In this document: one piece after another, positions 1 to 64,000 of the stretch | Position numbering within the stretch: the first letter of the stretch is position 1 | How the letters are laid out: the number at the start of each line of letters is the position of its first letter | DNA from: Aggregatilinea lenta | GTDB taxonomy: Bacteria; Chloroflexota; Anaerolineae; Aggregatilineales; Aggregatilineaceae | Direction: 5' to 3' | DNA: 64,000 nucleotides | Assembly (NCBI RefSeq): GCF_003569045.1 | Contig: NZ_BFCB01000003.1 | Coordinates: 248,001 to 312,000 of the forward strand | Made by a program: the position numbers and the translations under genes | Notes under the pieces: generated by a model | Told to the model about the DNA's origin: nothing | Seen by the model: only the letters and a program-made list of their open reading frames with translations | Database searches by the model: none

Positions 1-753
1 CGTCAGACCCCACACCGGCGGCAGCACGCCCGCCGTGTTGAGCGCGAACAGCGCCGCATTGACCAGCGCCAGGGCGGTCAGCACGACGGCCAGCCGGGCC
101 AGCGGGCGCGGCGGTTCGAGCGCACCCAGCCAACCGAGCAGCGCCTTGCCTTCCCAGCGCCACGGCATCCCGCCGGAGGCGAAGCCCGCATCCAGCCGCA
201 GCTTATCGCGGAACAGGGCCAGCGGGGCCATCTCGCGCACGAGCGTCTGCCGCCGCGCGATGCGCGCCGGGTCGGGCGTGTCGGTACTGAGCCAGTCGCG
301 CAGGCGCTGGCTGCCGTCGCGCGAAGCGGCGGTGTCCAGCAGGCGGTAAAGCGAATGCTCGCCCACGAGGTCCAGATCGCGCTCGGCGGGCCGGTCGTCA
401 CGGGGCAGGATGGCGCGGGCAGGCGGAATGTGGTCCCAGTCCAGGGTCAAACGCGCGATGTGCGCCGCCTTGATCGCGCGCCACGCCGCGTAGCGGGCGA
501 TGGTCCGGTTGACGCGGCCATGCGCGCGGGTCAGCGCCGCAAAGCCTGCCAGCCACACGAGCGATGCGGCCAGCCACGCCCAGATCCCGGCCAGAACGAG
601 CACGAACACGGTCAGCCCGCCCCCGCCGACAAACGTGACGAGGCGCGCCCACGTGAAGCGGCTGCTGACCTCTTGAAGCGCGGTTTCGCGCTGCTGCACG
701 CGGTCGATCTGGCGCTGGAGCGCGCGCTGGCGGGACTCTTTGGCGGGTGTCAT
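1..753 (-). CDS. MutS-like ATPase family protein, membrane-anchored, N-terminal part
   Basis: The gene runs off the left edge; 251 codons from an ATG at 753 are visible. After a basic, Gln-rich N-terminus come two hydrophobic stretches (about residues 36-55 and 56-75), then the segment LVGEHSLYRLLDTAASRDG near residues 129-147 followed by RLRDWL, which is the start of the core/lever domain of MutS-related proteins. A second hydrophobic pair starts near residue 220. Family members with this layout are about 600 residues and carry a C-terminal MutS ATPase, which would lie outside the window. They are not the canonical mismatch-recognition MutS and their role is poorly defined. The assignment rests on the lever-domain motif only. 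Confidence 0.7.
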   Translation of the reverse strand, partial: MTPAKESRQRALQRQIDRVQQRETALQEVSSRFTWARLVTFVGGGGLTVFVLVLAGIWAWLAASLVWLAGFAALTRAHGRVNRTIARYAAWRAIKAAHIARLTLDWDHIPPARAILPRDDRPAERDLDLVGEHSLYRLLDTAASRDGSQRLRDWLSTDTPDPARIARRQTLVREMAPLALFRDKLRLDAGFASGGMPWRWEGKALLGWLGALEPPRPLARLAVVLTALALVNAALFALNTAGVLPPVWGLT

Positions 754-949
754 CGGGTGTCCTATCGGATTGGAAGGGAAACGCACCGATTGTATCCAGC
801 CGCGCGGCGCGGGTCGAGCCGCGTGCAACATGTCAGGAATCAGTGCCGGGGCGTAGAGTGAACGTCAGCTTGCGGTGGTGCTGGCATCAGACAGGCGGGC
901 GCGATCCGTCCTATACTCTACATATGAAGCGATGAAGGGAGCTGTCATC

Positions 950-1840
950 ATGAATCGCGCTGTCCGATCCTTAATTGTGCTGATGCTCGTCGCGGCGATG
1001 CTCGCGGCAGTGGTGCCTGTCAGGGCGCAGGCTGGCCCGTACGTCTCCCCGCGCGGGATGTTGAACAATTACTACAACACCATCAACGCGCGGCAGTATC
1101 AGGCCGCGTATGCTCAATGGCTGAATCCGCCCCAGACCTACGCCTCGTTCGTGGCCGGGTACGCCGACACGACGCGCGTCGATGCGTTTTTCGGCAGCTT
1201 CCGCCCGCGCCAGCCGGTGACGACCGCCGGGGCCGTGCCGTCGATCCTGATCGGCTACCGGACCAACGGCTCGGTCGCGGCCTACAGCGGCTGCTACTTC
1301 GTGACGTATAACGAGGCGGCGGTCGGGATGGGCCAATGGCTGCTGACCGGCGCGAACATCCAGCCGATGGCGGCGGTCCCTATACCGGAGAGTATCCCCA
1401 CGCAGCTCGCCAGCATCGACTGCTTCACCGGCCAGGGCACGGCGGGCTACGCCAACACGGTCTACGAGTTCGCGGTGAATTATTTCAACGCGATCAACAT
1501 GGGCAACTACTGGGGCGCGTATACGCAGTGGAGCAGCCCGCCGCAAACGTATGACCAGTTCGTGCAGGGGTGGTCCGACACGGCGGAGACGGTGTTGTTC
1601 TACGGCCTGTACCAGTTCGGCGGCTATCGCGCGGTGGATACGGGGCGCATCCCGGTGGTCCTGTTCGGCTACCATCACGACGGCAGCATGGCCGCCTACC
1701 AGGGCTGCCTCATCCTGAATTACGGCGCATACGGGACGACGGGCTGGACGCTCGGTGGGGCGACCCTGACGCCGATGCTGTACACGGGCACGCCGCCGCG
1801 CGCGAACATCATCGCGGCGCTGCAATCGTGGTGCTATTGA
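950..1840 (+). CDS. Secreted protein with two tandem homologous domains, function unknown
   Basis: The product is 296 residues with a clear signal peptide (residues 1-28, ending VRAQA). The mature part is an internal duplication. Copy one spans about residues 36-140 and copy two about 171-276. Both share a YYNTIN/YFNAIN helix, an AQW/TQW...PPQTY segment, a Y/W-x-D-T turn, a GY(R/H)xxGSxAAY strand and a Cys two residues after that strand. The pattern of an amphipathic helix followed by strands suggests NTF2-like domains, but this is inference. I chose the ATG at 950 because GAAGGGAG lies 8 bases upstream; an in-frame ATG at 932 is possible. A strong terminator follows, so the gene is probably monocistronic. 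Confidence 0.75.
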   Translation: MNRAVRSLIVLMLVAAMLAAVVPVRAQAGPYVSPRGMLNNYYNTINARQYQAAYAQWLNPPQTYASFVAGYADTTRVDAFFGSFRPRQPVTTAGAVPSILIGYRTNGSVAAYSGCYFVTYNEAAVGMGQWLLTGANIQPMAAVPIPESIPTQLASIDCFTGQGTAGYANTVYEFAVNYFNAINMGNYWGAYTQWSSPPQTYDQFVQGWSDTAETVLFYGLYQFGGYRAVDTGRIPVVLFGYHHDGSMAAYQGCLILNYGAYGTTGWTLGGATLTPMLYTGTPPRANIIAALQSWCY

Positions 1841-1863
1841 CGCGGCAGGGACTACGGGAACGG

Positions 1864-1893
1864 AACCGGGACGTGTGAGCGTCCCGGTTTTTT
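1864..1893 (+). terminator. Rho-independent terminator after the duplicated-domain gene
   Basis: Arms AACCGGGACG (1864-1873) and CGTCCCGGTT (1880-1889) pair perfectly around a 6-base loop and are followed by a run of T, 24 bases after the stop codon of the upstream gene. Confidence 0.9.
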
Positions 1894-1897
1894 ATGC

Positions 1898-2056
1898 TGC
1901 CCCCCATCCCCGACCCTTCCCCCGCGAGGAGGGAAGGGAGAAAGGCAAAAACGGGCGGATCAGGCCCCGCCCCTACGGATCGCAGGAGATTTTGCTTGTC
2001 TCCCCTCTCCAACCCAGATTGGAGAGGGGCCGGGGGTGAGGTCTGCTCGTGACCGG
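1898..2056. repeat. Composite dispersed intergenic repeat, copy 1
   Basis: This begins with a C-rich CCCCCATCCC...GGAGGGAAG module, passes through CCCCGCCCCTACGGA, and ends with an inverted CCCCTCTCCA...TGGAGAGGGG stem followed by CCGGGGGTGAGGTCT. The same modules in the same order recur at 41076-41243, and the second half recurs at 4960-5020. It occupies most of the otherwise empty 1841-2190 gap. Confidence 0.8.
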
Positions 2057-2101
2057 AATAATTTGTAACCCCGCATCAGCTCGCCCTGGCGGGAAAAACA
2101 A

Positions 2102-2129
2102 CGAGGGGCGTATTGCGATACGCCCCTAC
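2102..2129. repeat. GGGGC-palindrome repeat
   Basis: Arms GGGGCGTAT and ATACGCCCC flank a short TGCG centre. It is one of at least a dozen related palindromes in intergenic gaps of this window. Confidence 0.85.
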
Positions 2130-2190
2130 GCAGACCTGCTGTGATGTTTGCCGGTGCTAACCGCTAATCGCTATCGGCTAGCCGCTGCGG

Positions 2191-3171
2191 TTACGCGTGC
2201 CCCAGGACCTTGTGCGGCTGGTACGGCTCTTCCAGGTAGGCGATATCCTCCGGCGAAAGCGTGATGTCCAGCGCCTGCACGGCCTGTTCCAGGTGCGGCA
2301 TCTTGCTCGCGCCGACAATCGGGCTGGTGATGCCGGGCTTGTGCAGCATCCACGCCAGCGCGATCTGCGCCCGCTGGTAACCGAGCCGCTCCGCTAACTC
2401 CCCGACGCGATCCGCCACGGCGAAGTCGTCGTCGCCGTAATACATGGTGTGCGCGTACTCGTCGCTCTTGCTGCGCGTCGTCTCGCCGCCCTTGTCGGGA
2501 GTGCGGTTCCCGGCCAGAAAGCCGCGCGCCAGCGGACTCCACGGGATGACCGCGATGCCCTGGTCGATGCACAGCGGGATCATCTCGACCTCTTCTTCAC
2601 GGTAGATCAGGTTGTAGTGATTCTGCATCGAGGCGAAGCGCGTCCAGCCGTGCAGGTCGGCGGTGTAAAGCGCCTGCGCGAACTGCCACGCGTACATGCT
2701 CGACGCGCCGATGTAGCGCGCCTTGCCCGCCTTAACGACGTCGTGCAGCGCTTCGAGCGTTTCCTCGATGGGCGTGTTGTAGTCCCAGCGGTGGATCTGG
2801 TACAGGTCCACATAGTCGGTCCCCAGGCGGCGCAGCGAGGCGTCGATGGCGTCCATGATATGCTTGCGCGACAGCCCGCGCGCGTTCACGTCGTCGCTCA
2901 TGGGATTGAAGACTTTGGTGGCGATGATCACCTCGTCACGGCGCGCAAAGTCACGCAGGGCGCGCCCGGTGACCTCTTCGCTGACGCCGACCGAATACAT
3001 GTCGGCGGTGTCGAAGAAGTTGATGCCCAATTCCAGCGCGCGCTGGACGAAGGGGCGGCTCTGCTCCTCGTCCAGCACCCAGTCGCGCCACTGGGGCGTG
3101 CCGTAGGTCATCATGCCCAGGCACAGCCGCGAGACTTTCATGCCGGTTTTGCCGAATCTTACGTAGTCCAT
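2191..3171 (-). CDS. Aldo/keto reductase
   Basis: The 326-residue product has the complete TIM-barrel reductase pattern. It opens with FGKTGMKVSRLCLG, followed by the catalytic Asp and Tyr in FFDTADMYS (near residues 52-60), the Lys in IIATKV and the His in YQIHRWD. The C-terminal IVGASKMPHLEQA loop binds the NADP phosphate side in this family. Length matches the family. The start at 3171 is supported by GGAAGGACGGAG just upstream. Such enzymes reduce carbonyls with NADPH; the substrate cannot be read from sequence. It is a paralogue of the gene at 6158-7174 but not very close to it. Confidence 0.92.
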   Translation of the reverse strand: MDYVRFGKTGMKVSRLCLGMMTYGTPQWRDWVLDEEQSRPFVQRALELGINFFDTADMYSVGVSEEVTGRALRDFARRDEVIIATKVFNPMSDDVNARGLSRKHIMDAIDASLRRLGTDYVDLYQIHRWDYNTPIEETLEALHDVVKAGKARYIGASSMYAWQFAQALYTADLHGWTRFASMQNHYNLIYREEEVEMIPLCIDQGIAVIPWSPLARGFLAGNRTPDKGGETTRSKSDEYAHTMYYGDDDFAVADRVGELAERLGYQRAQIALAWMLHKPGITSPIVGASKMPHLEQAVQALDITLSPEDIAYLEEPYQPHKVLGHA

Positions 3172-3261
3172 GCTCCGTCCTTCCGGTTCAGCGGCTCGTT
3201 GCGCCGCGCGATGGATCCAGTCTCCAGCATACCGCTTCGAGTGCGCTCGAAGTCAAGCCGA

Positions 3262-3675
3262 TTATCGGCCTTGCAGCGCCCGGATGCCCAGACGCGACAG
3301 GTCGATGTCTTCCTGCTCGCTCAGCCCGCTGACGCCGACCGCGCCCACGATCTGCCCCTCGTGCTCGACGACCACGCCGCCGCCCCAGGCCGTGTAGCGC
3401 GGGTCCCCGAAGTTGGTCATGGGGAACTGCTCGTCGCGCATGGCGTCGCCCACGGCCTTCGAGTCGCGCAGGTCGCGGGCAGCGGTGAACGCCTTGTTGA
3501 TCGCCACGTTGACCGAGGACAGCTTGCAGCCGTCCGTGCGCAGGAAGGCCAGCAGCTCGCCGTGTTCGTCCGCGACGGCGATGGCCGCGCCTTTACCGAG
3601 GCGTTCCAATTCGGCACGGATCGCGTCCACGATGATCATGGTATCAGCATGGGATAGAACCGTTTGGGTGTACAT
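3262..3675 (-). CDS. GlcG/HbpS-like heme-degradation-associated family protein
   Basis: The 137-residue product matches the GlcG/HbpS (old DUF336) fold: an N-terminal helix, GAAIAVADEHGELLAFLR, the SVNVAINKAFTAA helix, and the Gly-rich GGGVVVEHEGQIVGAVGVSG followed by EQEDIDL. Members are small cytosolic or secreted proteins, some of which bind heme or act as accessory proteins for hydroxyacid metabolism. No signal peptide is seen. AAGGAG sits 5 bases before the ATG. It is on the same strand as the aldo/keto reductase, 90 bases upstream of it, so the two may be cotranscribed. Confidence 0.85.
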   Translation of the reverse strand: MYTQTVLSHADTMIIVDAIRAELERLGKGAAIAVADEHGELLAFLRTDGCKLSSVNVAINKAFTAARDLRDSKAVGDAMRDEQFPMTNFGDPRYTAWGGGVVVEHEGQIVGAVGVSGLSEQEDIDLSRLGIRALQGR

Positions 3676-3836
3676 AAAATCTCCTTCAGACTCAAATAAC
3701 TCTGGCGGGATGCAAGTATACCCTCTGCTGTGTTCCCCGTGTACTCGCTCACCGGCGCGGGAATTCGACGTTTTAGCGTGCCGCAGTACACTCGGGCGAT
3801 TGTTTCCGCCCGGCTACCGAAAGCGTGCACCCTGCC

Positions 3837-4778
3837 ATGAGCACTTCCGTTTCCACCCCGGTCGCCGCGCCGGTGCCCGCGCCGTCGAACCGGCTGCTGC
3901 TGGCACGCCTCAAGGTGCTGGCATCGGTCGTCATCTGGGGCGCGTCATTCGTCGCCACCAAGATCGTCGTGGGGCAGATTCAACCGCTGACGCTGATCAC
4001 GCTGCGCACGTTGGGCGGCGCGCTGCTGCTGTTCCTGCTGATGTTGGCGCGCAAACAGTGGACCGGGCCGGTGCGCGGGTCGCTGCTGCGCGAGCTGGTG
4101 GCGCTGGCGTTTATCGGCGTGGCGGTGCATTTGTCGCTCCAGGCCATCAGCCTGCGCCTGACCAGCGCCACCAACACCAGCTGGATGGTGTCACTCACGC
4201 CGCTGGTGATCTCGCTGCTGGCGTGGCGTGTGCTGGGCGAGACGTTCGGACGGCTGCAAGCGATAGGCTTCGTAATCGCGCTGTGCGGCGCGCTGCTGAT
4301 CGTGATCAGTCAGGCGGGCGGGCTGGATATGCTGGGCCTGCCAAGCACCAACGGCGACCTGCTGGCGCTGTCCACCACGGTGACGTGGGCGATCTTCTCG
4401 GTATACAGCAAGCGCACGCTGCGCCACTGTGCGCCCGCCATGCTGACGCTGTACGTCATGGCGCTGGGCGGCCTGATGACCGTGCCGATCTTCATCGCGC
4501 GGCAGGGCTGGCAGGAATTGGGAAACCTGGACACGGACGGCTGGCTCGCGCTCGGCTTCACGCTGATCTTCGTCTCGGCGCTGGCGTATCTGTTCTGGTA
4601 TGACGGGCTGGCAGAGCTGGATGCGTCGCGGGTGGGCGTCTTCCTGTACGTCGAGCCGCTGGTGACGGTCGTGGTGGCCGCCGTCGTATTGAGCGAGCCG
4701 CTGCGCCCGCTGATGCTGCTGGGCGGTGCGGCGATTCTGTCCGGCGTGTCGCTGGTCAACTCGCGGCGGCGGGCATAA
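3837..4778 (+). CDS. EamA-family (DMT superfamily) transporter
   Basis: About 313 residues with ten hydrophobic segments in two homologous EamA halves. The first opens at LASVVIWGASFVATKI and the second at LLALSTTVTWAIFSVYSKR. The pattern ...LTSATNTSWMVSLTPLV and ...SRVGVFLYVEPLVTVV is typical of drug/metabolite exporters. The substrate is unknown. No clear ribosome-binding site precedes either the GTG at 3825 or the ATG at 3837; I chose the ATG. It is transcribed divergently from the GlcG-like gene. Confidence 0.88.
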   Translation: MSTSVSTPVAAPVPAPSNRLLLARLKVLASVVIWGASFVATKIVVGQIQPLTLITLRTLGGALLLFLLMLARKQWTGPVRGSLLRELVALAFIGVAVHLSLQAISLRLTSATNTSWMVSLTPLVISLLAWRVLGETFGRLQAIGFVIALCGALLIVISQAGGLDMLGLPSTNGDLLALSTTVTWAIFSVYSKRTLRHCAPAMLTLYVMALGGLMTVPIFIARQGWQELGNLDTDGWLALGFTLIFVSALAYLFWYDGLAELDASRVGVFLYVEPLVTVVVAAVVLSEPLRPLMLLGGAAILSGVSLVNSRRRA

Positions 4779-4886
4779 AACAGTTTTTAGTCGTTCGTTT
4801 TCAGTTGCTAGTCAAAAACCAGAACCACGTTTTGACGCGAGCGCCGATCAACGGATGCCCACGGACTGCGGCGGACCCCAGCCTGC

Positions 4887-4910
4887 GTAGGGGCGATGCT
4901 TGCATCGCCC
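4887..4910. repeat. GTAGGGGC palindrome repeat, variant core
   Basis: GTAGGGGCGATGC-TTGCATCGCCC: the outer arm is the common one but the core is GATGC/GCATC, still self-complementary. The right outer CCTAC arm is missing. Confidence 0.75.
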
Positions 4911-4959
4911 GTTGAGCGAAAGACCAGATAGGGTAAACCCGCCCCTACGGATCTGGGTT

Positions 4960-5020
4960 TTGCTCCCCTCTCCAACCTGGATTGAAGAGGGGCCGGGGGT
5001 GAGGTCTGCTCGACGACCGC
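4960..5020. repeat. CCCCTCTCCA/GGAGAGGGG repeat, copy 2
   Basis: An imperfect inverted CCCCTCTCCAA...TTGAAGAGGGG stem is followed by GCCGGGGGTGAGGTCTGCTCG, the same downstream block as copies ending at 2056 and 41243. Confidence 0.8.
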
Positions 5021-5045
5021 CGCGCCCCGTTAATCCGCGAAAAAA

Positions 5046-5072
5046 CAGGGGCGTATCGCAATACGCCCCTAC
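5046..5072. repeat. GGGGC palindrome repeat
   Basis: AGGGGCGTATCGCAATACGCCCCT is perfectly palindromic except for the central bases. It lies 23 bases beyond the stop of the dehydrogenase gene and could form a hairpin in its 3' UTR. Confidence 0.85.
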
Positions 5073-5094
5073 GAGTCGATCTTCCCAATAGCCT

Positions 5095-5955
5095 CTACTT
5101 CTCCGGTCCCTTGAGCGCCGCGTAAATGGCGGAAAAATCGTCTTCGGCGCGGCCTTGCAGCACCGCCAGCGCGAACAGATCGCGGGACGTGCTGCCGGTG
5201 AAGGCCGGATGCCCGATCTCGCGGGCCAGGTCTTGCAGGTAGCTCAAGTCCTTGTAGATGTTCGACACCGAGAAGTGCGGCGAGAAGTCCTCGTCAAGCA
5301 GCTTCTGGCGCTTGGCGTTGATCACGCCGGAGTTACCCCCGCCCGCCGCCAGCATCTCGATCACCTGCGCCTTGTCCAGACCCGCCGCTTCGCCCAGCAC
5401 GACCGCTTCGGCCAGAGTCGCCATAAACGTGCCCAGTACCATGTTGTTGATCAGCTTCATGCGCGTGGCCAGACCGGGCGCGCCAATCAGGAATAGCTTC
5501 TGCCCCAACAGTTCCAGCACGGGCCGCGCCTGCTCGAAGGCGCTTTCGTCGCCGCTGACGAAGATCGTCAGCGCGCCTTTCGACGCGGGCACGACGCTGC
5601 CTGCTACGGGCGCTTCGAGATACTGCCCACCGCGCGCTGCGACCATCTCCGCAAAGTGCAACACCGGTTCGAAGTGGTTGGTGGTCGTGTCCACGATGAT
5701 CTTGCCGGTGCAGTCGGCGCTGAGCAGCCCGTCGCCGCCAGTGAGCACGTCCTCTACGGCGGCGCTGTCGCGCAGGTTAAGGAACACCAGATCCGCCCGC
5801 GCGATCACCCCGGCAGGGCTGGATGCGACGGTCGCGTTCAGTCCGTCCGCCTTTTCCAGCGTGCGATTCCACACCACCAGCTCGACGTCCTGCTCGATCA
5901 AACGCTGCGCCATCGCTTTGCCCAGCGTGCCCAATCCGATAAAGCCTGCTTTCAC
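5095..5955 (-). CDS. NAD(P)-dependent beta-hydroxyacid dehydrogenase (3-hydroxyisobutyrate dehydrogenase family)
   Basis: The 286-residue product starts MKAGFIGLGTLGKAMAQ (Rossmann GxGxxGxxM) and has VVWNRT for cofactor binding, the substrate motif AGSVVPASKGALTIF, and the catalytic Lys in MKLINNMVLG. Length and domain order (N-terminal Rossmann, C-terminal helical dimerisation domain) match the family. The start is the GTG at 5955, placed 6 bases after AAGGAGG; the open frame continues upstream but with no homology. The reaction is oxidation of a 3-hydroxyacid or reduction of a semialdehyde; the substrate is not determinable. Confidence 0.9.
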   Translation of the reverse strand: MKAGFIGLGTLGKAMAQRLIEQDVELVVWNRTLEKADGLNATVASSPAGVIARADLVFLNLRDSAAVEDVLTGGDGLLSADCTGKIIVDTTTNHFEPVLHFAEMVAARGGQYLEAPVAGSVVPASKGALTIFVSGDESAFEQARPVLELLGQKLFLIGAPGLATRMKLINNMVLGTFMATLAEAVVLGEAAGLDKAQVIEMLAAGGGNSGVINAKRQKLLDEDFSPHFSVSNIYKDLSYLQDLAREIGHPAFTGSTSRDLFALAVLQGRAEDDFSAIYAALKGPEK

Positions 5956-6157
5956 CGCTGCCTCCTTACCTGTGCGAACCCTCTGAATGCCTCTATTGTA
6001 ACAAGGCGCGGGCGAGCGGGGCTGGTGAGCTTGCCCAAGCCTGGTGGGATGACTTGCTTGACTTCGAGCGCGCTCAAATTGATATGCTGTCAGGGAATCG
6101 TTGAACGGCGCGGCCTCCAGCCGGATAGCGCGCCGCAGATGAACGGGAGTGTGTACC

Positions 6158-7174
6158 GTGAAAATGGTCGAACTGGGTAAAACGGGCGAACAGGTCAGCC
6201 AGGTCAGCCTGGGCTGCATGCTGATGGGCAGCACCATCGACGCGGCGACATCGTACGCGATGCTGGACTGCTTCGTCGAGGACGGCGGAACCTTCCTCGA
6301 CACGGCCAACTGTTACGCGTGGTGGGTCGGCAAGGGCGAATTCGTCGGAGACGAGAGCGAGATGCTGCTGGGTGCGTGGATGCAGGCGCGCGGCAACCGC
6401 GACGACCTGTTCCTGGCGACGAAGACGGGCGCGCGCCTCACGAACCCGGCGGGGATCCGCAACGCGCAGGGTGAAGTCGAGTGGGAGCGGGTTTCGGGCG
6501 AATACCAGGGGCTGGCCCCGGATACGATCCGGCGCAGCGTCGAGGACAGCCTGCGGCGGCTCCGCACCGATCGCATCGATCTGTACTACGCGCACATCGA
6601 TGACCGGGACACCGCGCTCGATGACACGCTGGACGCGCTGAACCGGCTGGTGGAGCAGGGCAAGGTGCGTTTCATCGGATGCAGCAACTACCGCACGTGG
6701 CGTATCGAGCGGGCGCGGGCGATCAGCGCGGCGCACGGCTGGGCACACTATGTCGCCGCGCAGCAGGAGTACTCGTATCTGCGGCCCAAGCCGGGCGCGG
6801 ACTTCGGTGTCGGCGCGCACGTGGACGGCGAGATGCTGGACTACTTTCGCGCTAACGACGAGATCGCGCTGGTGGCCTATTCGCCGCTGCTGAAAGGCAT
6901 CTACGACGACGCGGAGAAACGTGCGCGCTACTACAACTGGTCGCTGTACGACTCCGACGACTCGCGCGCCCGGCTGGAAGTCCTGGGCAAGATGGCGGGT
7001 GCGTTGGGCGTGAGCAACAGCCAGCTTGTGCTGGCGTGGCTGCTGCACCACCAGCCCCAGGTGATCCCGATCTTCGGCATGAGCAGTAAGGCGCAGTACG
7101 AGCACAACATGGCCGCGCTGAATATCACGCTGGACGATGCGCAGATGGCTGAATTGAACGCGGCCTCGGCGTAG
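6158..7174 (+). CDS. Aldo/keto reductase
   Basis: The 338-residue barrel enzyme has ELGKTGEQVSQVSLGCMLMG at the N-terminus, the catalytic Asp/Tyr in FLDTANCYAWW, Lys in LATKTG and His in YYAHIDDRD. The C-terminal IFGMSSKAQYEHN loop binds NADP. GGGAG is 8 bases before the GTG at 6158, which I chose over the GTG at 6149 and the ATG at 6164. The Trp-Trp after the catalytic Tyr and the insertion around residue 80 distinguish it from the other reductase in the window. Substrate unknown. Confidence 0.9.
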   Translation: MKMVELGKTGEQVSQVSLGCMLMGSTIDAATSYAMLDCFVEDGGTFLDTANCYAWWVGKGEFVGDESEMLLGAWMQARGNRDDLFLATKTGARLTNPAGIRNAQGEVEWERVSGEYQGLAPDTIRRSVEDSLRRLRTDRIDLYYAHIDDRDTALDDTLDALNRLVEQGKVRFIGCSNYRTWRIERARAISAAHGWAHYVAAQQEYSYLRPKPGADFGVGAHVDGEMLDYFRANDEIALVAYSPLLKGIYDDAEKRARYYNWSLYDSDDSRARLEVLGKMAGALGVSNSQLVLAWLLHHQPQVIPIFGMSSKAQYEHNMAALNITLDDAQMAELNAASA

Positions 7175-7188
7175 GGCACAGAAACATC

Positions 7189-7222
7189 AGGAGCGCCGCA
7201 CGAATCGTCGTGCGGCGCTCCT
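7189..7222. terminator. Hairpin between convergent genes
   Basis: A perfect 15-base-pair stem (AGGAGCGCCGCACGA with TCGTGCGGCGCTCCT) and an ATCG loop sit between the stops of the + reductase and the - aldolase. There is no long T run on either side, so it may be a weak bidirectional terminator or an mRNA 3' stabiliser. Confidence 0.7.
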
Positions 7223-7248
7223 GGTTGGGTTCTTGAGGAATGGATCGA

Positions 7249-7902
7249 TTAGCAGCCGTAGCGCTCGCGCAGCGCCTCGACCTGAGCGTCGTTCAGATAT
7301 TCAATGTGGCCCAACTGGTGCGCGACGAGGAAGATGCGCGCATTGAGTTCCAGCGTTTCCATGTTGAAGTGAGCGTCCCGCAGCGTGGGGCCGTAGGTCA
7401 CCGCGCCATGATTGCCCAACAGCAGGCTGTTGTGATCATGGACGTAGGGCACGATCGAGTTGGGCAGTTCTTCGCCACCAGGGATCGCGTAGGGCACGAC
7501 CGGGGCCACGCCCGCGCGCACGACGACTTCCGGCAGGAACGGCTGGTCGAGGCTGACGTTCGCCACGGCGAAGCCCGTCGCGGTCGGGGGATGGGCGTGC
7601 ACGACGCCGCGCACGTCCTGCCGTTCGCGGTAGATCGCCAGATGCATGCGCCGCTCAGAGGACGCCTTGTGATTGCCGTTGGCTGAGATCATGTTGCCAG
7701 CCAGATCGAGCTTGACGATATCGTCAGGCGTCATGTAGCCCTTGCTGATGTTCGTCGGCGTCATCAGAATTTCGGTGTCGCTGATGCGCACGGAAATGTT
7801 GCCGTCGTTGGCGGCCACGAGGAAGAGCTGGTACAGGCGGCGGCCCACCTCGCAGATTTCTTCTCTCACAGCCTGCTCGTCCAAAACCGGGAAATTGCTC
7901 AT
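7249..7902 (-). CDS. Class II aldolase/adducin family protein (fuculose/rhamnulose-phosphate aldolase-like)
   Basis: The 217-residue product has the family layout: GNISVR near residue 35, ASSERRMHLAIYR containing the catalytic Glu, VVHAHPP with two zinc-binding His, and LLGNHGAVTYG with the third. It would cleave or epimerise a sugar 1-phosphate to dihydroxyacetone phosphate and an aldehyde. Next to the rhamnose cluster an L-fuculose- or L-rhamnulose-1-phosphate role is reasonable, but RhaEW already supplies that activity, so a separate deoxysugar is possible. AGAGGAC precedes the ATG. It is divergent from the LarA-like gene. Confidence 0.88.
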   Translation of the reverse strand: MSNFPVLDEQAVREEICEVGRRLYQLFLVAANDGNISVRISDTEILMTPTNISKGYMTPDDIVKLDLAGNMISANGNHKASSERRMHLAIYRERQDVRGVVHAHPPTATGFAVANVSLDQPFLPEVVVRAGVAPVVPYAIPGGEELPNSIVPYVHDHNSLLLGNHGAVTYGPTLRDAHFNMETLELNARIFLVAHQLGHIEYLNDAQVEALRERYGC

Positions 7903-8036
7903 CGTTTGTCCTCTGCTTTACGTTGATTCCAGACCCGCGCATTGTACCGCATCGGGTACTGTCCACACAGCGAATTGACGTAACAAACTCGCCGGGCACC
8001 ACGGCGGGGCAGGCGAGATGGAATAGTCATTTGCTT

Positions 8037-8079
8037 TTGGTTTACCTTGATATCAGAATACAATGAAACAAAACGAAAG
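8037..8079 (+). promoter_or_regulatory. Candidate promoter and GAAA-type operator for the larA-like gene
   Basis: TTGGTT (8037-8042) and TACAAT (8059-8064) are separated by 16 bases. The element GAAACAAAACGAAAG (8065-8079) follows directly. Close relatives of this 15-mer sit just downstream of two other promoters in the locus (9591-9605 reversed, 10488-10502). Confidence 0.5.
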
Positions 8080-8173
8080 TCAATACAAATCGCTTTCGGG
8101 AAGATCTGTGCAGTACAATCACGCTTATGAATGGTGAATCATCAGGTCGCCATCTGGGGCGCGGAGAAACACG

Positions 8174-9460
8174 ATGCAGATCAAGCTCGCTTATGGCAAA
8201 CATGGACTGCCGCTGACGCTGCCGGACGACGCCAACGTCACCGTGCTCGAACCGGCCTTCGTGCCGGGCTTGCCCGACGAAGCCGTCGCGCTGCGGGAGG
8301 CCCTGCGTGCGCCGCTGAGTGGCGCGCCGCTCCATGAGCGGGTGCAGGCAAGTGACACGGTCGCTATTGTCTTCAGCGACATCACCCGCCCCACGCCCAA
8401 CCACCTGCTGATTCCCGCGATCCTGGCTGAGCTGGACCATGTCCCGCCGGAGCAGATCGTGCTGGTCAATGCGCTGGGCACGCACCGTCCCAACACGGAC
8501 GAGGAGCTGCGCCGCATGTTGGGCGGCGCGCTTGTGGATCGCTGCCGGATCGAGCAGAGTAACGCCTTTGACCCGGCGACCCAGGTCCACCTGGGCACGA
8601 CCTCGTTCGGGCACGAACTGTGGGTTAACCGCGCCTACATGGACGCCGACGTCAAGATCCTGACCGGCTTCATCGAGCCGCACTTTTTCGCGGGCTTTTC
8701 GGGCGGCGGCAAAGCAGTGATGCCCGGCATTGCGGGGCAGGCGACCGTGCTCGGCAACCACGACGCAGGCATGATCGGCAGCCCCAACGCGACGTGGGGC
8801 GTCACCTGGGGCAACCCGATCTGGGAAGAGGCGCGCGAGTGTGCGCTGCGCACGCAACCGAGCTTTCTGCTCAACGTCACGCTGAACCGCGACAAGCGCA
8901 TTACCGGGATCTTCGCCGGGGATCTCGACACGGCGCATCAGACAGGCATCGACTTCGTGCGGCGCACGGCGATGATCCCCATTGCGGAGCCGTTCGACAT
9001 CGTCATTACGACCAATTCCGGCTACCCGCTGGACCTCAACCTGTATCAAGCCGTGAAGGGCATGAGCGCGGCGGCGCAGGCGGTCAAGGACGGCGGCGCG
9101 ATCGTGATCGCCGCCGAGTGCTGGGACGGCATCCCCGATCACGGGCTGTACGGCCAGCTCCTGCGCGAAGCGTCCAGTCCGGATCAGTTGTTGGCGGCTA
9201 TCCTCTCCTGGGACACGCCGCGCCAGGACCAGTGGCAGGCGCAGATCCAGGCCAAGGTACAGCAGAAGGCGCGCGTCTACGTCTATGCCGACCACCTGAG
9301 CGACGGGCAGATTCGCGGCGCGCTGCTGGATCCCTGCCGCGACATTGCCGCCACGGTCGAGGCGCTGCGGGGCATCTATGGGCGGAATGCGCGCATCGCC
9401 GTCATGCCGGAGGGGCCGCAAACCGTGCCTTACCGCGTACCGGAATCCGCCTCCGCCTGA
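8174..9460 (+). CDS. LarA-family nickel-pincer racemase (lactate racemase-like)
   Basis: The 428-residue protein has the LarA (DUF2088 plus C-terminal domain) hallmarks: VFSDITRPTPNHLLIP near residue 66, LVNALGTHRPNT with a catalytic His, and IEPHFFAGFSGGGKAVMPG, which carries the second His and the Lys that anchors the nickel-pincer nucleotide cofactor. LarA interconverts L- and D-lactate; other family members act on different 2-hydroxyacids. No larB, larC or larE maturation genes are in the window. Beside a rhamnose pathway that ends in L-lactate (via RhaEW) a lactate role is attractive but not proven. GGAG lies 7 bases before the ATG. Confidence 0.85.
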   Translation: MQIKLAYGKHGLPLTLPDDANVTVLEPAFVPGLPDEAVALREALRAPLSGAPLHERVQASDTVAIVFSDITRPTPNHLLIPAILAELDHVPPEQIVLVNALGTHRPNTDEELRRMLGGALVDRCRIEQSNAFDPATQVHLGTTSFGHELWVNRAYMDADVKILTGFIEPHFFAGFSGGGKAVMPGIAGQATVLGNHDAGMIGSPNATWGVTWGNPIWEEARECALRTQPSFLLNVTLNRDKRITGIFAGDLDTAHQTGIDFVRRTAMIPIAEPFDIVITTNSGYPLDLNLYQAVKGMSAAAQAVKDGGAIVIAAECWDGIPDHGLYGQLLREASSPDQLLAAILSWDTPRQDQWQAQIQAKVQQKARVYVYADHLSDGQIRGALLDPCRDIAATVEALRGIYGRNARIAVMPEGPQTVPYRVPESASA

Positions 9461-9545
9461 TTGCTGCACTCTCCACATGATCTCCGTTTTGCCCCATTCC
9501 GGCAGCCCTGCACGGCGGATTCTACGCGCCCCTACCACAACTTGG

Positions 9546-9605
9546 TTGACAAGGTCCCCCGAATAGACTATACAATGACAGGTAGGAACCCTTTCTTTTC
9601 ATTTC
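9546..9605 (+). promoter_or_regulatory. Promoter and candidate operator of the DeoR regulator gene
   Basis: TTGACA (9546-9551) and TATACA (9569-9574) are 17 bases apart. CTTTCTTTTCATTTC (9591-9605) follows; on the minus strand it reads GAAATGAAAAGAAAG, the same spaced-GAAA pattern seen at 8065 and 10488. This suggests autoregulation. Confidence 0.6.
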
Positions 9606-9638
9606 AGTTGATTTCACTCGTGGCTGAGGACATAAGCG

Positions 9639-10427
9639 ATGGTCGAGCCTCTATTCGTCGAAGAACGCCGCCGGGCAATCCTGGAGAAGCTTAACCAGCG
9701 CGGACGTGTTGCGGTCAAGGAACTCAGCGACGAAATGCAGGTGAGCGCCGTCACGATCCGGCAGGACCTGCGCGCGCTGGAACAGGCGGGCCGTCTGGAG
9801 CGCACGTACGGCGGCGCAGTGATCCGTACCGGCGGCATGCCGATGCAGGAGTTGTCCTTCAACGTGCGGCTGATCAAGAATCGCCGCCAGAAGGAAGCCA
9901 TCGCGCTGGCGGCGGCGGCGCAGGTGCAGGAAGGCTACAGTATTGCGCTCGACAGCAGCACGACTTCCTACGCGATGGTGCCCTACCTCAAGAAGTTCGA
10001 GAAGCTGACAGTGGTCACCAACAGCCTGATCATCGCGCAGGCGTTTCTGGACAGCTCGCATATCCAGGTACTGCTGCCCGGCGGGCGTCTGCGGCGCGAC
10101 TCAATCTCGCTGGTGGGAGAGCCGGACACGCTGCCCAAGATCAACCTCAACCTGGGCTTCTTTGGCGCGCGCGGGCTGGATCTGGGCGTGGGCGCGACGG
10201 AGGTGGACGGCGACGAGGCGATCCTCAAGCAGGCGACGATGGCCTGCTGCCTGAAGTCGATCGTGCTGCTGGACGCCAGCAAATGGGGTCAGGTCGCGCC
10301 CTATACCATGCTCGCGCCGGAGGACATCGCGACCGTGATCACAGTCAGCGGTGCGCCCCTGGATATGATAGCCGAGCTGCGGGCGATGGGCGCACAGATC
10401 ACCGTCGTAACCGACGAAAACGAGTGA
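9639..10427 (+). CDS. DeoR/GlpR-family transcriptional regulator, probable rhamnose regulator
   Basis: The 262-residue protein has an N-terminal DeoR winged helix-turn-helix (VEERRRAILEKLNQRGRVAV, then VSAVTIRQDLRALEQAGRLER with the YGGA wing) and a C-terminal DeoRC sugar-phosphate sensor domain (ALDSSTTSYAM, VVTNSLIIAQAF, LGFFGARGLDL, LLDASKWG). Such proteins are repressors relieved by a phosphorylated sugar. Comparative studies of rhamnose regulons, as I recall them, assign a DeoR-type RhaR in Chloroflexi. Its position immediately before rhaB supports that role here. The effector would be rhamnulose or its 1-phosphate (inference). Confidence 0.88.
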   Translation: MVEPLFVEERRRAILEKLNQRGRVAVKELSDEMQVSAVTIRQDLRALEQAGRLERTYGGAVIRTGGMPMQELSFNVRLIKNRRQKEAIALAAAAQVQEGYSIALDSSTTSYAMVPYLKKFEKLTVVTNSLIIAQAFLDSSHIQVLLPGGRLRRDSISLVGEPDTLPKINLNLGFFGARGLDLGVGATEVDGDEAILKQATMACCLKSIVLLDASKWGQVAPYTMLAPEDIATVITVSGAPLDMIAELRAMGAQITVVTDENE

Positions 10428-10448
10428 TTGTGCATCTGGGCGCAATTA

Positions 10449-10502
10449 TTGACAGGGCTTTCGAGCTGGTATATGCTGAAAGCTATAGAAAGAAAACGAA
10501 AG
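10449..10502 (+). promoter_or_regulatory. Promoter and candidate operator of the rhamnose operon
   Basis: TTGACA (10449-10454) and TATGCT (10472-10477) are separated by 17 bases. GAAAGAAAACGAAAG (10488-10502) lies 10 bases downstream, where a bound repressor would block initiation or clearance. It differs from the 8065 element at one position only. Confidence 0.65.
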
Positions 10503-10612
10503 ACTTTTTTACCAGACACGACCCAGATTGCTCCAAATATCCGGATTTGTGGCGTATATTGGCCAGCAGTGAACTTCACAGCGAGGGCAATCTTGCGCTA
10601 AAGAGCACGATG

Positions 10613-10666
10613 AAGACAGACAGGCGCTTTGTAGCGATACAAATACCCCGACTGTCTTTATTTTTT
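10613..10666 (+). promoter_or_regulatory. Hairpin plus T run in the rhaB leader
   Basis: AAGACAG (10613-10619) pairs with CTGTCTT (10652-10658), enclosing a smaller CGCT-TTGT-AGCG hairpin, and TATTTTTTC follows. It lies between the rha promoter and rhaB, about 220 bases before the start codon. It could be an attenuator or the end of a short leader transcript; the stem is only 7 base pairs. Apart from the repeat at 10745 I see nothing else in 10503-10885. Confidence 0.35.
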
Positions 10667-10744
10667 CGTTGATATGTAACGTTTCACACAGTTTGCGCCA
10701 GGGGCACGCCTCAAAAATCGGCGCAGACTTTGGCCGGTCACTTA

Positions 10745-10795
10745 GAGTGTGTACGGAAACCCTCATCCCCCGGCCAGAAGGGGAGCGGGCCGCCG
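10745..10795. repeat. Third dispersed repeat type (GTACGGAAACCCTCATCCC), copy 1
   Basis: GTGTACGGAAACCCTCATCCC followed by AGAAGGGGAGC recurs in inverse orientation at 63385-63440. No gene lies under it. Confidence 0.65.
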
Positions 10796-10885
10796 CAGGA
10801 CGCTTCTTGTAAGCGGCGATAATGAGGAGTGAACGGGCTTCCAGGCACGCCTTTAGGCTTTGACCGTGAGAAAACGAGATATTTT

Positions 10886-12325
10886 ATGGTCGATAAACGC
10901 GTGATTGCGGTGGACCTCGGCGCTGAGTCAGGGCGCGTGATGGTCGTGCGGTTCGACGGCCAGTGCCTCGACCAAACCGAAGTGCACCGCTTCCCCAACC
11001 TGCCCACCCCCGTCCACGGCACGATCTATTGGGACGTGCTGCGCCTCTGGAACGAGATCACCCAGGGCATCGAGGCCGCCAAAGACGGCGCGGCGTCGGT
11101 CGGCGTCGATACGTGGGGCGTGGACTTCGCTTTTCTGGACCGCGACGGCAAACTGCTGGCGAACCCGGTCCACTACCGTGACAGCCGCACCGATGGCATG
11201 CTGGACTGGGTCTTCGAGCGCGTGCCGCGCCGCACCGTGTTCGAGCGCACGGGCATCCAGTTCATGGCGCTCAACACGCTCTACCAGCTCGCCAGTCTGT
11301 CTGCGTCGAACAGCCCCCTGTTCGAAATGGCCGAAACGTATCTCACCTTCCCCGACCTGCTGCATTACTGGCTGAGCGGCAGCAAGGTCTGCGAGTTCAC
11401 GCACGTCACCACCTCGCAGATCTACAACCCGCGCGTGGGGAACTGGGACTTCGAGACGCTGCGCGCGATCGGCGTGCCGACGGCAATGTTCCCGGAGATC
11501 GTGCCGCCCGGCACGCGGCGCGGTGAGTACCGGGGCATCCCGGTGATTTCGCCCGCTTCGCACGACACGGCCAGCGCCGTCGTCGCCGTGCCCACCGCGA
11601 CGGCCAATTACGCGTACCTCAGCAGCGGGACGTGGAGCCTGTTGGGGCTGGAACTCGATCACCCGGTCATCGACGACGCCAGTTACGCGGCCAACGTCAC
11701 CAACGAGGGCGGCGTGAACGGTACGTACCGTTTCCTGAAGAACGTGGTCGGGCTGTGGCTCGTGCAGCAGTCCCGCGCGATGTGGCGCAGCGAAGGCACG
11801 GACTACAGCTACGACGACCTGACGCGGCTGGCCGAAGGCGCGGCGCCGTTCCTGAGCTTCATCGATCCCGACGATCCGCTGTTCAACCTGCCGGGAGATA
11901 TGCCCTCGCGCATCCGCGACTTCTGCCGGAACACCGGCCAGCGCGTGCCGGAGACGCACGGCGAGGTTCTGCGCGTCGTTTATGAGAGTCTGGCGCTAAA
12001 ATATCGGTATGCGCTGGACAATCTGCTGCGACTCGCGGGCAAAACGGTGGACCGGCTGCACATCATCGGCGGCGGAGCGCGCAACGCGCTGCTGTGCCAG
12101 ATGGCCGCCGACTCTATCGGGCGCGACGTGATCGCCGGGCCGTACGAGGCGACCGCGCTGGGCAATGGCATCATGCAGCTCATTGCGCTGGGCGAGATCG
12201 GCAGCGTGGCCGAAGCACGCGCGATCTTGAGCCAGTCAGTAGAGCCGGTACACTATACGCCGAAGAACACCGACGCCTGGAACGAGGCATTCGAACGGTT
12301 CAGGCGTTACGTCACGACGGATTGA
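10886..12325 (+). CDS. rhaB: Rhamnulokinase
   Basis: The 479-residue FGGY-family kinase phosphorylates L-rhamnulose to L-rhamnulose 1-phosphate with ATP. It has the N-terminal phosphate-binding loop VDLGAESGRVMVV, the conserved VGVDTWGVDFAFLD and HYRDSRTDGM segments found in RhaB, SSGTWSLLGLE in the middle, and the second ATP-binding segment IIGGGARNALLCQMAAD with GPYEATALGN. Length fits RhaB (about 480-490). I chose the ATG at 10886; the frame is open upstream from 10829 without homology. It is the first gene of the rhamnose operon and is followed 50 bases later by the transporter ATPase. Confidence 0.92.
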   Translation: MVDKRVIAVDLGAESGRVMVVRFDGQCLDQTEVHRFPNLPTPVHGTIYWDVLRLWNEITQGIEAAKDGAASVGVDTWGVDFAFLDRDGKLLANPVHYRDSRTDGMLDWVFERVPRRTVFERTGIQFMALNTLYQLASLSASNSPLFEMAETYLTFPDLLHYWLSGSKVCEFTHVTTSQIYNPRVGNWDFETLRAIGVPTAMFPEIVPPGTRRGEYRGIPVISPASHDTASAVVAVPTATANYAYLSSGTWSLLGLELDHPVIDDASYAANVTNEGGVNGTYRFLKNVVGLWLVQQSRAMWRSEGTDYSYDDLTRLAEGAAPFLSFIDPDDPLFNLPGDMPSRIRDFCRNTGQRVPETHGEVLRVVYESLALKYRYALDNLLRLAGKTVDRLHIIGGGARNALLCQMAADSIGRDVIAGPYEATALGNGIMQLIALGEIGSVAEARAILSQSVEPVHYTPKNTDAWNEAFERFRRYVTTD

Positions 12326-12375
12326 CCCGATGATTGGCCCATTTTCGAATAGTTTACAGTTCATAAGAGTCTTCT

Positions 12376-13929
12376 ATGCCACCTATCCTAGAGCTTGAAC
12401 ACATCAGCAAGCGCTTTCCGGGCGTGCAGGCGCTCAGCGACGTCGGATTCGACGTGCTGCCGGGCGAGGTTCACGCGCTGGTAGGCGAAAACGGCGCGGG
12501 TAAGTCCACGCTGATCAAGGTGATCTCCGGGGTGCACAAGCCCGACACGGGCGAGATGCGGCTCAACGGCGAGCCGGTCGAGTTCGACAACCCGCGTCAG
12601 GCGCAGCACGCCGGGATCGCCACCATCTACCAGGAGCTGGGCCTTTACCCCGACCTCTCGGTGGCCGAGAACATCTTCATGGGCCATACCCCGCTCAACA
12701 GCCTGGGCATGGTTAACTGGACCGAGATGCGCGAGCAGGCCCGCGAAATCCTGGCCTCGCTGGAGATCTTCAACCTGGACGTGTCGCGCAAGGTCGGCAC
12801 GCTGACCGTCGGTAACCGCCAGCGCGTCGAGATCGCCAAGGCACTCTCGCAGAACGCGCGCATCCTGATCATGGACGAGCCGACCGCCGCGCTGACCGAG
12901 TCCGACGTCGAGCAGTTGTTCAAGATCGTGCGACTGCTGCAGGAGCGTGGCGTATCGATCGTCTACATCAGCCACCGCCTGCAAGAAATTTTCACCCTGG
13001 CGGACCGCGTGACCGTGCTGCGCGACGGACTTTACATCGGCACCAAGCAGGTCAGCGACACGAACGAATCCGACCTGATCAACATGATGGTTGGGCGCAC
13101 GGTCGATAACCTGTTCCCCAAGCTGGAAACCGAGATCGGCCAGCCGGTGCTGGAAGTGCGCGACCTGTGGCGCAAGCCGTTCACGTTGGGCGTGGACCTG
13201 ACGCTGCGCGAGGGTGAGATCGTGGGGCTGGCCGGGCTGATCGGCTCCGGGCGCAGCGAGATGGCGCAGGTCATCTTCGGCATTACGCCCGCCAAATCCG
13301 GCGAGATCCGCGTCGGCGGCCAGAAGGTGACCATTCACCACCCCGGCCACGCGATGCGGCTGGGTATCGCGTATGTGCCGGAAGATCGCGGCACGCAGGG
13401 CCTGATCAAGCAGATGTCCGTGCGCGACAACATCTCGCTGGCGATTCTGCGCTCCCTGACGCAGGGGCCGTTCATCAACCAGACCGAGGAGCGCAGCCTG
13501 GCGCGGCGTATGATCGACCAGCTCAACATCCGCACCTACAGCCCGGCCCAGATCGTCGAGAAGCTGTCCGGCGGCAACCAGCAGAAGGTCGTGGTCAGCA
13601 AGTGGCTGGCGAGCAAGCCGCGCGTGCTGATCATGGACGAGCCGACGCGCGGCATCGACGTGGGCGCGAAGGCCGAAATTCACCGGCTGATGAGCGAGCT
13701 GGCCCAGCAGGGCATGGCCATCCTGATGATCTCCAGCGAAATGCCGGAGATCCTGGGCATGAGCGACCGGATCGTCGTCATGCGCGAGGGCCACGTCGTC
13801 GCGGAGTTCAGCCGCGCGGAGGCCACGCAGGAGAAGGTAGCGACTGCGATGATGAGCGCCACCAATGGCGGCGCGACCGTTGTGCCCCCGGCCCCGGCGA
13901 TTGAGCAGCGAGAAGGCATAAGCAAATGA
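12376..13929 (+). CDS. Sugar ABC transporter ATPase with two NBDs (RbsA/RhaT type)
   Basis: The 517-residue protein has two fused nucleotide-binding domains. NBD1 has Walker A GENGAGKST (near residue 38), a short LTVGNRQRVEIAKAL signature and Walker B ILIMDEPTAAL. NBD2 has the degenerate P-loop LIGSGRSE typical of RbsA/MglA, the intact signature LSGGNQQKVV and Walker B VLIMDEPTRGID. It powers the importer formed with the next two permeases and the binding protein, and the locus indicates L-rhamnose. Its stop overlaps the next start by four bases (ATGA), implying translational coupling. Confidence 0.93.
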   Translation: MPPILELEHISKRFPGVQALSDVGFDVLPGEVHALVGENGAGKSTLIKVISGVHKPDTGEMRLNGEPVEFDNPRQAQHAGIATIYQELGLYPDLSVAENIFMGHTPLNSLGMVNWTEMREQAREILASLEIFNLDVSRKVGTLTVGNRQRVEIAKALSQNARILIMDEPTAALTESDVEQLFKIVRLLQERGVSIVYISHRLQEIFTLADRVTVLRDGLYIGTKQVSDTNESDLINMMVGRTVDNLFPKLETEIGQPVLEVRDLWRKPFTLGVDLTLREGEIVGLAGLIGSGRSEMAQVIFGITPAKSGEIRVGGQKVTIHHPGHAMRLGIAYVPEDRGTQGLIKQMSVRDNISLAILRSLTQGPFINQTEERSLARRMIDQLNIRTYSPAQIVEKLSGGNQQKVVVSKWLASKPRVLIMDEPTRGIDVGAKAEIHRLMSELAQQGMAILMISSEMPEILGMSDRIVVMREGHVVAEFSRAEATQEKVATAMMSATNGGATVVPPAPAIEQREGISK

Positions 13930-14936
13930 CCGCGACGACAAACCGGATCGAACGCCCGGCAGTGGGCCTGACCGAGCGGGTGCGCAGCGCATTGACCGTG
14001 ATCGGCAGCCAGGAGTTCATCCTGGCCGGGCTGATCGTGGTGCTGAGCCTGCTCATTTACAGCTATAACCCGCGCTTCGGGGCGGAGCGCAACCTGCTCA
14101 ACATCCTTTCGAACAGCGCCTATATCGCCGTGGCGGCTATCGGCATGACGCTGGTGATCATCACCGGCAACATCGATATCTCCATCGCCGCGCTGATCGG
14201 CGTGCTGGGCACCGTCGCCGGGCAACTGGCGGTGCACGGCTACCCGGTCTGGATCGCGTGGCTGGCGCCCGTCATCGTCGGCATCTTGATCGAAGGCGTG
14301 ATTGGCTACATGGTCGCGTACCTGCGCATCCCGGCCATTGTCGTGACGCTGGGCATGGCGAGCATTCTGCGCGGCGGGCTGATCCTGGCGACCGGCGGCG
14401 CGTGGATCTACGACCTGCCGCAAGACTTCTTCCTGTCGCAAAAGCAGCCACTGGGCATCCCCATGCCGATCTACTTCATGGTGGGGCTGGTGATCGTGGC
14501 CGCACTGTGGATGCGCTACAGCCCGACCGGGCGCGCGATTTACGCGGTGGGCGGCAATAAGGAAGCGGCGCGCCTCTCCGGCCTGTCCGAGCGGCGCGTC
14601 CTGATGACGGTGTTCCTCATCAACGGCCTGATGGTCGGCATCGCGTCGATCCTGTATACCACGCAGTTCACGACCATCCAATCCAGCGTGCCATCGGGGC
14701 TGGAGCTGACCGTCATCACGGCGGCGGTTGTGGGCGGGGTGAGCATCCTGGGCGGCAGCGGGAGCGTCATCGGCGCGCTGATGGGCGCGATCCTGATCCG
14801 CACCATCAATTCCGGCATGATTTTTGTGAACGTTTCAGCCTACTGGCTGCAAGCTGTGCAGGGCATCATGATCCTGCTGACCGTCCTGGTCGATATTCTG
14901 CGCCGCCGTCGCCAGATGGCTGCCATTGGGAGATAA
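13926..14936 (+). CDS. Sugar ABC transporter permease (rhamnose importer subunit 1)
   Basis: The 336-residue integral membrane protein belongs to the BPD_transp_2 (RbsC-like) family. It has about eight to ten hydrophobic segments, with the hallmark IVTLGMASILRGG in the middle, GGNKEAARLSGL in the cytoplasmic loop and VGGVSILGGSGSVIGALMGA near the C-terminus. Start and upstream stop overlap (ATGA at 13926). With the following permease it would form the heterodimeric channel. Confidence 0.92.
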   Translation: MTATTNRIERPAVGLTERVRSALTVIGSQEFILAGLIVVLSLLIYSYNPRFGAERNLLNILSNSAYIAVAAIGMTLVIITGNIDISIAALIGVLGTVAGQLAVHGYPVWIAWLAPVIVGILIEGVIGYMVAYLRIPAIVVTLGMASILRGGLILATGGAWIYDLPQDFFLSQKQPLGIPMPIYFMVGLVIVAALWMRYSPTGRAIYAVGGNKEAARLSGLSERRVLMTVFLINGLMVGIASILYTTQFTTIQSSVPSGLELTVITAAVVGGVSILGGSGSVIGALMGAILIRTINSGMIFVNVSAYWLQAVQGIMILLTVLVDILRRRRQMAAIGR

Positions 14937-14941
14937 CAGGC

Positions 14942-15934
14942 ATGGCTATGCGCGAAGCGGAACAGGACCGCCCCTCGCTGGGGCTTCAGCTGCGCGACCT
15001 CGTCCTGCGGCAGGAAGGCGTGCTGGTCGCCATCATGGTGATCTCGGTCATCGTGCTGTCGATCACGTCCAACAACTTCCTGACCACGGATAACCTGCTT
15101 AATCAGGCGCGCCTGCTGACCGAAGTCGGGCTGATTGCGCTGCCCATGACGTACATCATCATCACCGCCGGGATCGACCTGTCGGTCGGGTCCATCCTGG
15201 GCTTCAGCGCGGTGATGCTTGGCTGGCTGTGGCAGGAACAGGGCCTGCCGCTGGAACTGGCGATCGTGGCCTGTCTTGGCATCGGCACGCTGGCGGGCCT
15301 GTTCAACGGCCTGTTCATCGTTTACGTGAAGGTCCCGCCGATCATCATGACGCTGGCGACGCTGGCGCTCTATCGCGGGCTGGCCTACGGCATCAGCCAG
15401 GCGCGGTCGGCGCGCGGCTACCCGGACTGGTTCTTCCGGTTCGGCGCGGGCGACTTCCTCGGCCTGCCGACACAACTGTGGTTCCTGATCGTCGGCGCAA
15501 TTATCTCCGGGCTGCTGCTGGCGCGCACTCCGTTTGGCCGGGGCCTGTACGCCATCGGCAACAACGAGGTCGGCGCGCGCTTCGCGGGCATCCCGGTCGA
15601 TCGCTACCTGCTCATGATCTACACCTATGCTGGATTTATGTCCGGGCTGGCGGCGTTCGTGTTCACGTCGCGCGTCAGCACCACCCGCGCCGACTCCGGC
15701 ACGGGCCTGGAGCTGGACGTGATCGCGGCGGTGGTGCTGGGCGGCACGAGTATCATGGGCGGCACGGGCACTATCACCGGCACGATGCTCGGCTTGGTGC
15801 TGATCCAGCTCCTGAAAAACGGGCTTTCCCTGAGCGGAGTCAAGGGCGACGCGACGATTGTCGTGATCGGCGTCGTGCTGATCTTCGCGATTCTGACCAA
15901 CAACTTCATCCAAAAGCGGTTACAGCGGGCGTAG
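14942..15934 (+). CDS. Sugar ABC transporter permease (rhamnose importer subunit 2)
   Basis: The 330-residue RbsC-like permease has the hallmarks IIITAGIDLSVGSILG, PPIIMTLATLALYRGLAYG, AIGNNEVGARFAGI and LGGTSIMGGTGTITGTMLG. It starts 5 bases after the preceding permease stop. As in other rhamnose ABC systems, two different permeases are present rather than one homodimeric subunit. The intact ISAGIDLSVGS-like element matches the EcfT-independent sugar permeases of this family. Confidence 0.92.
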   Translation: MAMREAEQDRPSLGLQLRDLVLRQEGVLVAIMVISVIVLSITSNNFLTTDNLLNQARLLTEVGLIALPMTYIIITAGIDLSVGSILGFSAVMLGWLWQEQGLPLELAIVACLGIGTLAGLFNGLFIVYVKVPPIIMTLATLALYRGLAYGISQARSARGYPDWFFRFGAGDFLGLPTQLWFLIVGAIISGLLLARTPFGRGLYAIGNNEVGARFAGIPVDRYLLMIYTYAGFMSGLAAFVFTSRVSTTRADSGTGLELDVIAAVVLGGTSIMGGTGTITGTMLGLVLIQLLKNGLSLSGVKGDATIVVIGVVLIFAILTNNFIQKRLQRA

Positions 15935-15948
15935 GGTGCAGCTTCCAC

Positions 15949-15962
15949 AAAAGGAGGTGATG
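15949..15962 (+). promoter_or_regulatory. Unusually strong Shine-Dalgarno-like sequence
   Basis: AAAAGGAGGTGATG is complementary to nearly the whole 3' tail of 16S rRNA. The ATG it contains (15960) is too close to use this SD but is in frame with the binding protein, whose likely start (16050) has its own AAGGAG. It may be a ribosome standby site that raises binding-protein synthesis over the permeases. Confidence 0.5.
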
Positions 15963-16049
15963 TCGAACCGGAAAGCGCTGCATGTGTGGGACCGAAGACT
16001 ATTACCGACAAGTCGAGACAAACGAGATTACATCAAGGAGAGAATGCGC

Positions 16050-17195
16050 ATGTTGAAGAGAACGCTTATCGCCCTGATCGTGCTTGCCCTGGTGGCAGGT
16101 CCTCTGGCGTTCGCGGCTCCAGCTAAAGCTCAAGACGATCTCCCCACCAGTCCGCTGGAGTGCCCCGGCGAAGAGATGGCTGCCGACGCCACGATGGCCG
16201 CCGACGCGACCGCGATGGCAGAAGAAGCGATGACCTACGACGGCGGCCAGCCGGTGGATGCGCCGGACAAGGCCGGTCAAGACATCCGTGTTTTGGACCT
16301 GCCGAAGCTGATCGGCATCGCCTACTTCTCGGCCACGACCAAGGGTATGAACGAAGCGGCTGAGGAACTGGGCAACGTCGAAGTCGTCACGGACGCGCCG
16401 ACGGAAGCCAACGTGGACGACCAGATCACGTTCATCGAGAACTACGTCACCCAGGGCATCGACGGCATCATGTTCGCCTCGAACGACCCCGTGGCGATCT
16501 CGCCCGCGCTGCGCCGCGCCCTTGAGGGCGGTGTGCACGTGATCGGCTTTGACGCGAATTCCGAGCCGGATGCGCGTGAGTGGTTCGTGAACCAGGCGAC
16601 CTTCAACGGTATGGCGAAGGCGCTCGTCGATTCGATGGTGGAAGAAGTGGGCGCGGACGGCAGCGTGGCGATCATCACCAGCTCGCTGACGGCCCCCAAC
16701 CAGAACCGTTGGATCTCCGAGATGCTCGCCTACAGCGAGAAGTGCTACCCGGACCTCAACTACCTCGAAACCGTGCCGTCTGAAGAAGACCAGCAGCTGG
16801 CCTTCCAGCGCGCCCAGGAACTCGTCAACAAGTACGGCGACGAGCTGGACGGTATCTTTGCGATGTCCAGCGTGGCTGCTCCTGGTGGCGCTGACGCGCT
16901 GACCCAGATGGGCGTCTGCGAAGACACGGTTGTTATCGGCATCTCCACCCCGAACCAGATGCGCCCGTTCGTGAAGAACGGCTGCGCGCCGAAAGTCGTG
17001 CTGTGGAACCCGGTTGACCTGGGCTATGCGACGGTCTATGTGATGCGTGCCGTGGTCGATGGCACCCTTCTGCCGGGTGCGACATCGGTTGAAGCGGGCC
17101 GCCTGGGCACGCTGCCCGTGATCAACGGCAGCGAAATCCTGCTTGGCTCGCCCACGATCTTCACGACCGACAACATCGACGATTTCGACTTCTAA
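16050..17195 (+). CDS. Sugar-binding protein of the rhamnose ABC importer
   Basis: The 381-residue periplasmic-binding-protein-like (Peripla_BP_4) protein has a signal peptide MLKRTLIALIVLALVAGPLA ending APAKAQ, a low-complexity Ala/Met/Glu linker (about residues 45-70), then LIGIAYFSATTKGMNEAAEE, IDGIMFASNDPVAISPALRR, VHVIGFDANSE and DGIFAMSSVAAPGGADAL, which line the ligand cleft in this fold. No lipobox Cys is seen, so retention at a monoderm surface is unexplained. The start at 16050 has AAGGAG 9 bases upstream; ATG 16044 is possible. A hairpin follows the gene. Confidence 0.9.
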   Translation: MLKRTLIALIVLALVAGPLAFAAPAKAQDDLPTSPLECPGEEMAADATMAADATAMAEEAMTYDGGQPVDAPDKAGQDIRVLDLPKLIGIAYFSATTKGMNEAAEELGNVEVVTDAPTEANVDDQITFIENYVTQGIDGIMFASNDPVAISPALRRALEGGVHVIGFDANSEPDAREWFVNQATFNGMAKALVDSMVEEVGADGSVAIITSSLTAPNQNRWISEMLAYSEKCYPDLNYLETVPSEEDQQLAFQRAQELVNKYGDELDGIFAMSSVAAPGGADALTQMGVCEDTVVIGISTPNQMRPFVKNGCAPKVVLWNPVDLGYATVYVMRAVVDGTLLPGATSVEAGRLGTLPVINGSEILLGSPTIFTTDNIDDFDF

Positions 17196-17208
17196 TCGTT
17201 CGGAGACT

Positions 17209-17247
17209 GCGCGGCCCCTTCAGCCGACAGGTGGAGAGGGGCCGCGC
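17209..17247 (+). terminator. GC-rich hairpin after the binding-protein gene
   Basis: GCGCGGCCCCT (17209-17219) pairs with AGGGGCCGCGC (17237-17247). No T run follows, so partial termination or 3'-end protection of the abundant binding-protein mRNA is more likely than full termination. The downstream 17270-17381 stretch is AT-rich and may hold a second promoter for rhaI. Confidence 0.65.
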
Positions 17248-17381
17248 GCCTTCCGGCCTGTGGTGGCGCGCGCACCCTGATTGGGATGCCCCTAAAAAAG
17301 TTATCACCTTAAAAATTATCTAAGTGCTGCGAGTTATTTCATTTGTGTTCCGCAGGCCGTATCAGAAATTGAGGACATAAG

Positions 17382-18590
17382 ATGGTGGATACTCTCAAGT
17401 ATTACGAAGCGCTCGCCGAGCAGCTGGCGGCGCGCGGCGTCGACGTGGGTGCGGTGAAGCAGAAGCTGCACGTGCAGAAGATCGAGTTGCCGTCCTGGAG
17501 CTTTGGGAACGCGGGCACGCGCTTCCAGGTGTTTTCATGGCCGGGCGCGGCGCGTGATATTCACGAGCGCGTAGCCGACGCCGCCTTCGTCAACCGCCTG
17601 ACGGGCGTCGCGCCGTCGATTGCGATTCACATCCCGTGGGACAAGACCGAAGACTACAGCGCGCTCAAGCAGGAAGCCGCCAGCCAGGGCATCAGCATTG
17701 GGGCAGTAAACCCCAACTGGTTCCAAGAGCCGCAGTATAAGCTCGGCTCGTTGTGCAGCCCCGACGCGGGCGCGCGTGAAGAAGCCATCGCGCACGGCGT
17801 GGAGTGCATTGAGGTCATGAAAGCCGCGGACGCCACGCTGCTCAGCGTGTGGCTGGCCGACGGCACGAACTACACCGGGCAGGACGACATGCGCGAGCGT
17901 AAGCACCGCCTGGAGCACGGTCTAGCCGAGCTGTACAAGGAAATCCCCGACGGCAAGCGTATGCTGGTCGAGTACAAGTTCTTCGAGCCTGCGTTCTACA
18001 GCACCGACCTGCCGGACTGGGGCACGTCCTACGCGATGTGTCTCAAGCTGGGGCCGAAGGCGGAAGTGCTGGTCGATACCGGTCACCACGCGCATGGCAC
18101 CAACATCGCGCAGATCGTGATGTTCCTGCTGGACGAAGGTCGCCTGGGTGGATTCCACTTCAATTCGCGCAAGTACGCCGACGACGACCTGATCGTGGGC
18201 ACGGTCAATCCGCTCGAACTGTTCGAGATCTTCTACGAGTTGGTTCGCAGCGAGGACAAGGCCGCCAACGTGGCCTACATGCTCGACCAGAACTACAACA
18301 TCGAGGCCAAGATCGAAGCCGCGATCATTAGCGTGCTCAACTGCCAGGCCGCTTACGCCAAGGCGCTGCTGGTCAACCGCGCCAAACTGAGTGAGGCGCA
18401 GGCAGCGGGTGATGTGCTCGGCGCGCACCGCCTGATGATGGAAGCCTATGAGACGGACGTTCGCCCGCTGCTGGCGAAGGTCCGCGAGGAAAAGGGCATC
18501 GATCCCGATCCGATCGCAGCGCTGAAAGCCAGCGGCTACGAGAAGAAGATCGCCGAGGAACGCGGAACCTCCGGCAGCGGCTGGTCCTAA
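17382..18590 (+). CDS. rhaI: L-rhamnose isomerase, RhaI type
   Basis: The 402-residue TIM-barrel sugar isomerase interconverts L-rhamnose and L-rhamnulose. It carries the family pattern [15 protein letters not shown] near the N-terminus, IHIPWDK, the substrate/metal residues in [27 protein letters not shown] and [18 protein letters not shown]. This is the xylose-isomerase-like RhaI group (Pseudomonas stutzeri/Thermotoga type), not the E. coli RhaA family. Location between the importer and RhaEW agrees. The C-terminal 60 residues are helical and charged. Confidence 0.92.
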
Positions 18591-18625
18591 AGGCAGCGAT
18601 CAGCGGTTAGCCATAAAACCAATGA

Positions 18626-18652
18626 GCAGGGGCGGGTGCGAATCCGCCCCTT
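18626..18652. repeat. GGGGC palindrome repeat, variant core
   Basis: GCAGGGGCGGGTGCGAATCCGCCCCT has a diverged core (GGGT/ATCC) between the conserved GGGGC/GCCCC arms, and lies between rhaI and rhaEW inside the operon. Confidence 0.7.
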
Positions 18653-18756
18653 AACCCGCATTGCTGCGTGGGATTGGATTACACAGCAAACGCATATCAC
18701 CCGCACTCCTACAACCACACCTAAAAACACTTTTAGAGCAGAATAAGGGAGACAGA

Positions 18757-20820
18757 ATGCCACAGAACTTATGGAACGCGCAGGAAGCCGCCGCACTCCC
18801 CGACCTCGACGGCCTGGTATACCGCTCCAACTTGCTAGGCCGCGACCGGGCCGTAGTCAACATCTACGGCGGCAATACCTCCGCCAAACTCATGCTGCCC
18901 GATCACATGGGCCGCGAAACGGAAGTGCTGGCGGTCAAGGCCAGCGGTTCGGACGTGCTGACCATCGTTGCGAAGCAGTTCGCGCTGCTGAAGATGGCCG
19001 ATATCTACCCCCTGTTCGACCGCGAGGCGATGACCGACGAGGAGATGATCGAGTACCTCAGCTTTACCGCCTTCGAGCCGGGGCGCCCGCGCCAGAGCAT
19101 CGAAACGCTGCTGCACGCCTTCGTGCCGCACAAACACGTCGATCACACGCATCCTGACGTGGTGATCAGCCTCGCGTGCGCGCCGGATGGCGAAGCCGTC
19201 GCCCGCGATCTGTGGGGCGACCGCATGGCGTGGGTCCCGTATATCCGGCCTGGCTTCACGCTGAGCAAATGGATCGGCGGCAAGGTTCGCGACAATCCGA
19301 ACATCGAGTGCGTGGTCATGGGCAAGCACGGCCTCGTCACCTGGGGCGAAGAGTCCAAGAGCACTTACGATCACACCATCGCGATCATTCAGGAAGCCGA
19401 GGACTACATCGCGGCCAAGGCCCACGGCAAGCGCGTCTTTGGCGCGGTGAAGGTCGCCCCGCTGGACGCCGCGCAGCGCCGCGAGATTGCGATCCAGATC
19501 ATGCCGGTCATTCGCGGTGCGGTCAGCGACCGCCGCAGCGCGATCCTGGCCTTCGACGACGATCCGAAGGTGCTCGATTTCGTCAGCTACGAGCGCACAC
19601 CGGAAGTCTCGCAGGTGGGTGCGGCGTGCCCCGATCATCTTGTACACGTCAAGCCGCGCCCGCTGTTTGTGGACTGGGACCCCGCCGACGGCGTCGAGGC
19701 ACTGATCAACTCGCTGCCGGACCAGATCGAACAGTACAAGCAGGGCTACGCGGAATACTTCGAGTCGAACCGGGGCGAAGGCGATGTCATCAATGACCCG
19801 TCGCCGCGCGTGATCCTGGTGCCGGGCGTGGGCATGATCAATACCGGCAGCGACGCGCAGAACGCCGACGTCAGCCGCCAGTTGTACCACCGTGCGGTGG
19901 ATGTCATCGCGGGCAGCGAGGCGGTGGGTGGCTTCAACAGCCTGACGCCGTCCGAAGCGTTTGCCATCGAGTACTGGCCGCTGGAGTTGTACAAACTGCG
20001 CCTGAAGCCGCCGCCCCGTGAACTGGCGGGTAAGGTCGTGCTGATTACCGGCGCGGCGAGCGGCATTGGCCGTGCAACAGCCCTCCGGTTGGCGAAAGAA
20101 GACGCGCATGTCATCATCACCGACATCAACGCCGAGGCCGGGCAGCAGGTTGCGGACGAGATCAGCAAAAAGCACGGTCACCGGCGCGGCATGTTCCTGC
20201 CGATGAACGTCACCGACGAAAGCGCGGTCGAGGAAGCCTTCCGGCAGGCGGTGCTGGCCTACGGCGGCGTGGACGTGGTGATCAACAACGCAGGCATCGC
20301 GGGCGGCGCGCCGATCACCGAGACGACGCTGGCCGACTGGAACCGCAACCAGAGCATCCTTGCCACCGGCTATTTCCTGGTCGCGCGCGAGGCATTCCGC
20401 GTGCTTAAGGTCCAGGGCCGGGGCGGATCGCTGGTGTTCGTCGCCAGCAAGAACAGCATCGTGGCGGGCAAGGGGGCCAGCGCCTACAGCGCCGCGAAAG
20501 CCGCCGAGATCCATCTGGCGCGCTGCCTGGCGGAAGAGGGCGGCGAGTTTGGCATTCGCGTCAACAGCGTGCTGCCCGACGCGGTGATCCAGGGCAGCAG
20601 CATCTGGGACAGCGAATGGAAGGAAGCCCGCGCGAAGAACTACGGCATCGGTGTGGATGAGCTTCAGGACTTCTATGCCAAGCGCAACACGCTAAAGGTC
20701 GCCGTGCTGCCGGACGACATCGCGGAGGCGATCCTGTTCTTCGCCGGGCCGCGCAGCGCCAAAACCACGGGCGGCATGATCACCGTGGACGGTGGCCAGC
20801 CCGCCGCATACGTGCGGTAA
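18757..20820 (+). CDS. rhaEW: Bifunctional rhamnulose-1-phosphate aldolase / lactaldehyde dehydrogenase
   Basis: The 687-residue fusion has an N-terminal class II aldolase domain (about residues 1-420; YGGNTSAKL, VDHTHPDVVI with the metal His pair, GKHGLVTWG) and a C-terminal short-chain dehydrogenase (about 425-687; LITGAASGIGRAT, NNAGIAGG, and YSAAK with the catalytic Tyr and Lys). RhaE splits rhamnulose 1-phosphate to dihydroxyacetone phosphate and L-lactaldehyde; RhaW oxidises the latter to L-lactate. This fusion is established in rhamnose regulons of Chloroflexi and Bacillus. AAGGGAG precedes the ATG at 18757; the frame is open upstream without homology. Confidence 0.92.
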   Translation: MPQNLWNAQEAAALPDLDGLVYRSNLLGRDRAVVNIYGGNTSAKLMLPDHMGRETEVLAVKASGSDVLTIVAKQFALLKMADIYPLFDREAMTDEEMIEYLSFTAFEPGRPRQSIETLLHAFVPHKHVDHTHPDVVISLACAPDGEAVARDLWGDRMAWVPYIRPGFTLSKWIGGKVRDNPNIECVVMGKHGLVTWGEESKSTYDHTIAIIQEAEDYIAAKAHGKRVFGAVKVAPLDAAQRREIAIQIMPVIRGAVSDRRSAILAFDDDPKVLDFVSYERTPEVSQVGAACPDHLVHVKPRPLFVDWDPADGVEALINSLPDQIEQYKQGYAEYFESNRGEGDVINDPSPRVILVPGVGMINTGSDAQNADVSRQLYHRAVDVIAGSEAVGGFNSLTPSEAFAIEYWPLELYKLRLKPPPRELAGKVVLITGAASGIGRATALRLAKEDAHVIITDINAEAGQQVADEISKKHGHRRGMFLPMNVTDESAVEEAFRQAVLAYGGVDVVINNAGIAGGAPITETTLADWNRNQSILATGYFLVAREAFRVLKVQGRGGSLVFVASKNSIVAGKGASAYSAAKAAEIHLARCLAEEGGEFGIRVNSVLPDAVIQGSSIWDSEWKEARAKNYGIGVDELQDFYAKRNTLKVAVLPDDIAEAILFFAGPRSAKTTGGMITVDGGQPAAYVR

Positions 20821-20846
20821 TTCTCCCGGCTTTTCGACGTATTCCC

Positions 20847-20874
20847 GTAGGGGCAATTCATGAATTGCCCCTAC
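20847..20874. repeat. Perfect 28-bp GTAGGGGC palindrome
   Basis: GTAGGGGCAATTCA followed by its exact reverse complement. The core AATTCATGAATT differs from the GTATCGCAATAC core elsewhere, yet complementarity is kept. Confidence 0.9.
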
Positions 20875-20895
20875 GAGGGCAGGTATGTTTTTGCG

Positions 20896-20923
20896 GTAGG
20901 GGCGTATTGCGATACGCTCCTAC
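20896..20923. repeat. GTAGGGGC palindrome repeat
   Basis: GTAGGGGCGTATTG-CGATACGCTCCTAC, one mismatch in the outer arm. It lies 21 bases after the preceding copy, so the pair is a local tandem of two core variants. Confidence 0.85.
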
Positions 20924-21031
20924 GTGTTGTTCCCCGTTTTCCGTCCGCGCCCTACCAACAGCCCATTTCCCGATTCACTCCGATGTGGCTATCATGAGCA
21001 TGTGATTATCCGGCCCGGTAGGGAGACTTTT

Positions 21032-22024
21032 ATGACGACACGGATGCGGTTGGTTTTGCGTGCACTACTTCTCGCGGCGCTGGTGGGGCCGCTGCTGTTG
21101 GGCGCAGCGGCGCGGTCCCACGCCCAGGACGACGCGCCGTCCACGCCGCCCAACGGTGCGATCGAGAGCATGGAGCTGATCCACGCGACCGATAACTCGG
21201 AATATTATCGCCTGACGTATTGGAGCGACGGCCTGCGTATCAAGGCGTTCATCGGCTGGCCGAAGGGCAACACGCGGTATCCCGCCATCATCTACAACCA
21301 CGGCGGTGTATGGGACGGCGGCAGGCTGGTAGGCCGCGAGATCGTGCCGCTGGTCGAGAGCGGCTATGTGGCCGTGGCGTCGCAGTATCGCGGTGTGGGC
21401 GGCAGCGAGGGCGCGGAACAGTTCGGTTGGGGCGAGGTCAACGATGTGCTGGCATTGATCCCGCTGCTGCAAGCCATGCCCAACGTCGATCCGGCCCGCA
21501 TCGGCATGATGGGCGGGTCGCGCGGGGGCATGGTGACCTACATGGCGCTCAAGTGGGAAGGGACCAACTGGCGCGACGACATCCGGGCGGCGGTGACCAT
21601 CGGCGGGGTGGCGGACCTGTTCGCCTGGGCCAAAGAGCGCCCTGACGTGGTGAACACGATCTACCTGCCGCTGATCGGCAAAACGCCGAATGAGGCGTGG
21701 GACTGGTACGAAATGCGCTCGGCGGTGTACTGGCCGTCGCTGATCAAGACGCCGCTGCTGATTTTGCACGGCGAGGCGGACGATCAGGTGTCGGTGGACC
21801 AGTCGATCAAGCTGTACAAAGCGATCCTGGCGGCAGGCGGTGACGTCACGCTGACCACGGTCCCCGGCGGCGATCACGGCCTCACGGGGGAGTCGGGCGG
21901 TTATGGGCTGGCGCTCACCTATTTCAACGCGATCATTGGCCGCGACGGCATGGATCACGACTTCTACCGCCACATCGACCAGATCGGGCCGGTGTTGGAG
22001 TGGTTCGCGCAGAATCCGCAGTAG
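21032..22024 (+). CDS. Secreted alpha/beta hydrolase (prolyl-oligopeptidase/dienelactone-hydrolase-like)
   Basis: The 330-residue protein has a signal peptide (about residues 1-30, ending ARSHAQ). The hydrolase core has the oxyanion strand YNHGGVWDGG, the nucleophile elbow MMGGSRGGM, the acid in LHGEADDQVS and the His in PGGDHGLTG, giving a full Ser-Asp-His triad. It is likely an exported esterase or peptidase; the substrate is unknown. GGGAG lies 6 bases before the ATG at 21032. The gene is alone and ends in a strong shared terminator. Confidence 0.85.
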   Translation: MTTRMRLVLRALLLAALVGPLLLGAAARSHAQDDAPSTPPNGAIESMELIHATDNSEYYRLTYWSDGLRIKAFIGWPKGNTRYPAIIYNHGGVWDGGRLVGREIVPLVESGYVAVASQYRGVGGSEGAEQFGWGEVNDVLALIPLLQAMPNVDPARIGMMGGSRGGMVTYMALKWEGTNWRDDIRAAVTIGGVADLFAWAKERPDVVNTIYLPLIGKTPNEAWDWYEMRSAVYWPSLIKTPLLILHGEADDQVSVDQSIKLYKAILAAGGDVTLTTVPGGDHGLTGESGGYGLALTYFNAIIGRDGMDHDFYRHIDQIGPVLEWFAQNPQ

Positions 22025-22054
22025 CGCCGGTCTGTGCGGCGGTTCAAACAATAG

Positions 22055-22086
22055 TAAAGCGGCGGTTGGGGAGCGCCGCCGCTTTA
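22055..22086. terminator. Bidirectional terminator between hydrolase and cold-shock genes
   Basis: TAAAGCGGCGG (22055-22065) pairs with CCGCCGCTTTA (22076-22086). A/T-rich flanks on both sides let it serve the convergent genes. Confidence 0.8.
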
Positions 22087-22134
22087 TTCAATACTATTTC
22101 AGGACTTTAAAACAGAGGGATTGTGTGCGCGTCC

Positions 22135-22347
22135 TTATTTGACGCGGACGACGTCGCTCGCCTGGGGGCCTTTCTGGCCCTGGGTCACGGTGAACTCGAC
22201 CCGATCACCCTCATTCAAGCTGCGGAACCCTTCGGCGCGAATCGCGCTGTGATGGACAAAAACATCCGGGCCTTGGTCCTGGGCGATGAACCCGTACCCC
22301 TTGTCGGCGTTAAACCACTTGACGACGCCTGTGACACGGTCTGACAT
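22135..22347 (-). CDS. csp: CspA-family cold-shock protein
   Basis: The 70-residue single OB-fold protein has both nucleic-acid-binding motifs, RNP1 in KGYGFIA and RNP2 in VFVHHSAI, and the opening [11 protein letters not shown]. It binds single-stranded RNA/DNA and acts as an RNA chaperone in the cytoplasm. AAAGGAG precedes the ATG. The predicted 5' UTR is about 130 bases, as is common for cold-inducible mRNAs. Confidence 0.95.
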
Positions 22348-22482
22348 GGGAAAAACTCCTTTTGCTTTCCAAACTTAAAGAGAGATGTAGGGATAGGAGT
22401 TAGCCGGAGAAGTTTGGCCGGGGTACCGAGTGTTACGCCGGGGACGGATTCTGCGTAAACTACCATCTCTACTAACCATAAT

Positions 22483-22510
22483 TGTATAGGAGAATCCCAT
22501 AGGAACGCAA
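22483..22510 (-). promoter_or_regulatory. Candidate promoter of the cold-shock gene
   Basis: Read on the minus strand, TTGCGT (22510-22505) and TATACA (22488-22483) are 16 bases apart. This places transcription start near 22476. Confidence 0.55.
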
Positions 22511-22670
22511 AGGGTTGGGTTAGGGGTAAATTCCGCGTGTATGAACGGCGCGCGGGGCGAATTTGTATATAATGAACAAGAAGGAACGTGCGCACTCACG
22601 CTATAGTCGCCAGGGTGAGGCCGTGTTCACCACTTTTAAGCATTTCCCACCACTGCCGCTATACTTTATC

Positions 22671-22699
22671 TTGCTAAGACTTCACCTATTCGGTATTTT
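22671..22699 (+). promoter_or_regulatory. Candidate promoter for the peptide-type ABC importer
   Basis: TTGCTA (22671-22676), a 17-base spacer and TATTTT (22694-22699). The surrounding 22530-22850 stretch is AT-richer than the genes and otherwise holds no recognisable gene; a 63-codon frame at 22563 has no ribosome-binding site. Confidence 0.4.
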
Positions 22700-22853
22700 A
22701 AGAACTATGTTTTTTCTTACCTTCTGTCTTATTCAAACCCCGACTACGATTTAAGTCCGGTGCGGTGAAAGGAGAGCCTATTGCAGAGGATGTTCAGCAT
22801 CTGGCAATTTGTGCTTATTTACTCGCAGAGCTAGAAGATAGAAGGGACCAACC

Positions 22854-24518
22854 ATGCCACGCACATTTAGATATGCCAGCCTCACCCTGTTGGTTATCGC
22901 GATGCTCGCCGCTGCTGTGATTTCCCCCATCACGACGGCGAAGGCCCAAGACTTTGAGCCGATGAAGCAGGAAGCGGAAAGCTGCGATTATGCTGCTGGT
23001 GCATACGGCCTCAAGTCGATTGAAGCGATCGATGAGCTGACCGTCAAGTTTACCCTGTGCCAGTCCGATCCGGCGTTCCCGACGAAAGCTGCCTTCTCCG
23101 CCTTCCCGATCAACAGCTCGGACTACCTGGAGCAGACCGGCGGCGGTGGCGATTTGGTCGACCAGCCGATTGGCACCGGCCCGTACGTGCTCGATACCTG
23201 GACCCGTGGCGACAGCCTGACCCTGCAGGCCTACGACGGCTACTGGGGCGAAGCGCCCAAGGAACCGACCCTGGTCTTCCGTTGGAACTCTGAAGGCGCC
23301 GCGCGCCTGAACGAACTCCAGGCGGGCACGGTGGATGGCATCGACAACCCCAGCCCCGATGACTTCGCGGCCATTCGTGAAAATTCAGACCTGACTCTCT
23401 ACGACCGCCCGCCGCTGAATATCTTCTACATCGGCTACAACAACACCGTGGAACCGTTCACCGACGTGCGCGTGCGCGAGGCCCTTGCGATGGGCATCGA
23501 CCGCCAGCGTCTGGTCGACAACTTCTACCCGGCTGGCTCGATCGTGGCGACCCAGTTCATGCCGCCTTCCATCTTCGGCTACACGCCGGAAGTCTCCTGG
23601 TACAACTTCGATCCTGAAGCTGCGCGGGCCTTGCTGGCTGACGCGGGCTACCCGGATGGGTTCGAAATCGAACTGTCCTATCGCGACGTCGTCCGTCCGT
23701 ACCTGCCCGAGCCGGGCCGCGTGGCGGAAGACCTGCAGGCGCAGCTCTCTGAGAACCTGGGCGTCACCGTGAACATCAACGTGATGGAATCCGGTGCGTT
23801 CATCGACGCCGCTAACGCGGGCGAGCTGCCGTTCTACCTGCTGGGATGGAACGCCGACTATCCTGACGCGACGAACTTCCTGGACTACCACTTCGGTTCC
23901 GGCGCGACCCCGCAGTTCGGTGACAAGTTCCCCGAAATCACCGAGCCGCTCGCGGCAGCCGGTCAGTTGAGCGACCCGCAGGCCCGTCTGGAGCTGTACG
24001 TCCAGGCCAACCAGGCGATCAAGGACCTCGTTCCGATGATCCCGGTGGCGCACGGCGCCTCGGCGACCGCGTTCCGTTCGGCCATCACCGGCGCGCACGC
24101 CAGCCCGCTGGGCAACGAATACTTCGCCGTGGTGGAAAACCCGGATGCCGACCAGCTGGTCTGGATGCAGAACGCCGAACCGATCGGCCTGTACTGCGCG
24201 GACGAGACCGACGGCGAATCGCTGCGTGCCTGCGAGCAGATCAGCGAAGCACTGCTGTCCTACGAAGTGGGCGGCACGGCAGTTCAGCCGGGTCTGGCCG
24301 TGAGCTACGAAGGCAATGACGACGCGACTGAGTGGACCTTCCACCTGCGCGAGGGCGTCACCTTCCACGATGGCTCGACGCTGGACGCCAACGACGTGGT
24401 CCTGTCCTACGTGGTCCAGTGGGATGCTTCCAACCCGCTGCACGTGGGTCGCGTGGGCGACTTCGCCTACTTCAACGCGCTGTTCGGTTCGTTCCTGAAC
24501 GCACCGGCTGCCGAGTAG
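22854..24518 (+). CDS. Family-5 substrate-binding protein with circularly permuted sequence order
   Basis: The 554-residue protein has a signal peptide (residues 1-32, ...TTAKAQ). The mature N-terminus starts inside what is normally the middle of a DppA/OppA fold (ELTVKFTLCQSDPAFP near 61-76, then PIGTGPYVLDTW and DGYWGEAPKEP). It runs through the usual C-terminal half (DVRVREALAMGIDRQRLV, AGYPDGFEIEL, LGWNADYPDATNFLDYHF, MIPVAHGAS). After residue about 430 come the elements that normally open the mature protein: LVWMQNAEPIGLYCADETDG, EALLSYEVGG, WTFHLREGVTFHDGSTLDAN-DVV. All parts of the fold are present once, so this is a permutation rather than a truncation. It would deliver peptides or other solutes to the permeases at 24903 and 25989. 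Confidence 0.9.
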   Translation: MPRTFRYASLTLLVIAMLAAAVISPITTAKAQDFEPMKQEAESCDYAAGAYGLKSIEAIDELTVKFTLCQSDPAFPTKAAFSAFPINSSDYLEQTGGGGDLVDQPIGTGPYVLDTWTRGDSLTLQAYDGYWGEAPKEPTLVFRWNSEGAARLNELQAGTVDGIDNPSPDDFAAIRENSDLTLYDRPPLNIFYIGYNNTVEPFTDVRVREALAMGIDRQRLVDNFYPAGSIVATQFMPPSIFGYTPEVSWYNFDPEAARALLADAGYPDGFEIELSYRDVVRPYLPEPGRVAEDLQAQLSENLGVTVNINVMESGAFIDAANAGELPFYLLGWNADYPDATNFLDYHFGSGATPQFGDKFPEITEPLAAAGQLSDPQARLELYVQANQAIKDLVPMIPVAHGASATAFRSAITGAHASPLGNEYFAVVENPDADQLVWMQNAEPIGLYCADETDGESLRACEQISEALLSYEVGGTAVQPGLAVSYEGNDDATEWTFHLREGVTFHDGSTLDANDVVLSYVVQWDASNPLHVGRVGDFAYFNALFGSFLNAPAAE

Positions 24519-24544
24519 TTGCACCCTGTTTGACCGTTCCAACT

Positions 24545-24569
24545 GGGGGGCGCTGGATCAGTGCCCCCC
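24545..24569 (+). terminator. Hairpin after the permuted binding-protein gene
   Basis: GGGGGGC (24545-24551) pairs with GCCCCCC (24563-24569), with an inner CTG/CAG pair. No T run follows. It resembles the hairpin after the rhamnose binding-protein gene and may let the binding protein be made in excess of the permeases. Confidence 0.6.
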
Positions 24570-24902
24570 GCTGTTATGCAATGCGCTTCTGCCGCCTGCC
24601 GGCCCGGCGTGGTGAACGGCTGGCGACCAAAAAGAGTACTTATTGGGATTGAACGCATCATTTTGTTACGAGCGGGTTTGTGCGGCACATCAAGTTTTTA
24701 GTTGTTGCTTGTTGGCCTTTCGTGATCCCTTCAGCCTCCACGAGAGACCGGGTACCAACCACGAGCTACTGGCAGCTAAAAACGTGACTTCGCGGGCATC
24801 TTCCTGGACAACTGACGATGGGCTTATGCTGTGCGCCAGCCGTATACCGCTATCACTTATTCTCTTCTTTCAGTTCGCCGTTTGTAGACGATTGAGGCAC
24901 GC
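24570..24902 (+). other. Gap between binding protein and permeases, no gene seen
   Basis: About 330 bases, AT-richer than the flanking genes. It holds no frame with a ribosome-binding site; an 88-codon frame at 24643 has implausible composition. A secondary promoter for the permease operon is possible, but I could not pick one with confidence. Confidence 0.4.
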
Positions 24903-25979
24903 ATGGTAGGTTATCTGGCCCGGCGCCTGGCCCTCTCAATTCCGGTCTTGTTGGGCATCTTGTTCGTTACCTTCAGCCTGGCGCGGCTGCTGCCCGGCGA
25001 TCCGTGCCGGTCGGCACTGGGCGAGCGCGCCACACCGCAGATTTGCGATGCGTTCAACGAGCGCTATGGCCTGAACGACCCGATCCCGGAGCAGTTCCGC
25101 ATCTACATCCGTGACGTGCTGCACGGTGATCTGGGCAGCTCGATCAAGTTTGGCCGCCCGGTGAACGAGCTGCTCGTCGAGCGGCTGCCGGTCACGGTCG
25201 AGCTGTCGTTTTACGCGATGATGTTCGCGATCCTTGTTGGGGTTCCCCTGGGCGTCGTCTCGGCCTACTATCACAACTCCGGCATCGACGTAGGTACGAT
25301 GATCGGCGCGAACGTCGGCGTCTCGATGCCGGTCTTCTGGCTGGGACTGATGCTGTCGTATCTGTTTGGTGTGGTGCTCAAAGACACTCCGTTGTGGCTG
25401 CCGCCCAGCGGACGTCTGAGCGCAGGGCTGGCGATCGAGCCGTTTTATCAGGCATGGGGCATTCACGTTTCCGACACGTCCTCGTTCACAGTCCCGGGCT
25501 TCATCGCCAACATCAACACGCTCAACGCGCTGTTGGTCGGCGACTGGCACGCGTTCGGCGACGCGCTCCAGCACATGATTCTGCCCGCCGTGGCGCTGGG
25601 CACGATCCCCATGTCGTTGATCGCGCGCATGACGCGCTCCAGCCTGCTTGAAGTGCTGGGCCTGAACTATGTACGCACGGCGCGTGCCAAGGGCGTGCAC
25701 GAGGTCGGCGTGGTGATGCGCCACGGGCTGCGCAACGCGATGCTGCCGGTCGTGACCATCATCGGGCTGTCGCTTGGCTCGCTGCTAAGCGGCGCGGTAC
25801 TCACCGAGACGATCTTTGGGCTGTCGGGCGTGGGGCGTGTGCTGTACGATGCCATCACAGGCCGCGATTACACCGTGGTGCAGGCGTTCACGCTGATCAT
25901 CGCGGTGATCTTTGTGTTTATCAACCTGGTCGTCGATACGCTGTATGCCTATCTCGACCCTCGCATTCGACTCGAGTAA
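24903..25979 (+). CDS. Dipeptide/oligopeptide-type ABC transporter permease, DppB/OppB family
   Basis: The 358-residue permease begins MVGYLARRLALSIPVLLGI with FSLARLLPGDP, as in DppB. It has about six membrane segments and the EAA-loop region VRTARAKGVHEVGVVMRHGLRNAMLP, then AVLTETIFGLSGVGRVLYDAI. An extra extracytoplasmic stretch (about residues 162-220, with DTSSFTVPGF) lengthens the loop after TM3. It pairs with the downstream OppC-type subunit, whose start lies 9 bases after its stop. Confidence 0.92.
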   Translation: MVGYLARRLALSIPVLLGILFVTFSLARLLPGDPCRSALGERATPQICDAFNERYGLNDPIPEQFRIYIRDVLHGDLGSSIKFGRPVNELLVERLPVTVELSFYAMMFAILVGVPLGVVSAYYHNSGIDVGTMIGANVGVSMPVFWLGLMLSYLFGVVLKDTPLWLPPSGRLSAGLAIEPFYQAWGIHVSDTSSFTVPGFIANINTLNALLVGDWHAFGDALQHMILPAVALGTIPMSLIARMTRSSLLEVLGLNYVRTARAKGVHEVGVVMRHGLRNAMLPVVTIIGLSLGSLLSGAVLTETIFGLSGVGRVLYDAITGRDYTVVQAFTLIIAVIFVFINLVVDTLYAYLDPRIRLE

Positions 25980-25988
25980 AACACCATC

Positions 25989-27923
25989 ATGCAACAAACA
26001 GACTCCGTACCTCCTAACTTAGATCTTGCGCATCCCGACATCGTGGTGGTGTCGCGCCCATCCAAAAGCCTGTGGCGCGAGACGCTTGAGCGGCTGCTGC
26101 GTAAGCCGTCGGCCATCGTCGGACTGTCGATTCTGAGCTTTCTGATCGTGGTCGCCGTGTTTGCGCCCCTGATCGCCACGCACGATCCGCTGGCCGTGCT
26201 GCTCGACACGCCGGAAGAGGGCGTCGTCAAGCGTATGTCGCCGTGCATCCACCTGCTCGGCTGCCCCACCGCCGGGGACGAGCTGGTGCGCGTGAGCATG
26301 GATGCGCCCATCGACGTGAGTGCGCTCAGCGCCACCAGCGCGCTGATGCTGACGGCCAGTGGCACGACGGTGGACATCTGGAACGCCGATAGTGGTAAGC
26401 CGGTGGCGAATTTCGAGCTGGAGAACCCCGTAACGGCGGTAAGCTGGAGTCCCAACGACCAGAAGATCCTCGCCGCGACCACTAACGGCGACATTGTCGT
26501 GTGGGACATGAACACGCGCTCGCTGAATCGCACGCTGGAGCACGAGGGCGGCGCGACGTACATCGCGTGGAACGCCGATGGCACGCGCTTCCTCAGCGCG
26601 GACGATCACACCGTGCGCCTGTGGGATGCGCTGTCGTGGAATCAAGTTGCGGCCATTGACCTGGACGGCGAGCGCATCGCGTCGGCGTGGAACACCAACG
26701 GCACGCTGGTCATGACGGCCAGCGGCAGCACGGTCAAGCTGTGGAACGCCTTCACCGGCACGGAAGTGACGACGCTGGAGCACGACGCGCCGCTGACGAG
26801 CGCCGTGTTCAACAAGGCGAGCACCAGCATCCTGAGCACCAGCAGCAATACGCTGCACATCTGGAACGCGAATTCGTACACCGAAGACCGCGTGATCGAG
26901 TACGACGGCGATCTGTCGTACGGCGCGTGGAGTGAGGATCTGTCGCGCGGGGTTATCCGCGTGATGGCCACCAGCGGCGATACCGTCGTAGTGTGGAACG
27001 CGCGCACGGGCGATCTGCTGCTGGAACTGCCGCACGGCGAGCCGGTGGTGAGCGTCGCCAGCAGCCCGCTCGCCACGCGCATCATGACCCAGGGCGAGCA
27101 CCAGATCCGTGTGTGGGACGCGACCAACGGCGAGAACATCCTCACCTTTGATCGCGACGAGCCGGTGACCAAAGCCGCCTGGGAAAGCACGGGTGGCGCG
27201 GTGCTGGTGACCGCCGGAGATCAGCTCTCGGCGGTGAAGACGAGCGACAAGCAGTATCTGATGGGCATCGACGGCAACGTGCGCGACCAGTTCAGCCGCG
27301 TGGTGTACGGCGCACGGTTGTCGCTGATGGTCGGCATCACGACCGTAACCTTTGCCGTGATCATCGGCGTGTTCACGGGCGCGGTGGCCGGATACCTGGG
27401 CGGCTGGCCGGACAACATCATCATGCGCGTCATGGACGTGGTGCTGGCCTTCCCCTCGCTGATCCTGGCGATCGCAGTGGTGACGGTGCTTGGTCCCGGT
27501 CTGATCAACGCGCTGCTGGCGATCTCGATCGTGTCCATCCCCGCCTATGCGCGCGTGGCGCGGTCCGGCGTGCTGGCCGTCAAGGAAGAAGACTACGTGA
27601 TGGCCGACCGCGTGCTGGGCGTTGCGCCGGTGCGCATCCTGTTCCGGCGGATTCTGCCCAACGCGCTCGCTCCGCTGATCGTGCAGGCCACGCTGGGCAT
27701 CGGCACGGCCATCCTCGACGCGGCGGCGCTGTCGTTCCTGGGCCTGGGCGCGCAGCCGCCGACGCCGGAGTGGGGCGCAATGCTCGGCGCGGAGCGCAAC
27801 CAGATCTTCACCGCGCCGCATCTGGTATTTTATCCCGGTATCGCCATTATGATCACGGTCCTGGCGTTCAACCTGTTGGGCGACGGCCTGCGGGACGCGC
27901 TCGACCCGCGCCTGGACCGCTGA
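25989..27923 (+). CDS. OppC/DppC-type ABC permease with inserted WD40 beta-propeller
   Basis: The 644-residue product is about twice the normal length. Residues 1-90 are a normal OppC N-terminus with TM1 (SAIVGLSILSFLIVVAVFAP) and THDPLA. Residues about 425-644 are the normal remainder (LMGIDGNVRDQFSRVVYGAR, five membrane segments, EAA loop near 519-560, C-terminal GDGLRDALDPRL). Between them lie about 330 residues of WD-type repeats. Motifs ending W-(N/D) occur at 131, 172, 212, 252, 292, 336 and 376, spaced about 40, with a degenerate eighth unit near 413. The insertion sits in the TM1-TM2 loop, which faces outward in this family, so the propeller should lie next to the binding-protein docking face. 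The frame is continuous with no stop or frameshift. Confidence 0.92.
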   Translation: MQQTDSVPPNLDLAHPDIVVVSRPSKSLWRETLERLLRKPSAIVGLSILSFLIVVAVFAPLIATHDPLAVLLDTPEEGVVKRMSPCIHLLGCPTAGDELVRVSMDAPIDVSALSATSALMLTASGTTVDIWNADSGKPVANFELENPVTAVSWSPNDQKILAATTNGDIVVWDMNTRSLNRTLEHEGGATYIAWNADGTRFLSADDHTVRLWDALSWNQVAAIDLDGERIASAWNTNGTLVMTASGSTVKLWNAFTGTEVTTLEHDAPLTSAVFNKASTSILSTSSNTLHIWNANSYTEDRVIEYDGDLSYGAWSEDLSRGVIRVMATSGDTVVVWNARTGDLLLELPHGEPVVSVASSPLATRIMTQGEHQIRVWDATNGENILTFDRDEPVTKAAWESTGGAVLVTAGDQLSAVKTSDKQYLMGIDGNVRDQFSRVVYGARLSLMVGITTVTFAVIIGVFTGAVAGYLGGWPDNIIMRVMDVVLAFPSLILAIAVVTVLGPGLINALLAISIVSIPAYARVARSGVLAVKEEDYVMADRVLGVAPVRILFRRILPNALAPLIVQATLGIGTAILDAAALSFLGLGAQPPTPEWGAMLGAERNQIFTAPHLVFYPGIAIMITVLAFNLLGDGLRDALDPRLDR

Positions 27924-27956
27924 GTGAGATTGAATGAGATCGAGTTTAGGGACAGC

Positions 27957-28997
27957 ATGAGCGAACAGCAGAACGGCAACACTCACAAGGAAACGTCTTC
28001 TGAGCCTCCCTTGTTGGAGGTCCGGGATCTACGCACGTACTTTTTCACCCGCGAAGGCACGGTCAAAGCCGTGGATGGGGTGAGCTTCGAGGTGCAGCGC
28101 GGCGAGATTCGCGGCATCGTCGGCGAATCCGGCTGCGGTAAGAGCATGACCGCGCTCTCGATCCTGCGGCTGGTCGATAAGCCGGGCAAGATCGTTTCCG
28201 GCGAGGTATGCTTCAAGGGCGAAGACCTGCTCAAAAAATCATCGCGGGAAATGACTGAGGTGCGTGGCGAGCAGATCAGCATGATCTTTCAGGAGCCGAA
28301 GTCGTCGCTGAACCCGGTGTTCCGGGTGGGCACGCAGCTCGTGGAAGTGCTCAAGGTCCATAACGTCGCTAAGCGCAAAGCCAACGAGCGGCGCGCGGTC
28401 GAGCTGCTGCGCGAGGTCGGCATCCCCGACCCGGAGCGGCGCGTGAGCAACTACCCGCACGAGATGTCGGGCGGCATGGCGCAGCGCGTGATGATCGCAA
28501 TGGGCATGGCGCTCGCGCCGGATCTGCTCATCGCGGACGAGCCGACCACCGCGCTCGACGTGACGATCCAGGCGCAGGTGCTGGACCTGATCCGCCGCCT
28601 GCGTGACGAGCACGGTATGGCGGTTATGCTCATCACGCACGACATGGGCGTCGTGGCGGAAATGGCCGACATCGTGACCGTGATGTACGCCGGGACTGCC
28701 GTCGAAGAGGCGGCGACCGAGCCGCTGTTCGACGCGCCGCTGCACCCCTACACTCAGGGGTTGATCGCGTCGATCCCGGTGATGGGCCAGATCAAGGAGC
28801 GGCTGGACGTGATCCCCGGCATGGTCCCCAACCTGATCGACATGCCGCCGGGCTGCCGCTTCGCGCCGCGCTGCCGCGCCCGCGTCGAGCACGGCCTGAC
28901 GCGCTGCGAGGTCGAGGAGCCGCACATGATCGAGGCCCGGCCTGGGCACTACGTCCGGTGCTGGCTGTATGAAGACGGAGGCGAGAATAACGCATGA
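27957..28997 (+). CDS. Dipeptide/oligopeptide ABC transporter ATPase, DppD/OppD family
   Basis: The 346-residue ATPase has Walker [10 protein letters not shown]-loop [11 protein letters not shown], signature MSGGMAQRV, Walker [14 protein letters not shown]-loop LITHDMG, and the family-specific C-terminal extension [13 protein letters not shown]...GLTRC with Cys residues (in relatives a 4Fe-4S or zinc site). I chose the ATG at 27957; an upstream in-frame ATG-like start at 27924 overlaps nothing but lacks homology. It overlaps the next gene by four bases. Confidence 0.93.
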
Positions 28998-30010
28998 GCG
29001 AGCCTCAGAACCTGTTAGAAGTCCGGGGATTGAAGGTCCATTTTCCCGTCAAAAGCAGCCTGCTCAAGCGCACCATCGGCGTGGTCCAGGCCGTGGACGG
29101 CATCGACCTCGACGTGAAGCGCGGCGAGATCCTGGGGCTGGTGGGCGAATCCGGCTGCGGCAAGACGACGGCGGGCCGCGCGATCCTGCGCCTGATCGAA
29201 GCAACAGCAGGATCGGTCTTTTTTGATGGTGTGGACCTGTTCAAGCTGAGCCAGGCCGAGATGAAGCCGTACCGCGCCGACATGCAGCTCGTGTTTCAGG
29301 ACCCGTACTCGTCGCTCGATCCGCGCTCGAAGGTGGGCGACATCGTGGGCGAGGGGCTGCGCGTGCACGGCGTGAACGACGCCGGCGAACGCCGCGAGCG
29401 CGTGCTGAAAGCGTTGCAACTGGTCGGCCTGACGGAGGCGCACATGCGGCGCTTCCCGCACGAGTTTTCCGGCGGGCAGCGGCAGCGCATCGGCATCGCG
29501 CGGGCGCTGGTGCTCAACCCCAAGTTCATTGTGTGTGACGAGCCGGTGTCCGCGCTGGACGTCTCGATCCAGTCGCAGGTGCTGAATCTGCTCAAGGACC
29601 TTCAGGAAGAACTCGACCTCACGCTGCTGTTCATCGCGCACGACTTGAGCGTGGTGGAGCACCTGTGCAACCGCGTGGCGGTGATGTACCTGGGCAAGAT
29701 CGTCGAGGTTAGCAGCCGCGAGCAGTTATTCGGCAGCCCGCAGCATCCCTACACCCAGGCGCTGATGTCCGCGATCCCGGTGGCGGACCCGAAGGCCAAG
29801 CGCGACCGCATCATCCTGCAGGGCGATCCGCCCAGCCCGCTGAATCCGCCGCCCGGCTGCCGCTTCCATACGCGCTGCCAGGAGGCGATCGAGGTATGCT
29901 CGCAGGTCGAGCCGCTGCTGGTGGACCTGAGCGTGAATCACCTGTGCGCGTGCCACGTGCGCGAGGCGCAGATGAAGCAGGCCCGCGCGGAGTCCTTGCA
30001 ACTAGTGTAG
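28994..30010 (+). CDS. Dipeptide/oligopeptide ABC transporter ATPase, DppF/OppF family
   Basis: The 338-residue ATPase has Walker [10 protein letters not shown]-loop [12 protein letters not shown], signature [15 protein letters not shown], Walker [14 protein letters not shown]-loop FIAHDLSVV, and the C-terminal [13 protein letters not shown]...VC cysteines. With the DppD-type subunit it forms the heterodimeric motor. It is the last gene of the importer operon; a palindromic repeat 24 bases downstream could form the 3' hairpin. Confidence 0.93.
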
Positions 30011-30033
30011 CTTAGGCTTCCCAAAAACCTCTT

Positions 30034-30060
30034 CAGGGGCGTATCGCAATACGCCCCTAC
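30034..30060. repeat. GGGGC palindrome repeat
   Basis: CAGGGGCGTATCGCAATACGCCCCTAC, the same core as the copy at 5046, right after the importer operon. Confidence 0.85.
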
Positions 30061-30221
30061 ACAAACCTTTCCGTCACGCGATCCACCCGTTTTTACCCAC
30101 AAACTTCCCGACGATCCTGCTGCGCGGCCCCAGGCGGACCTATACGCGCCACGGCACGACGGCTACAATGATACGCTGTTCGCCAGTTGTGCAACTCTGC
30201 ACCTTCAGAAAGAGGCCGCGT

Positions 30222-31460
30222 GTGAAGCGCACCTTGCGCGCCGGGCGATTCTCGGCGCAGATGTGGCTGCTCGCCGGGGGCACGTTCCTGGGCAGCCTGA
30301 GCCTGAGCCTGATCTGGCCGTTCCTCACCATTTACATCCGCGAGCAGCTCGACGTGCCGCTGACCACCGTCACGTCGCTGTTCACGCTGCAATCGGTCGC
30401 CGGACTGGCGGGCACGATGGTCATCAGCCCGCTGATGGACCACTTCGGGCGCAGGAACGCGATGGTGATCGGGCTGGTGGCGAGCAGTCTGAATCTGGTG
30501 GCGATGAGCGGCGCGGATACGCTGTGGCAGTGGGCGATCCTCGTGCCGTTGTACGGCGTGGTGAACAGCGTGTTCCGCATCGGCAGCTACGCGATGGTCG
30601 CGGATATGGTCGATTCCAGCGACCGCGCGGAGGTCTTCGCGCTGCTGCGGATGGGCGACAACCTGGGGATCGCGTTGGGTCCGGCGTTGGGCGGGCTGCT
30701 GATCTCGGTCGGCTACACGCTGACGTACCTCCTTGCCGCCGCGATCCAGGTCGTGCTGGCCGTGTTCGTGCTGACCATGCTGCACGAGACGCTGCCGGAG
30801 CACGGCGCGCCGTCCGCGTCCGGGGTGCGAGTCCCGTCGCTCGGCTACGGGCCGCTGCTGCGCGATCGCGTCTTTATGAGCGTGTGGGGCTTTTACATTC
30901 TGGTGCAGATCGCCAACTCGATGGTGTTCATGCTGCTGGGCGTGTACGTCAAGGAGAATTACGCGATCAACGAGGAGATGTACGGCTGGATCATCGTGGT
31001 GAACGCCGTGCTGATCGTCGCGTTCCAGTACGCCGTGACGCGCCGCACCGACCGCCACGCGCCGCTGCCCGTGCTGATGCTGGGTGCGCTGCTGTACGCC
31101 GCCGGGCTGGGGATCTTTGCCCTCAGCCGCGATGTGGCGGGCTTCGTGTTGGGAATGTCCGTGCTGACATTCGGGGAAATGGTGATCGTGCCCACCGCGA
31201 CGACCGTCACCGCCCACCTCGCGCCGGTCGATATGCGGGCGCGCTATATGGGCGCGTTCAGCCTGTCGTTCCGCATTGGGTCGGGGGTGGGGCCGGTCGC
31301 CGGGGGGTGGCTGAGCGAGGCTGTCGCGCCTGCGGCGACGTGGTATGGTGGCGGGACGGTGTGCCTGATCGCCGCCGCCGGATACCTGGTACTGGGTCGT
31401 ATTCCGGCATTCGGGGCGCGGCTCGCGCCGCAACCGGTGGAGGCCGAACCCACCGCATAA
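30222..31460 (+). CDS. MFS transporter (multidrug/sugar efflux-like)
   Basis: About 412 residues with twelve hydrophobic segments. It has the motif-A region GPLMDHFGRRNAMVIG-like (PLMDHFGRRNAMVIGL) in the TM2-TM3 loop, a second half opening near LLRDRVFMSVWGFY, and the TM5-like GPALGGLLISVG. It probably exports a drug or metabolite. I chose the GTG at 30222, with AGAGG 6 bases upstream, over the first possible start at 30168. Confidence 0.85.
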   Translation: MKRTLRAGRFSAQMWLLAGGTFLGSLSLSLIWPFLTIYIREQLDVPLTTVTSLFTLQSVAGLAGTMVISPLMDHFGRRNAMVIGLVASSLNLVAMSGADTLWQWAILVPLYGVVNSVFRIGSYAMVADMVDSSDRAEVFALLRMGDNLGIALGPALGGLLISVGYTLTYLLAAAIQVVLAVFVLTMLHETLPEHGAPSASGVRVPSLGYGPLLRDRVFMSVWGFYILVQIANSMVFMLLGVYVKENYAINEEMYGWIIVVNAVLIVAFQYAVTRRTDRHAPLPVLMLGALLYAAGLGIFALSRDVAGFVLGMSVLTFGEMVIVPTATTVTAHLAPVDMRARYMGAFSLSFRIGSGVGPVAGGWLSEAVAPAATWYGGGTVCLIAAAGYLVLGRIPAFGARLAPQPVEAEPTA

Positions 31461-31514
31461 GCGCGGACTGTGCCGCGCTGCGTGAGCGTATGCGGTTGCC
31501 TGCGCGCCGGGGCG

Positions 31515-31736
31515 CTAGAACAGTTGGACCAGGAGCGCGTTGTAGATCAGCAGGAAGACGCCGCACGCCGTGAGGACCAGCCCCAGGCGATCCTGCATGC
31601 GATCCCACGCGTCGGTGCGCTCGATCGTCTGCCCGAACGCGCGCTGCAGGACCATCGCGTCAAACCACCACAGATCCTTGAGATAAATACGGGATAAGCC
31701 AGTTGCGATAAGGACGAGTCCGGCGAGGATGATCAT
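31515..31736 (-). CDS. Small two-helix membrane protein, unknown
   Basis: A 73-residue frame with a hydrophobic N-terminus (MIILAGLVLIATGLSRIYL), a charged middle (QTIERTDAWDRMQDRLG) and a second hydrophobic helix at the C-terminus (VLTACGVFLLIYNALLVQ). No clear ribosome-binding site precedes the ATG. Composition and hydrophobicity pattern suggest a real gene; I know no family for it. Confidence 0.5.
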   Translation of the reverse strand: MIILAGLVLIATGLSRIYLKDLWWFDAMVLQRAFGQTIERTDAWDRMQDRLGLVLTACGVFLLIYNALLVQLF

Positions 31737-31750
31737 GATGTTAGCCCACT

Positions 31751-31782
31751 ATGCTCCCAAACTGACGTTGGGAACCGAGCAT
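31751..31782. other. Imperfect hairpin at the edge of the AT-rich island
   Basis: ATGCTCCCAAAC and GTTGGGAACCGAGCAT pair with a small bulge. It marks the point where composition changes from GC-rich to AT-rich; no direct repeat or integrase is visible nearby. Confidence 0.4.
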
Positions 31783-31974
31783 ATCACATTCGGGCGCGCG
31801 TTGGTGTGAAGAAACTGTGAAAATCGAAAACCTGTAGGATTCGGTTAGTGGGTGGGTGACGGGGGGAAGATGAGTTGATTTGTGCTGGAGTAAAAGTGGG
31901 ATCCTGATGCTAGCGGGAAAGTAAATAGCTTGGTAATATACAGTAGCTCGTGGTATTTCAAGGAGAAGAAGGGA

Positions 31975-32442
31975 ATGTCTGAGACCTGGATAGGAATTAC
32001 CGTCTCTGGTAGCGATATAACTCTCGTGAACCTCCAATTTGGGAATAATGATGAATGTGTTCTCAATGACGATCTGACTTGGTCCCTTCAAAAGGGTGAA
32101 CGAGCTGCCGCATATGCAGTAATGTATAGTACTGTACTTAACTATCTTAAAGAGAACTCAATAGACAAGGTGGTTATAAAGAAGAGTGCCCTAAGCAGAG
32201 AAGGTATAAACCAATCTCATCTTGATGCCGCAGAATTGAGAGGGGTCGTTATGGCTGCTGCTGCAAAATCATCTTGTGAAACACGTGTGATCAGCAAAGC
32301 ACATGCTAGTCGTACTTTTGGCAAAAGAAATACTGACGAGTATGTGAAAGATGAGATATTCTGGACGGATAAATCTTTGGTTCCTAAGCTTCGAAAAGGC
32401 AGTCGAGAAGCTGCCTTTCTGATATTCGCGGCGAGGAAGTAA
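31975..32442 (+). CDS. RNase H-fold-like (RuvC/YqgF- or DUF3010-like) protein, unknown
   Basis: The 155-residue protein starts with a strand pair WIGITVSGSDITLVNLQF, like the first hairpin of an RNase H fold. A long helix with VLNYLKENSIDKVVIKKSAL follows, then AAELRGVVMAAAAKSSCETRVISKAHASRTF, an order seen in RuvC-like and DUF3010-like proteins. The first-strand acidic residue usual in active nucleases is not clearly conserved, so it may be a non-catalytic relative. AAGGAGAAGAAGGG precedes the ATG at 31975. Its TAA shares a base with the ATG of the kinase gene (TAATG), so the two are coupled. The codons are clearly AT-richer than in neighbours, which suggests transfer. Confidence 0.65.
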   Translation: MSETWIGITVSGSDITLVNLQFGNNDECVLNDDLTWSLQKGERAAAYAVMYSTVLNYLKENSIDKVVIKKSALSREGINQSHLDAAELRGVVMAAAAKSSCETRVISKAHASRTFGKRNTDEYVKDEIFWTDKSLVPKLRKGSREAAFLIFAARK

Positions 32443-33485
32443 TGGCGAACGATCTCTTTGCAAATTTATCGCTTCACGATCCCATTGGTGCTGGTTTTTT
32501 TGGTACGGTCTATGAAGGGAACGATCCAGTACAAGGAAAAGTAGCGGTAAAAGTTCTTACCCAAAAGGAAGATGAGTCTGATGAAAGATGGAATCTTCGA
32601 AAAGCGACTTTGTTGAATGAAGGGCAACGTCTTAAAGATGCTGAACATGATCACGTTGTAAGGGTATATGGGCTTCTTGAATCCACCCATGGTAGCGAAG
32701 TTTATTTGGTGATGGAGTACTGTGAAAATGGCAGTTTGCAGCAGTGCTTTGAACGTGGTCCTATGCAACTTCGACCCCTGCGAAAGTACTTGACGGAAGC
32801 AGCACTTGGACTCCAGGCTATACACGCTCGTGAAATGATTCACCGTGATCTTAAGCCGTCCAATATTCTTCTCGATAGTTCAGATCATGCAAAGATTGCC
32901 GATTTTGGACTCGTTACGAATGATTTACTTCTAGGTTATGGGTCTGGACAGGGCTATGCAGATCATTTAGCTAAAGAAGTTTACGAAACAGGACTTACGA
33001 GTGTGCGGACTGACGTTTTCGCATTTGGGATGACCGCGTACCGTCTTCTGCATGGAGAGGAATTTTATTCTGAGCAGCTTCCTCCACGCCAACTGATACG
33101 CGATGGAGGATTTCCTGGCAAGCTGAAATGGCTTCCTAATATACCTCAAGAATGGCGTCGTTTTATTCGCAAAGCATTGCATGATGACACGAATAGTCGG
33201 TTGCAGAGTGCTAGCGAAATTCTAAATAAACTTGCAGCAATGCCAGTTGAACCTGATTGGGAATGCACATACAGTCCTGAAGAGGTAGTTTGGCAACACT
33301 GGCATCGTAGCCGAAGGATAGAAGTTAGGTGGCAGGGGAAAACCTTACGGACCCAGAGCTGGAGCGCCATAAGCTATCCTCATACCACTACTGGTCGCAC
33401 GAGACGGCTAGATGGTTCGGCAGCGATTAGCAAAGGGCAGGCAATAAGAGAACTTGAAAGATTCTTTGCAGGTTACAGAAGCTAG
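32442..33485 (+). CDS. Hanks-type serine/threonine protein kinase, soluble
   Basis: The 347-residue protein has a full kinase domain in the first ~270 residues: glycine loop GAGFFGTVYEG, VAVKVL with the ATP Lys, catalytic loop HRDLKPSNIL, DFG in IADFGLV, and TDVFAFGMTAYRLL for the F-helix. The usual APE after the activation loop is replaced by a segment around YETGLTSVRTDV. There is no membrane helix and no PASTA domain. The ~75-residue C-terminal tail (WQHWHRSRRIEVRWQGK...) is basic and Trp-rich with no recognised family. It is coupled to the RNase H-like gene, and both differ in composition from the surrounding chromosome. Confidence 0.88.
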   Translation: MANDLFANLSLHDPIGAGFFGTVYEGNDPVQGKVAVKVLTQKEDESDERWNLRKATLLNEGQRLKDAEHDHVVRVYGLLESTHGSEVYLVMEYCENGSLQQCFERGPMQLRPLRKYLTEAALGLQAIHAREMIHRDLKPSNILLDSSDHAKIADFGLVTNDLLLGYGSGQGYADHLAKEVYETGLTSVRTDVFAFGMTAYRLLHGEEFYSEQLPPRQLIRDGGFPGKLKWLPNIPQEWRRFIRKALHDDTNSRLQSASEILNKLAAMPVEPDWECTYSPEEVVWQHWHRSRRIEVRWQGKTLRTQSWSAISYPHTTTGRTRRLDGSAAISKGQAIRELERFFAGYRS

Positions 33486-33486
33486 T

Positions 33487-33690
33487 TCAATGCAAGATAT
33501 AAGGTCCTTGATTTTCAGATGCTTTGATAGGCCCTGTGCCAAATTTGCGTATGGCAATCCTTTTCCGTTTTGCGCTGCAAACTTGGCAATAGGTACGATG
33601 ATTAGAAACTCTATTTTTCACAGTCAGAGGTCTACCACAGTACTTACACTTTGCACGAACTATCAGAGCGCGGTTTGCAGTCTTTTTCAT
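33487..33690 (-). CDS. Small zinc-ribbon-like protein
   Basis: The 67-residue basic protein has Cys15-x2-Cys18 and Cys35-x2-Cys38 with a basic 16-residue spacer, a likely zinc ribbon/finger that could bind nucleic acid or protein. AAAGGAGG lies 6 bases before the ATG, and a consensus promoter with an embedded palindrome is 80 bases upstream. It ends one base from the convergent kinase gene. It is AT-rich like the kinase pair. No specific family is recognised. Confidence 0.72.
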   Translation of the reverse strand: MKKTANRALIVRAKCKYCGRPLTVKNRVSNHRTYCQVCSAKRKRIAIRKFGTGPIKASENQGPYILH

Positions 33691-33768
33691 TTGAACCTCC
33701 TTTTCTTTAAGGTGTCAAGATAGTTTGAGTTGATTATATACATTTTCTTATATTGTGCATGTGAGTAT

Positions 33769-33797
33769 ATTTTAGAACACAAGTTCTAATCTGTCAA
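33769..33797 (-). promoter_or_regulatory. Consensus promoter with LexA-box-like operator
   Basis: On the minus strand TTGACA (33797-33792) and TAAAAT (33774-33769) are exactly 17 bases apart. The 18-base palindrome TTAGAAC-TTGT-GTTCTAA (33789-33772) fills the spacer and touches the -10 box. The GAAC-N4-GTTC core is that of the LexA box of Firmicutes and Actinobacteria; its use here is inferred. Confidence 0.65.
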
Positions 33798-33844
33798 TTT
33801 CCTTGACACGCCCCGCCCTTTCGTGCTATTGTTTGCGCTATCAA

Positions 33845-34180
33845 CCACATATCCACAGGCGTTGATCTGGAATAGTAAACGCCAAAGCGAAGGTCAGAGA
33901 GCCGCCGGGTGCTGTGAAGGCGGTCCTAGCGCGGGCGTGGAATGGTCCAGGGAGCCGTACCGTCAAACGGGCGTTCCCCAGTAGACGGCACCGGAGGCCC
34001 CACCGTTATCACGGGGACGGGTATCGATGCGCGAGCGTCCGTACCCTGCAAAGTGAAGCTGGCTTCCTGACGAAACAATCCGCGATCACCGTGGATTTTT
34101 TGTTTCTAGGGCACAGTCGCTTAACCAAGGTGGCACCACGGGATTCCCCCTCTCGTCCTTGAACGTAGAGGGGGATTTTT
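33845..34180 (+). promoter_or_regulatory. T-box riboswitch leader (tRNA-Trp) of the trp operon
   Basis: The leader shows T-box landmarks in order. AGTAAAC begins the specifier-stem base. AGAGAGCCG...GGGTGCTGTGAAGG forms the AG bulge and distal loop. GAATGG follows with the TGG (Trp) specifier at 33943-33945. CACCGTTATCACGGGG lies in stem III, and the T-box motif AAGGTGGCACCACGGG is at 34127-34142. A terminator closes it: TCCCCCTCT (34145-34153) pairs with AGAGGGGGA (34167-34175) and TTTTT follows. Uncharged tRNA-Trp would stabilise the antiterminator and switch on trpE, whose start is 31 bases on. A promoter was not assigned. Confidence 0.93.
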
Positions 34181-34210
34181 GATCCTGTCACCGACCGGAG
34201 GCGACCGAAA

Positions 34211-35737
34211 ATGGCCATTTCACCCAACCCCGAACTCACCCGCGTCCGCGCGACCCCCGACCGCGAGACGGTCCGCCGCCTGTTCGACCAGGGCGACCTC
34301 GTGCCCGTCTACCGCACGCTGCTGGCCGACCTGGAAACGCCCGTGTCCGTGTACCTCAAGCTGGCGCAGGGGGGCGGTCCGTCGTTCCTGCTGGAAAGCG
34401 TCGAGGGCGGCGAGCAGATCGGGCGCTATTCGTTCATGGGCGTCAGGCCCAAGGGCATGGTCACCGTGCAGGACAACCGCGTGACGGTGACGCGCCACGG
34501 CGACACGTCCATGCGCGACCTGCTGCCCGGCGAAGATCCGCTGCATGTGGTCGAGCGCGAATTCGAGCGCGTCCAGCCGGTGCGCATCGACGGGCTGCCG
34601 CGTTTCATCGGCGGCGCGGTCGGTTACGCGAGCTACGACATGGTGCGCTACTTCGAGCGCCTGCCCGCCACCGCGACGGACGAGCTGCACCTGCCCGACG
34701 CGGCGTTCATGCTGGCCGATACGCTGGTGATCTTCGACCACGCGCGCCACCAGTTGATCGTGCTGGCGAACGCGCACAATACCGGCAATCCTGACGCGGC
34801 TTACGACGACGCGCTGGCCCGCATCGATGGCATCATCGAGGCGCTGGCGCAGCCGCTGCCCTTCCTGCCCGAACCCGTGCCCAGCACCGAAGCCGACGGC
34901 GCATTACAGTCCAACATGACGCGCGAGCAGTACGAAGCCAACGTGCGCGCGGCGAAGGAGTACATCGCGGCGGGCGACGCCTTCCAGATCGTGCTGTCGC
35001 AGCGCTTCAGCCGCCGCACCACGGCGGAGCCGTTCACCATTTACCGCGCGCTGCGGGCGCTCAATCCCTCGCCCTACATGTTCTTCCTGCGCTACGATGA
35101 CGACCTGAGCGTGATCGGGGCATCGCCGGAAATGATGGTCCGGCTGGAGGACGGCATCGCCACGGCGCGGCCCATCGCGGGCACGCGTCCGCGCGGCAAG
35201 TCCGAGGCCGAAGACGACGCGCTGGAAGCCGAACTGCTGGCGGACGAAAAAGAGCGCGCCGAGCACGTCATGCTGGTCGATCTGGGCCGCAACGACCTGG
35301 GCCGCGTCTGCGACTACGGCACGGTGCGCGTCCCGGCGATGATGTACGTCGAGCGCTACTCGCACGTAATGCACATCGTCAGCCAGGTCCAGGGCACGCT
35401 GCGCAAGGGTATGAGCGCCTTCGATCTGCTGCGCGCGACCTTCCCCGCCGGGACGCTCAGCGGCGCGCCGAAGGTCCGCGCGATGGAGATCATCGAGGAG
35501 CTGGAAGGCACGCGGCGCGGGCCGTACGGCGGCGCGGTGGGCTACTTCAGCTTCGACGGCTCGATGGACACCTGCATCACGATCCGCACGATGATCATGC
35601 AGGGCGACACGGTGTACTTCCAGTCGGGCGCGGGCATCGTCGCGGACAGCGACCCGGCGCGCGAATACGACGAGACGGTGAACAAGGCGCGCGCGGTGGC
35701 GGTGGCCGTCACCAACGCGGAAGACGGGCTGGCCTAG
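34211..35737 (+). CDS. trpE: Anthranilate synthase component I
   Basis: The 508-residue protein combines chorismate with ammonia (from TrpG) to give anthranilate. The N-terminal domain has the Trp feedback motif in FLLESVEGGEQIGRYSF. The catalytic C-terminal domain shows NPSPYMFFLRYDD, IGASPEMMVR, IAGTRPRGKS, DLGRNDLGRV, SGAPKVRAMEIIEE and the FQSGAGIVADSDP end. Length is normal. GGAGG is 9 bases before the ATG. It is first in trpEGDCFBA and directly under T-box control, so the pathway is probably regulated both by transcription and by feedback. Confidence 0.96.
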   Translation: MAISPNPELTRVRATPDRETVRRLFDQGDLVPVYRTLLADLETPVSVYLKLAQGGGPSFLLESVEGGEQIGRYSFMGVRPKGMVTVQDNRVTVTRHGDTSMRDLLPGEDPLHVVEREFERVQPVRIDGLPRFIGGAVGYASYDMVRYFERLPATATDELHLPDAAFMLADTLVIFDHARHQLIVLANAHNTGNPDAAYDDALARIDGIIEALAQPLPFLPEPVPSTEADGALQSNMTREQYEANVRAAKEYIAAGDAFQIVLSQRFSRRTTAEPFTIYRALRALNPSPYMFFLRYDDDLSVIGASPEMMVRLEDGIATARPIAGTRPRGKSEAEDDALEAELLADEKERAEHVMLVDLGRNDLGRVCDYGTVRVPAMMYVERYSHVMHIVSQVQGTLRKGMSAFDLLRATFPAGTLSGAPKVRAMEIIEELEGTRRGPYGGAVGYFSFDGSMDTCITIRTMIMQGDTVYFQSGAGIVADSDPAREYDETVNKARAVAVAVTNAEDGLA

Positions 35738-35801
35738 CCGTCCAGCGCACGACACCAAAACGAGCGAAACAGCAGATGCAGCAGCAGGAGAAGGTACAGC
35801 C

Positions 35802-36368
35802 ATGATCGTCGTCGTCGATAACTACGACAGCTTTACGTACAACCTCGTGCAGGTGATGGGCGAGATGGGCGCGGATCTGTGCGTCGTGCGCAACGACCAG
35901 GCGACCGTCGAGGATATCAAAGCCATGCGGCCCTCGCACATCGTGATCTCGCCGGGGCCGGGCACGCCGGACGACGGCGGCATCTCGCTGGACGTGATCC
36001 GCGAGATGGGGTCGCACACGCCGGTGTTGGGCGTGTGCCTGGGCCACCAGTGCATCGGGCAGGCGTATGGCGGCGTCGTGACGCGCGCTCCGCGCCTGAT
36101 GCACGGCAAGGTCAGCCCGGTCTACCACCGCAGCACGCCGCTGTTTACGGGCGTGCCGAATCCCTTCGACGCGACGCGCTATCACAGCCTGATCGTGCAG
36201 GAGCCGCTGCCCGACGATCTTGTGATCACGGCCTTCACCGAGGCGGGCGAAGTCATGGCGCTGCGGCACAAGGAGCATCCGGTGGTGGGCGTGCAGTTCC
36301 ACCCGGAGAGCATCCTGACCAGGTTCGGCCCGCGCCTGCTGCAAAATTTTCTGGAGAACCGGCTGTAA
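35802..36368 (+). CDS. trpG: Anthranilate synthase component II (glutamine amidotransferase)
   Basis: The 188-residue class I amidotransferase has NYDSFTYNLVQ at the N-terminus, ISPGPGTPDD, the nucleophile Cys in GVCLGHQCIGQ, and the His-Glu pair in GVQFHPESI. It hydrolyses glutamine and channels ammonia to TrpE. The 64-base gap after trpE holds AGGAGAAGGTA just before the ATG. A palindromic repeat lies between this gene and trpD. Confidence 0.95.
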   Translation: MIVVVDNYDSFTYNLVQVMGEMGADLCVVRNDQATVEDIKAMRPSHIVISPGPGTPDDGGISLDVIREMGSHTPVLGVCLGHQCIGQAYGGVVTRAPRLMHGKVSPVYHRSTPLFTGVPNPFDATRYHSLIVQEPLPDDLVITAFTEAGEVMALRHKEHPVVGVQFHPESILTRFGPRLLQNFLENRL

Positions 36369-36381
36369 CACGCAGGCACAC

Positions 36382-36409
36382 GTAAGGGCGTATTGCGACA
36401 CGCCCCTAC
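36382..36409. repeat. GTAGGGGC-type palindrome inside the trp operon
   Basis: GTAAGGGCGTATTG-CGACACGCCCCTAC with two mismatches. It occupies the trpG-trpD intercistronic gap, so it is transcribed as part of the operon. Confidence 0.8.
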
Positions 36410-36455
36410 CAGAGAAACACGGCGTTTAGAACTACGGCACATAAAGAAGGGCATC

Positions 36456-37508
36456 ATGACAGGGCAAGAGACGATGGACATTCAGCGCGCAATCGAGATC
36501 ATCAGCCGGTTCGGCCACTTGCAAACGGAAGACGCCGAAGACGTGATGAACCAGATCATGGCCGGGGAAGCGAGCGAGGCGCAGATCGGCGCGTATTTGA
36601 TGGGCCTGCGCATGAAGGGCGAGACGCAGGAAGAGATCGTCGGCAGCGCGCGGGCGATGCGCGCCAACGCGGTGCGCGTGCCGGTAGGCGTCGCCGGCGA
36701 CCTGATCGACACCTGCGGCACCGGTGGCGACAAGTCCGGCACGTTCAACATCAGCACGACCGTCGCGTTCGTGGCGGCGGGCGCGGGGCTGAAGGTCGCC
36801 AAACACGGCAACCGCGCCGCGACCAGCAAGTGCGGCAGCGCGGATGTGCTCGGCGCGTTGGGCGTCAATCTGGACCTGACGCCGGAGCAGGTCGGGCAGT
36901 GCGTGGACGAGGTCGGGATCGGGTTCCTGTTCGCGCCCAAGCTGCACCCCGCCATGAAATACGCCGTCGGGCCGCGCAAGCAGATGGGCGTGCGCACGAT
37001 CTTCAACATCCTGGGCCCGCTGACCAATCCGGCAGGCGCGCAGCGGCAGCTCATGGGCGTCTTCACGCCGGACCTGACCGACTTCCTGGCGCACGTGCTG
37101 GGCGAGTTGGGATCGGTGTCGGCGATGGTTGTGTCCGGCTACGGCGGCCTGGACGAGCTGACCACGACCGGCCCCAACCGCGTCAGCCACTTCCACGACG
37201 GCGCGGTCGAGACGTACGATCTCGACCCGACCGCGTACAATCTGGACCCGGCGCACATCTCCGAGCTGCTCGGCGGCGACCCGGCCACCAACGCGGCGAT
37301 CCTGCGCGGCATTCTCAGCGGCGAGGTGGACAGCGCCAAGCGCGACGTGGTGCTGCTCAACGCGGGCGCGGCGCTGGTTGCGGGCGGCGTCGCGCCGGAC
37401 ATCGCGGCGGGCATCGCGCAGGCGGCGGAGATCATCGACAGCGGCGCGGCGCTCGCCAAGCTGGATGCGCTGATCGCGTGCACCCAGAAGTTTGCGGTCG
37501 TGCAGTAA
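36456..37508 (+). CDS. trpD: Anthranilate phosphoribosyltransferase
   Basis: The 350-residue enzyme transfers phosphoribose from PRPP to anthranilate. It has the PRPP loop DTCGTGGDKSGTFNIST, VAKHGNRAATSKCGSADVLGALG, FAPKLHPAMKYA and RTIFNILGPLTNPA, all diagnostic. The start at 36456 follows AAAGAAGGG; an in-frame ATG at 36474 is an alternative. It is the third gene of the operon. Confidence 0.96.
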   Translation: MTGQETMDIQRAIEIISRFGHLQTEDAEDVMNQIMAGEASEAQIGAYLMGLRMKGETQEEIVGSARAMRANAVRVPVGVAGDLIDTCGTGGDKSGTFNISTTVAFVAAGAGLKVAKHGNRAATSKCGSADVLGALGVNLDLTPEQVGQCVDEVGIGFLFAPKLHPAMKYAVGPRKQMGVRTIFNILGPLTNPAGAQRQLMGVFTPDLTDFLAHVLGELGSVSAMVVSGYGGLDELTTTGPNRVSHFHDGAVETYDLDPTAYNLDPAHISELLGGDPATNAAILRGILSGEVDSAKRDVVLLNAGAALVAGGVAPDIAAGIAQAAEIIDSGAALAKLDALIACTQKFAVVQ

Positions 37509-37524
37509 TGGAACGGAATTGAGC

Positions 37525-38361
37525 ATGGGACAGGCCAGATTTATCCGCACGCAAACCGTGCTGGACAAGATCCTCGACAACACCGCGCAGGAAGTCGCTG
37601 CGCGGCAGCAGATCACGCCGCTGGCGGCCATGATCGACGCCGCAGAGCGCACTGATCCGCCGCGCGATTTCGCCGGGGCGCTGCGCCGCAAGACGGTCGC
37701 GCTGATCGCGGAAGTCAAGCACGCCTCGCCCTCGCGCGGGGTGCTGGTCGAGCCGTTCGATCCGGTGGCGCTGGCGGCGACCTACGCCGCCAACGGCGCG
37801 GCGGCGATCTCCGTGCTGACGGACGCGCGCTTTTTTCGGGGCAGCCTGGACGACCTGCGCGCGGTGCGGGCGGCGGTGGACGTGCCGGTGCTGCGCAAGG
37901 ACTTCGTGCTGGACTTTTATCAGGTCTACGAGGCGCGGGCGGCTGGCGCGGACGCGGTGTTGCTGATCGTGGCGGCGCTGGACGATGCTCAGTTGGCGGA
38001 TCTGTACGCGCTGGTGCGGTCGCTGGACCTGACCGCGCTGGTCGAGGTGCACGACGAGGCGGAGCTGGATCGCGCGCTGCACGTCGGCGCGCGGGTGATC
38101 GGGATCAACAACCGCGACCTGCACACGTTCAATGTGGATCTGGGCACGACGGCGCGCCTCGCGCAGCGCGTCCCGGCGCGTGTGACGCTGGTGGCCGAAA
38201 GCGGCGTGCACCGTGCGGCGGACGTCGATGCGATGGCCGCGGCGGGCGCACGGGCGGTGCTGGTCGGGGAAGCGGTGGTGCAGGCGGACGACACGGCGGC
38301 GCGGGTCCGCGAATTGAGCGGCGTCCCGGTGAAGCGTGCGCCGGAGGAGGCAGACGAATGA
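37525..38361 (+). CDS. trpC: Indole-3-glycerol phosphate synthase
   Basis: The 278-residue TIM-barrel enzyme has the catalytic Lys in AEVKHASPSRG, ISVLTDARFFRGS, VLRKDFVLDFYQVYEARAAGAD, the Glu of ALVEVHDEAEL, GINNRDLHTF and VAESGVHRAADV. It closes the indole ring from carboxyphenylamino-deoxyribulose phosphate. TrpC and TrpF are separate genes here, unlike the E. coli fusion. It overlaps trpF by four bases. Confidence 0.96.
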   Translation: MGQARFIRTQTVLDKILDNTAQEVAARQQITPLAAMIDAAERTDPPRDFAGALRRKTVALIAEVKHASPSRGVLVEPFDPVALAATYAANGAAAISVLTDARFFRGSLDDLRAVRAAVDVPVLRKDFVLDFYQVYEARAAGADAVLLIVAALDDAQLADLYALVRSLDLTALVEVHDEAELDRALHVGARVIGINNRDLHTFNVDLGTTARLAQRVPARVTLVAESGVHRAADVDAMAAAGARAVLVGEAVVQADDTAARVRELSGVPVKRAPEEADE

Positions 38362-39031
38362 CGCGGATCAAGATCTGCGGTGTAACGGACATCGACAACG
38401 CGCTGGCCTGCGTCGAAGCGGGCGCGGACCTGATCGGGCTGAACTTCTACCAGCCCAGCCCGCGCTCGATTCCCGTGGAGCGCGCGCGCGAGTTGGCGGC
38501 GGAACTGCGCGCGGCGTTCGGGGCGCGCTGCCCGCTGCTGGTGGGCGTGTTCGTCAACGAGGACGCCGCTGATATCCGGCGCGTGGCGGACATCGTCGGG
38601 CTGGACGCGGCGCAACTCAGCGGTGATGAAGCGGGTGAAACACTGGCCGCGCTGGACGGAATTGGCATCAAAGCGATCCGGCCCCGCAGCCAGGGCGAAG
38701 CGCTGGTCTATGCGGACACCTTCGCGCCCCACGCCTCGCGTGACGAGCGGTTGCCGTCGCTGCTGGTGGACGCCTATCACAAGGCGCTCTACGGCGGCAC
38801 GGGCGAACAGGCCAGCATCGCGGTGGCGCTGGCGGTCAAAGGACGCACGCCGCGTATGATGCTGGCGGGCGGTCTGGGACCGGACACCGTCGCCCCGCGT
38901 GTGGAGGCGATCCGGCCCTGGGGCGTGGACGTGGCGAGCGGCGTCGAGGACGACCAGCCCGGCATCAAGGATTTGGCGAAGGTTCGTGCGCTGGTGGCGG
39001 CGGTGCGGACCGTGGATGGAGTGAGCATTCA

Positions 39032-39035
<4 letters not shown>
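38358..39035 (+). CDS. trpF: Phosphoribosylanthranilate isomerase
   Basis: The 225-residue barrel has the catalytic Cys in [33 protein letters not shown] and the C-terminal [13 protein letters not shown] with the catalytic Asp, followed by the phosphate-binding turn. A longer segment around residues 115-150 ([12 protein letters not shown]...GGTGEQA) replaces the usual short loop. The ATGA overlap with trpB implies coupled translation. Confidence 0.94.
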
Positions 39036-40248
<1,213 letters not shown>

Positions 40249-40252
<4 letters not shown>

Positions 40253-41058
40253 ACGAGCCGGTCACGACTCTGCAAGGTACGGCTGCGCTGGCCGCCATGT
40301 TCGAGGGGGCCAAAGCGCACGATCGCGCGGCATTTTTGCCCTATTTCCCCATCGGCTACCCGACTTACGACGACTCGCTGGCCGCGATCGAGGCGATGGC
40401 GGCGGAAGGCGTGGACGGCTTCGAGATCGGCATCCCGTTCAGCGATCCGCTGGCGGATGGCCCGACGATCCAGGCCGCGACGCAAGTTGCACTGGAAAAC
40501 GGGATCACGGTGCGCAGGTGCCTGGAGGCGGTGCGGACCCTGCGTGCGCGCGGCGTGCGCCAGCCGATGCTGCTGATGGGCTATCTGAATCCGATCCTGG
40601 CCTACGGCGTCGAAGCGTACGTGCGGGATGCACACGCCGCCGGGGCCGACGGGCTGATCGTGCCCGATCTGCCGCCGGAGGAGGCCGCGCAGGTGAAATC
40701 GGCCTGCGAAAAGGTAGGGCTGGCGCTGGTTTTCCTGCTCGCGCCGACCAGCACCGAGGCGCGTATCAAGCTGGTGACGGCGCAGGCGACCGGCTTCGTG
40801 TACCTCGTCTCGGTGATGGGCACGACTGGCGCGCGGGATCACCTGCCCGAGACCCTGCCGGGCTTCGTGGCTCGCGTGCGCGCGCAGACGGATAAGCCGC
40901 TAGTCCTGGGCTTTGGCATCGGGCGGCCCGAACAGGCGCGTCAGGCCGGGGAACTGGTGGACGGCTTCATTGTGGGCAGCGCGTTGGTGCGCGAAGGTGC
41001 GCACGGCGCCGAGGCGGTGCGGGCGTTGGCCGCCAGCTTGCGGCGCGCGCTGGATTAG
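40249..41058 (+). CDS. trpA: Tryptophan synthase alpha subunit
   Basis: The 269-residue barrel cleaves indole-3-glycerol phosphate to indole. It has the catalytic Glu in [19 protein letters not shown] (the Asp is in LADGP), [45 protein letters not shown] and the phosphate loop [11 protein letters not shown]. The ATG at 40249 overlaps the trpB stop. It is the last gene of the operon; an intergenic repeat block follows rather than an obvious terminator. Confidence 0.96.
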
Positions 41059-41075
41059 GCGATATGACGTGATTC

Positions 41076-41243
41076 CCCCCATCCCTGTCCCCTTCCCTCA
41101 CGCCAGCGGAGGGAAGAGGCGGTAGGGGCGTATCGCCATACGCCCCACCGGGTGGACCAAGCCCCGCCCCTACGGAGCATGGTTTTCTCCCCTCTCCAGC
41201 CTAGACTGGAGAGGGGCCGGGGGTGAGGTCTACGCGTGACCGG
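41076..41243. repeat. Composite dispersed intergenic repeat, copy 3
   Basis: It has the same order as 1898-2056: a CCCCCATCCC...GGAGGGAAG module, then a complete GTAGGGGCGTATCGCCATACGCCCC palindrome (41122-41149), GCCCCGCCCCTACGGA, and the CCCCTCTCCA...TGGAGAGGGG stem with CCGGGGGTGAGGTCT and GTGACCGGA. A half palindrome (GAATTGCCCCTAC) follows at 41264-41276. Confidence 0.8.
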
Positions 41244-41306
41244 ATTCATTGGGTGATCTACATTGAATTGCCCCTACGTCTTCCCCGATATTCCCCTCAA
41301 GACCCT

Positions 41307-41351
41307 CTCGTGCTTTCTTTCGCGGAAGAAAGCAGCGAAAGAAAGCACGAG
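41307..41351. repeat. Perfect 17-bp inverted repeat with 11-base loop
   Basis: CTCGTGCTTTCTTTCGC (41307-41323) pairs perfectly with GCGAAAGAAAGCACGAG (41335-41351). The loop GGAAGAAAGCA can itself pair with CTTTCTTTC of the left arm, giving a competing hairpin. No T run follows. It lies 74 bases before the DHA2 exporter gene, within its likely leader. Confidence 0.75.
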
Positions 41352-41424
41352 GCGTTTGCGCGCGTCTGCACGATAATTGATCCGTACGCTGCAACACGAC
41401 GAAGCCCACCCGGGAGGCAGCGCA

Positions 41425-43017
41425 ATGGAACTCAATTATCGCGTGGCAGACCGCACCGGGCGCTGGATTCTGCTGACGACTGTGCTCGCGTCGAGCATGG
41501 CCTTCATCGACGGCTCGGCGCTCAACGTGGCTCTCTCCGAACTCCAGATCGATCTAGGCGCGAGCGGCGCCGAACTGCTGTGGATCGTCAACAGCTACCT
41601 GCTGTTTCTGGCCGCGCTCATCCTGCTCGGCGGCGCGCTGGGCGACCGTTATGGGCGCAAGCGCGTGTTCGGCTACGGCATCGGTCTGTTTGCGCTGGCG
41701 TCGCTGGCGGCAGGCCTCGCACCCGGCACAACGTGGCTCATCGCGGCGCGGGCAGTGCAGGGCGTCGGCGGCGCGATGATGGTTCCCGGCAGCCTGGCGA
41801 TCATCGCGGCCAGTTTCAGCCCATCCGACAGCGGCAAAGCGATTGGCATCTGGTCGTCGGCCAGCACGGTGACCACCATCGGCGGGCCGATTCTGGGCGG
41901 CGTCCTGGCCGGGGCCGGGTTGTGGCGCGCCGTGTTCTTCATTAATCTGCCGCTGGCCGCTATCGCGCTCTACAGCCTGCGGCACGTGCCCGAAAGCAGG
42001 GATGAAAATGCCCCAGAGCGGCTGGACTACCCCGGTGCGGCGCTGGCCGTCCTGGGCCTGATCGGGCTGACCTACGGCCTGATCACGCTGGGCGACCGGG
42101 GCCTGGAAAACGCACGCGACGATGCCGGCGTGCTGATCAGCCTGATCGCCGGGGTGCTGGCCCTGATCGTGTTCGTGATCGTCGAGCGGCGCAGCACCCA
42201 TCCGATGCTGCGGTTGTCACTGTTCCAGTCGCGCACATTCACCGGCGCGAACGCGATGACGGCCTTCCTCTACGGGGCGCTGGGCGGCGCGATCTTCTTC
42301 CTGCCGCTGAACCTCATCCAGGTACAGGGCTACGACGCTTCGGTGGCGGGCCTGACGATGCTGCCATTCAGTCTGCTGTTGGCCGGGCTGTCGCCGCTGG
42401 CGGGTGCATTTGCGGATCGGTACGGGCCACGCGTGCCGCTCACCCTGGGACCGGCCATCACGGGGATAGGCTTTTTGCTGCTGATTCTGCCCGGCGTGAC
42501 CGGCGGCCCGCACGACTACTGGACCACGTACCTGCCCGGCATCCTGGGGATCGGCCTGGGCATGGGCATCACCGTCGCGCCGCTCAGTAACACGGTGATG
42601 ACGGCGGTTTCGTCCAGCCAGGCCGGGACGGCGTCGGGGATCAACAACGCGGTGTCGCGGCTGGCGCAGGTTCTGGCGACGGCGGCATTAGGGGCGCTGG
42701 CGCTGGGAGCATTCAGCAGCGGGCTGGAGACGCGCACGGCGCAGATCGATCTGCCCGCCCAGGCGCGCGAAACGCTGCTGGCGCATACGAGCGATCTCGC
42801 GAATACGGAGCCACCGCCGGGCCTCGCGCCCGAAACACAGCAGGCCGTCGAGGGGGCAATTCAGGACGCGTTTGTCGAGGCGTTCAGGTGGGTGTTCGGG
42901 GTAGCAGTGGCGTTGGCCTGGCTGAGCGCGCTGTGCGCGGCGACGCTGATTGAACCGGGGCGGCTGCGCAGCCAGTCCGAGCCGCAGTCGGCGCGATTGG
43001 GCGCGGGGGATGACTGA
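41425..43017 (+). CDS. DHA2-family (EmrB/QacA-like) MFS drug exporter, 14 TM
   Basis: The 530-residue protein has the DHA2 signature: TM1 LASSMAFIDGSALNVALSEL (motif D1), LLWIVNSYLL, GGALGDRYGRKRVFGYG (motif A), and TM5 GGPILGGVLAGAGLWRAVFFINLP (motif C plus WRAVFFIN). About fourteen hydrophobic segments are seen, with SSQAGTASGINNAVSRLAQV near the end. It is predicted to be a proton-driven multidrug exporter. GGGAGG lies 7 bases before the ATG at 41425. A long loop (about residues 435-480) precedes the last helix. Confidence 0.92.
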   Translation: MELNYRVADRTGRWILLTTVLASSMAFIDGSALNVALSELQIDLGASGAELLWIVNSYLLFLAALILLGGALGDRYGRKRVFGYGIGLFALASLAAGLAPGTTWLIAARAVQGVGGAMMVPGSLAIIAASFSPSDSGKAIGIWSSASTVTTIGGPILGGVLAGAGLWRAVFFINLPLAAIALYSLRHVPESRDENAPERLDYPGAALAVLGLIGLTYGLITLGDRGLENARDDAGVLISLIAGVLALIVFVIVERRSTHPMLRLSLFQSRTFTGANAMTAFLYGALGGAIFFLPLNLIQVQGYDASVAGLTMLPFSLLLAGLSPLAGAFADRYGPRVPLTLGPAITGIGFLLLILPGVTGGPHDYWTTYLPGILGIGLGMGITVAPLSNTVMTAVSSSQAGTASGINNAVSRLAQVLATAALGALALGAFSSGLETRTAQIDLPAQARETLLAHTSDLANTEPPPGLAPETQQAVEGAIQDAFVEAFRWVFGVAVALAWLSALCAATLIEPGRLRSQSEPQSARLGAGDD

Positions 43018-43166
43018 TACAGCGACGCAGAATTAAACCGGCGGTTTTTCGTAGAGACGATACTATGCACATTTACTTTCAAATGCGGTAACCAGTGAGC
43101 GGTATTTACCACACCCGCGCGTTACCGTATTTAATTGTAAAACAACATTGCATCGCCCGTTTGTTT

Positions 43167-43194
43167 GTAGGGGCACTTCATGAAATGCCCCTAC
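43167..43194. repeat. 28-bp GTAGGGGC palindrome, variant core
   Basis: GTAGGGGCACTTCA-TGAAATGCCCCTAC, one internal mismatch. It lies between the exporter and the REC-kinase gene, which converge here; nothing else is seen in 43018-43250. Confidence 0.85.
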
Positions 43195-43250
43195 TGGGTA
43201 GAGCTTGCTCACCCCCTACGTGACCAGAGACATGTATACGCCCCGCTGTA

Positions 43251-44471
43251 CTAGGATCCGTAGGGCAGGAGGATGCGGAACGTGCTGCCCTGGCCTTCCA
43301 CGCTGGACACGCCGATCGTGCCGTGGTGGGCAGTGATGATCTTTTGCACGATGGGCAGGCCCAGACCGGGGCCGCCCGTTTCCGCCGAGCGCGCTTTGTC
43401 GGCGCGATAGAGCAGATCGAAGATGTAGGGCAGGTCTTCCTCGCTGATCCCGATACCGTGGTCTTCCACCTCGATCATGACGTGCGCGGACATCCTGCGG
43501 GTGCGCAGGGTTACCGTGCCGTTTTGGGGCGAATAGTTGATCGCGTTCTCGGCCACCTCGACCAGCGCGTACGACAGCTCCGCCTGATCGGCCTCGACGC
43601 GTGGGAGATCCGGGTCCAGATCGAGCGCGATTTCGATCTGCTTCTCCGTCGCGTACGAATAGACGTGCAGCGCGATGTCCCGGATCAGGTCGTTCAGGTC
43701 GATGGATTGGAAGTGGAACTCCGGGTTGTTCTCGACTTGAAGCAGGCGCAGCATCCCGTCCACCAGCCGGGCGAGGCGCGTCGCCTGCATCTCGATCACG
43801 TTCAGGTGTTGCTCTTGCTCGTGCGGGTCCTTGACCCGCCGGAGCAGGTAGAGGCTGGTGTTGATCGTGGACAGCGGCGTGCGAAAGTCGTGCGAGGCGG
43901 CGCGCACGAAGTTGGTCAGCACGCGGGCGCGCTCCTGCTTGAGGGCCAGCTCCAGCGCGCGCTGTTCGGCGCGCTCGCGCTCTTTGATTTCCTGTTGAAG
44001 CTGCTCGTTCGTGCGCTGAAGATCGGCGGTGCGCTCCGCGATGAGCGCTTCCAGATTGGTGCGGTGCTGGCGCAGCTCATCTTCGATGTTGTTACGCTCG
44101 ATGGCGTAGCGCATCGACCGGACCAGCAGTTGGATGTTGGCCTCGCCTTTGATCAGGTAATCCTGCGCGCCCAGGCGCACGGCTTCCATGCCCAGGTCTT
44201 CGTCGCTGACGCCGGTCTGCACGACGACGGGCACGTGGGACTGATGCTGTTGTAAGATCAGCAGCGTGTCCAGCCCATTACTGTCGGGTAGGCTGAGATC
44301 GAGCAGAACCACGTCGATGCCGCCATGATTCAGGCGCTCCAGGCCCTCTTTGAGCGACGATACCGTCTCAAGCATAATCTCCGGAACGGAGGCGGTCAGG
44401 TTGATCAGTCGCCTGATCAGGTAGATGTCGTCCGGGTTGTCCTCGACCATCAAAACGTTGATAACGTTCAA
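43251..44471 (-). CDS. Receiver-histidine kinase hybrid (REC-coiled coil-HisKA-HATPase)
   Basis: The 406-residue soluble protein has an N-terminal receiver (acidic pair in VEDNPDD, phospho-Asp in VVLLDLSLPDS, Lys in DYLIKGE). A coiled coil (about residues 125-185) follows, then a HisKA domain with H-box AASHDFRTPLS and an HATPase with N-box EVAENAINYS, G1 DHGIGI and G2 GGPGLGLPIV. A receiver at the front of a kinase suggests it is driven by another kinase or acts as a phosphorelay step. It resembles the next gene in its receiver and may be a duplicate with a different kinase half. Confidence 0.92.
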   Translation of the reverse strand: MNVINVLMVEDNPDDIYLIRRLINLTASVPEIMLETVSSLKEGLERLNHGGIDVVLLDLSLPDSNGLDTLLILQQHQSHVPVVVQTGVSDEDLGMEAVRLGAQDYLIKGEANIQLLVRSMRYAIERNNIEDELRQHRTNLEALIAERTADLQRTNEQLQQEIKERERAEQRALELALKQERARVLTNFVRAASHDFRTPLSTINTSLYLLRRVKDPHEQEQHLNVIEMQATRLARLVDGMLRLLQVENNPEFHFQSIDLNDLIRDIALHVYSYATEKQIEIALDLDPDLPRVEADQAELSYALVEVAENAINYSPQNGTVTLRTRRMSAHVMIEVEDHGIGISEEDLPYIFDLLYRADKARSAETGGPGLGLPIVQKIITAHHGTIGVSSVEGQGSTFRILLPYGS

Positions 44472-44750
44472 GCGGGTTACGACTTCCTGCCATATTTAGC
44501 GACTGCATCAGGCCATGCGAACAGTCGCTGTAAATGCCGAGCCTGACCCTACGTCGTCTCCGGCTGCAATGCGCGTGCACGATTAGGAGTAGTAACCGCC
44601 GGGCAACATTCACCGCATCCGCACGTACCGTTGATTAAAACGACATGGGGGTCGAAGTATGTCAATTATCGTTGATTTCAAAGCAATTCGCACGCGCGAT
44701 GAGGCATGCATACAGAGCACACGGAAGTAGGCGAGACTTGGCCAGAACGA

Positions 44751-46409
44751 TTAAGCGTCGCCGTCGGTCCACTGAACGCGGACCTGGGTGCCGGTTTCGG
44801 GGGCGGTGCTGATGGTGAGCGTGGCGTGGATGCTGTCGGCCCGCTCGCGCATGATGCTCAGCCCCATGCTCGTCGAGGGAATCCGCGTGGGGTCGAAGCC
44901 TTCGCCGTCGTCTGAGATCACCAGCTCGATCCGGTGCGGCTCGGCATTGAGCGTGACGCTGGCGTGGGCGGCGCGAGTGTGCTTTGAGATGTTGTTCAGC
45001 GATTCCTGCGCGATGCGGTAGAAAGCGACCTTGACGTCGGCGGGCATGGTTGCCTGCTCCGCCACGGCCACGTCAACTTCGATGCGGCGCCGGCTTTGGA
45101 TCGCGTCGGTGAGCTGGACGATGAGATCGGAGAAGGTGGCGTCCAGCAGCGACCTGGGCCGTAGCTCCAGCAGCAGCGCGCGCATCTCGGCCAGTGCGCC
45201 GCGAATGAGGCGGTGCAGCTCCAGCAGCAGCGCCGGTACTTTTTCGGGCGTGCGATCCCACTGGCGCGGCAGCGATTCGGTGATCATGGCGGCGGAAAAC
45301 AGCGCCTGGCTGACGGCGTCGTGCAGGTCGCGGGCCAGCCGCTCGCGTTCCTGAATGGCGGCCAGCGCCTGCGCCTGCTCGTATAAGCGCGCGTTCTGGA
45401 TGGCCAGGGCGGCCTGTTCGGCGAATGCCTGTAAGTGGTCGGCCTGGACGGTCGTGAAGAAGTTCGGTTCCATTGCCATCAGGCTGAGGCAGCCGATCAC
45501 CTCTTCGACGTGGTAAATGGGGATGCCGATGTACGAGCGCCAGTTCGAGTCCTGCGCGATGGTGATCTCGTCCGGGCAGTTCAGCACGTCGGAGAGCAGC
45601 ACCGGCTGGCGCGTTTCGGACATGTGGCGCAGGTGCGTCATCTGGATCAGCTCCACGCGCATGCCCAGCATCTTGTCGAGCGTGGCGGTGTCGTAGCCGT
45701 GCGCGCGCACGATGCGGGCAATGCCCTCTTCGAACAGCATCACCTCCGCCAGATCGAACGGCACGACGCGTTCGATGTTGGCCAGCATGCGGTCCAGAAC
45801 CTCGCCCAGGTCGTGGGTGCTGTTCAGGGCGTTGCTGATGTCGCGCAGCGCTTCTGAAAACTGTCGCTGGGCGCGCTCGGCGGCTTCGGCCTGCTGCCGC
45901 TCGACGATCTCCGCCTCCAGCTTGGTGTTGATTTGCACCAGCTCGTCGGTGCGCTCGGCAACCAGCTCCTCGAGGTGATCGCGATGCCGCCGCAGCTCGC
46001 GCTCGACCTGCTTGCGCTCGATGGCATAGCTGATCGAGCGGATCAACAGGTTGCTGTCCACTTCGCCCTTCACCAGATAATCCTGCGCGCCAAGCTGCAC
46101 CGCGCGGACGCCCAGGCCCTCGTCGCTGAGACTGGTCATGACGATGATCGGCACGTGGGGGGCGCTGAGCTGCGCGGTCAGCAGTGTGTCCAGGCCAAAG
46201 CTGTCCAGCACGTTGAGATCGAGCAGCACGACATCAAACTGGGAGGCGCCGAGCAGCTTCAGGCCCTCGTCGAGGCGGTTGACGATCTGAAGCTCGAAAG
46301 AGGCATAGCTGGATCGGTTCAGCAGCCGCCGGACAAGATAAGCGTCATCGGGATTGTCCTCGACCAGCAGGACATGTGTCACGGTAACAGTGGTGGAAGC
46401 CTCGGACAA
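44751..46409 (-). CDS. Receiver-GAF-histidine kinase (NarX/LiaS-type HisKA_3)
   Basis: The 552-residue protein has an N-terminal receiver (VEDNPDD, phospho-Asp in VVLLDLNVLDS, DYLVKGE), a coiled coil, a GAF domain (about residues 190-345), then HisKA_3 with the phospho-His in ARDLHDAVSQALFSA and a C-terminal HATPase (SLNNISKHTRA, DDGEGFDP, GLSIMRERA). HisKA_3 kinases normally phosphorylate NarL/LuxR-type regulators, none of which is in the window. The gap to the REC-kinase at 43251 is 279 bases with no gene seen. Confidence 0.92.
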   Translation of the reverse strand: MSEASTTVTVTHVLLVEDNPDDAYLVRRLLNRSSYASFELQIVNRLDEGLKLLGASQFDVVLLDLNVLDSFGLDTLLTAQLSAPHVPIIVMTSLSDEGLGVRAVQLGAQDYLVKGEVDSNLLIRSISYAIERKQVERELRRHRDHLEELVAERTDELVQINTKLEAEIVERQQAEAAERAQRQFSEALRDISNALNSTHDLGEVLDRMLANIERVVPFDLAEVMLFEEGIARIVRAHGYDTATLDKMLGMRVELIQMTHLRHMSETRQPVLLSDVLNCPDEITIAQDSNWRSYIGIPIYHVEEVIGCLSLMAMEPNFFTTVQADHLQAFAEQAALAIQNARLYEQAQALAAIQERERLARDLHDAVSQALFSAAMITESLPRQWDRTPEKVPALLLELHRLIRGALAEMRALLLELRPRSLLDATFSDLIVQLTDAIQSRRRIEVDVAVAEQATMPADVKVAFYRIAQESLNNISKHTRAAHASVTLNAEPHRIELVISDDGEGFDPTRIPSTSMGLSIMRERADSIHATLTISTAPETGTQVRVQWTDGDA

Positions 46410-46540
46410 CAGAAATCCTTTTCCGGCAGAAAGTCGCTCGCATCATGATCCCAACAGGCCCCCAATCCTCTCCAATTATGCTACAGGAGAGGGGGAGGGG
46501 CAACCATTTGTGATTGAAATCTACAATATGCGCGCGTCTG

Positions 46541-47002
46541 TCAGAACGGCGATTCATTCAGATCCAGCCAGTAAAGCCCCAACTGCTCCACGACTGAAGA
46601 GAACCGCATAAAGTCCACCGGCTTGCGGATATAGCTGTTGGCGCCGCGTGAATAACAGCCGATCAGGTCCTCCTGCTCGCGGGAGGAGGTGAGGATGACG
46701 ACCGGCAGCAGGCGGGTGCGCTCATCGGCCCGAAGGTGCTGCAGCACTTCCTGGCCATCCAGCTTGGGCAGCTTCAGGTCCAGGAGCACGAGCGCCGGCA
46801 GGTCCCTGGAGGCTGGCGGGACCGCCGTGTCTGCGCCCAACAACGGGTTTGCGCCCAACAAGTAGTCGAGCGCCTGGACGCCGTCCGTGACGACATCCAC
46901 CCGGATCGCCGGATCGCTTTTGCGAAAGGCGCGCAGCGTCAGCGACACATCATCGGGATTATCCTCCACCAACAGGATCGTTTTCCGATGCGCCTCGGCC
47001 AT
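46541..47002 (-). CDS. Stand-alone response regulator (Rcp1-like receiver)
   Basis: The 153-residue single receiver has the acidic pair in LLVEDNPDD, phospho-Asp in LVLLDLKLPKLDGQEVL, ILTSS and the Lys in YIRKPVDF. The insert after alpha-2 and LDLNESP C-terminus resemble cyanobacterial Rcp1-type partners of phytochrome kinases. The ATG at 47002 has GAGGGAACG upstream and lies inside the end of the PAS-kinase gene (44-base overlap), so the two are translationally coupled and are probably cognate. Confidence 0.92.
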   Translation of the reverse strand: MAEAHRKTILLVEDNPDDVSLTLRAFRKSDPAIRVDVVTDGVQALDYLLGANPLLGADTAVPPASRDLPALVLLDLKLPKLDGQEVLQHLRADERTRLLPVVILTSSREQEDLIGCYSRGANSYIRKPVDFMRFSSVVEQLGLYWLDLNESPF

Positions 47003-49727
47003 GATCGTTCCCTCTGTGAGTTGGCAGCGTGAAATAAAAGGTAGCGCCCTCATTCACGACGCCCTGGGACCAGATACGGCCCCGGTGGCGATGGATAATG
47101 CGCTGAACGGTCGCCAGGCCAATGCCAGTGCCTTCAAACTCGGTGGCGCTGTGCAGCCGCTGAAACGCACCGAACAGCTTGTCCGCATAGGTCATGTCAA
47201 ATCCGGCACCATTATCACGCACATAGTATACGCGTTCGTCTTCGTAGTCTAGTGTTCCGAACTCAATTCGGGCATTTGGTATCCTGGCGGTGAACTTCCA
47301 GGCGTTGTTGAGCAGGTTGTCCATGGCCACGCGCAGAAGATGGGCGTCCGCTTCGACCACGACATCCGGCTGGATCACCATCTGGACCTCGCGCTCCGGG
47401 TGGGCCTCATGCAGCTCGTCGAGTGCGCTCCGCGCGATTTCACTGAGATTGGTTGGCGTGCGCTGGATGTCGCTGCGCGTCAGGCGCGACAGCTTCAACA
47501 GGTCGTCGATGAGCTGGCCCAGCCGCTGGCTGGCTATTCGGATGCGCTCCAGGTAGTAGTGCGCATCCTGATCGAGGATATCGCCATAATCTTCCAGCAG
47601 GGCGTGGCTGAAGCCGTCGATGGCGCGCAGCGGGGTGCGCAGGTCGTGCGAGACGGAGTAGCTGAACGCTTCCAGCTCGTGATTGACGGCGCTGAGCTGC
47701 GCGGTGCGTTCGCGGACGCGCTGCTCAAGCTCGGCGTTTAACGACTGTATCGCTTCTTCAGCCTTGACCTGCTCGGTGATGTCGTGCACGACGGCCACCG
47801 CCCCCACGATATCGCCGCTGCTGTTGGTCAGCGGCGCGGCGCTTGCCCGACGGTAGGCGCGCGTGTCATTCCCGATGCGAACACTCTCGACTTCGCTGCG
47901 GATCGTCTCGCCGCGCAGGGCGCGCAGCAGCGGCGCGTCTTCGGTGCGGCGGGGTAGTCCGTCCGCCGTGTGGATTTCCAGCGGCGCCACGAAGGTCGCC
48001 AACTGGCCCAGGTCGGCGCCCGGGTCGGCGTCCAGGCCGAACGCTTTGCGCACGGCGGCGTTGACCAGCTCGATGTTGCCCGCCGCGTCGCAGAACCAGA
48101 TCTCGTCGGTGATGCTGTCGATCAGTGTGCGCAAGCGATCGCGTTCCTGGGCGATCTCGGCCAGCAGCCGTTCGCGTTCCAGCGCTGCGCGGCGGCGCTC
48201 GGTGACGTCCAGCGCAGCGCAGATGATGCCGCACACGGTCCCGTCGGCGGCGTGCAGCGGCTCGACGGTCATGTCGAGGTAGATTTCCCGGCCCTGCCAG
48301 TACGCCATGATCTCGCGCTGCGCGCCGACGCCGCTTTCGAGCACCTCGCGCTTGAAGGCTTTGATGCGCGTCGCGTCGTTCGGGTCGGTGATGATGTCCT
48401 CGTCCAACTTGCCAAGCACGTCCGCTGTGGTCAGGCCCCGCAAGGAGTTGTCGATCCACGTATAGCGCAGATCCTGGTCCTGGCTGAACACGGTCATGCG
48501 CGAGCTTTTGATCGCGGTGCGCAGGCGTTCTTCGCTGAGTCGCAGCGCGTCTTCGACGTGCTTGCGCTGGCTGATGTCGAGGGCCGAGGGGATCAGGTGC
48601 GTGACGCGGCCCTCATCGTCGCGCATGGGAACCAGGGAAAAATCGACGGTGATCAGCGTGTCGTCCGCGACGCGAATTTGCATATCGCGGCGGGTGGTGT
48701 GGCCCTGCGCGGCCTGTGCGATCGCGTCGCGTAACTGCGCCTGCACCTCACCTGAATAGGACCACCAGTACGCGTCGGCGAACGGCTTGTCGAGCACATC
48801 CGCCGGGTTGAGCGAAGCAATTTCCAGGGCGGCGCGGTTCGCCTCGACTATCACGCCGTCCGGTGTCAGCACGCCGACCAGCGTTGGCAGGGTATCCAGC
48901 ACGCGGCTCAGGTGCCTGGCGCTGGCTGCCATCAGGCGCTCGGCTTCGCGCTGCTGCGTCACGTCACGGAACACGAGCACCACGCCGATCAGGCTACCGT
49001 CGGGGCTGTAGATCGGTGCGCCGCTGTCCGCGATGGGTAGCCCTATCCCATCGCGCCGGATCAGCACGGTGTGGTTCGCCAGCCCGACGATCCGGTTTTC
49101 GCGCAGCACGCGCGCAACCGGGTTCTCGACCTCGGCCCCGGTGCTCGCGTTGCGGATCTGGAAGATGTCTTGCAGCGGCCTGCCCTGCGCCTCGGCCTGG
49201 GACCAACCCGTGAGCAGTGCAGCCTGGTCGTTGACGAAAACGACCGCGCCTGCTTCGTCAGTGGCGATGACGGCGTCGCCAATGCTGCTCAGCGTCACCT
49301 CGAACCACTGTGTGCGGACGGGGCGGTTGGGCGTGGGAGCATCGCTGGTGGGAATCTCGCCTGCCAGGGCCTGCCGCATTTGCAGCAGCGCGCTGCGCAG
49401 CGATCCGACGAGGATGGCGGCCAGCAGGTTGATCGCCAGCCACAGCCCGGCAGCGGGCTGCACGGTCCAATTGCCGCGCGCCGCGCGGAGGACCACAATA
49501 CCTGCCACCACACCCACGATTGCCGCTGCTGTGCCCCCTTCCCGGCCTGCCAGCCACGCCGCGAGTAGGGTGATCACCAGGAACAGGACGTAGGGCTGCG
49601 GCTCGAAGAAAGACGGCGCCAACAAGGACACAGCCACACCGGCGACGACAAGTGCAAGAGCGAGAAGCGTGCGCTGGGTGCCGGAGATGGTATCCGCCGC
49701 GGTGAAGCACGTTGCAGCAATGCGCAA
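46959..49727 (-). CDS. Membrane PAS-domain sensor histidine kinase
   Basis: The 922-residue protein has three to four N-terminal membrane segments (residues about 20-115, DUF4118-like: PYVLFLVITLLAAWLAGREGG). About four PAS domains follow: one near 145-265 (SIGDAVIATDEAGAVVFVN), others near 290-400, 405-520 and 545-665. Then come a coiled coil, HisKA with H-box SVSHDLRTPLRAIDG, and an HATPase (NLLNNAWKFT, DNGAGFDM, GTGIGLATVQRI). The kinase half is of the bacteriophytochrome type, consistent with the overlapping Rcp1-like regulator. No heme or flavin motif can be assigned to the PAS domains by eye. Confidence 0.92.
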   Translation of the reverse strand: MRIAATCFTAADTISGTQRTLLALALVVAGVAVSLLAPSFFEPQPYVLFLVITLLAAWLAGREGGTAAAIVGVVAGIVVLRAARGNWTVQPAAGLWLAINLLAAILVGSLRSALLQMRQALAGEIPTSDAPTPNRPVRTQWFEVTLSSIGDAVIATDEAGAVVFVNDQAALLTGWSQAEAQGRPLQDIFQIRNASTGAEVENPVARVLRENRIVGLANHTVLIRRDGIGLPIADSGAPIYSPDGSLIGVVLVFRDVTQQREAERLMAASARHLSRVLDTLPTLVGVLTPDGVIVEANRAALEIASLNPADVLDKPFADAYWWSYSGEVQAQLRDAIAQAAQGHTTRRDMQIRVADDTLITVDFSLVPMRDDEGRVTHLIPSALDISQRKHVEDALRLSEERLRTAIKSSRMTVFSQDQDLRYTWIDNSLRGLTTADVLGKLDEDIITDPNDATRIKAFKREVLESGVGAQREIMAYWQGREIYLDMTVEPLHAADGTVCGIICAALDVTERRRAALERERLLAEIAQERDRLRTLIDSITDEIWFCDAAGNIELVNAAVRKAFGLDADPGADLGQLATFVAPLEIHTADGLPRRTEDAPLLRALRGETIRSEVESVRIGNDTRAYRRASAAPLTNSSGDIVGAVAVVHDITEQVKAEEAIQSLNAELEQRVRERTAQLSAVNHELEAFSYSVSHDLRTPLRAIDGFSHALLEDYGDILDQDAHYYLERIRIASQRLGQLIDDLLKLSRLTRSDIQRTPTNLSEIARSALDELHEAHPEREVQMVIQPDVVVEADAHLLRVAMDNLLNNAWKFTARIPNARIEFGTLDYEDERVYYVRDNGAGFDMTYADKLFGAFQRLHSATEFEGTGIGLATVQRIIHRHRGRIWSQGVVNEGATFYFTLPTHRGNDHGRGASENDPVGGG

Positions 49728-49927
49728 GGTGGTTTAGGCCCTCACGGATCCCGATCGAACAGGACGGTTTGCGACTCGCGGTGTTTCGCGAATCACTGAG
49801 GGGACAACCGAGCTGGCGGTAATGATACGCCCGTGTGCATGTCACCTGCGGCGGCGGACCCCCTTTGTTAAAATACTAGCATGTGGATGTGAAAAAATAC
49901 AGTTTCCCTCTGCGAAGGACAGGACAA

Positions 49928-50983
49928 ATGACATCTGATGCTCACACTCCGGCCACGATCGGGCAGTGGCCGCTGCTCAGACGCTGGACGACCGCCGTCA
50001 ACACATGCAACTGCCCGGACGTACACCAGGCGGATACGCTCACGCGCTGGCTGGTGATCGCGCGGGCGTGTGTATTCTCCATGACGTTCATGTCGGGCCT
50101 CATCGGCGTGCTGCTGGCGGCGTTGCAGGGCGGATTCGACGACCGCCCGCTGGTCCGGCTGTGGTTGGGCGCGCTGTCTGTGATCGGGCTGATGGCGGCG
50201 CACGCGACGAACAACCTCGTCAACGACTGGACCGACGTGCGCAGCGGCGTCGATACGGAAGACTACCCACGCTCGCAGTACAGCACGCATCCGGTGCTGG
50301 GCGGCCTGACCACGCCGGACCGTCTGCTGGCCGTGGCGTTGGGTCTTACGCTTTTCGACGCCGTGATCATGCTCTATCTGGCGTGGGTCAGCGGCGCGGC
50401 AGTGATCGCGTTCGCTGTTAGCGGGCTGGTGTTGAGCCTGGGCTACACGATTTTCCTCAAACGCTATGCCCTGGGCGAGATTACGGCGCTGGTGGTCTGG
50501 GGGCCGCTGATGACCGGCGGCACGGTTTACGCCATCAGCGGCGCGATCACGCGTGACACGCTGCTGCTGACGCTGCCCTACGGCCTGATCGTGGCGTCGG
50601 TGCTGATCGGCAAGCACACCGACAAGATCGAGTACGACCGGCCTGTAGGCGTGCACTCAATCCCGGTACTGCTGGGGCGCGTCGCGTCGCTGGTGCTCAA
50701 CAAGCTCGCGTTCATTGGCTTCTACGTGCTGATCGCCGCGCTCGTGGTGACAGGCGTCGCGGGACCGTGGATTCTGCTCACCGTGCTGGCGCTGCCCCGG
50801 CTGGTGACGGCGTGGAAGGTGTACTCGCAGCCCAGGCCCGCGACGCGCCCCGACGACTGGCCTGTCTGGCCATTATGGTACGTCGGCTGGGCGATGTTCT
50901 TCAACCGGCAGGCGGGCGCGCTGTTCATCCTGGGTCTGATCCTGAACCTGATCGTGCCGGAGATCGCGGGCGCGGTCGGATAG
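49928..50983 (+). CDS. UbiA-family prenyltransferase (MenA-like)
   Basis: The 351-residue membrane protein has about eight hydrophobic segments and the two Asp-rich motifs of the family, NNLVNDWTDVRSGVD (about residue 95) and DKIEYDRPVG (about residue 225), which bind the prenyl diphosphate through magnesium. It would prenylate an aromatic acceptor; a menaquinone-type role is plausible but no other men genes are near. I chose the ATG at 49928, with GAAGGA 8 bases upstream, over the start at 49883. The last part after residue 300 is Trp-rich. Confidence 0.85.
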   Translation: MTSDAHTPATIGQWPLLRRWTTAVNTCNCPDVHQADTLTRWLVIARACVFSMTFMSGLIGVLLAALQGGFDDRPLVRLWLGALSVIGLMAAHATNNLVNDWTDVRSGVDTEDYPRSQYSTHPVLGGLTTPDRLLAVALGLTLFDAVIMLYLAWVSGAAVIAFAVSGLVLSLGYTIFLKRYALGEITALVVWGPLMTGGTVYAISGAITRDTLLLTLPYGLIVASVLIGKHTDKIEYDRPVGVHSIPVLLGRVASLVLNKLAFIGFYVLIAALVVTGVAGPWILLTVLALPRLVTAWKVYSQPRPATRPDDWPVWPLWYVGWAMFFNRQAGALFILGLILNLIVPEIAGAVG

Positions 50984-51093
50984 CGGGTGGATGTCGGCAT
51001 GCCATACTGACCGCTTGACGGCGCTCCAGAATTCGTGATACGCTGTCACACGATTGTTTGAACCGATCGATGAGTCTTGAACAGGTGGTGACT

Positions 51094-51159
51094 ATGTCAG
51101 CCGCAATTCTATCGACCTCCATTCGTCGCACGATGCGCGTGTGCGGGTGCGCCTGCTGA
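51094..51159 (+). CDS. Cys-rich leader micro-ORF of an attenuator
   Basis: A 21-codon frame reads MSAAILSTSIRRTMRVCGCAC and stops, with AGGTGG just upstream of the ATG. An in-frame ATG at 51070 would add 8 codons. Three of the last five codons are TGC (Cys). A candidate promoter (TTGACG at 51015-51020, weak -10 near 51039) lies in front. Ribosome stalling on these codons could be the sensing step of the downstream attenuator. Confidence 0.55.
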   Translation: MSAAILSTSIRRTMRVCGCAC

Positions 51160-51215
51160 CCGTCGTCACGGCCTGTCATCATCCCAACCTGAACTGACCG
51201 GCTCCGTGCCATACG

Positions 51216-51317
51216 GCCACAGGCGCAAACACGCCCTGTGGCTTCTTAGATCCTCCCTGGCGATCCACGTCATTTTCATTTGAGGACAGCCACCGCATCG
51301 TGCTCGTGGCTGTTTTT
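51216..51317 (+). promoter_or_regulatory. Candidate four-segment transcription attenuator before the MFS gene
   Basis: Segment 1 GCCACAGG (51216-51223) pairs with segment 2 CCTGTGGC (51235-51242). Segment 3 ACAGCCAC (51286-51293) pairs with segment 4 GTGGCTGT (51306-51313), and TTTT follows: a Rho-independent terminator. Segment 2 also contains GTGGCT (51238-51243), which can pair with AGCCAC of segment 3, so 2:3 excludes both 1:2 and 3:4. The terminator loop CGCATCGTGC (51294-51303) is also the exact reverse complement of GCACGATGCG (51128-51137) inside the micro-ORF. Confidence 0.65.
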
Positions 51318-51403
51318 GATTCTTCACCCATGATGCGGACGCCGGGACAGCCTGCTGCCCCGCCCGCCTGACAACCATTCACAATCGGAAAGGACAGGCA
51401 GCA

Positions 51404-52699
51404 TTGTTTGCCTCACACATAACTCGACGCGACGCGTACCGGATCTACCTGATCATGGAGGGCGCAACCGCGTTTTTCCTGGGTTTGATTTTCACGGTGA
51501 ACATGGTCTATCAGGTCACCGTGGTGGACCTGAATCCGCTTCAGCTCGTGCTCGTCGGCACGACGCTGGAGGCGGTAATCTTTCTATTCGAAGTGCCGAC
51601 AGGCATCGTGGCGGACGTCTACAGCCGCCGCCTGTCGGTGCTGATCGGGCTGGCGCTGATCGGCGCGGGCTTCGCGCTGGAGGGGCTGGTTCCCGCGTTC
51701 GGCGCGGTGCTGGCGGCGCAGGTGCTGTGGGGCCTGGGCGCGACCTTCACCAGTGGCGCGACCCAGGCGTGGATCGCGGACGAGATCGGGGAGGATCGCG
51801 CGGGCGCGGCCTTCCTGCGCGCGGCACAGGTCGGCGCGGTGGCCGGGTTGGTCGCAATCCCGATCAGTGTGGCACTGGCCAGCTTGAACGTGCGTATCCC
51901 GATCGTGCTTGGTGGGGCGCTGTTCGTCGTACTCGCGGGCGGCCTGTCGTTGGTGATGCCGGAGGACGGTTTCACGCCCGCGCCACGCGTGACGCGCTCC
52001 CCGTGGGGGCCGATGCGCCAGACGCTGCGCGACAGCCTGCACTTGATCCGGGCGCGCGGCGTGCTGCTGACGTTCCTGGCGATCTCGGCGGTGCTGGGCC
52101 TGTACAGCGAAGGCTTCGACCGTCTCTGGACGGCGCACTTTCTGGGCGACTTCACGCTGCCCGCCCTGGGCAGCCTGAAGCCCGTGGTCTGGTTCGGCAT
52201 CATCGGCGCGGTCGGATCGCTGCTGTCAATCGGCACGACCGAACTGGCGCGGCGGCGCGGCAGCATCGAGACGCCGCAGGCGATGGCCCGCGCGTTGATC
52301 GGTCTGACGCTGGGCACGGTGGGCGCGATCCTTGTGTTCGCGCTGGCGGGGCGCTTCGGCCTCGCGCTCGGCGCGTACTGGATTGCGTCCGCGCTGCGCA
52401 GCACGTCCGAGCCGATCTTCAACGCGTGGCTGAACCGCAGCGTCGAGTCGTCCGTGCGCGCGACCGTGTTTTCGGCGGTCGGGCAGGTGAATGCCATCGG
52501 CCAGATCGCGGGTGGCCCCTGGATCGGCTGGATCGGCACGGCGTGGTCACTGCGCGCGGCCCTGTCGATCAGCGGGCTGATGTTGACCCCGGCGGCGCTG
52601 CTGTTTGCACGCGGCGCGCGCCAGAGCGCGGACGCGGGTCCCGATGGCCGCGCGCTGCCGGACGTGCCCGTTCTGGTGAGCATTGAGGAGACGGTGTAG
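51404..52699 (+). CDS. MFS transporter, drug-efflux-like
   Basis: The 431-residue protein has twelve hydrophobic segments; EVPTGIVADVYSRRLSVLIG is motif A after TM2, and LWGLGATFTSGATQAWIADE lies in TM4. The family includes tetracycline- and macrolide-type exporters. The start is probably the TTG at 51404, with AAAGGA 9 bases upstream. Its 5' leader contains a micro-ORF and a terminator, so expression is probably conditional on translation or amino-acid status. Substrate unknown. Confidence 0.85.
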   Translation: MFASHITRRDAYRIYLIMEGATAFFLGLIFTVNMVYQVTVVDLNPLQLVLVGTTLEAVIFLFEVPTGIVADVYSRRLSVLIGLALIGAGFALEGLVPAFGAVLAAQVLWGLGATFTSGATQAWIADEIGEDRAGAAFLRAAQVGAVAGLVAIPISVALASLNVRIPIVLGGALFVVLAGGLSLVMPEDGFTPAPRVTRSPWGPMRQTLRDSLHLIRARGVLLTFLAISAVLGLYSEGFDRLWTAHFLGDFTLPALGSLKPVVWFGIIGAVGSLLSIGTTELARRRGSIETPQAMARALIGLTLGTVGAILVFALAGRFGLALGAYWIASALRSTSEPIFNAWLNRSVESSVRATVFSAVGQVNAIGQIAGGPWIGWIGTAWSLRAALSISGLMLTPAALLFARGARQSADAGPDGRALPDVPVLVSIEETV

Positions 52700-52710
52700 A
52701 GAGAATGTGC

Positions 52711-52737
52711 CTGGGGGCAATTCACGAATTGCCCCGG
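52711..52737. repeat. GGGGC palindrome repeat, AATTCA core
   Basis: CTGGGGGCAATTCACGAATTGCCCCGG: the same core as the 20847 copy with a degraded outer arm. It lies just after the MFS gene stop. Confidence 0.75.
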
Positions 52738-52762
52738 TGGAAATATCCGAGAGGTGGATTGT

Positions 52763-52789
52763 GTAGGGGCGTATGCCATACGCCCCTAC
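52763..52789. repeat. GTAGGGGC palindrome reaching into a gene end
   Basis: GTAGGGGCGTATG-CCATACGCCCCTAC. Its right arm overlaps the stop codon of the minus-strand EamA gene (52786), so this copy supplies the gene's end. Confidence 0.85.
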
Positions 52790-53715
52790 GGTGTATCCGC
52801 AGGTTCATGCGCCGTGCCGCGCGTGATCAGCACGATGCTGCCCAGGATCAACGCCGCGCCGAGCGCCCCGACCGGGCCGAGCGCTTCCCCGAACAGCAGA
52901 ATCCCGATCAGGATGCCCGCGACCGGCTCCATCAGCGCGACGATGCTCACCACCTGGACCGGCGTGCGCGACAGCCCGTAGAAATAGAGCAGATACGGCA
53001 GCCCGAACGACAGCACGCCCATCGGGATCAGCACCGGCAGGTTGTGCAGCACCACGTCGCCGGGCGAGCGCAGCGCCAGCGGGAACAGCACCACGGTGAT
53101 GAATCCGGTCGTCCACAGGTTTTGGGTCAAACCGGTGATGCGCCCGCCCAATCCCCGGCTGGTGATCATCAGGACCGCATACGTCACGCCGGACACGGCG
53201 GAGGCAGCGATGCCCGCGAAGTTGCTCGAATTGAGCTTGAGCTTGGCCGGGTCGGAGATGAGCACGATGCCCACGATCGCCAGGATCAGGCTGGGCACGA
53301 CGGCACGCCCGCGCGGCTCCTTGAGCACGAGCGGTCCCAGCACGGCCACGTACAGCGGCGCGGAGTTGTTTAGCAGGGCGGCGTTGGCGGCGGTCGTGTG
53401 CTGCACGCCGTAGGTATAGAGCAGCGCCGTGCTGCATACCAGCGCGCCCAGCACCAGCAGGCGCGGGATGTCCGCGTGGTAGGCGCGCACGTGCAGCGGC
53501 TCGCGGATGCGCGTCGTGAACGTCAGCAGGAACAGAAACGCGAACAGCGCGCGGTAGAAGTTGATCGTGGTGGGGGGCAGGTCGTCGGTCCAGCGGATGA
53601 AGACGATCGCCGTGCTGAAGCAGATCGCGCCGGTGGTGACCAGCGCGATGCCCTGCCACGCCCGGCTGCCCCGCGACGGTGACACGACCAATGGTTCGGT
53701 TCTTGCCTGGGCCAT
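52786..53715 (-). CDS. EamA-family (DMT superfamily) transporter
   Basis: The 309-residue protein has ten hydrophobic segments in two EamA halves. The first opens WQGIALVTTGAICFSTAIVFIRW and the second ASAVSGVTYAVLMITSRG; LMEPVAGILIGILLFGE near the end is a typical motif. It is only distantly like the EamA gene at 3837. The exported metabolite is unknown. The C-terminal codons run into a dispersed palindrome. Confidence 0.88.
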   Translation of the reverse strand: MAQARTEPLVVSPSRGSRAWQGIALVTTGAICFSTAIVFIRWTDDLPPTTINFYRALFAFLFLLTFTTRIREPLHVRAYHADIPRLLVLGALVCSTALLYTYGVQHTTAANAALLNNSAPLYVAVLGPLVLKEPRGRAVVPSLILAIVGIVLISDPAKLKLNSSNFAGIAASAVSGVTYAVLMITSRGLGGRITGLTQNLWTTGFITVVLFPLALRSPGDVVLHNLPVLIPMGVLSFGLPYLLYFYGLSRTPVQVVSIVALMEPVAGILIGILLFGEALGPVGALGAALILGSIVLITRGTAHEPADTP

Positions 53716-53764
53716 GCGCGATCCTTAGAGGACGGTCACCGGAAACACGGGCTGCGATGCGGCG

Positions 53765-54979
53765 CTACCGGGCATAGGTGGAGCCGAACAGCTCCACCAG
53801 CAGGCCGGGGATGGTCGCGGTGTTGGGCACCAGTACCGACTGGTCGCCGATCATGGTGGCGGGCGCATAGCGCCAGTCCATGACCTCGCCCACAATATTC
53901 TCCGGTGGAATCGCGCGCGCGTAAAGGGCCAAATCCATGAGGTCCGCCAGCGTGAGGTCGGTTTGCACGCCCTGCGAGACGGCATCCCACAGCTCCGGCA
54001 TGGCGCGCAGCAGGACCGGGAACATCTCGGCGGAGGTGGCCTTTTCGAACACGGCCATCATCACCTGCTGCTGGCGCTTGATGCGCACCCGGTCGTCGGA
54101 GTTGTGGCGGCTGCGCGAGTACTTGAGCGCCGTCGCGCCGTCGAGATGCTGCTGACCTGCGTCCAGGTAAAACGGATCGTAGCCGTACGACGCGTCGGGA
54201 TAGGTCGGGTCGCTGATCGGCTCCTCGACCAGCACGTCGATGCCGCCGATCAGATCGATCACGTTCACGAAGGTGGAAAAGTCGAGCATGACGTAGTGAT
54301 CGACGGGCATGCCGAACGTGGCCTGAACCGTCTGTTCGAGCAGTTGCGGACCGGTGCCGGGCTGCCACGATTCGCCGATGGTGTAGGCCAGGTTGATGCG
54401 CTGGTAGCCGTAGCCGGGGATGGCCACCCACAGATCGCGTGGGATGCCCAGCACGCCGACGCGATTCGTGGCCGGGTCGAGACTCATGAGCATGATCGAG
54501 TCCGTGCGCGAGTAGATCTCCGCCTCGCTGGGACGGGTGTCCGTGCCCAGCACGACGATCGTCAGGCGCTCCCCGCCAAACGCGGGCAGAATGCCGAGAT
54601 CGTCATTGGCGGCCACGCTCGGTGAGGTGGCGGTTGCGTCCGTTTCAGCCGGTGAGGCCGTTTCGGCGGGCAGCGCGGCATCGGCAGGCGTGGTGCTCGG
54701 CATGATCACGATGCTCGGTTCGGTCGGGGCGGACAGACTCCCGGCAGGGGTGGCCGAGGGCATGATCACGATGCCGAGATCGCCGGTATCGGTGGGCACG
54801 ATGGCTGGTCCGGGCGTTGGCAGGATGCCCATGTCGTCAACGGGTGTGGGTGAGATCTGCAGCAGGTCGTTCAGCAGCGACAGCGCGCCGGACGCGGCAT
54901 CGACGCCGGGCACGAGTGTGATAAAGAGCAGCAGACCCACGAGGAGTATGAATGCCAGGAGTGGCAGTTGACGACGCAT
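53765..54979 (-). CDS. LytR-CpsA-Psr (LCP) family cell-wall protein
   Basis: The 404-residue protein has one N-terminal membrane helix (residues 5-24), then a Thr/Pro/Ala-rich extracellular linker to about residue 135 with IVIMPS(A/T)TPA repeated, then the LCP domain. It contains VLGTDTRPSEAEIYSRTDSIMLMS, GVLGIPRDLWVAIPGYG, INLAYTIG, and YSRSRHNSDDRVRIKRQQQV with the Arg/Asp residues that bind the pyrophosphate of the lipid-linked donor. LCP enzymes attach glycopolymers to peptidoglycan in monoderm bacteria. It is alone in its orientation next to EamA. Confidence 0.92.
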   Translation of the reverse strand: MRRQLPLLAFILLVGLLLFITLVPGVDAASGALSLLNDLLQISPTPVDDMGILPTPGPAIVPTDTGDLGIVIMPSATPAGSLSAPTEPSIVIMPSTTPADAALPAETASPAETDATATSPSVAANDDLGILPAFGGERLTIVVLGTDTRPSEAEIYSRTDSIMLMSLDPATNRVGVLGIPRDLWVAIPGYGYQRINLAYTIGESWQPGTGPQLLEQTVQATFGMPVDHYVMLDFSTFVNVIDLIGGIDVLVEEPISDPTYPDASYGYDPFYLDAGQQHLDGATALKYSRSRHNSDDRVRIKRQQQVMMAVFEKATSAEMFPVLLRAMPELWDAVSQGVQTDLTLADLMDLALYARAIPPENIVGEVMDWRYAPATMIGDQSVLVPNTATIPGLLVELFGSTYAR

Positions 54980-55077
54980 CGAGCGCTCCGTTCATACGGG
55001 TTTTCCAGCATATCCCCCGCGCTTCATCTTACACTACAAACGCCGGTTGTGCAGTGAGTCGGGAAGATTCCGTCGCT

Positions 55078-56073
55078 TCAACGGTGAAAATAATCGGTAT
55101 GCGCCCTGAACCACTGCCAGATGTACAGGTTCACGAGGAATCCACCCATTGTCTGAGCGATACGCTCGCCGGGGATTGTGCCGTTGAAGATCATCACGAT
55201 GACGAACGCGGCGATGGCTCCATGAACGATCAGCGCCATCCGGCGACCCCAGGCGCGCTGTCGCCAGACGCCAACAGCAAGCGCCATCAGCGGGATCACG
55301 ATGGCGAATACGAGCACATATGCGAGCAGTGACCCGGTTGTGTCGAGCGGTTTATCTTCCAGTTCCTTATGGACGACCACATACTGAATCGTAACGATAA
55401 TGAGCGAATAGAAGACCATCAGTGCCGTGTAGACCTTGACCCCGGTGGGACGCCCGTCGGTATTGGACAGCGGCGCAAAACGCCGGATCGGGCCAGACCG
55501 CCGTCCGATCAAGGTTTCAAACGCGCGGTGCGCATACCAGTTGATTGCCAGCCCTGTGAAAGGGATCAGGCTCAGTCCAATAAGATATAAAAGCGTGGTT
55601 TTTAGCCGTTCTTGAGGTTCGTTGAGGCTCAGTAAAACGAGTCCAAACAAGAGCAAGCCCATAAAACCATAGATAAGGTGGTGAGCGGCGATGATGTAGT
55701 CATGGGGCCAGGTTTCGCCCGCTTCCAGACCATGCCGGACTTTGGGGCCGTAGTAGGCTACCGCGCCGCTGCAGGCTGTAATGAATCCTCCGACGCAGGT
55801 TGCCCCCAAATTGACGGTCGACCCGCCGCAAAGCAGCAGCAGCCCGAAGGCCAGGACAAGATAACTGAACCACGTGGCGTAATTCGCCCAACGCATATAC
55901 ATCAGAATAATTTCGTCGCGCTCGCGGCGGCTGACGCGCGGATTCCAAACCGCCTTCGGTTCGGCATCGGGCCACAGATCGACGATATACAAAGGCGTTT
56001 TGCAGATGACGCACACTTGATTTTCCGCTGCGTTGATCTGGCCGCAGGCCGGGCAGCGCTTCGGTTGCTCCAT
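55078..56073 (-). CDS. Zinc-ribbon membrane protein, unknown function
   Basis: The 331-residue product begins MEQPKRCPACGQINAAENQVCVICKTPL, a CxxC...CxxC zinc ribbon, then has about seven membrane segments from residue 65 (TWFSYLVLAFGLLLLCGG onward) to 315. The middle has a conserved-looking NWYAHRAFETLIGR loop. The ATG at 56073 has GGAG upstream; the open frame continues to 56205 without homology. It is slightly AT-richer than its neighbours. I do not recognise a named family. Confidence 0.75.
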   Translation of the reverse strand: MEQPKRCPACGQINAAENQVCVICKTPLYIVDLWPDAEPKAVWNPRVSRRERDEIILMYMRWANYATWFSYLVLAFGLLLLCGGSTVNLGATCVGGFITACSGAVAYYGPKVRHGLEAGETWPHDYIIAAHHLIYGFMGLLLFGLVLLSLNEPQERLKTTLLYLIGLSLIPFTGLAINWYAHRAFETLIGRRSGPIRRFAPLSNTDGRPTGVKVYTALMVFYSLIIVTIQYVVVHKELEDKPLDTTGSLLAYVLVFAIVIPLMALAVGVWRQRAWGRRMALIVHGAIAAFVIVMIFNGTIPGERIAQTMGGFLVNLYIWQWFRAHTDYFHR

Positions 56074-56175
56074 CGATTTGAGTGCTCCAAAGGTGCGCAC
56101 AAGAAAAAGTAAATAGTATCCGTTGCTATTAACAAGCAAGGCTGGTTTTTGCGCAACCGAAAGCGGGCCAGAATC

Positions 56176-56202
56176 AAAAACGCCCCGCCTGGGCGGGGCG
56201 CG
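56176..56202 (-). terminator. Rho-independent terminator of the chelatase genes
   Basis: On the minus strand CGCCCCGCC-CA-GGCGGGGCG is followed by TTTTTGATT. It lies 22 bases after the stop at 56224. Confidence 0.9.
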
Positions 56203-56223
56203 CATTACTGAATTTTGAGCGCG

Positions 56224-57183
56224 TTACTGGTCCAGTTCGTTACGGACCGTCTCGTACAGCGCGGCGGCCTTCAACTCGCTGAGCGTCAGGCACGGGCCAC
56301 CCATCCGCTGCGCGAGCTGGCACGCGAGGCCCTGGTCGAAGGCGGCGTGTTCCATGTTGATCGTCACGTTGCGGATCGCGTCGTCCTCGATCAGGTCCGC
56401 GATGCGGTGCGCTTCTTCCTGCGGGGGCAGCTCGGACATCGAGACGTTGCCCGCGCCGTCGGTCAGCAGGATCATGAGCGGCATCACGTCCGGATGCGCC
56501 AGCTTTTCCTTATGGAATACCTGATAGGCCATCCACAGCCCCGCCGAGAGCGGCGTCTTGCCGCCGACAGGGATGTCCGCCAGAGCTTTTTTCGCCAGCG
56601 TCACGGAGTTGGTGGGCGGCAGCACGAGGTGCGCGCGGTCCTTCTGGAACACGATTAGCCCCACGCGGTCGCGGCGCTGGTAGGCGTCGGTCAGCAGCGA
56701 CATGATCGCGCCTTTGGTGGCGTTCATGCGCTCCGACACGGCCATGCTCCAACTGGCATCCACCACGAACAGGATCAGGTTGGCGGACTTGCGCACGCGC
56801 ACTTTGCGCTGGAGGTCCTGCTTCTGGATGGCGTAGGCCATTTTGGACGTGTCGCGCTGGTTTTGGTAGGGGGCGGCGGCGCGCAGCGTGGCGTCGAAGG
56901 CGATGTCGTCCATCCGGTCCCCGGCGGGCCGCGCCTGGATGTAGCGCCCGTGCTTGCGGTCGGTATGGGTGCGGCTGCGGCGTCCGCCCATCTTGCGGGT
57001 CAGGCGGTCGAGCGGGGTGTCAAGGCGGCGGGTGACAAACTCGCCCTTCGGCTCGACCTGTTTGCCACCCTCCCACCAATGCGCGTCCTGGGCCTGGAAG
57101 ACGTCCTGCGGCGCAGGCTCTGCGGCAGGCTCGGTCGGGCCCTGGTCGGCCTGATCGGTGGTTTCCGCTACGGATTCACTGGT
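56224..57183 (-). CDS. chlD: ChlD-like VWA segment, in the -1 frame of the ChlI-like gene
   Basis: An open frame runs from the A9 run at 57183 to the stop at 56224 with no good start codon until an ATG at 56991 that lacks a ribosome-binding site. It encodes an acidic, Pro/Gln-rich linker (about 60 residues: TDQADQGPTEPAAEP...), an LDRLTRKMGGRRSRTHTDR region, then a VWA domain with the MIDAS motif DASWSM, LLTDGAGN and a C-terminal helix. This is the normal C-terminal half of ChlD/BchD or of the medium cobaltochelatase-like subunit. It is best read as the 3' part of one gene with the ChlI-like frame, joined by a -1 frameshift (fusion of about 690 residues). Confidence 0.85.
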   Translation of the reverse strand, partial: TSESVAETTDQADQGPTEPAAEPAPQDVFQAQDAHWWEGGKQVEPKGEFVTRRLDTPLDRLTRKMGGRRSRTHTDRKHGRYIQARPAGDRMDDIAFDATLRAAAPYQNQRDTSKMAYAIQKQDLQRKVRVRKSANLILFVVDASWSMAVSERMNATKGAIMSLLTDAYQRRDRVGLIVFQKDRAHLVLPPTNSVTLAKKALADIPVGGKTPLSAGLWMAYQVFHKEKLAHPDVMPLMILLTDGAGNVSMSELPPQEEAHRIADLIEDDAIRNVTINMEHAAFDQGLACQLAQRMGGPCLTLSELKAAALYETVRNELDQ

Positions 57184-58286
57184 TTTTTTTTACTCGACGA
57201 CGCGTTTTCGGCGGCTTCTGTGGTCGTGACGTCGGCTTCCGCTTCTTCTTCGTAGTCGTCCGCGATGTGCTCCAGTCGGTCCTGCAGCTCGCCTTCGTAC
57301 AGCGACGTTTCGGTGAAGGGGCCGCGCTTGAGGCGGTGCGGCAGCGCCAGCTCGGCGGCCAGCAGGATGTCGCGCTCGGTGATCTGCGTACGGCCTTCGA
57401 AGGCGGCGTGCGCGCGGGCAGCTTTCAGGATCACGAGGTCGGCGCGGTGGCCGTCCACGTGCAGTCCGGCGGTCAGGTTGGCGATGGTGTACAGGTCGCG
57501 GCGCGTGTAGCGCACCTTGTCCACGATGCGGCGGCCTGCGTCGATCCGCGCGCTTAGCTCTTGCTCGCGGGGGAGCCACGATTGGTGGAAGCCAACCGGA
57601 TCGACGTCGAAGCCGATGTGCCGCTCCAGGATCGCCATGCGTTCGTTGGCATTTGCCAGGCCGTGAACCTCGACCGACAGTGCGAAGCGGTCCAGCAACT
57701 GCGGGCGCAGCTCGCCTTCTTCGGGGTTCATCGTGCCGACCAGGATGAAGCGCGCCGGGTGCTGGAAGCTGATGCCCTCGCGCTCGACCACATTGATGCC
57801 CATCGCCGCCGAGTCGAGCAGCAGGTCCACGACGTGATCGTCGAGCAGGTTCACTTCGTCCACGTAGAGGATGCCGCGATTGGCAGCGGCGAGCACGCCG
57901 GGATCGAACTGGCGCTCGCCCATCTGGATCGCTTTTTCGATGTCCAGCGTACCCACGACGCGATCTTCCGTCGCGCTGACGGGCAGATCGACCAGGCGTG
58001 TACGCCGGATGGCGATGGGCAGCTCTTCGCCACGCGCCACGCGCTCGCGGCACTCGTCGCACAGACGCTCCGGTTCGTGCGGGTTGCAGCCGAAGCGGCA
58101 GTCGGCCACGACTTCGATATCAGGGAGTAGAGCAGCCAGGGCACGCGCCGCTGTAGACTTGGCCGTGCCGCGCTCGCCCCGGATCAATACCCCACCGATG
58201 CTGGGGTTGACGGCGTTCAGCACGAGCGCGCGTTTCATGCGTTCCTGGCCGACGATTGCAGTAAACGGATAGACAGCTTGGTGCAC
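57168..58286 (-). CDS. Mg/Co-chelatase AAA+ subunit (ChlI-like), frame-0 product
   Basis: About 372 residues of AAA+ ATPase: Walker A GERGTAKST, a Cys cluster CRFGCNPHEPERLCDEC, Walker B GILYVDEVNLL, sensor FILVGTMNPEEGELRPQLLDRF, and an acidic tail ending SSSKKK-PVNP. The size is right for ChlI/BchI, so the frame-0 product could itself be the small chelatase subunit, while -1 frameshifting would make the ChlD-like subunit. GTG 58286 follows GAGGCG; TTG 58298 is another start. No other cobalamin or chlorophyll genes are in the window, so the metal is uncertain. Confidence 0.88.
   Translation of the reverse strand: MHQAVYPFTAIVGQERMKRALVLNAVNPSIGGVLIRGERGTAKSTAARALAALLPDIEVVADCRFGCNPHEPERLCDECRERVARGEELPIAIRRTRLVDLPVSATEDRVVGTLDIEKAIQMGERQFDPGVLAAANRGILYVDEVNLLDDHVVDLLLDSAAMGINVVEREGISFQHPARFILVGTMNPEEGELRPQLLDRFALSVEVHGLANANERMAILERHIGFDVDPVGFHQSWLPREQELSARIDAGRRIVDKVRYTRRDLYTIANLTAGLHVDGHRADLVILKAARAHAAFEGRTQITERDILLAAELALPHRLKRGPFTETSLYEGELQDRLEHIADDYEEEAEADVTTTEAAENASSSKKKPVNP
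57183..57191 (-). other. A9 slippery run at the chelatase frame change
   Basis: On the minus strand nine A residues follow GAGT. Frame 0 reads AAA-AAA-AAA-CCA and stops 4 codons later at 57168. A -1 slip gives ACC-AGT-GAA and enters the VWA frame with no stop for 320 codons. Confidence 0.85.
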
Positions 58287-58392
58287 GATTCGCCTCAACT
58301 TTGAGATCGGTTATCGACAGGTCAAGTCTAGATTATACCGCAGCGGCGGCGGTTCGGGCATGGATACTTCGCACGAGAGGCCACCGCCCGCC

Positions 58393-59172
58393 TTACGACG
58401 CGGTGTGCTGCTGCACCAATTCCGTGATGCGGTCCTCGTCCCAGGTGACAAACATCCCGGACCACTCGTGCGGGGCGTGCAGCGCCAGCACGGCCAGCGC
58501 GCGGCCCGGCTCGTCAGGGGAGCGCAGCTCGCCGCGCTCGTGCAGGCCGACGAAGCGCTGGTAGTCCTTTTCCTGCATGGTGCCCTTGCCACGCTCGCGG
58601 ATGAGGGCCTGCATCTCGGTGTCGATGATGCCCGGCGCGACGGCCAGCGCGGTGATCTCCGGCTCTTCGAGCGCGAGCACGGTTGTGAGGTGGTTGAGCG
58701 CCGACTTGGACGCGCCATATGCGGCCCACGTCGCCTTGGGATGCACGGCGGCCCCGCTTGACACGTTGATCACGCGACCCTTGCGGCTGCGCAGCGAGGC
58801 CAGCGCGGCGCGCGTCAGCAGCACCGGGCCGATGACGTTAACCGCCATGTGGCGCGTCCAGTCGTCGCGCTCCGCGTCGCCAATCGCCGCGATGGGTTCC
58901 AACATGGCGGCGTTGTTGATCAGCGCGTCGATGCGGCCAAAGCGGTCGAGCGCGGTCTGGATCAGCCGCTCGCAGATCTCCGGCGCGCTCACGTCCCCGA
59001 CTACGACTTCCGCCGTGCCGCCCGCCGAGCGGATGCGACCCGCCACCGCGACCAGATCGTCGCTGGAGCGCGCATTGAGCACGACGCGTGCGCCCATCTG
59101 TGCCAGCGCGCGCGCCGTCGCTTCGCCCAGCCCGCGTGATGCCCCGGTGATAAGAACGATCGGTTGGCTCAT
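58393..59172 (-). CDS. Short-chain dehydrogenase/reductase
   Basis: The 259-residue classical SDR has VLITGASRGLGEATA (cofactor loop), LINNAAML, the catalytic Ser in VINVSSGAAV and the Tyr-Lys in YGASKSA. Residues 185-235 form a long substrate loop (IIDTEMQALIRERGKG). GGAGG is 5 bases before the ATG at 59172. Substrate unknown. It is upstream of the chelatase gene on the same strand, with a 107-base gap. Confidence 0.9.
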   Translation of the reverse strand: MSQPIVLITGASRGLGEATARALAQMGARVVLNARSSDDLVAVAGRIRSAGGTAEVVVGDVSAPEICERLIQTALDRFGRIDALINNAAMLEPIAAIGDAERDDWTRHMAVNVIGPVLLTRAALASLRSRKGRVINVSSGAAVHPKATWAAYGASKSALNHLTTVLALEEPEITALAVAPGIIDTEMQALIRERGKGTMQEKDYQRFVGLHERGELRSPDEPGRALAVLALHAPHEWSGMFVTWDEDRITELVQQHTAS

Positions 59173-59374
59173 CATGACCTCCGATTCAGGTGATCGTCGA
59201 TAGGTTTTAGGTGTTAGTTTTGACGACGAATTCCTCGGATCTGTTTTCCATATTTTATAGCTTGTTATACGAGCGATGCCCCGCCAGACGACTCTCTGGA
59301 GCGTGTCATGTGCTTATCTACCCCTATCCCCTGGCGCTTCCCCACGCCAGCAATACTGTTGGCGAATTGGTTTT

Positions 59375-59401
59375 GTAGGGCAGTTCATGGACTGCCCCTA
59401 C
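59375..59401. repeat. GTAGGG(G)C palindrome, AGTTCA core
   Basis: GTAGGGCAGTTCATGGACTGCCCCTAC, one base deleted from the left arm. It is preceded at 59326-59345 by a CCCCTATCCC...CCCCACGCCAGC module like the start of the composite repeat. The rest of 59176-59580 shows no gene. Confidence 0.8.
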
Positions 59402-59583
59402 GGATCGCATGTCAACGGAGTGCACGCTAATGAACAGAGGGTGATACCACTGTTCTCGCTCACAAAGTACTTTTCTCGCGCACAAAGTGTATAACAGCCT
59501 CAATAAATGGCGTGCGTGCCTGTTTTTACTTTAACTGAAAACTGACTATTGACGGCTGATCACTGTTTTAAAAAACATTGCTT

Positions 59584-59620
59584 TAAAAAACAATAGCGCC
59601 CACCGGGTGCGGCAGGCGCT
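59584..59620 (-). terminator. Terminator downstream of the KamA-family gene
   Basis: On the minus strand AGCGCC(TGCCGCACCCGGTG)GGCGCT is followed by ATTGTTTTTTA. It lies 109 bases after the gene's stop. Confidence 0.75.
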
Positions 59621-59728
59621 ATGAACGGAGCAAGAATGGTTCGGGATGCGGGACTGTGGTCAAAGAACGAAATGTGTCGTGCGCGCTGGTCTACCCCCCT
59701 GCGGCGTCACCAGTCCCAACCGGCAGCC

Positions 59729-61045
59729 TTACGAGGCCGCCGCGTAGGTTGTATCCGGATCGAACAGTGAGGCGGACGCGCCGAAGGCCGGTTTCAGGTC
59801 GAACAGCCACGTCGCCTCAGGATCGTAGTGCGCGAAGAACGGGCGGCCCACCCAGTCGGGATCGCGGGCTTGCAGAAACGTCAGCACGAAGGCGCGCTGC
59901 CCCTCGATCTGTGTCATGCCGTTGATCAGCACCTTGCCGGGGGTGGCCGACATCACCGGGCCGCGCACGGTGCGCGCCAGTCCGGATACCTGATTATATG
60001 CCTGCCGGAAGATGCGCGCCGATTCGCCCAGCGGCACCTCGAAGTAGTTCTTGGGGCCGGTGTCGCGGCTGACGAACATGTAGTATGGGATCATGCCCAT
60101 GCCCACACCGCGCCGCCACATCGTCGCCCACGCTTGCGGATCGTCGTTCACGTAGCGGATAAGCGGCGCCTGCATGCGGATCTCGCAGCCCACGTCACGC
60201 AGCCGGCGGATCGCCTGCTGGGCGACCGGCGTGGACATTTCGCGCGGGTGGCTGAAGTGCGCCATGATCGCCAGATGGCGGCCCGACGCGTTGACCTCTT
60301 CAAACAGCCGCAGCAGGTCGTCGGCGTCGTCGTCGGTGACGAAGCGCTGCGGCCAGTAGGCGAGCGCCTTCGTGCCAATGCGAATCGATTGGACGTGCGC
60401 CAGCTCGGGGGCCAGCAGCGGCTCGATGTAGTCGCGCAGGAAGCGCGTCTTCATCACCGCCGGATCGCCGCCCGTGATCAGCACGTCGGTGACTTCAGGA
60501 TGGTGGCGCAGATAGGCCGTCAGCCCGGAGGAATCCTTCGCGGCGAAGCGAAGATCCTGGTCCCCGATGAATTGCGCCCACCGGAAGCAGTAGGAGCAGT
60601 ACGCATGGCAGGTCTGTCCCCGGCTGGGGAAGAACAGTACTGTCTCGCGGTATTTATGCTGGAGGCCCGGCAGCGGCTCGCCGTTGAGGTGCGGCACGTT
60701 ATACGTGAGCTGCCCGGCGGGGTGCGGGTTGTGACGCATGCGAATCTCGTTGACCACCGGCTGAAGCTCGGCAGCAGACGCGTTCCGGCGGATCAGGCGA
60801 TGCACTGCCGCGAAGTCTTCCGACGAGAGCATGCCGCGCTGGGGGAACGTAAGCTGGTAGAGCGGGTCGTTGGGCACGTGTTGCCAGTCGATGAGGTCCG
60901 CCACGTAGCGGTTGGTGCGGAACGGGAACACGGCGGATACGGTCAGGATAGTGTGCTGAAGGTCCGTGCGCAAGGCCTTGAACTGGGGCAGGGTATGAAT
61001 GTTGCTGCGGATGACGGGGGTATAAACAGTTGCGGGTGACGTCAT
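59729..61045 (-). CDS. KamA-family radical SAM protein (lysine 2,3-aminomutase-like)
   Basis: The 438-residue protein has the radical SAM cluster C146-x3-C150-x2-C153 in TCHAYCSYCFRW, then VLITGGDPAVM (SAM-binding GGE-like motif), RIGTKALAYWPQR, and the likely PLP Lys in the TPGKVLINGM segment. These together match the aminomutase family. It is longer than EpmB and lacks the extended N-terminus of clostridial KamA, so the substrate is uncertain; a beta-lysine osmolyte role is one option, but no acetyltransferase partner lies next to it. AGGAG precedes the ATG at 61045. Confidence 0.88.
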   Translation of the reverse strand: MTSPATVYTPVIRSNIHTLPQFKALRTDLQHTILTVSAVFPFRTNRYVADLIDWQHVPNDPLYQLTFPQRGMLSSEDFAAVHRLIRRNASAAELQPVVNEIRMRHNPHPAGQLTYNVPHLNGEPLPGLQHKYRETVLFFPSRGQTCHAYCSYCFRWAQFIGDQDLRFAAKDSSGLTAYLRHHPEVTDVLITGGDPAVMKTRFLRDYIEPLLAPELAHVQSIRIGTKALAYWPQRFVTDDDADDLLRLFEEVNASGRHLAIMAHFSHPREMSTPVAQQAIRRLRDVGCEIRMQAPLIRYVNDDPQAWATMWRRGVGMGMIPYYMFVSRDTGPKNYFEVPLGESARIFRQAYNQVSGLARTVRGPVMSATPGKVLINGMTQIEGQRAFVLTFLQARDPDWVGRPFFAHYDPEATWLFDLKPAFGASASLFDPDTTYAAAS

Positions 61046-61290
61046 AGCATTAACTCCTCTCGATCACAAAAGGGGAATCTTCCACTGCCGAAAGATTCGG
61101 GCGGGAACGTTCTGGACGAGACGTTAAAGAGGACAGTCGCAAAAGACTGCCGGTAAGACACCCAGGCCACGCGCACGGAGGCATAGGGAGCATGTGTTCC
61201 CGGCGCAATGGAGGCGGTAGTGGCGACCAGATTGTGGGTCGAGTCGAGACAGGGTCGCAGGACGAGCAGGAACACCGAGCGACTTTTGAA

Positions 61291-61323
61291 GGCTCACCGT
61301 TTCCCCGCAAGGAAGCGTGAGCC
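61291..61323 (-). promoter_or_regulatory. Hairpin in the leader of the KamA-family gene
   Basis: GGCTCACCGTTTCC pairs with GGAAGCGTGAGCC (one bulge) around a 6-base loop. It is the only structure I find in the 530-base gap 61046-61581 besides the S1 promoter; no known riboswitch is recognised. Confidence 0.4.
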
Positions 61324-61516
61324 ATTGGAAAAGTTTGGAAAATCGATAGGAGCGCTTTGGAAGCGTCCGACGTAAAAATTTTAACTGACCTTCATTTTAC
61401 ACGAGATTCTGGCCCCGGACAACCAAGTCAACTTTATGCTTATTTAATCCTTTGGGGCCGCTTTCCCTCTGTTGCCACCCCCAACTTCATCTGCTGCCCC
61501 AAAATAGCCGGAACGG

Positions 61517-61545
61517 TTGATTCTTGCTTGCCCACTAGGTATAAT
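61517..61545 (+). promoter_or_regulatory. Promoter of the S1-domain gene
   Basis: TTGATT (61517-61522), a 17-base spacer and a perfect TATAAT (61540-61545), 36 bases before the start codon. Confidence 0.85.
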
Positions 61546-61581
61546 GCCCGTGCACTCGATAGTATCGGAGAACAAACTTCC

Positions 61582-63255
61582 ATGATGCCGAATAACCCTG
61601 ATCTCGGCGACGACACGCTCCCCGAGGAGAGCCTGCCGGACACCGAGCACACTACAGCCGCACCTCAGGAGGAGACTCCTGAAATGGCGGCGGACATGAC
61701 CCAACCTGAGTCCAATGTCGAAGCGCCGTCTGACGAAGACGAGGCTGAGGAGCAGAACTCTGCGGTCAGCGTCGATGCATCGTCTGGCGAAGACGAGGCT
61801 GAGGAGCAGGACTCTGCGATCAGCGTCGATGCGCAGCCCGACGAAGACGAAACCCCAGAGCAGGACTCGGTGGCGAGCGTCGAAGCGCAGGCTGACGAAG
61901 ACGAGGCTGAAGAGCAAGACTCTGCGGTTAGCGTCGAAGCGCCGTCTGACGAAGACGAGGCTGAAGAGCAGGACACTGCGGCCAGCGTCGATGCGCAGCC
62001 CGACGAGGACGAGACTCAGGAGCAGGATTCTGCGGCCAGCGACACCGACAAGCCGGAAGAGACCGGCGGCCTGAAGGCGAAATCCATCGTCGAGGGCACG
62101 GTGTTGGAAACCAGCCCCACCGAGGTCCTTGTGGACCTGGGCGATGACGTCACGGGCGTGATCGCCAGCCGCGAGCTGGAACGGATGGACCGCGTGGCAC
62201 TGGAAGCGCTGAAACCGGGGAACCCGGTTATCGCCTACGTGCTCAAGGCACGCGGAAGTGATGGGCGCCCTGTGCTGTCCCTGGCGCGCGCCGAAGAAGA
62301 GCGCAACTGGCAGATGGCCGAAGACTATCACCAGAGCCAGGACGTGTACTATAGCAAGGTCGCAGGCTACAACAAGGGCGGCCTGATCGTGCGGTTCGGC
62401 AAGGTGCGCGGGTTCGTGCCCGCCAGCCAGGTCAGCCGCGAGCGCCAGCGCCGCGCCGAGGGCGAAAATCCTGAAGCGCGCTGGGGCGAGATGGTTGGCG
62501 AGGACATCGCGGTCAAGGTGGTCGAGATCGACCGCGCCCGCAATCGCCTGATCCTCTCCGAGCGTGCCGCCGCCCGCGAATGGCGCGAGCAGCAAAAGGG
62601 ACGCCTGCTGGACGAGCTTGAGGTCGGCGATGTGCGCAAGGGCCGGGTGATCAGCCTGGCGGACTTCGGCGCGTTTGTGGACCTGGGCGGGGCCGACGGC
62701 CTGATCCACCTCACCGAGCTGTCGTGGGAGCACGTCACGCACCCGCGCGAGCTGCTGGAGGTTGGGCAGGAAGTCGAGGTTGAGGTGATCAGCCTGGACC
62801 GTCAGCGCAAGCGTATCGGCCTGAGCCTGAAGCGTAAGGCGCATGACCCCTGGGAAGACGTGCTGCAGCAGTACGAGATCGGGCAGCTCGTCCAGGCGAG
62901 CGTAACCAAGCTGACCAAGTTCGGCGCGTTTGCCCGGCTGGTCGATTCGCCCGAAATTGAGGGCCTGATCCACATCTCTGAGCTGGCCGACTACCGGGTG
63001 AGCCACCCGCGCGAAGTCGTGCTGGTCGGGGACGTGCTGACCCTGCGTATCGTGAAGATCGACCCGGAACAGCGGCGCTTAGGCTTGTCGCTGCGTCAGG
63101 TGGACTCGGCGAAGTTCATGGATCAGGACTGGGACGCCCTGGTCGATGAGTTCGAGCCGGGTGCGCCAGGTGCCGTGCAGCAGGACGCTGCGAGCGCTGA
63201 AGACGCCGGCGCCGAAGAGGCTGAAGAAGAAAGCACGGACGACGACGAGGCTTAG
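61582..63255 (+). CDS. rpsA: S1-domain RNA-binding protein (ribosomal protein S1-like)
   Basis: The 557-residue protein has an acidic N-terminal region (residues 1-155) with six 18-residue repeats, then four S1 domains near residues 165-240, 250-335, 345-420 and 430-510. Domains 3 and 4 carry the best S1 signatures (GRVISLADFGAFVDLGGADG and KLTKFGAFARL...GLIHISEL). An acidic tail ends it. Four S1 domains fit the S1 proteins of many non-proteobacterial lineages that help mRNA bind the 30S subunit. The ATG at 61582 (or 61585) follows GGAG; the open frame from 61357 precedes the promoter and is not coding. Confidence 0.88.
   Translation: MMPNNPDLGDDTLPEESLPDTEHTTAAPQEETPEMAADMTQPESNVEAPSDEDEAEEQNSAVSVDASSGEDEAEEQDSAISVDAQPDEDETPEQDSVASVEAQADEDEAEEQDSAVSVEAPSDEDEAEEQDTAASVDAQPDEDETQEQDSAASDTDKPEETGGLKAKSIVEGTVLETSPTEVLVDLGDDVTGVIASRELERMDRVALEALKPGNPVIAYVLKARGSDGRPVLSLARAEEERNWQMAEDYHQSQDVYYSKVAGYNKGGLIVRFGKVRGFVPASQVSRERQRRAEGENPEARWGEMVGEDIAVKVVEIDRARNRLILSERAAAREWREQQKGRLLDELEVGDVRKGRVISLADFGAFVDLGGADGLIHLTELSWEHVTHPRELLEVGQEVEVEVISLDRQRKRIGLSLKRKAHDPWEDVLQQYEIGQLVQASVTKLTKFGAFARLVDSPEIEGLIHISELADYRVSHPREVVLVGDVLTLRIVKIDPEQRRLGLSLRQVDSAKFMDQDWDALVDEFEPGAPGAVQQDAASAEDAGAEEAEEESTDDDEA
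61720..62043 (+). repeat. Six-copy 54-bp in-frame tandem repeat
   Basis: Units of 18 codons such as EAPSDEDEAEEQDTAASV repeat six times with alternating (P/S)(S/D) and Q-P-D variants. Units 1 and 5, and 3 and 6, are closest to each other, a sign of higher-order duplication. The tract encodes a disordered acidic arm. Confidence 0.9.
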
Positions 63256-63285
63256 GCCCGTTGGTTTTCCTCTAAAACGGATGGC

Positions 63286-63319
63286 AAGAGGTCCTGTCCA
63301 CAGCCGGATGGGACCTCTT
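63286..63319 (+). terminator. Hairpin after the S1-domain gene
   Basis: AAGAGGTCC (63286-63294) pairs with GGACCTCTT (63311-63319). No T run follows, so it may be a weak terminator. Confidence 0.6.
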
Positions 63320-63384
63320 GGAGCGTATATGGAAAGCGGCTTTACTCCCCATCTCATTACTCACGACAAGTGCCTTCCGCTGTT

Positions 63385-63440
63385 CTGCTCCCCTTCTCCC
63401 TCAGGGAGAAGGAGCTGGGATGAGGGTTTCCGTACACGCT
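63385..63440. repeat. Third dispersed repeat type, copy 2 (inverted)
   Basis: GCTCCCCTTCTCCCTCAGGGAGAAGGAGC, an inverted stem, then GGGATGAGGGTTTCCGTACAC. The minus strand matches 10745-10795. Confidence 0.7.
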
Positions 63441-63690
63441 CTTAGCATCTACTAGCCGGTTCTCAACCCTGCTGGGCGATCGCCCAACGGCCATCCACCG
63501 TCTCTACCAAGCCCGCTAAAATTTATTAAAATAGGAATAGATAATTTGCAGCGGTGCCAAAAAGCTGCCAATATACGCAGCGCATAAGGTTTTTAATGAG
63601 ATTTTCATGTAATAAATTGGTGAAGTTGGTGGTGTATTGGCTAAAATAAGCAGTGTGGCGGAATGTACTCCAAGTCACGATGGCACCCCG

Positions 63691-63705
63691 CCGTTAGCAT
63701 AACGG
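63691..63705. promoter_or_regulatory. 15-bp palindrome in the clpC leader
   Basis: CCGTTA-GCA-TAACGG lies 60 bases before the start codon. It does not match the CtsR or CIRCE operators I know. The 63500-63660 stretch before it is AT-rich and probably contains the promoter. Confidence 0.35.
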
Positions 63706-63764
63706 TTACCCGCTATAGGCTGTGAACCAACGCCATTGCTCCGGAGGGGATGAGGAGGGACACA

Positions 63765-64000
63765 GTGTCTAACAAAATGGAGCGCTTCACACAGCGCGCC
63801 CGCCGAGTCCTGAGCCTGGCTCAGGAAGAAGCCGAGCGGATGCAGCACAACTACATCGGGACCGAGCACCTGCTGCTGGGCCTGATGCGGGAAGAAGGTG
63901 GTGTAGCCGGTCGGGTGTTGCGGGAACTTGGCCTGCGTCAGAATCAGGTCGAGCAACTCGTAGAAAAACTCACCAGCGGCAATAAGCGCCCTGGTGTTTC
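63765..64000 (+). CDS. clpC: ATP-dependent Clp protease ATP-binding subunit ClpC, N-terminal part
   Basis: The first 78 codons are visible before the right edge. They encode [20 protein letters not shown] and then [23 protein letters not shown], the first repeat of the Clp N-domain that binds adaptors and substrates. The GTG at 63765 is preceded by GGAGGG; ATG 63777 is an alternative but would drop conserved residues. Two AAA+ domains should follow outside the window. ClpC partners with ClpP in protein quality control. Confidence 0.92.

Follow-up and report, generated by a model that had tools for sequence, protein, structure and literature searches.

The window, the whole stretch of 64,000 nucleotides analysed here, carries a complete Dpp-type gene set in which a substrate-binding protein (SBP), a second permease and two ATPases adjoin an OppC-type permease, WD40-OppC, that displays a WD40 propeller in the loop between its first two transmembrane segments (TM1-TM2). 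The features are the following.

22854..24518, + strand: SBP, circularly permuted DppA type, SBP_bac_5 (Pfam, DppA alignment)
24903..25979, + strand: OppB/DppB-type permease, GER at residues 40-42 (Pfam)
25989..27923, + strand: WD40-OppC, DppC/OppC-type permease with inserted propeller, 644 aa (continuous open reading frame, Pfam, orthologues)
25989..26264, + strand: residues 1-92, with the N-terminus, TM1 and the first part of the outside loop, ending at C92 (OppC_N; loop motif PCIHLLGC)
26265..27260, + strand: inserted WD40 propeller, predicted eight-bladed, residues 93-424 (boundary from uninserted relatives)
27261..27920, + strand: remaining permease with GIDGNVRD elbow, TM2-TM6 and EAA loop, residues 425-644 (BPD_transp_1)
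27924..28997, + strand: OppD/DppD ATPase (Pfam, operon comparison)
28994..30010, + strand: OppF/DppF ATPase (Pfam, operon comparison)

The gene at 22854, which an earlier note on this DNA had called a subunit, encodes the SBP and not a permease subunit according to Pfam and to its match with DppA. The order SBP-OppB-WD40-OppC-OppD-OppF is found in 8 of the 10 genomes that carry the fusion; in G013 and G017 (L311 and L312) the adjacent SBP gene was lost from the fusion operon, and a 73-74% identical copy is located on another contig. No conserved neighbour beyond the transporter genes is common to the fusion loci. The window also displays a rhamnose isomerase-like gene and, directly after it, a fusion of an aldolase with a short-chain dehydrogenase (17382-20820); this arrangement is not kept beside the transporter in the remaining genomes that carry WD40-OppC.

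The DppABCDF system of Escherichia coli (PDB 8z1v and 8z1y; PMC12136057) has the same subunit set, the same kinds of genes, the same DppC core and the same SBP clamp residues. The scoop residues of E. coli DppB are E41 and R42 (PMC12136057), and the OppB of the window has Glu 41 and Arg 42 under the same numbers, a match of position and sequence that makes these two putative scoop residues. In contrast, E. coli DppC has a short TM1-TM2 loop where the OppC of the window has a 332-residue propeller, and E. coli DppA is unpermuted while the SBP of the window is circularly permuted.

A propeller inside an intact permease

The 25989-27923 frame is single, unbroken and 644 aa long on the + strand. 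OppC_N is found at residues 27-67 (43.6 bits, Pfam cut-off 23.9) and BPD_transp_1 at residues 460-643 (113.9 bits, cut-off 26.4), both above threshold; the permease is intact on either side of the insertion, as first proposed. WD40 repeats are found mid-protein (78.5 bits, cut-off 27). The best match for the core (residues 422-643) is E. coli DppC 78-299, with an E value of 1.9e-71. The alignment behind the full-length model consisted of uninserted OppCs. Sequences with WD40 taken from a viral contig had aligned poorly and were left out. The eighth blade is disordered in this model, and its top Foldseek matches are DppC chains (TMt 0.76, rmsd 1.5 to 8z1w_B).

The insertion site was read from uninserted relatives. 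Across the phylum, OppCs that adjoin a permuted-type SBP display a short conserved loop, PCIHLLGCPxxxPQHxMGxDGNxRD, while the loop of the window runs from PCIHLLGCP through the propeller to QYLMGIDGNVRD, the propeller interrupting it between CIHLLGCP and QYLMGIDGN. By comparison with the uninserted copies, the insert comprises residues 93-424 (bases 26265-27260). The earlier estimate of about 330 residues in this loop agrees with the 332 obtained by alignment, and its end at residue 424 stands, while its start, given as about residue 90, moves to 93. The loop cysteines C86 and C92 are shared by inserted and uninserted copies, and the insertion thus preserves the frame of the loop itself; the two may form a disulfide. 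The junction residues P93, A95, G96, D97, K417, T418 and Y423 are invariant in nine aligned fusion copies.

With 644 aa and a 332-aa insert, WD40-OppC falls outside the short-loop pattern of DppC/OppC subunits (~290-330 aa). The concern that the fusion might be an artefact of assembly or annotation, or a join of two neighbouring genes, can be dismissed as negligible: nothing was found in its favour, and ten separately assembled genomes have the frame unbroken, with 48-72% identity to the window copy; orthologues in ten genomes are neither chance nor misassembly, and their in-frame fusion excludes two separate genes. A DppC/OppC permease with a complete propeller in its TM1-TM2 loop is therefore a real observation, and as to architecture and location alone, a propeller in the outside TM1-TM2 loop of an intact importer permease, we are nearly certain.

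Blade number, origin and conservation of the propeller

Tryptophans at 131, 172, 212, 252, 292, 336 and 376, with spacings of 41, 40, 40, 40, 44 and 40, are all present, as listed in the earlier note, which had read them as seven blades. A blade profile derived from five of them detects eight units instead, the last of which (392-421) is weak, and blade 8 has no Trp. When predicted alone, the insert comes out as a propeller of 31 strands, seven full blades plus three strands of an eighth (mean pLDDT 74, pTM 0.67); the closed ring of four-stranded blades is a feature of the prediction, in which the N-terminal closing strand is not directly visible. The top-ranked structural neighbours of this model are ODA16 (VIA Z 33.5 over 313 residues), TBLR1, Rsa4, Sqt1, Fbw7 and Tako8, with near full-length matches. 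We take ODA16, TBLR1, Rsa4, Sqt1 and Fbw7 to be eight-bladed WD40 proteins, and Tako8 is a designed protein, eight-bladed according to its title. The profile, the model and the nearest solved folds all give eight blades, which is the number predicted here. While ODA16, TBLR1, Rsa4, Fbw7 and Tako8 share the eight-bladed WD40 fold, they are soluble intracellular or designed proteins, whereas the propeller of the window interrupts a polytopic permease and is predicted to lie outside.

The regular spacing of the repeats had suggested a recent expansion. This is excluded by the blade identities, which average 22-27% within one protein (~25%) versus 53% between orthologous blades; the blades therefore diverged before the species did, and the repeats are old.

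The fusion is present in ten genomes, namely 9 of the 18 sampled in the family of the window (f1) and one from another family of the same order (G046, f8). Whole-protein identity to the window copy is 48-72% across the orthologues; the other f1 fusions are 67-72% identical to it, except G011, while the G046 fusion, at 48-52%, lies in the same operon. On a permease tree from which the propeller columns were removed, the ten fusions form one clade (SH-aLRT 99) that adjoins OppCs lacking the insert, from f3 and from other Anaerolineae. One insertion explains this single clade, and on the tree the gain of the propeller reads as one event. Among the 18 sampled f1 genomes none was found that has the operon and lacks the insert, and the nine without the fusion are also without the permuted SBP. 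Scans of viral contigs found no fusion relatives, and a scan for a propeller next to a TM2 region in 396 genomes of the class, with few candidates scored per genome and most f1 genomes not included, returned the window's own genome only, so that distant fusions may well exist beyond its reach.

Between orthologues, the propeller is 49-56% identical and the membrane domain 88-91%. In the closest pair (G013/G017) the propeller has a dN/dS of 0.063 and the permease one of 0.020; in more distant pairs the propeller reaches 0.28-0.47, with dS near saturation. By these sequence measures the propeller is under purifying selection yet evolves much faster than the permease. All eight units are kept across the ten genomes. 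The G011 orthologue (L137:11022-13334), with 770 aa, has its propeller broken by a ~120-residue Asp/Glu-rich stretch.

These data bear on the idea that the propeller is a tolerated insertion with no selected role of its own, accepted by the loop since WD40 termini lie close together. The fast divergence of the propeller and the acidic interruption in G011 would fit such an insertion, but purifying selection in the closest pair, eight units retained in ten genomes with conserved junctions, and the lack of any f1 genome found to have kept the operon and lost the insert all speak against it, and we consider it very unlikely.

Membrane side and the permuted binding protein

The solved E. coli complex (PMC12136057) places the TM1-TM2 loop of DppC in the periplasm, the side on which DppA sits as a cap over DppB and DppC. 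With 43 D+E versus 20 K+R the insert is acidic, and it has no Cys; the N-terminus of WD40-OppC and its EAA loop are positively charged. A position of the propeller outside the membrane, beside the SBP docking site, follows from homology to DppC and is consistent with the charge, as had been predicted from family topology; on the same two lines, a cytoplasmic propeller was rejected. Further WD40 proteins encoded in this genome have a signal peptide or else a TM anchor plus a C-terminal extracytoplasmic domain (L018:1159-2961 and L019:979-2529), and the C-terminal part of the one with the signal peptide looks cytochrome-like (CxxCH). Extracytoplasmic WD40 modules are therefore in use in this lineage.

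The two halves of the SBP are swapped relative to DppA: residues 54-426 correspond to DppA 153-531 and residues 428-543 to DppA 24-146. Chloroflexota SBPs that adjoin uninserted OppCs can be aligned with it over the full length, while those SBPs of other phyla that matched in two pieces did so in swapped order. A permuted SBP of this kind is encoded by 54 of the 400 Chloroflexota genomes sampled. Since it is widespread, including beside uninserted OppCs, the permutation is older than the propeller insertion. No description of a permuted DppA-type SBP was found. Tp0684 (MglB-2; PMC4990184) is likewise a naturally circularly permuted binding protein of an ABC importer; however, it is a sugar-binding protein of another cluster, and the SBP of the window is of the DppA/SBP_bac_5 type with a different cut point. 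The peptide-clamp residues are kept (R281 = DppA R383, D335 = DppA D436) and both are invariant in the Chloroflexota alignment; given this conservation the importer looks functional, and from the subunit set and the clamp residues it is predicted to transport di- or oligopeptides.

The SBP of the window has an SPase I-type signal and no lipobox, as do all fusion-clade SBPs with a complete N-terminus. The SBPs of the nearest uninserted relatives (G150, L050, L051, L055) have a lipobox, as does the permuted SBP in most of 20 genomes of the phylum. Three lipobox labels have to be read with care: the match in L276 lies outside the signal peptide, the true lipobox of L274 is VTAC, the second match in the stretch, and that of L300 is a false match upstream of the start. 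By family, the lipobox is absent from the permuted SBPs of f1, f2 and f7 (e.g. L052, L053, L293, L295) and present elsewhere in the phylum and in f3; f2 and f7 thus combine permuted SBPs lacking a lipobox with no propeller. On the SBP tree the anchor state is explained by one change, the direction of which depends on the root. A loss of the anchor on the same branch as the gain of the propeller was considered and set aside, as this root dependence does not allow it to be established.

Roles considered for the propeller and other loop insertions

We tentatively favour, at a confidence somewhat below even, an overall explanation in which a complete Dpp-type peptide importer gained an eight-bladed propeller once, in the outside TM1-TM2 loop of its OppC, and in which this propeller would act as a protein-interaction platform on the outer side of the translocator, holding or orienting the permuted, non-lipidated SBP there; contact with the SBP is inferred. 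The narrower proposal, in which the propeller serves the importer as a built-in receptor for its soluble, unanchored permuted SBP and took over its holding at the translocator, is rather doubtful. To our knowledge, holding of an SBP by a propeller is not a known solution in ABC importers.

The earlier note had offered an extra receptor, a docking platform or a wall anchor as possible roles, and the sequence does not tell them apart. Docking or holding is slightly favoured over the other two because the lipid anchor seen on the SBPs of the nearest uninserted relatives is missing from the fusion-clade SBPs, a lipobox comparison that, as support for holding, rests on one propeller gain. The number of membranes in Chloroflexota, one or two, is a matter of debate in which gene content favours one (PMC8871954), and the argument for holding would be stronger with a single membrane. 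Against holding, f2 and f7 keep an unanchored permuted SBP without a propeller, which is therefore not needed to keep such an SBP. Besides, conservation within the propeller is highest in the structural a-b turns (0.71) and lower in the top-face loops (0.42-0.51). The top-face loops are the usual binding face of WD40 propellers, and that they are not its best-conserved part counts against a platform that holds the SBP.

Rapid divergence of the top loops could instead suit a varied ligand, as would be expected of an extra receptor for extracellular peptides, proteins or polymers, thereby concentrating substrate or giving specificity. Peptide binding is common in WD40 propellers, and the structural neighbours WDR5, Fbw7 and TBLR1 are cases in point. 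Other OppC paralogues of the order also have a different outside domain, DUF4397, in the equivalent loop. The importer, however, is already equipped with an SBP whose peptide-clamp residues are intact, and the conservation analysis identified no conserved pocket or nameable ligand site in the propeller; we regard an extra receptor as unlikely. Anchoring or localising the transporter, at the cell wall, a surface polymer or another membrane-protein complex, would fit the outside WD40 modules of L018 and L019, but the fusion loci share no neighbour gene beyond the transporter and Pfam finds no wall-binding signature in the insert, which makes such a role quite unlikely.

In f7, six OppC paralogues of 513-527 aa (L215, L216, L217, L218, L219, L220) have a ~200-aa insert in the TM1-TM2 loop, and DUF4397 (PF14344) was found in it in all three tested (L215, L217 and L219; Pfam E 1.2e-13 to 1.5e-9). 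A second WD40-OppC with canonical WD40 repeats is encoded in G010 (L143:2554-4005), its N-terminus being lost at the contig end. It lies elsewhere on the permease tree, its join being therefore independent of the fusion in the window, and its insert presumably sits in the same loop. Four 477-aa OppCs of f8 (L153, L154, L155, L156) display extra N-terminal TM segments and a ~150-aa domain before the permease core, and L177 (542 aa) and L221 (505 aa) are OppCs with long multi-TM N-terminal extensions. The OppC TM1-TM2 loop appears to accept folded outside domains repeatedly, with WD40 in two OppC lineages and DUF4397 in another.

MalF P2 of the maltose importer contacts its binding protein MalE, according to literature cited in PMC3150292, and the proposed holding of the SBP by the propeller would be comparable to this contact. 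Like the propeller of the window, P2 is a sizeable folded domain borne by an outside loop in the permease of a type I importer. The loop, the fold and the transporter family are different, making this an analogy and not kinship. MalF P2 is not a propeller. In the open-access literature we found no description of a WD40 domain in an ABC permease; the components are all of known kinds, and their combination seems new as far as that literature allows this to be checked.

In the usual description of ABC importers, the outside loops of the permease are small and the SBP is separate, either free or lipid-anchored. Here, a whole interaction domain lies inside the permease, is kept in ten genomes and stands beside a circularly permuted SBP. 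The system offers a natural test case for how an SBP without a lipid anchor stays at its transporter. It also singles out the OppC TM1-TM2 loop as a site that accepts folded domains.

Follow-up and report, generated by a model that had tools for sequence, protein, structure and literature searches.

How is the TetA(P)-like pump gene of Aggregatilinea lenta controlled? We analysed the DNA upstream of this gene in the window, by which we mean the whole stretch of 64,000 nucleotides, part of a genome of 6.2 megabase. An earlier note on this DNA had proposed an attenuator with a cysteine-rich micro-ORF before an efflux-type MFS gene, and had suggested that it could sense either cysteine supply or ribosome stalling by an antibiotic. 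The translation-coupled attenuator before a drug-exporter-type gene stands, with antibiotic stalling as the likely signal; cysteine-supply sensing does not. Our modelled folds suggest that the leader is probably an inducible attenuator that reads the position of the ribosome on the micro-ORF and senses stalls near its start codon.

The product of the gene scored 339.7 bits against the NCBIfam model for TetA(P) (NF000043, cut-off 750) and 281.2 bits against that for Tet(40) (NF000049, cut-off 800), and it is ~42% identical to the plasmid-borne TetA(P). To judge from its sequence, it is a homologue of tetracycline pumps that lies below the curated cut-offs, and not a member of either family. Its nearest homologues come from entries named Chloroflexi bacterium, Anaerolineae bacterium and Anaerolinea sp., and the pump was found in 105 of the 154 genomes of the order (122 matches). 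The leader and the gene contain the following features:

51015 to 51044, forward strand: promoter-like pair TTGACG and TACGCT, spaced by 18 bases, predicted from sequence.
51083 to 51088, forward strand: Shine-Dalgarno sequence AGGTGG, six to eleven bases 5' of the micro-ORF ATG.
Shine-Dalgarno and start region: segment 1, paired in minimum-free-energy folds with the ORF end and the bases after it, about 51153 to 51178.
51094 to 51159, forward strand: micro-ORF of 21 codons, translated as MSAAILSTSIRRTMRVCGCAC and a stop, with counterparts at the same place in relatives.
51128 to 51137, forward strand: segment X (codons 12-15, GCACGATGCG), complement of the terminator loop.
51148 to 51155, forward strand: segment A, the 3' end of the micro-ORF with the codons for Cys19-Ala20-Cys21, pairing with segment B.
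51171 to 51177, forward strand: possible anti-RBS segment GCCTGTC, complementary to GACAGGC adjoining the MFS start (p=0.07 in the window alone).
51215 to 51243, forward strand: hairpin 1 (B:C), in which GGCCACAGG (51215-51223) pairs with CCTGTGGCT (51235-51243).
51220 to 51227, forward strand: segment B, overlapping the 5' arm of hairpin 1.
51280 to 51319, forward strand: predicted intrinsic terminator hairpin, arms 51280-51293 and 51306-51319, T-run 51313-51317, tail TTTTTGATTC.
51294 to 51303, forward strand: loop segment L (CGCATCGTGC) of the terminator hairpin.
51404 to 52699, forward strand: MFS transporter gene, TetA(P)/Tet(40)-like by NCBIfam and Pfam MFS_1, with a TTG start.

The layout described in the earlier note was borne out. 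The micro-ORF with its Shine-Dalgarno sequence is there, as are the two hairpins, the second carrying the T-run, and the alternative pairing between them (2:3), which we found in folds with an early-stalled ribosome; segments X and L are perfectly complementary over 10 pairs (-22.6 kcal/mol), as had been noticed, and the TTG start lies 87 bases beyond the T-run, close to the ~90 bases first given. Two further pairings were absent from that description, namely the 8-base perfect complement of segment A to segment B, and the pairing of the Shine-Dalgarno and start region with the end of the ORF (duplex z -3.82). None of 100 dinucleotide shuffles folded as stably as the leader (z -3.95). Hairpin 1 has a poor T-run and resembles the lone terminator hairpin of relatives, whose promoters stand at the homologous position and follow TTGAC-N17-20-TAnnnT. 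An automatic terminator scan, which allows loops of up to 8 bases, missed the hairpin at 51280-51319 because its loop is longer than that. A known riboswitch or other Rfam family over the leader was rejected, as a covariance-model search of 50980-51420 returned 0 matches at E up to 1. Elsewhere in the window, Rfam family RF00230 (T-box leader) matches 33853-34163 with 93 bits at the gathering cut-off; an ORF for a putative anthranilate synthase component I (34211-35737) follows after 47 bases. A genome-wide search for a second copy of the leader, using a promoter-plus-ATG pattern, gave four matches, none of the leader type, and is a weak negative since the spacer limit of the pattern also skips the window's own copy.

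To assess how a ribosome on the micro-ORF would alter this fold, we computed partition functions with a ribosome footprint of -14 to +16 masked at each codon; these are equilibrium folding predictions, in which transcription timing is ignored. The predicted probability of the terminator was 0.95 in free RNA; a P site at codon 1, 2, 3 or 4 lowered it to 0.01, 0.01, 0.14 and 0.29, respectively. It was mixed at codons 5-7 and reached 0.99-1.0 at codons 8-19, and for codons 1-3 and 11-19 it behaved alike under two other footprints. Early stalls yield a fold in which X is joined to the terminator loop, A to B, and hairpin 1, by its 3' arm, to the 5' arm of the terminator. In dinucleotide-shuffled ORF bodies (n=400), the terminator probability fell by at least 0.8 in 2 cases and by the native 0.945 in none; codon permutations (n=400) did so in 1 case and none, respectively, and shuffling the middle region 50 times gave a fall of 0.8 once. 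A ribosome at the stop codon was predicted to bring back the X:loop pairing and to abolish the terminator once more; a stall at the end of the ORF might therefore also induce, and the switch modelled here may not be start-specific. What computation yields directly is the set of elements, its conservation in relatives and a predicted fold with two states. Among the traits of ribosome-stall uORF transcription attenuators (vmlR/ermK type), these results include a conserved, Shine-Dalgarno-led micro-ORF, a predicted terminator and antiterminator that exclude each other, and, in the model, a stall position that decides the fold.

From these results we infer how transcription, termination, ribosome position and inducer may be linked. 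Without a ribosome, or once it has left the first codons behind, the RNA would form both hairpin 1 and the terminator, and transcription would end short of the pump gene; the Shine-Dalgarno and start region would also be paired with the end of the ORF as long as the RNA is free. A drug that freezes the ribosome on the first codons would leave the start region covered and the ORF body free, so that segment X could take the terminator loop and segment A could take hairpin 1. Hairpin 1 would release its 3' arm, which would join the terminator's 5' arm (the 2:3 pairing); the terminator would be blocked and the pump transcribed. The earlier note had worried that segment 1 in its numbering, the first hairpin arm, lies 57 bases after the micro-ORF stop, farther than in classical trp attenuators, which makes the coupling less than straightforward; this worry vanishes if the switch is taken to include, as segments, both the loop complement and the ORF 3' end.

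Which part of the micro-ORF matters was examined among the relatives. We read the upstream DNA of 109 of the 122 pump matches, with 13 second copies omitted, and applied a rule that takes no account of the peptide; it looks for a TTGAC promoter over 150 bases upstream and, 20-75 bases past the -10 element, for a Shine-Dalgarno-led ATG ORF of 5-45 codons. The promoter was present at 29 of 109 order loci, and every one of those 29 had a micro-ORF by this rule, with TCA (17) or ACA (7) as the predominant second codon. A broader set of 42 leaders was chosen by eye, five of them doubtful (L017, L095, L129, L142 and L157), and removal of near-duplicates left 35 for counts at the ORF start; there, codon 3 is mostly GTC, GCC or ATC, with no sequence conservation beyond it. 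Among these leaders, only the start of the micro-ORF is conserved. Within one genus, represented by five species, the 3' end of the ORF is invariant past the stop codon and the remaining leader is variable. The motif TGATTC occurs in 15 of the 42 leaders against about 2.5 expected, mostly directly after the T-run; the terminator tail, at 51313-51322 here and in other leaders, is often TTTTGATTC. By a strict Shine-Dalgarno rule over 330 bases upstream, a micro-ORF preceded 0 of 46 further homologues (L044-L089, mostly Bacillota), a rule that also misses the further-out leader of L047, the same locus as L016. One homologue of the window's own family (L006) had no recognisable micro-ORF. Most pump homologues of genus g46 (L092-L141) are without a recognisable micro-ORF leader, and neither do L014, L030 and L031 (family f2, 55-57% identity) have a recognisable leader; these three may mark where it was lost.

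This pattern bears on whether the ribosome might instead be arrested by its nascent peptide, with a macrolide, phenicol or similar drug causing an ermC-like stall at a defined codon. Classical inducible resistance leaders act in this way, according to the extracts of one account that we draw on (PMC5418344), and some of the leader peptides here are hydrophobic near the start (for example, MTVFTVMIAFR in L153). The lack of conservation past codons 2-3 argues against it, as do four leaders whose nine-codon micro-ORFs have unrelated sequences and the TetA(P)-like nature of the pump family, and we consider such an arrest unlikely. If the leader is a switch read through ribosome position, there is about an even chance that its inducer is a tetracycline-class drug or another start-codon staller, the likeliest we can name; this class of inducer is suggested by a modelled switch that answers codons 1-4, by an ORF conserved at its start alone, and by the TetA(P)-like product. 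Tetracycline stalls ribosomes at the start codon of the toiL uORF, and one example among tetracycline-resistance uORFs is only four codons long (PMC12121999, in the portions used here).

We next consider whether relatives share the switch and what its output is. Folding was extended to 11 of the 15 leaders whose tail contains TGATTC. In L028, a distant leader from another family, terminator probability was 0.61 in free RNA, 0.01 at codon 2 and 0.69 at codon 15, and 0 of 200 shuffles attained a fall of 0.55. In L004 it was at most 0.04 at codons 1-7 and 0.56-0.71 from codon 11, so this leader is predicted to be antiterminated when free or early-stalled and terminated with late ribosomes (4 of 200 shuffles equalled the late-minus-early difference). 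By equilibrium folding, L003, L008 and L091 showed no switch, and that of L005 was slight.

Many leaders also appear, in these models, to use a hairpin over the pump RBS as an output. Complementarity to the pump RBS exceeded that of shuffles across the 42 leaders (Fisher p 5.6e-7; 3.8e-6 with fixed geometry), p-values that are too small because related sequences were treated as independent. The excess was absent from 67 leaderless homologues of the order (p 0.19) and from 46 other homologues (p 0.17), the latter set containing L047, which duplicates the leader-bearing L016, along with a few other Chloroflexota. With early stalls, predicted RBS accessibility rose in 9 of the 42 leaders and fell in 1, a shift that was not significant vs. 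free RNA (Wilcoxon p 0.12) and weakly significant vs. mid-ORF stalls (0.026). Control might then be mainly translational, with a leader that hides the pump RBS and a terminator that is secondary and varies between lineages; the varied helix sequences behind the pairing excess, its absence from leaderless homologues and a compensatory change in the RBS pairing of L026 all favour this. In the window, however, the RBS pairing is weak (p 0.07) and RBS accessibility stays between 0.35 and 0.40 across ribosome positions, against a strong change in terminator probability. We regard mainly translational control as quite improbable here, where the two layers may act together.

The cysteine-rich tail calls for another explanation than the one first offered, in which a shortage of Cys-tRNA would stall ribosomes on the tail Cys codons and block termination. 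Three Cys codons do fall within the final five of the micro-ORF, and among the 8 homologues of the window's family, 7 of them with a micro-ORF, 5 of those 7 carry two or more Cys among their six final residues. Outside this family, however, the tail is not conserved: most relatives' tails are without Cys codons, contrary to the conservation that the earlier note had proposed to look for. Within it, the A:B pairing is kept in the five Cys-tailed leaders (8/8, 7/8, 8/8 with two G-U, 8/8 and 7/8), and at two sites (in L008 and L005) both sides have changed, each time turning a Cys codon into an Arg codon with the pair preserved, which indicates RNA pairing rather than cysteine as what is maintained. 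Nor do the folds help: with a ribosome awaiting Cys17 or Cys19, terminator probability was 1.0 or 0.99, leaving the terminator formed, and only at Cys21 was it ambiguous, ranging from 0.01 to 0.98 with the footprint assumed. The product, moreover, is a pump and not a cysteine enzyme. On conservation, on the pair-preserving Cys-to-Arg changes and on stall-position folding, we reject cysteine sensing, which we hold to be very unlikely. Covariation, the check suggested at the outset, favours A:B through these two compensatory changes; the second hairpin, like the X:loop pairing, was seen in this genome and in none of the relatives, and so neither has comparative support. Outside the f1 family (with L007), A:B and 1:A pairing were not significant (p 0.18 and 0.80), and global duplex scores of the ORF against the downstream region (Stouffer -3.4 for A:B, -2.2 for 1:2) are too permissive for a local reading.

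That the leader is constitutive, its small ORF incidental and its terminator that of the UbiA-type gene just upstream (49883-50983), which a terminator there could serve, is scarcely credible, because the promoter stands between that gene and the hairpins, promoter, micro-ORF and hairpin recur before the pump homologues of relatives, and shuffles fail to reproduce the switch.

An attenuator that senses start-codon stalls, the reading we prefer, has counterparts among known systems. The clostridial tetA(P) gene is controlled by attenuation. That locus (L169) shares with ours a homologous pump and a terminator-like hairpin upstream; it differs in that no comparable Shine-Dalgarno-led micro-ORF was seen upstream of the hairpin. 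As far as the consulted excerpts of the following reports go, the vmlR leader of Bacillus subtilis likewise has a uORF on which an antibiotic-stalled ribosome stops an anti-antiterminator, so that an antiterminator replaces the intrinsic terminator, and it combines transcription with translation attenuation, as may be the case here; it precedes an ABC-F gene, answers other inducers and belongs to another phylum, and the likeness drawn here is one of mechanism (PMC9226507). In toiL, before topAI of Escherichia coli, the response is to ribosomes that tetracycline stalls at the start codon, and several stall positions work, but what it governs is a toxin-antitoxin gene, by occluding the RBS and by Rho-dependent termination, and not an intrinsic terminator before a pump (PMC12121999). 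In ermK-type attenuators and lmo0919, translation of the leader gives termination and a drug stall gives antitermination, as proposed here, whereas their inducers are macrolide-type drugs or lincomycin and their products a methylase and an ABC protein (PMC5418344). In Sinorhizobium meliloti, a DUF1127 gene has a tetracycline-responsive uORF attenuator, in which early uORF codons decide termination and the RBS may pair with the uORF; the gene is unrelated, and accessible C-rich codons there promote termination (PMC12218461). By analogy, we rate our leader as one that would work like vmlR and ermK-type attenuators, with the start-codon stall of toiL.

We found no description of such leaders in Chloroflexota in the open-access papers searched. 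Most known drug-inducible attenuators come from Bacillota, the remainder from a few other groups. We tentatively propose, as a possibility on which we would not wager, an old chromosomal class of Chloroflexota leaders that senses ribosomes frozen at the start codon, in which the peptide is irrelevant past codons 2-3, the ORF body serves as RNA segments, and the output (terminator or RBS hairpin) has been swapped repeatedly from lineage to lineage while the sensor was kept. If true, this would be inducible control of tetracycline-type pumps outside clinical bacteria. A conserved attenuator of this kind, ahead of TetA(P)-like pumps and in a phylum most of which is uncultured, would point to tetracycline-type sensing as ancient and environmental, and the start-codon stall would be a regulatory signal independent of the peptide, on which tetracycline and retapamulin should act alike.
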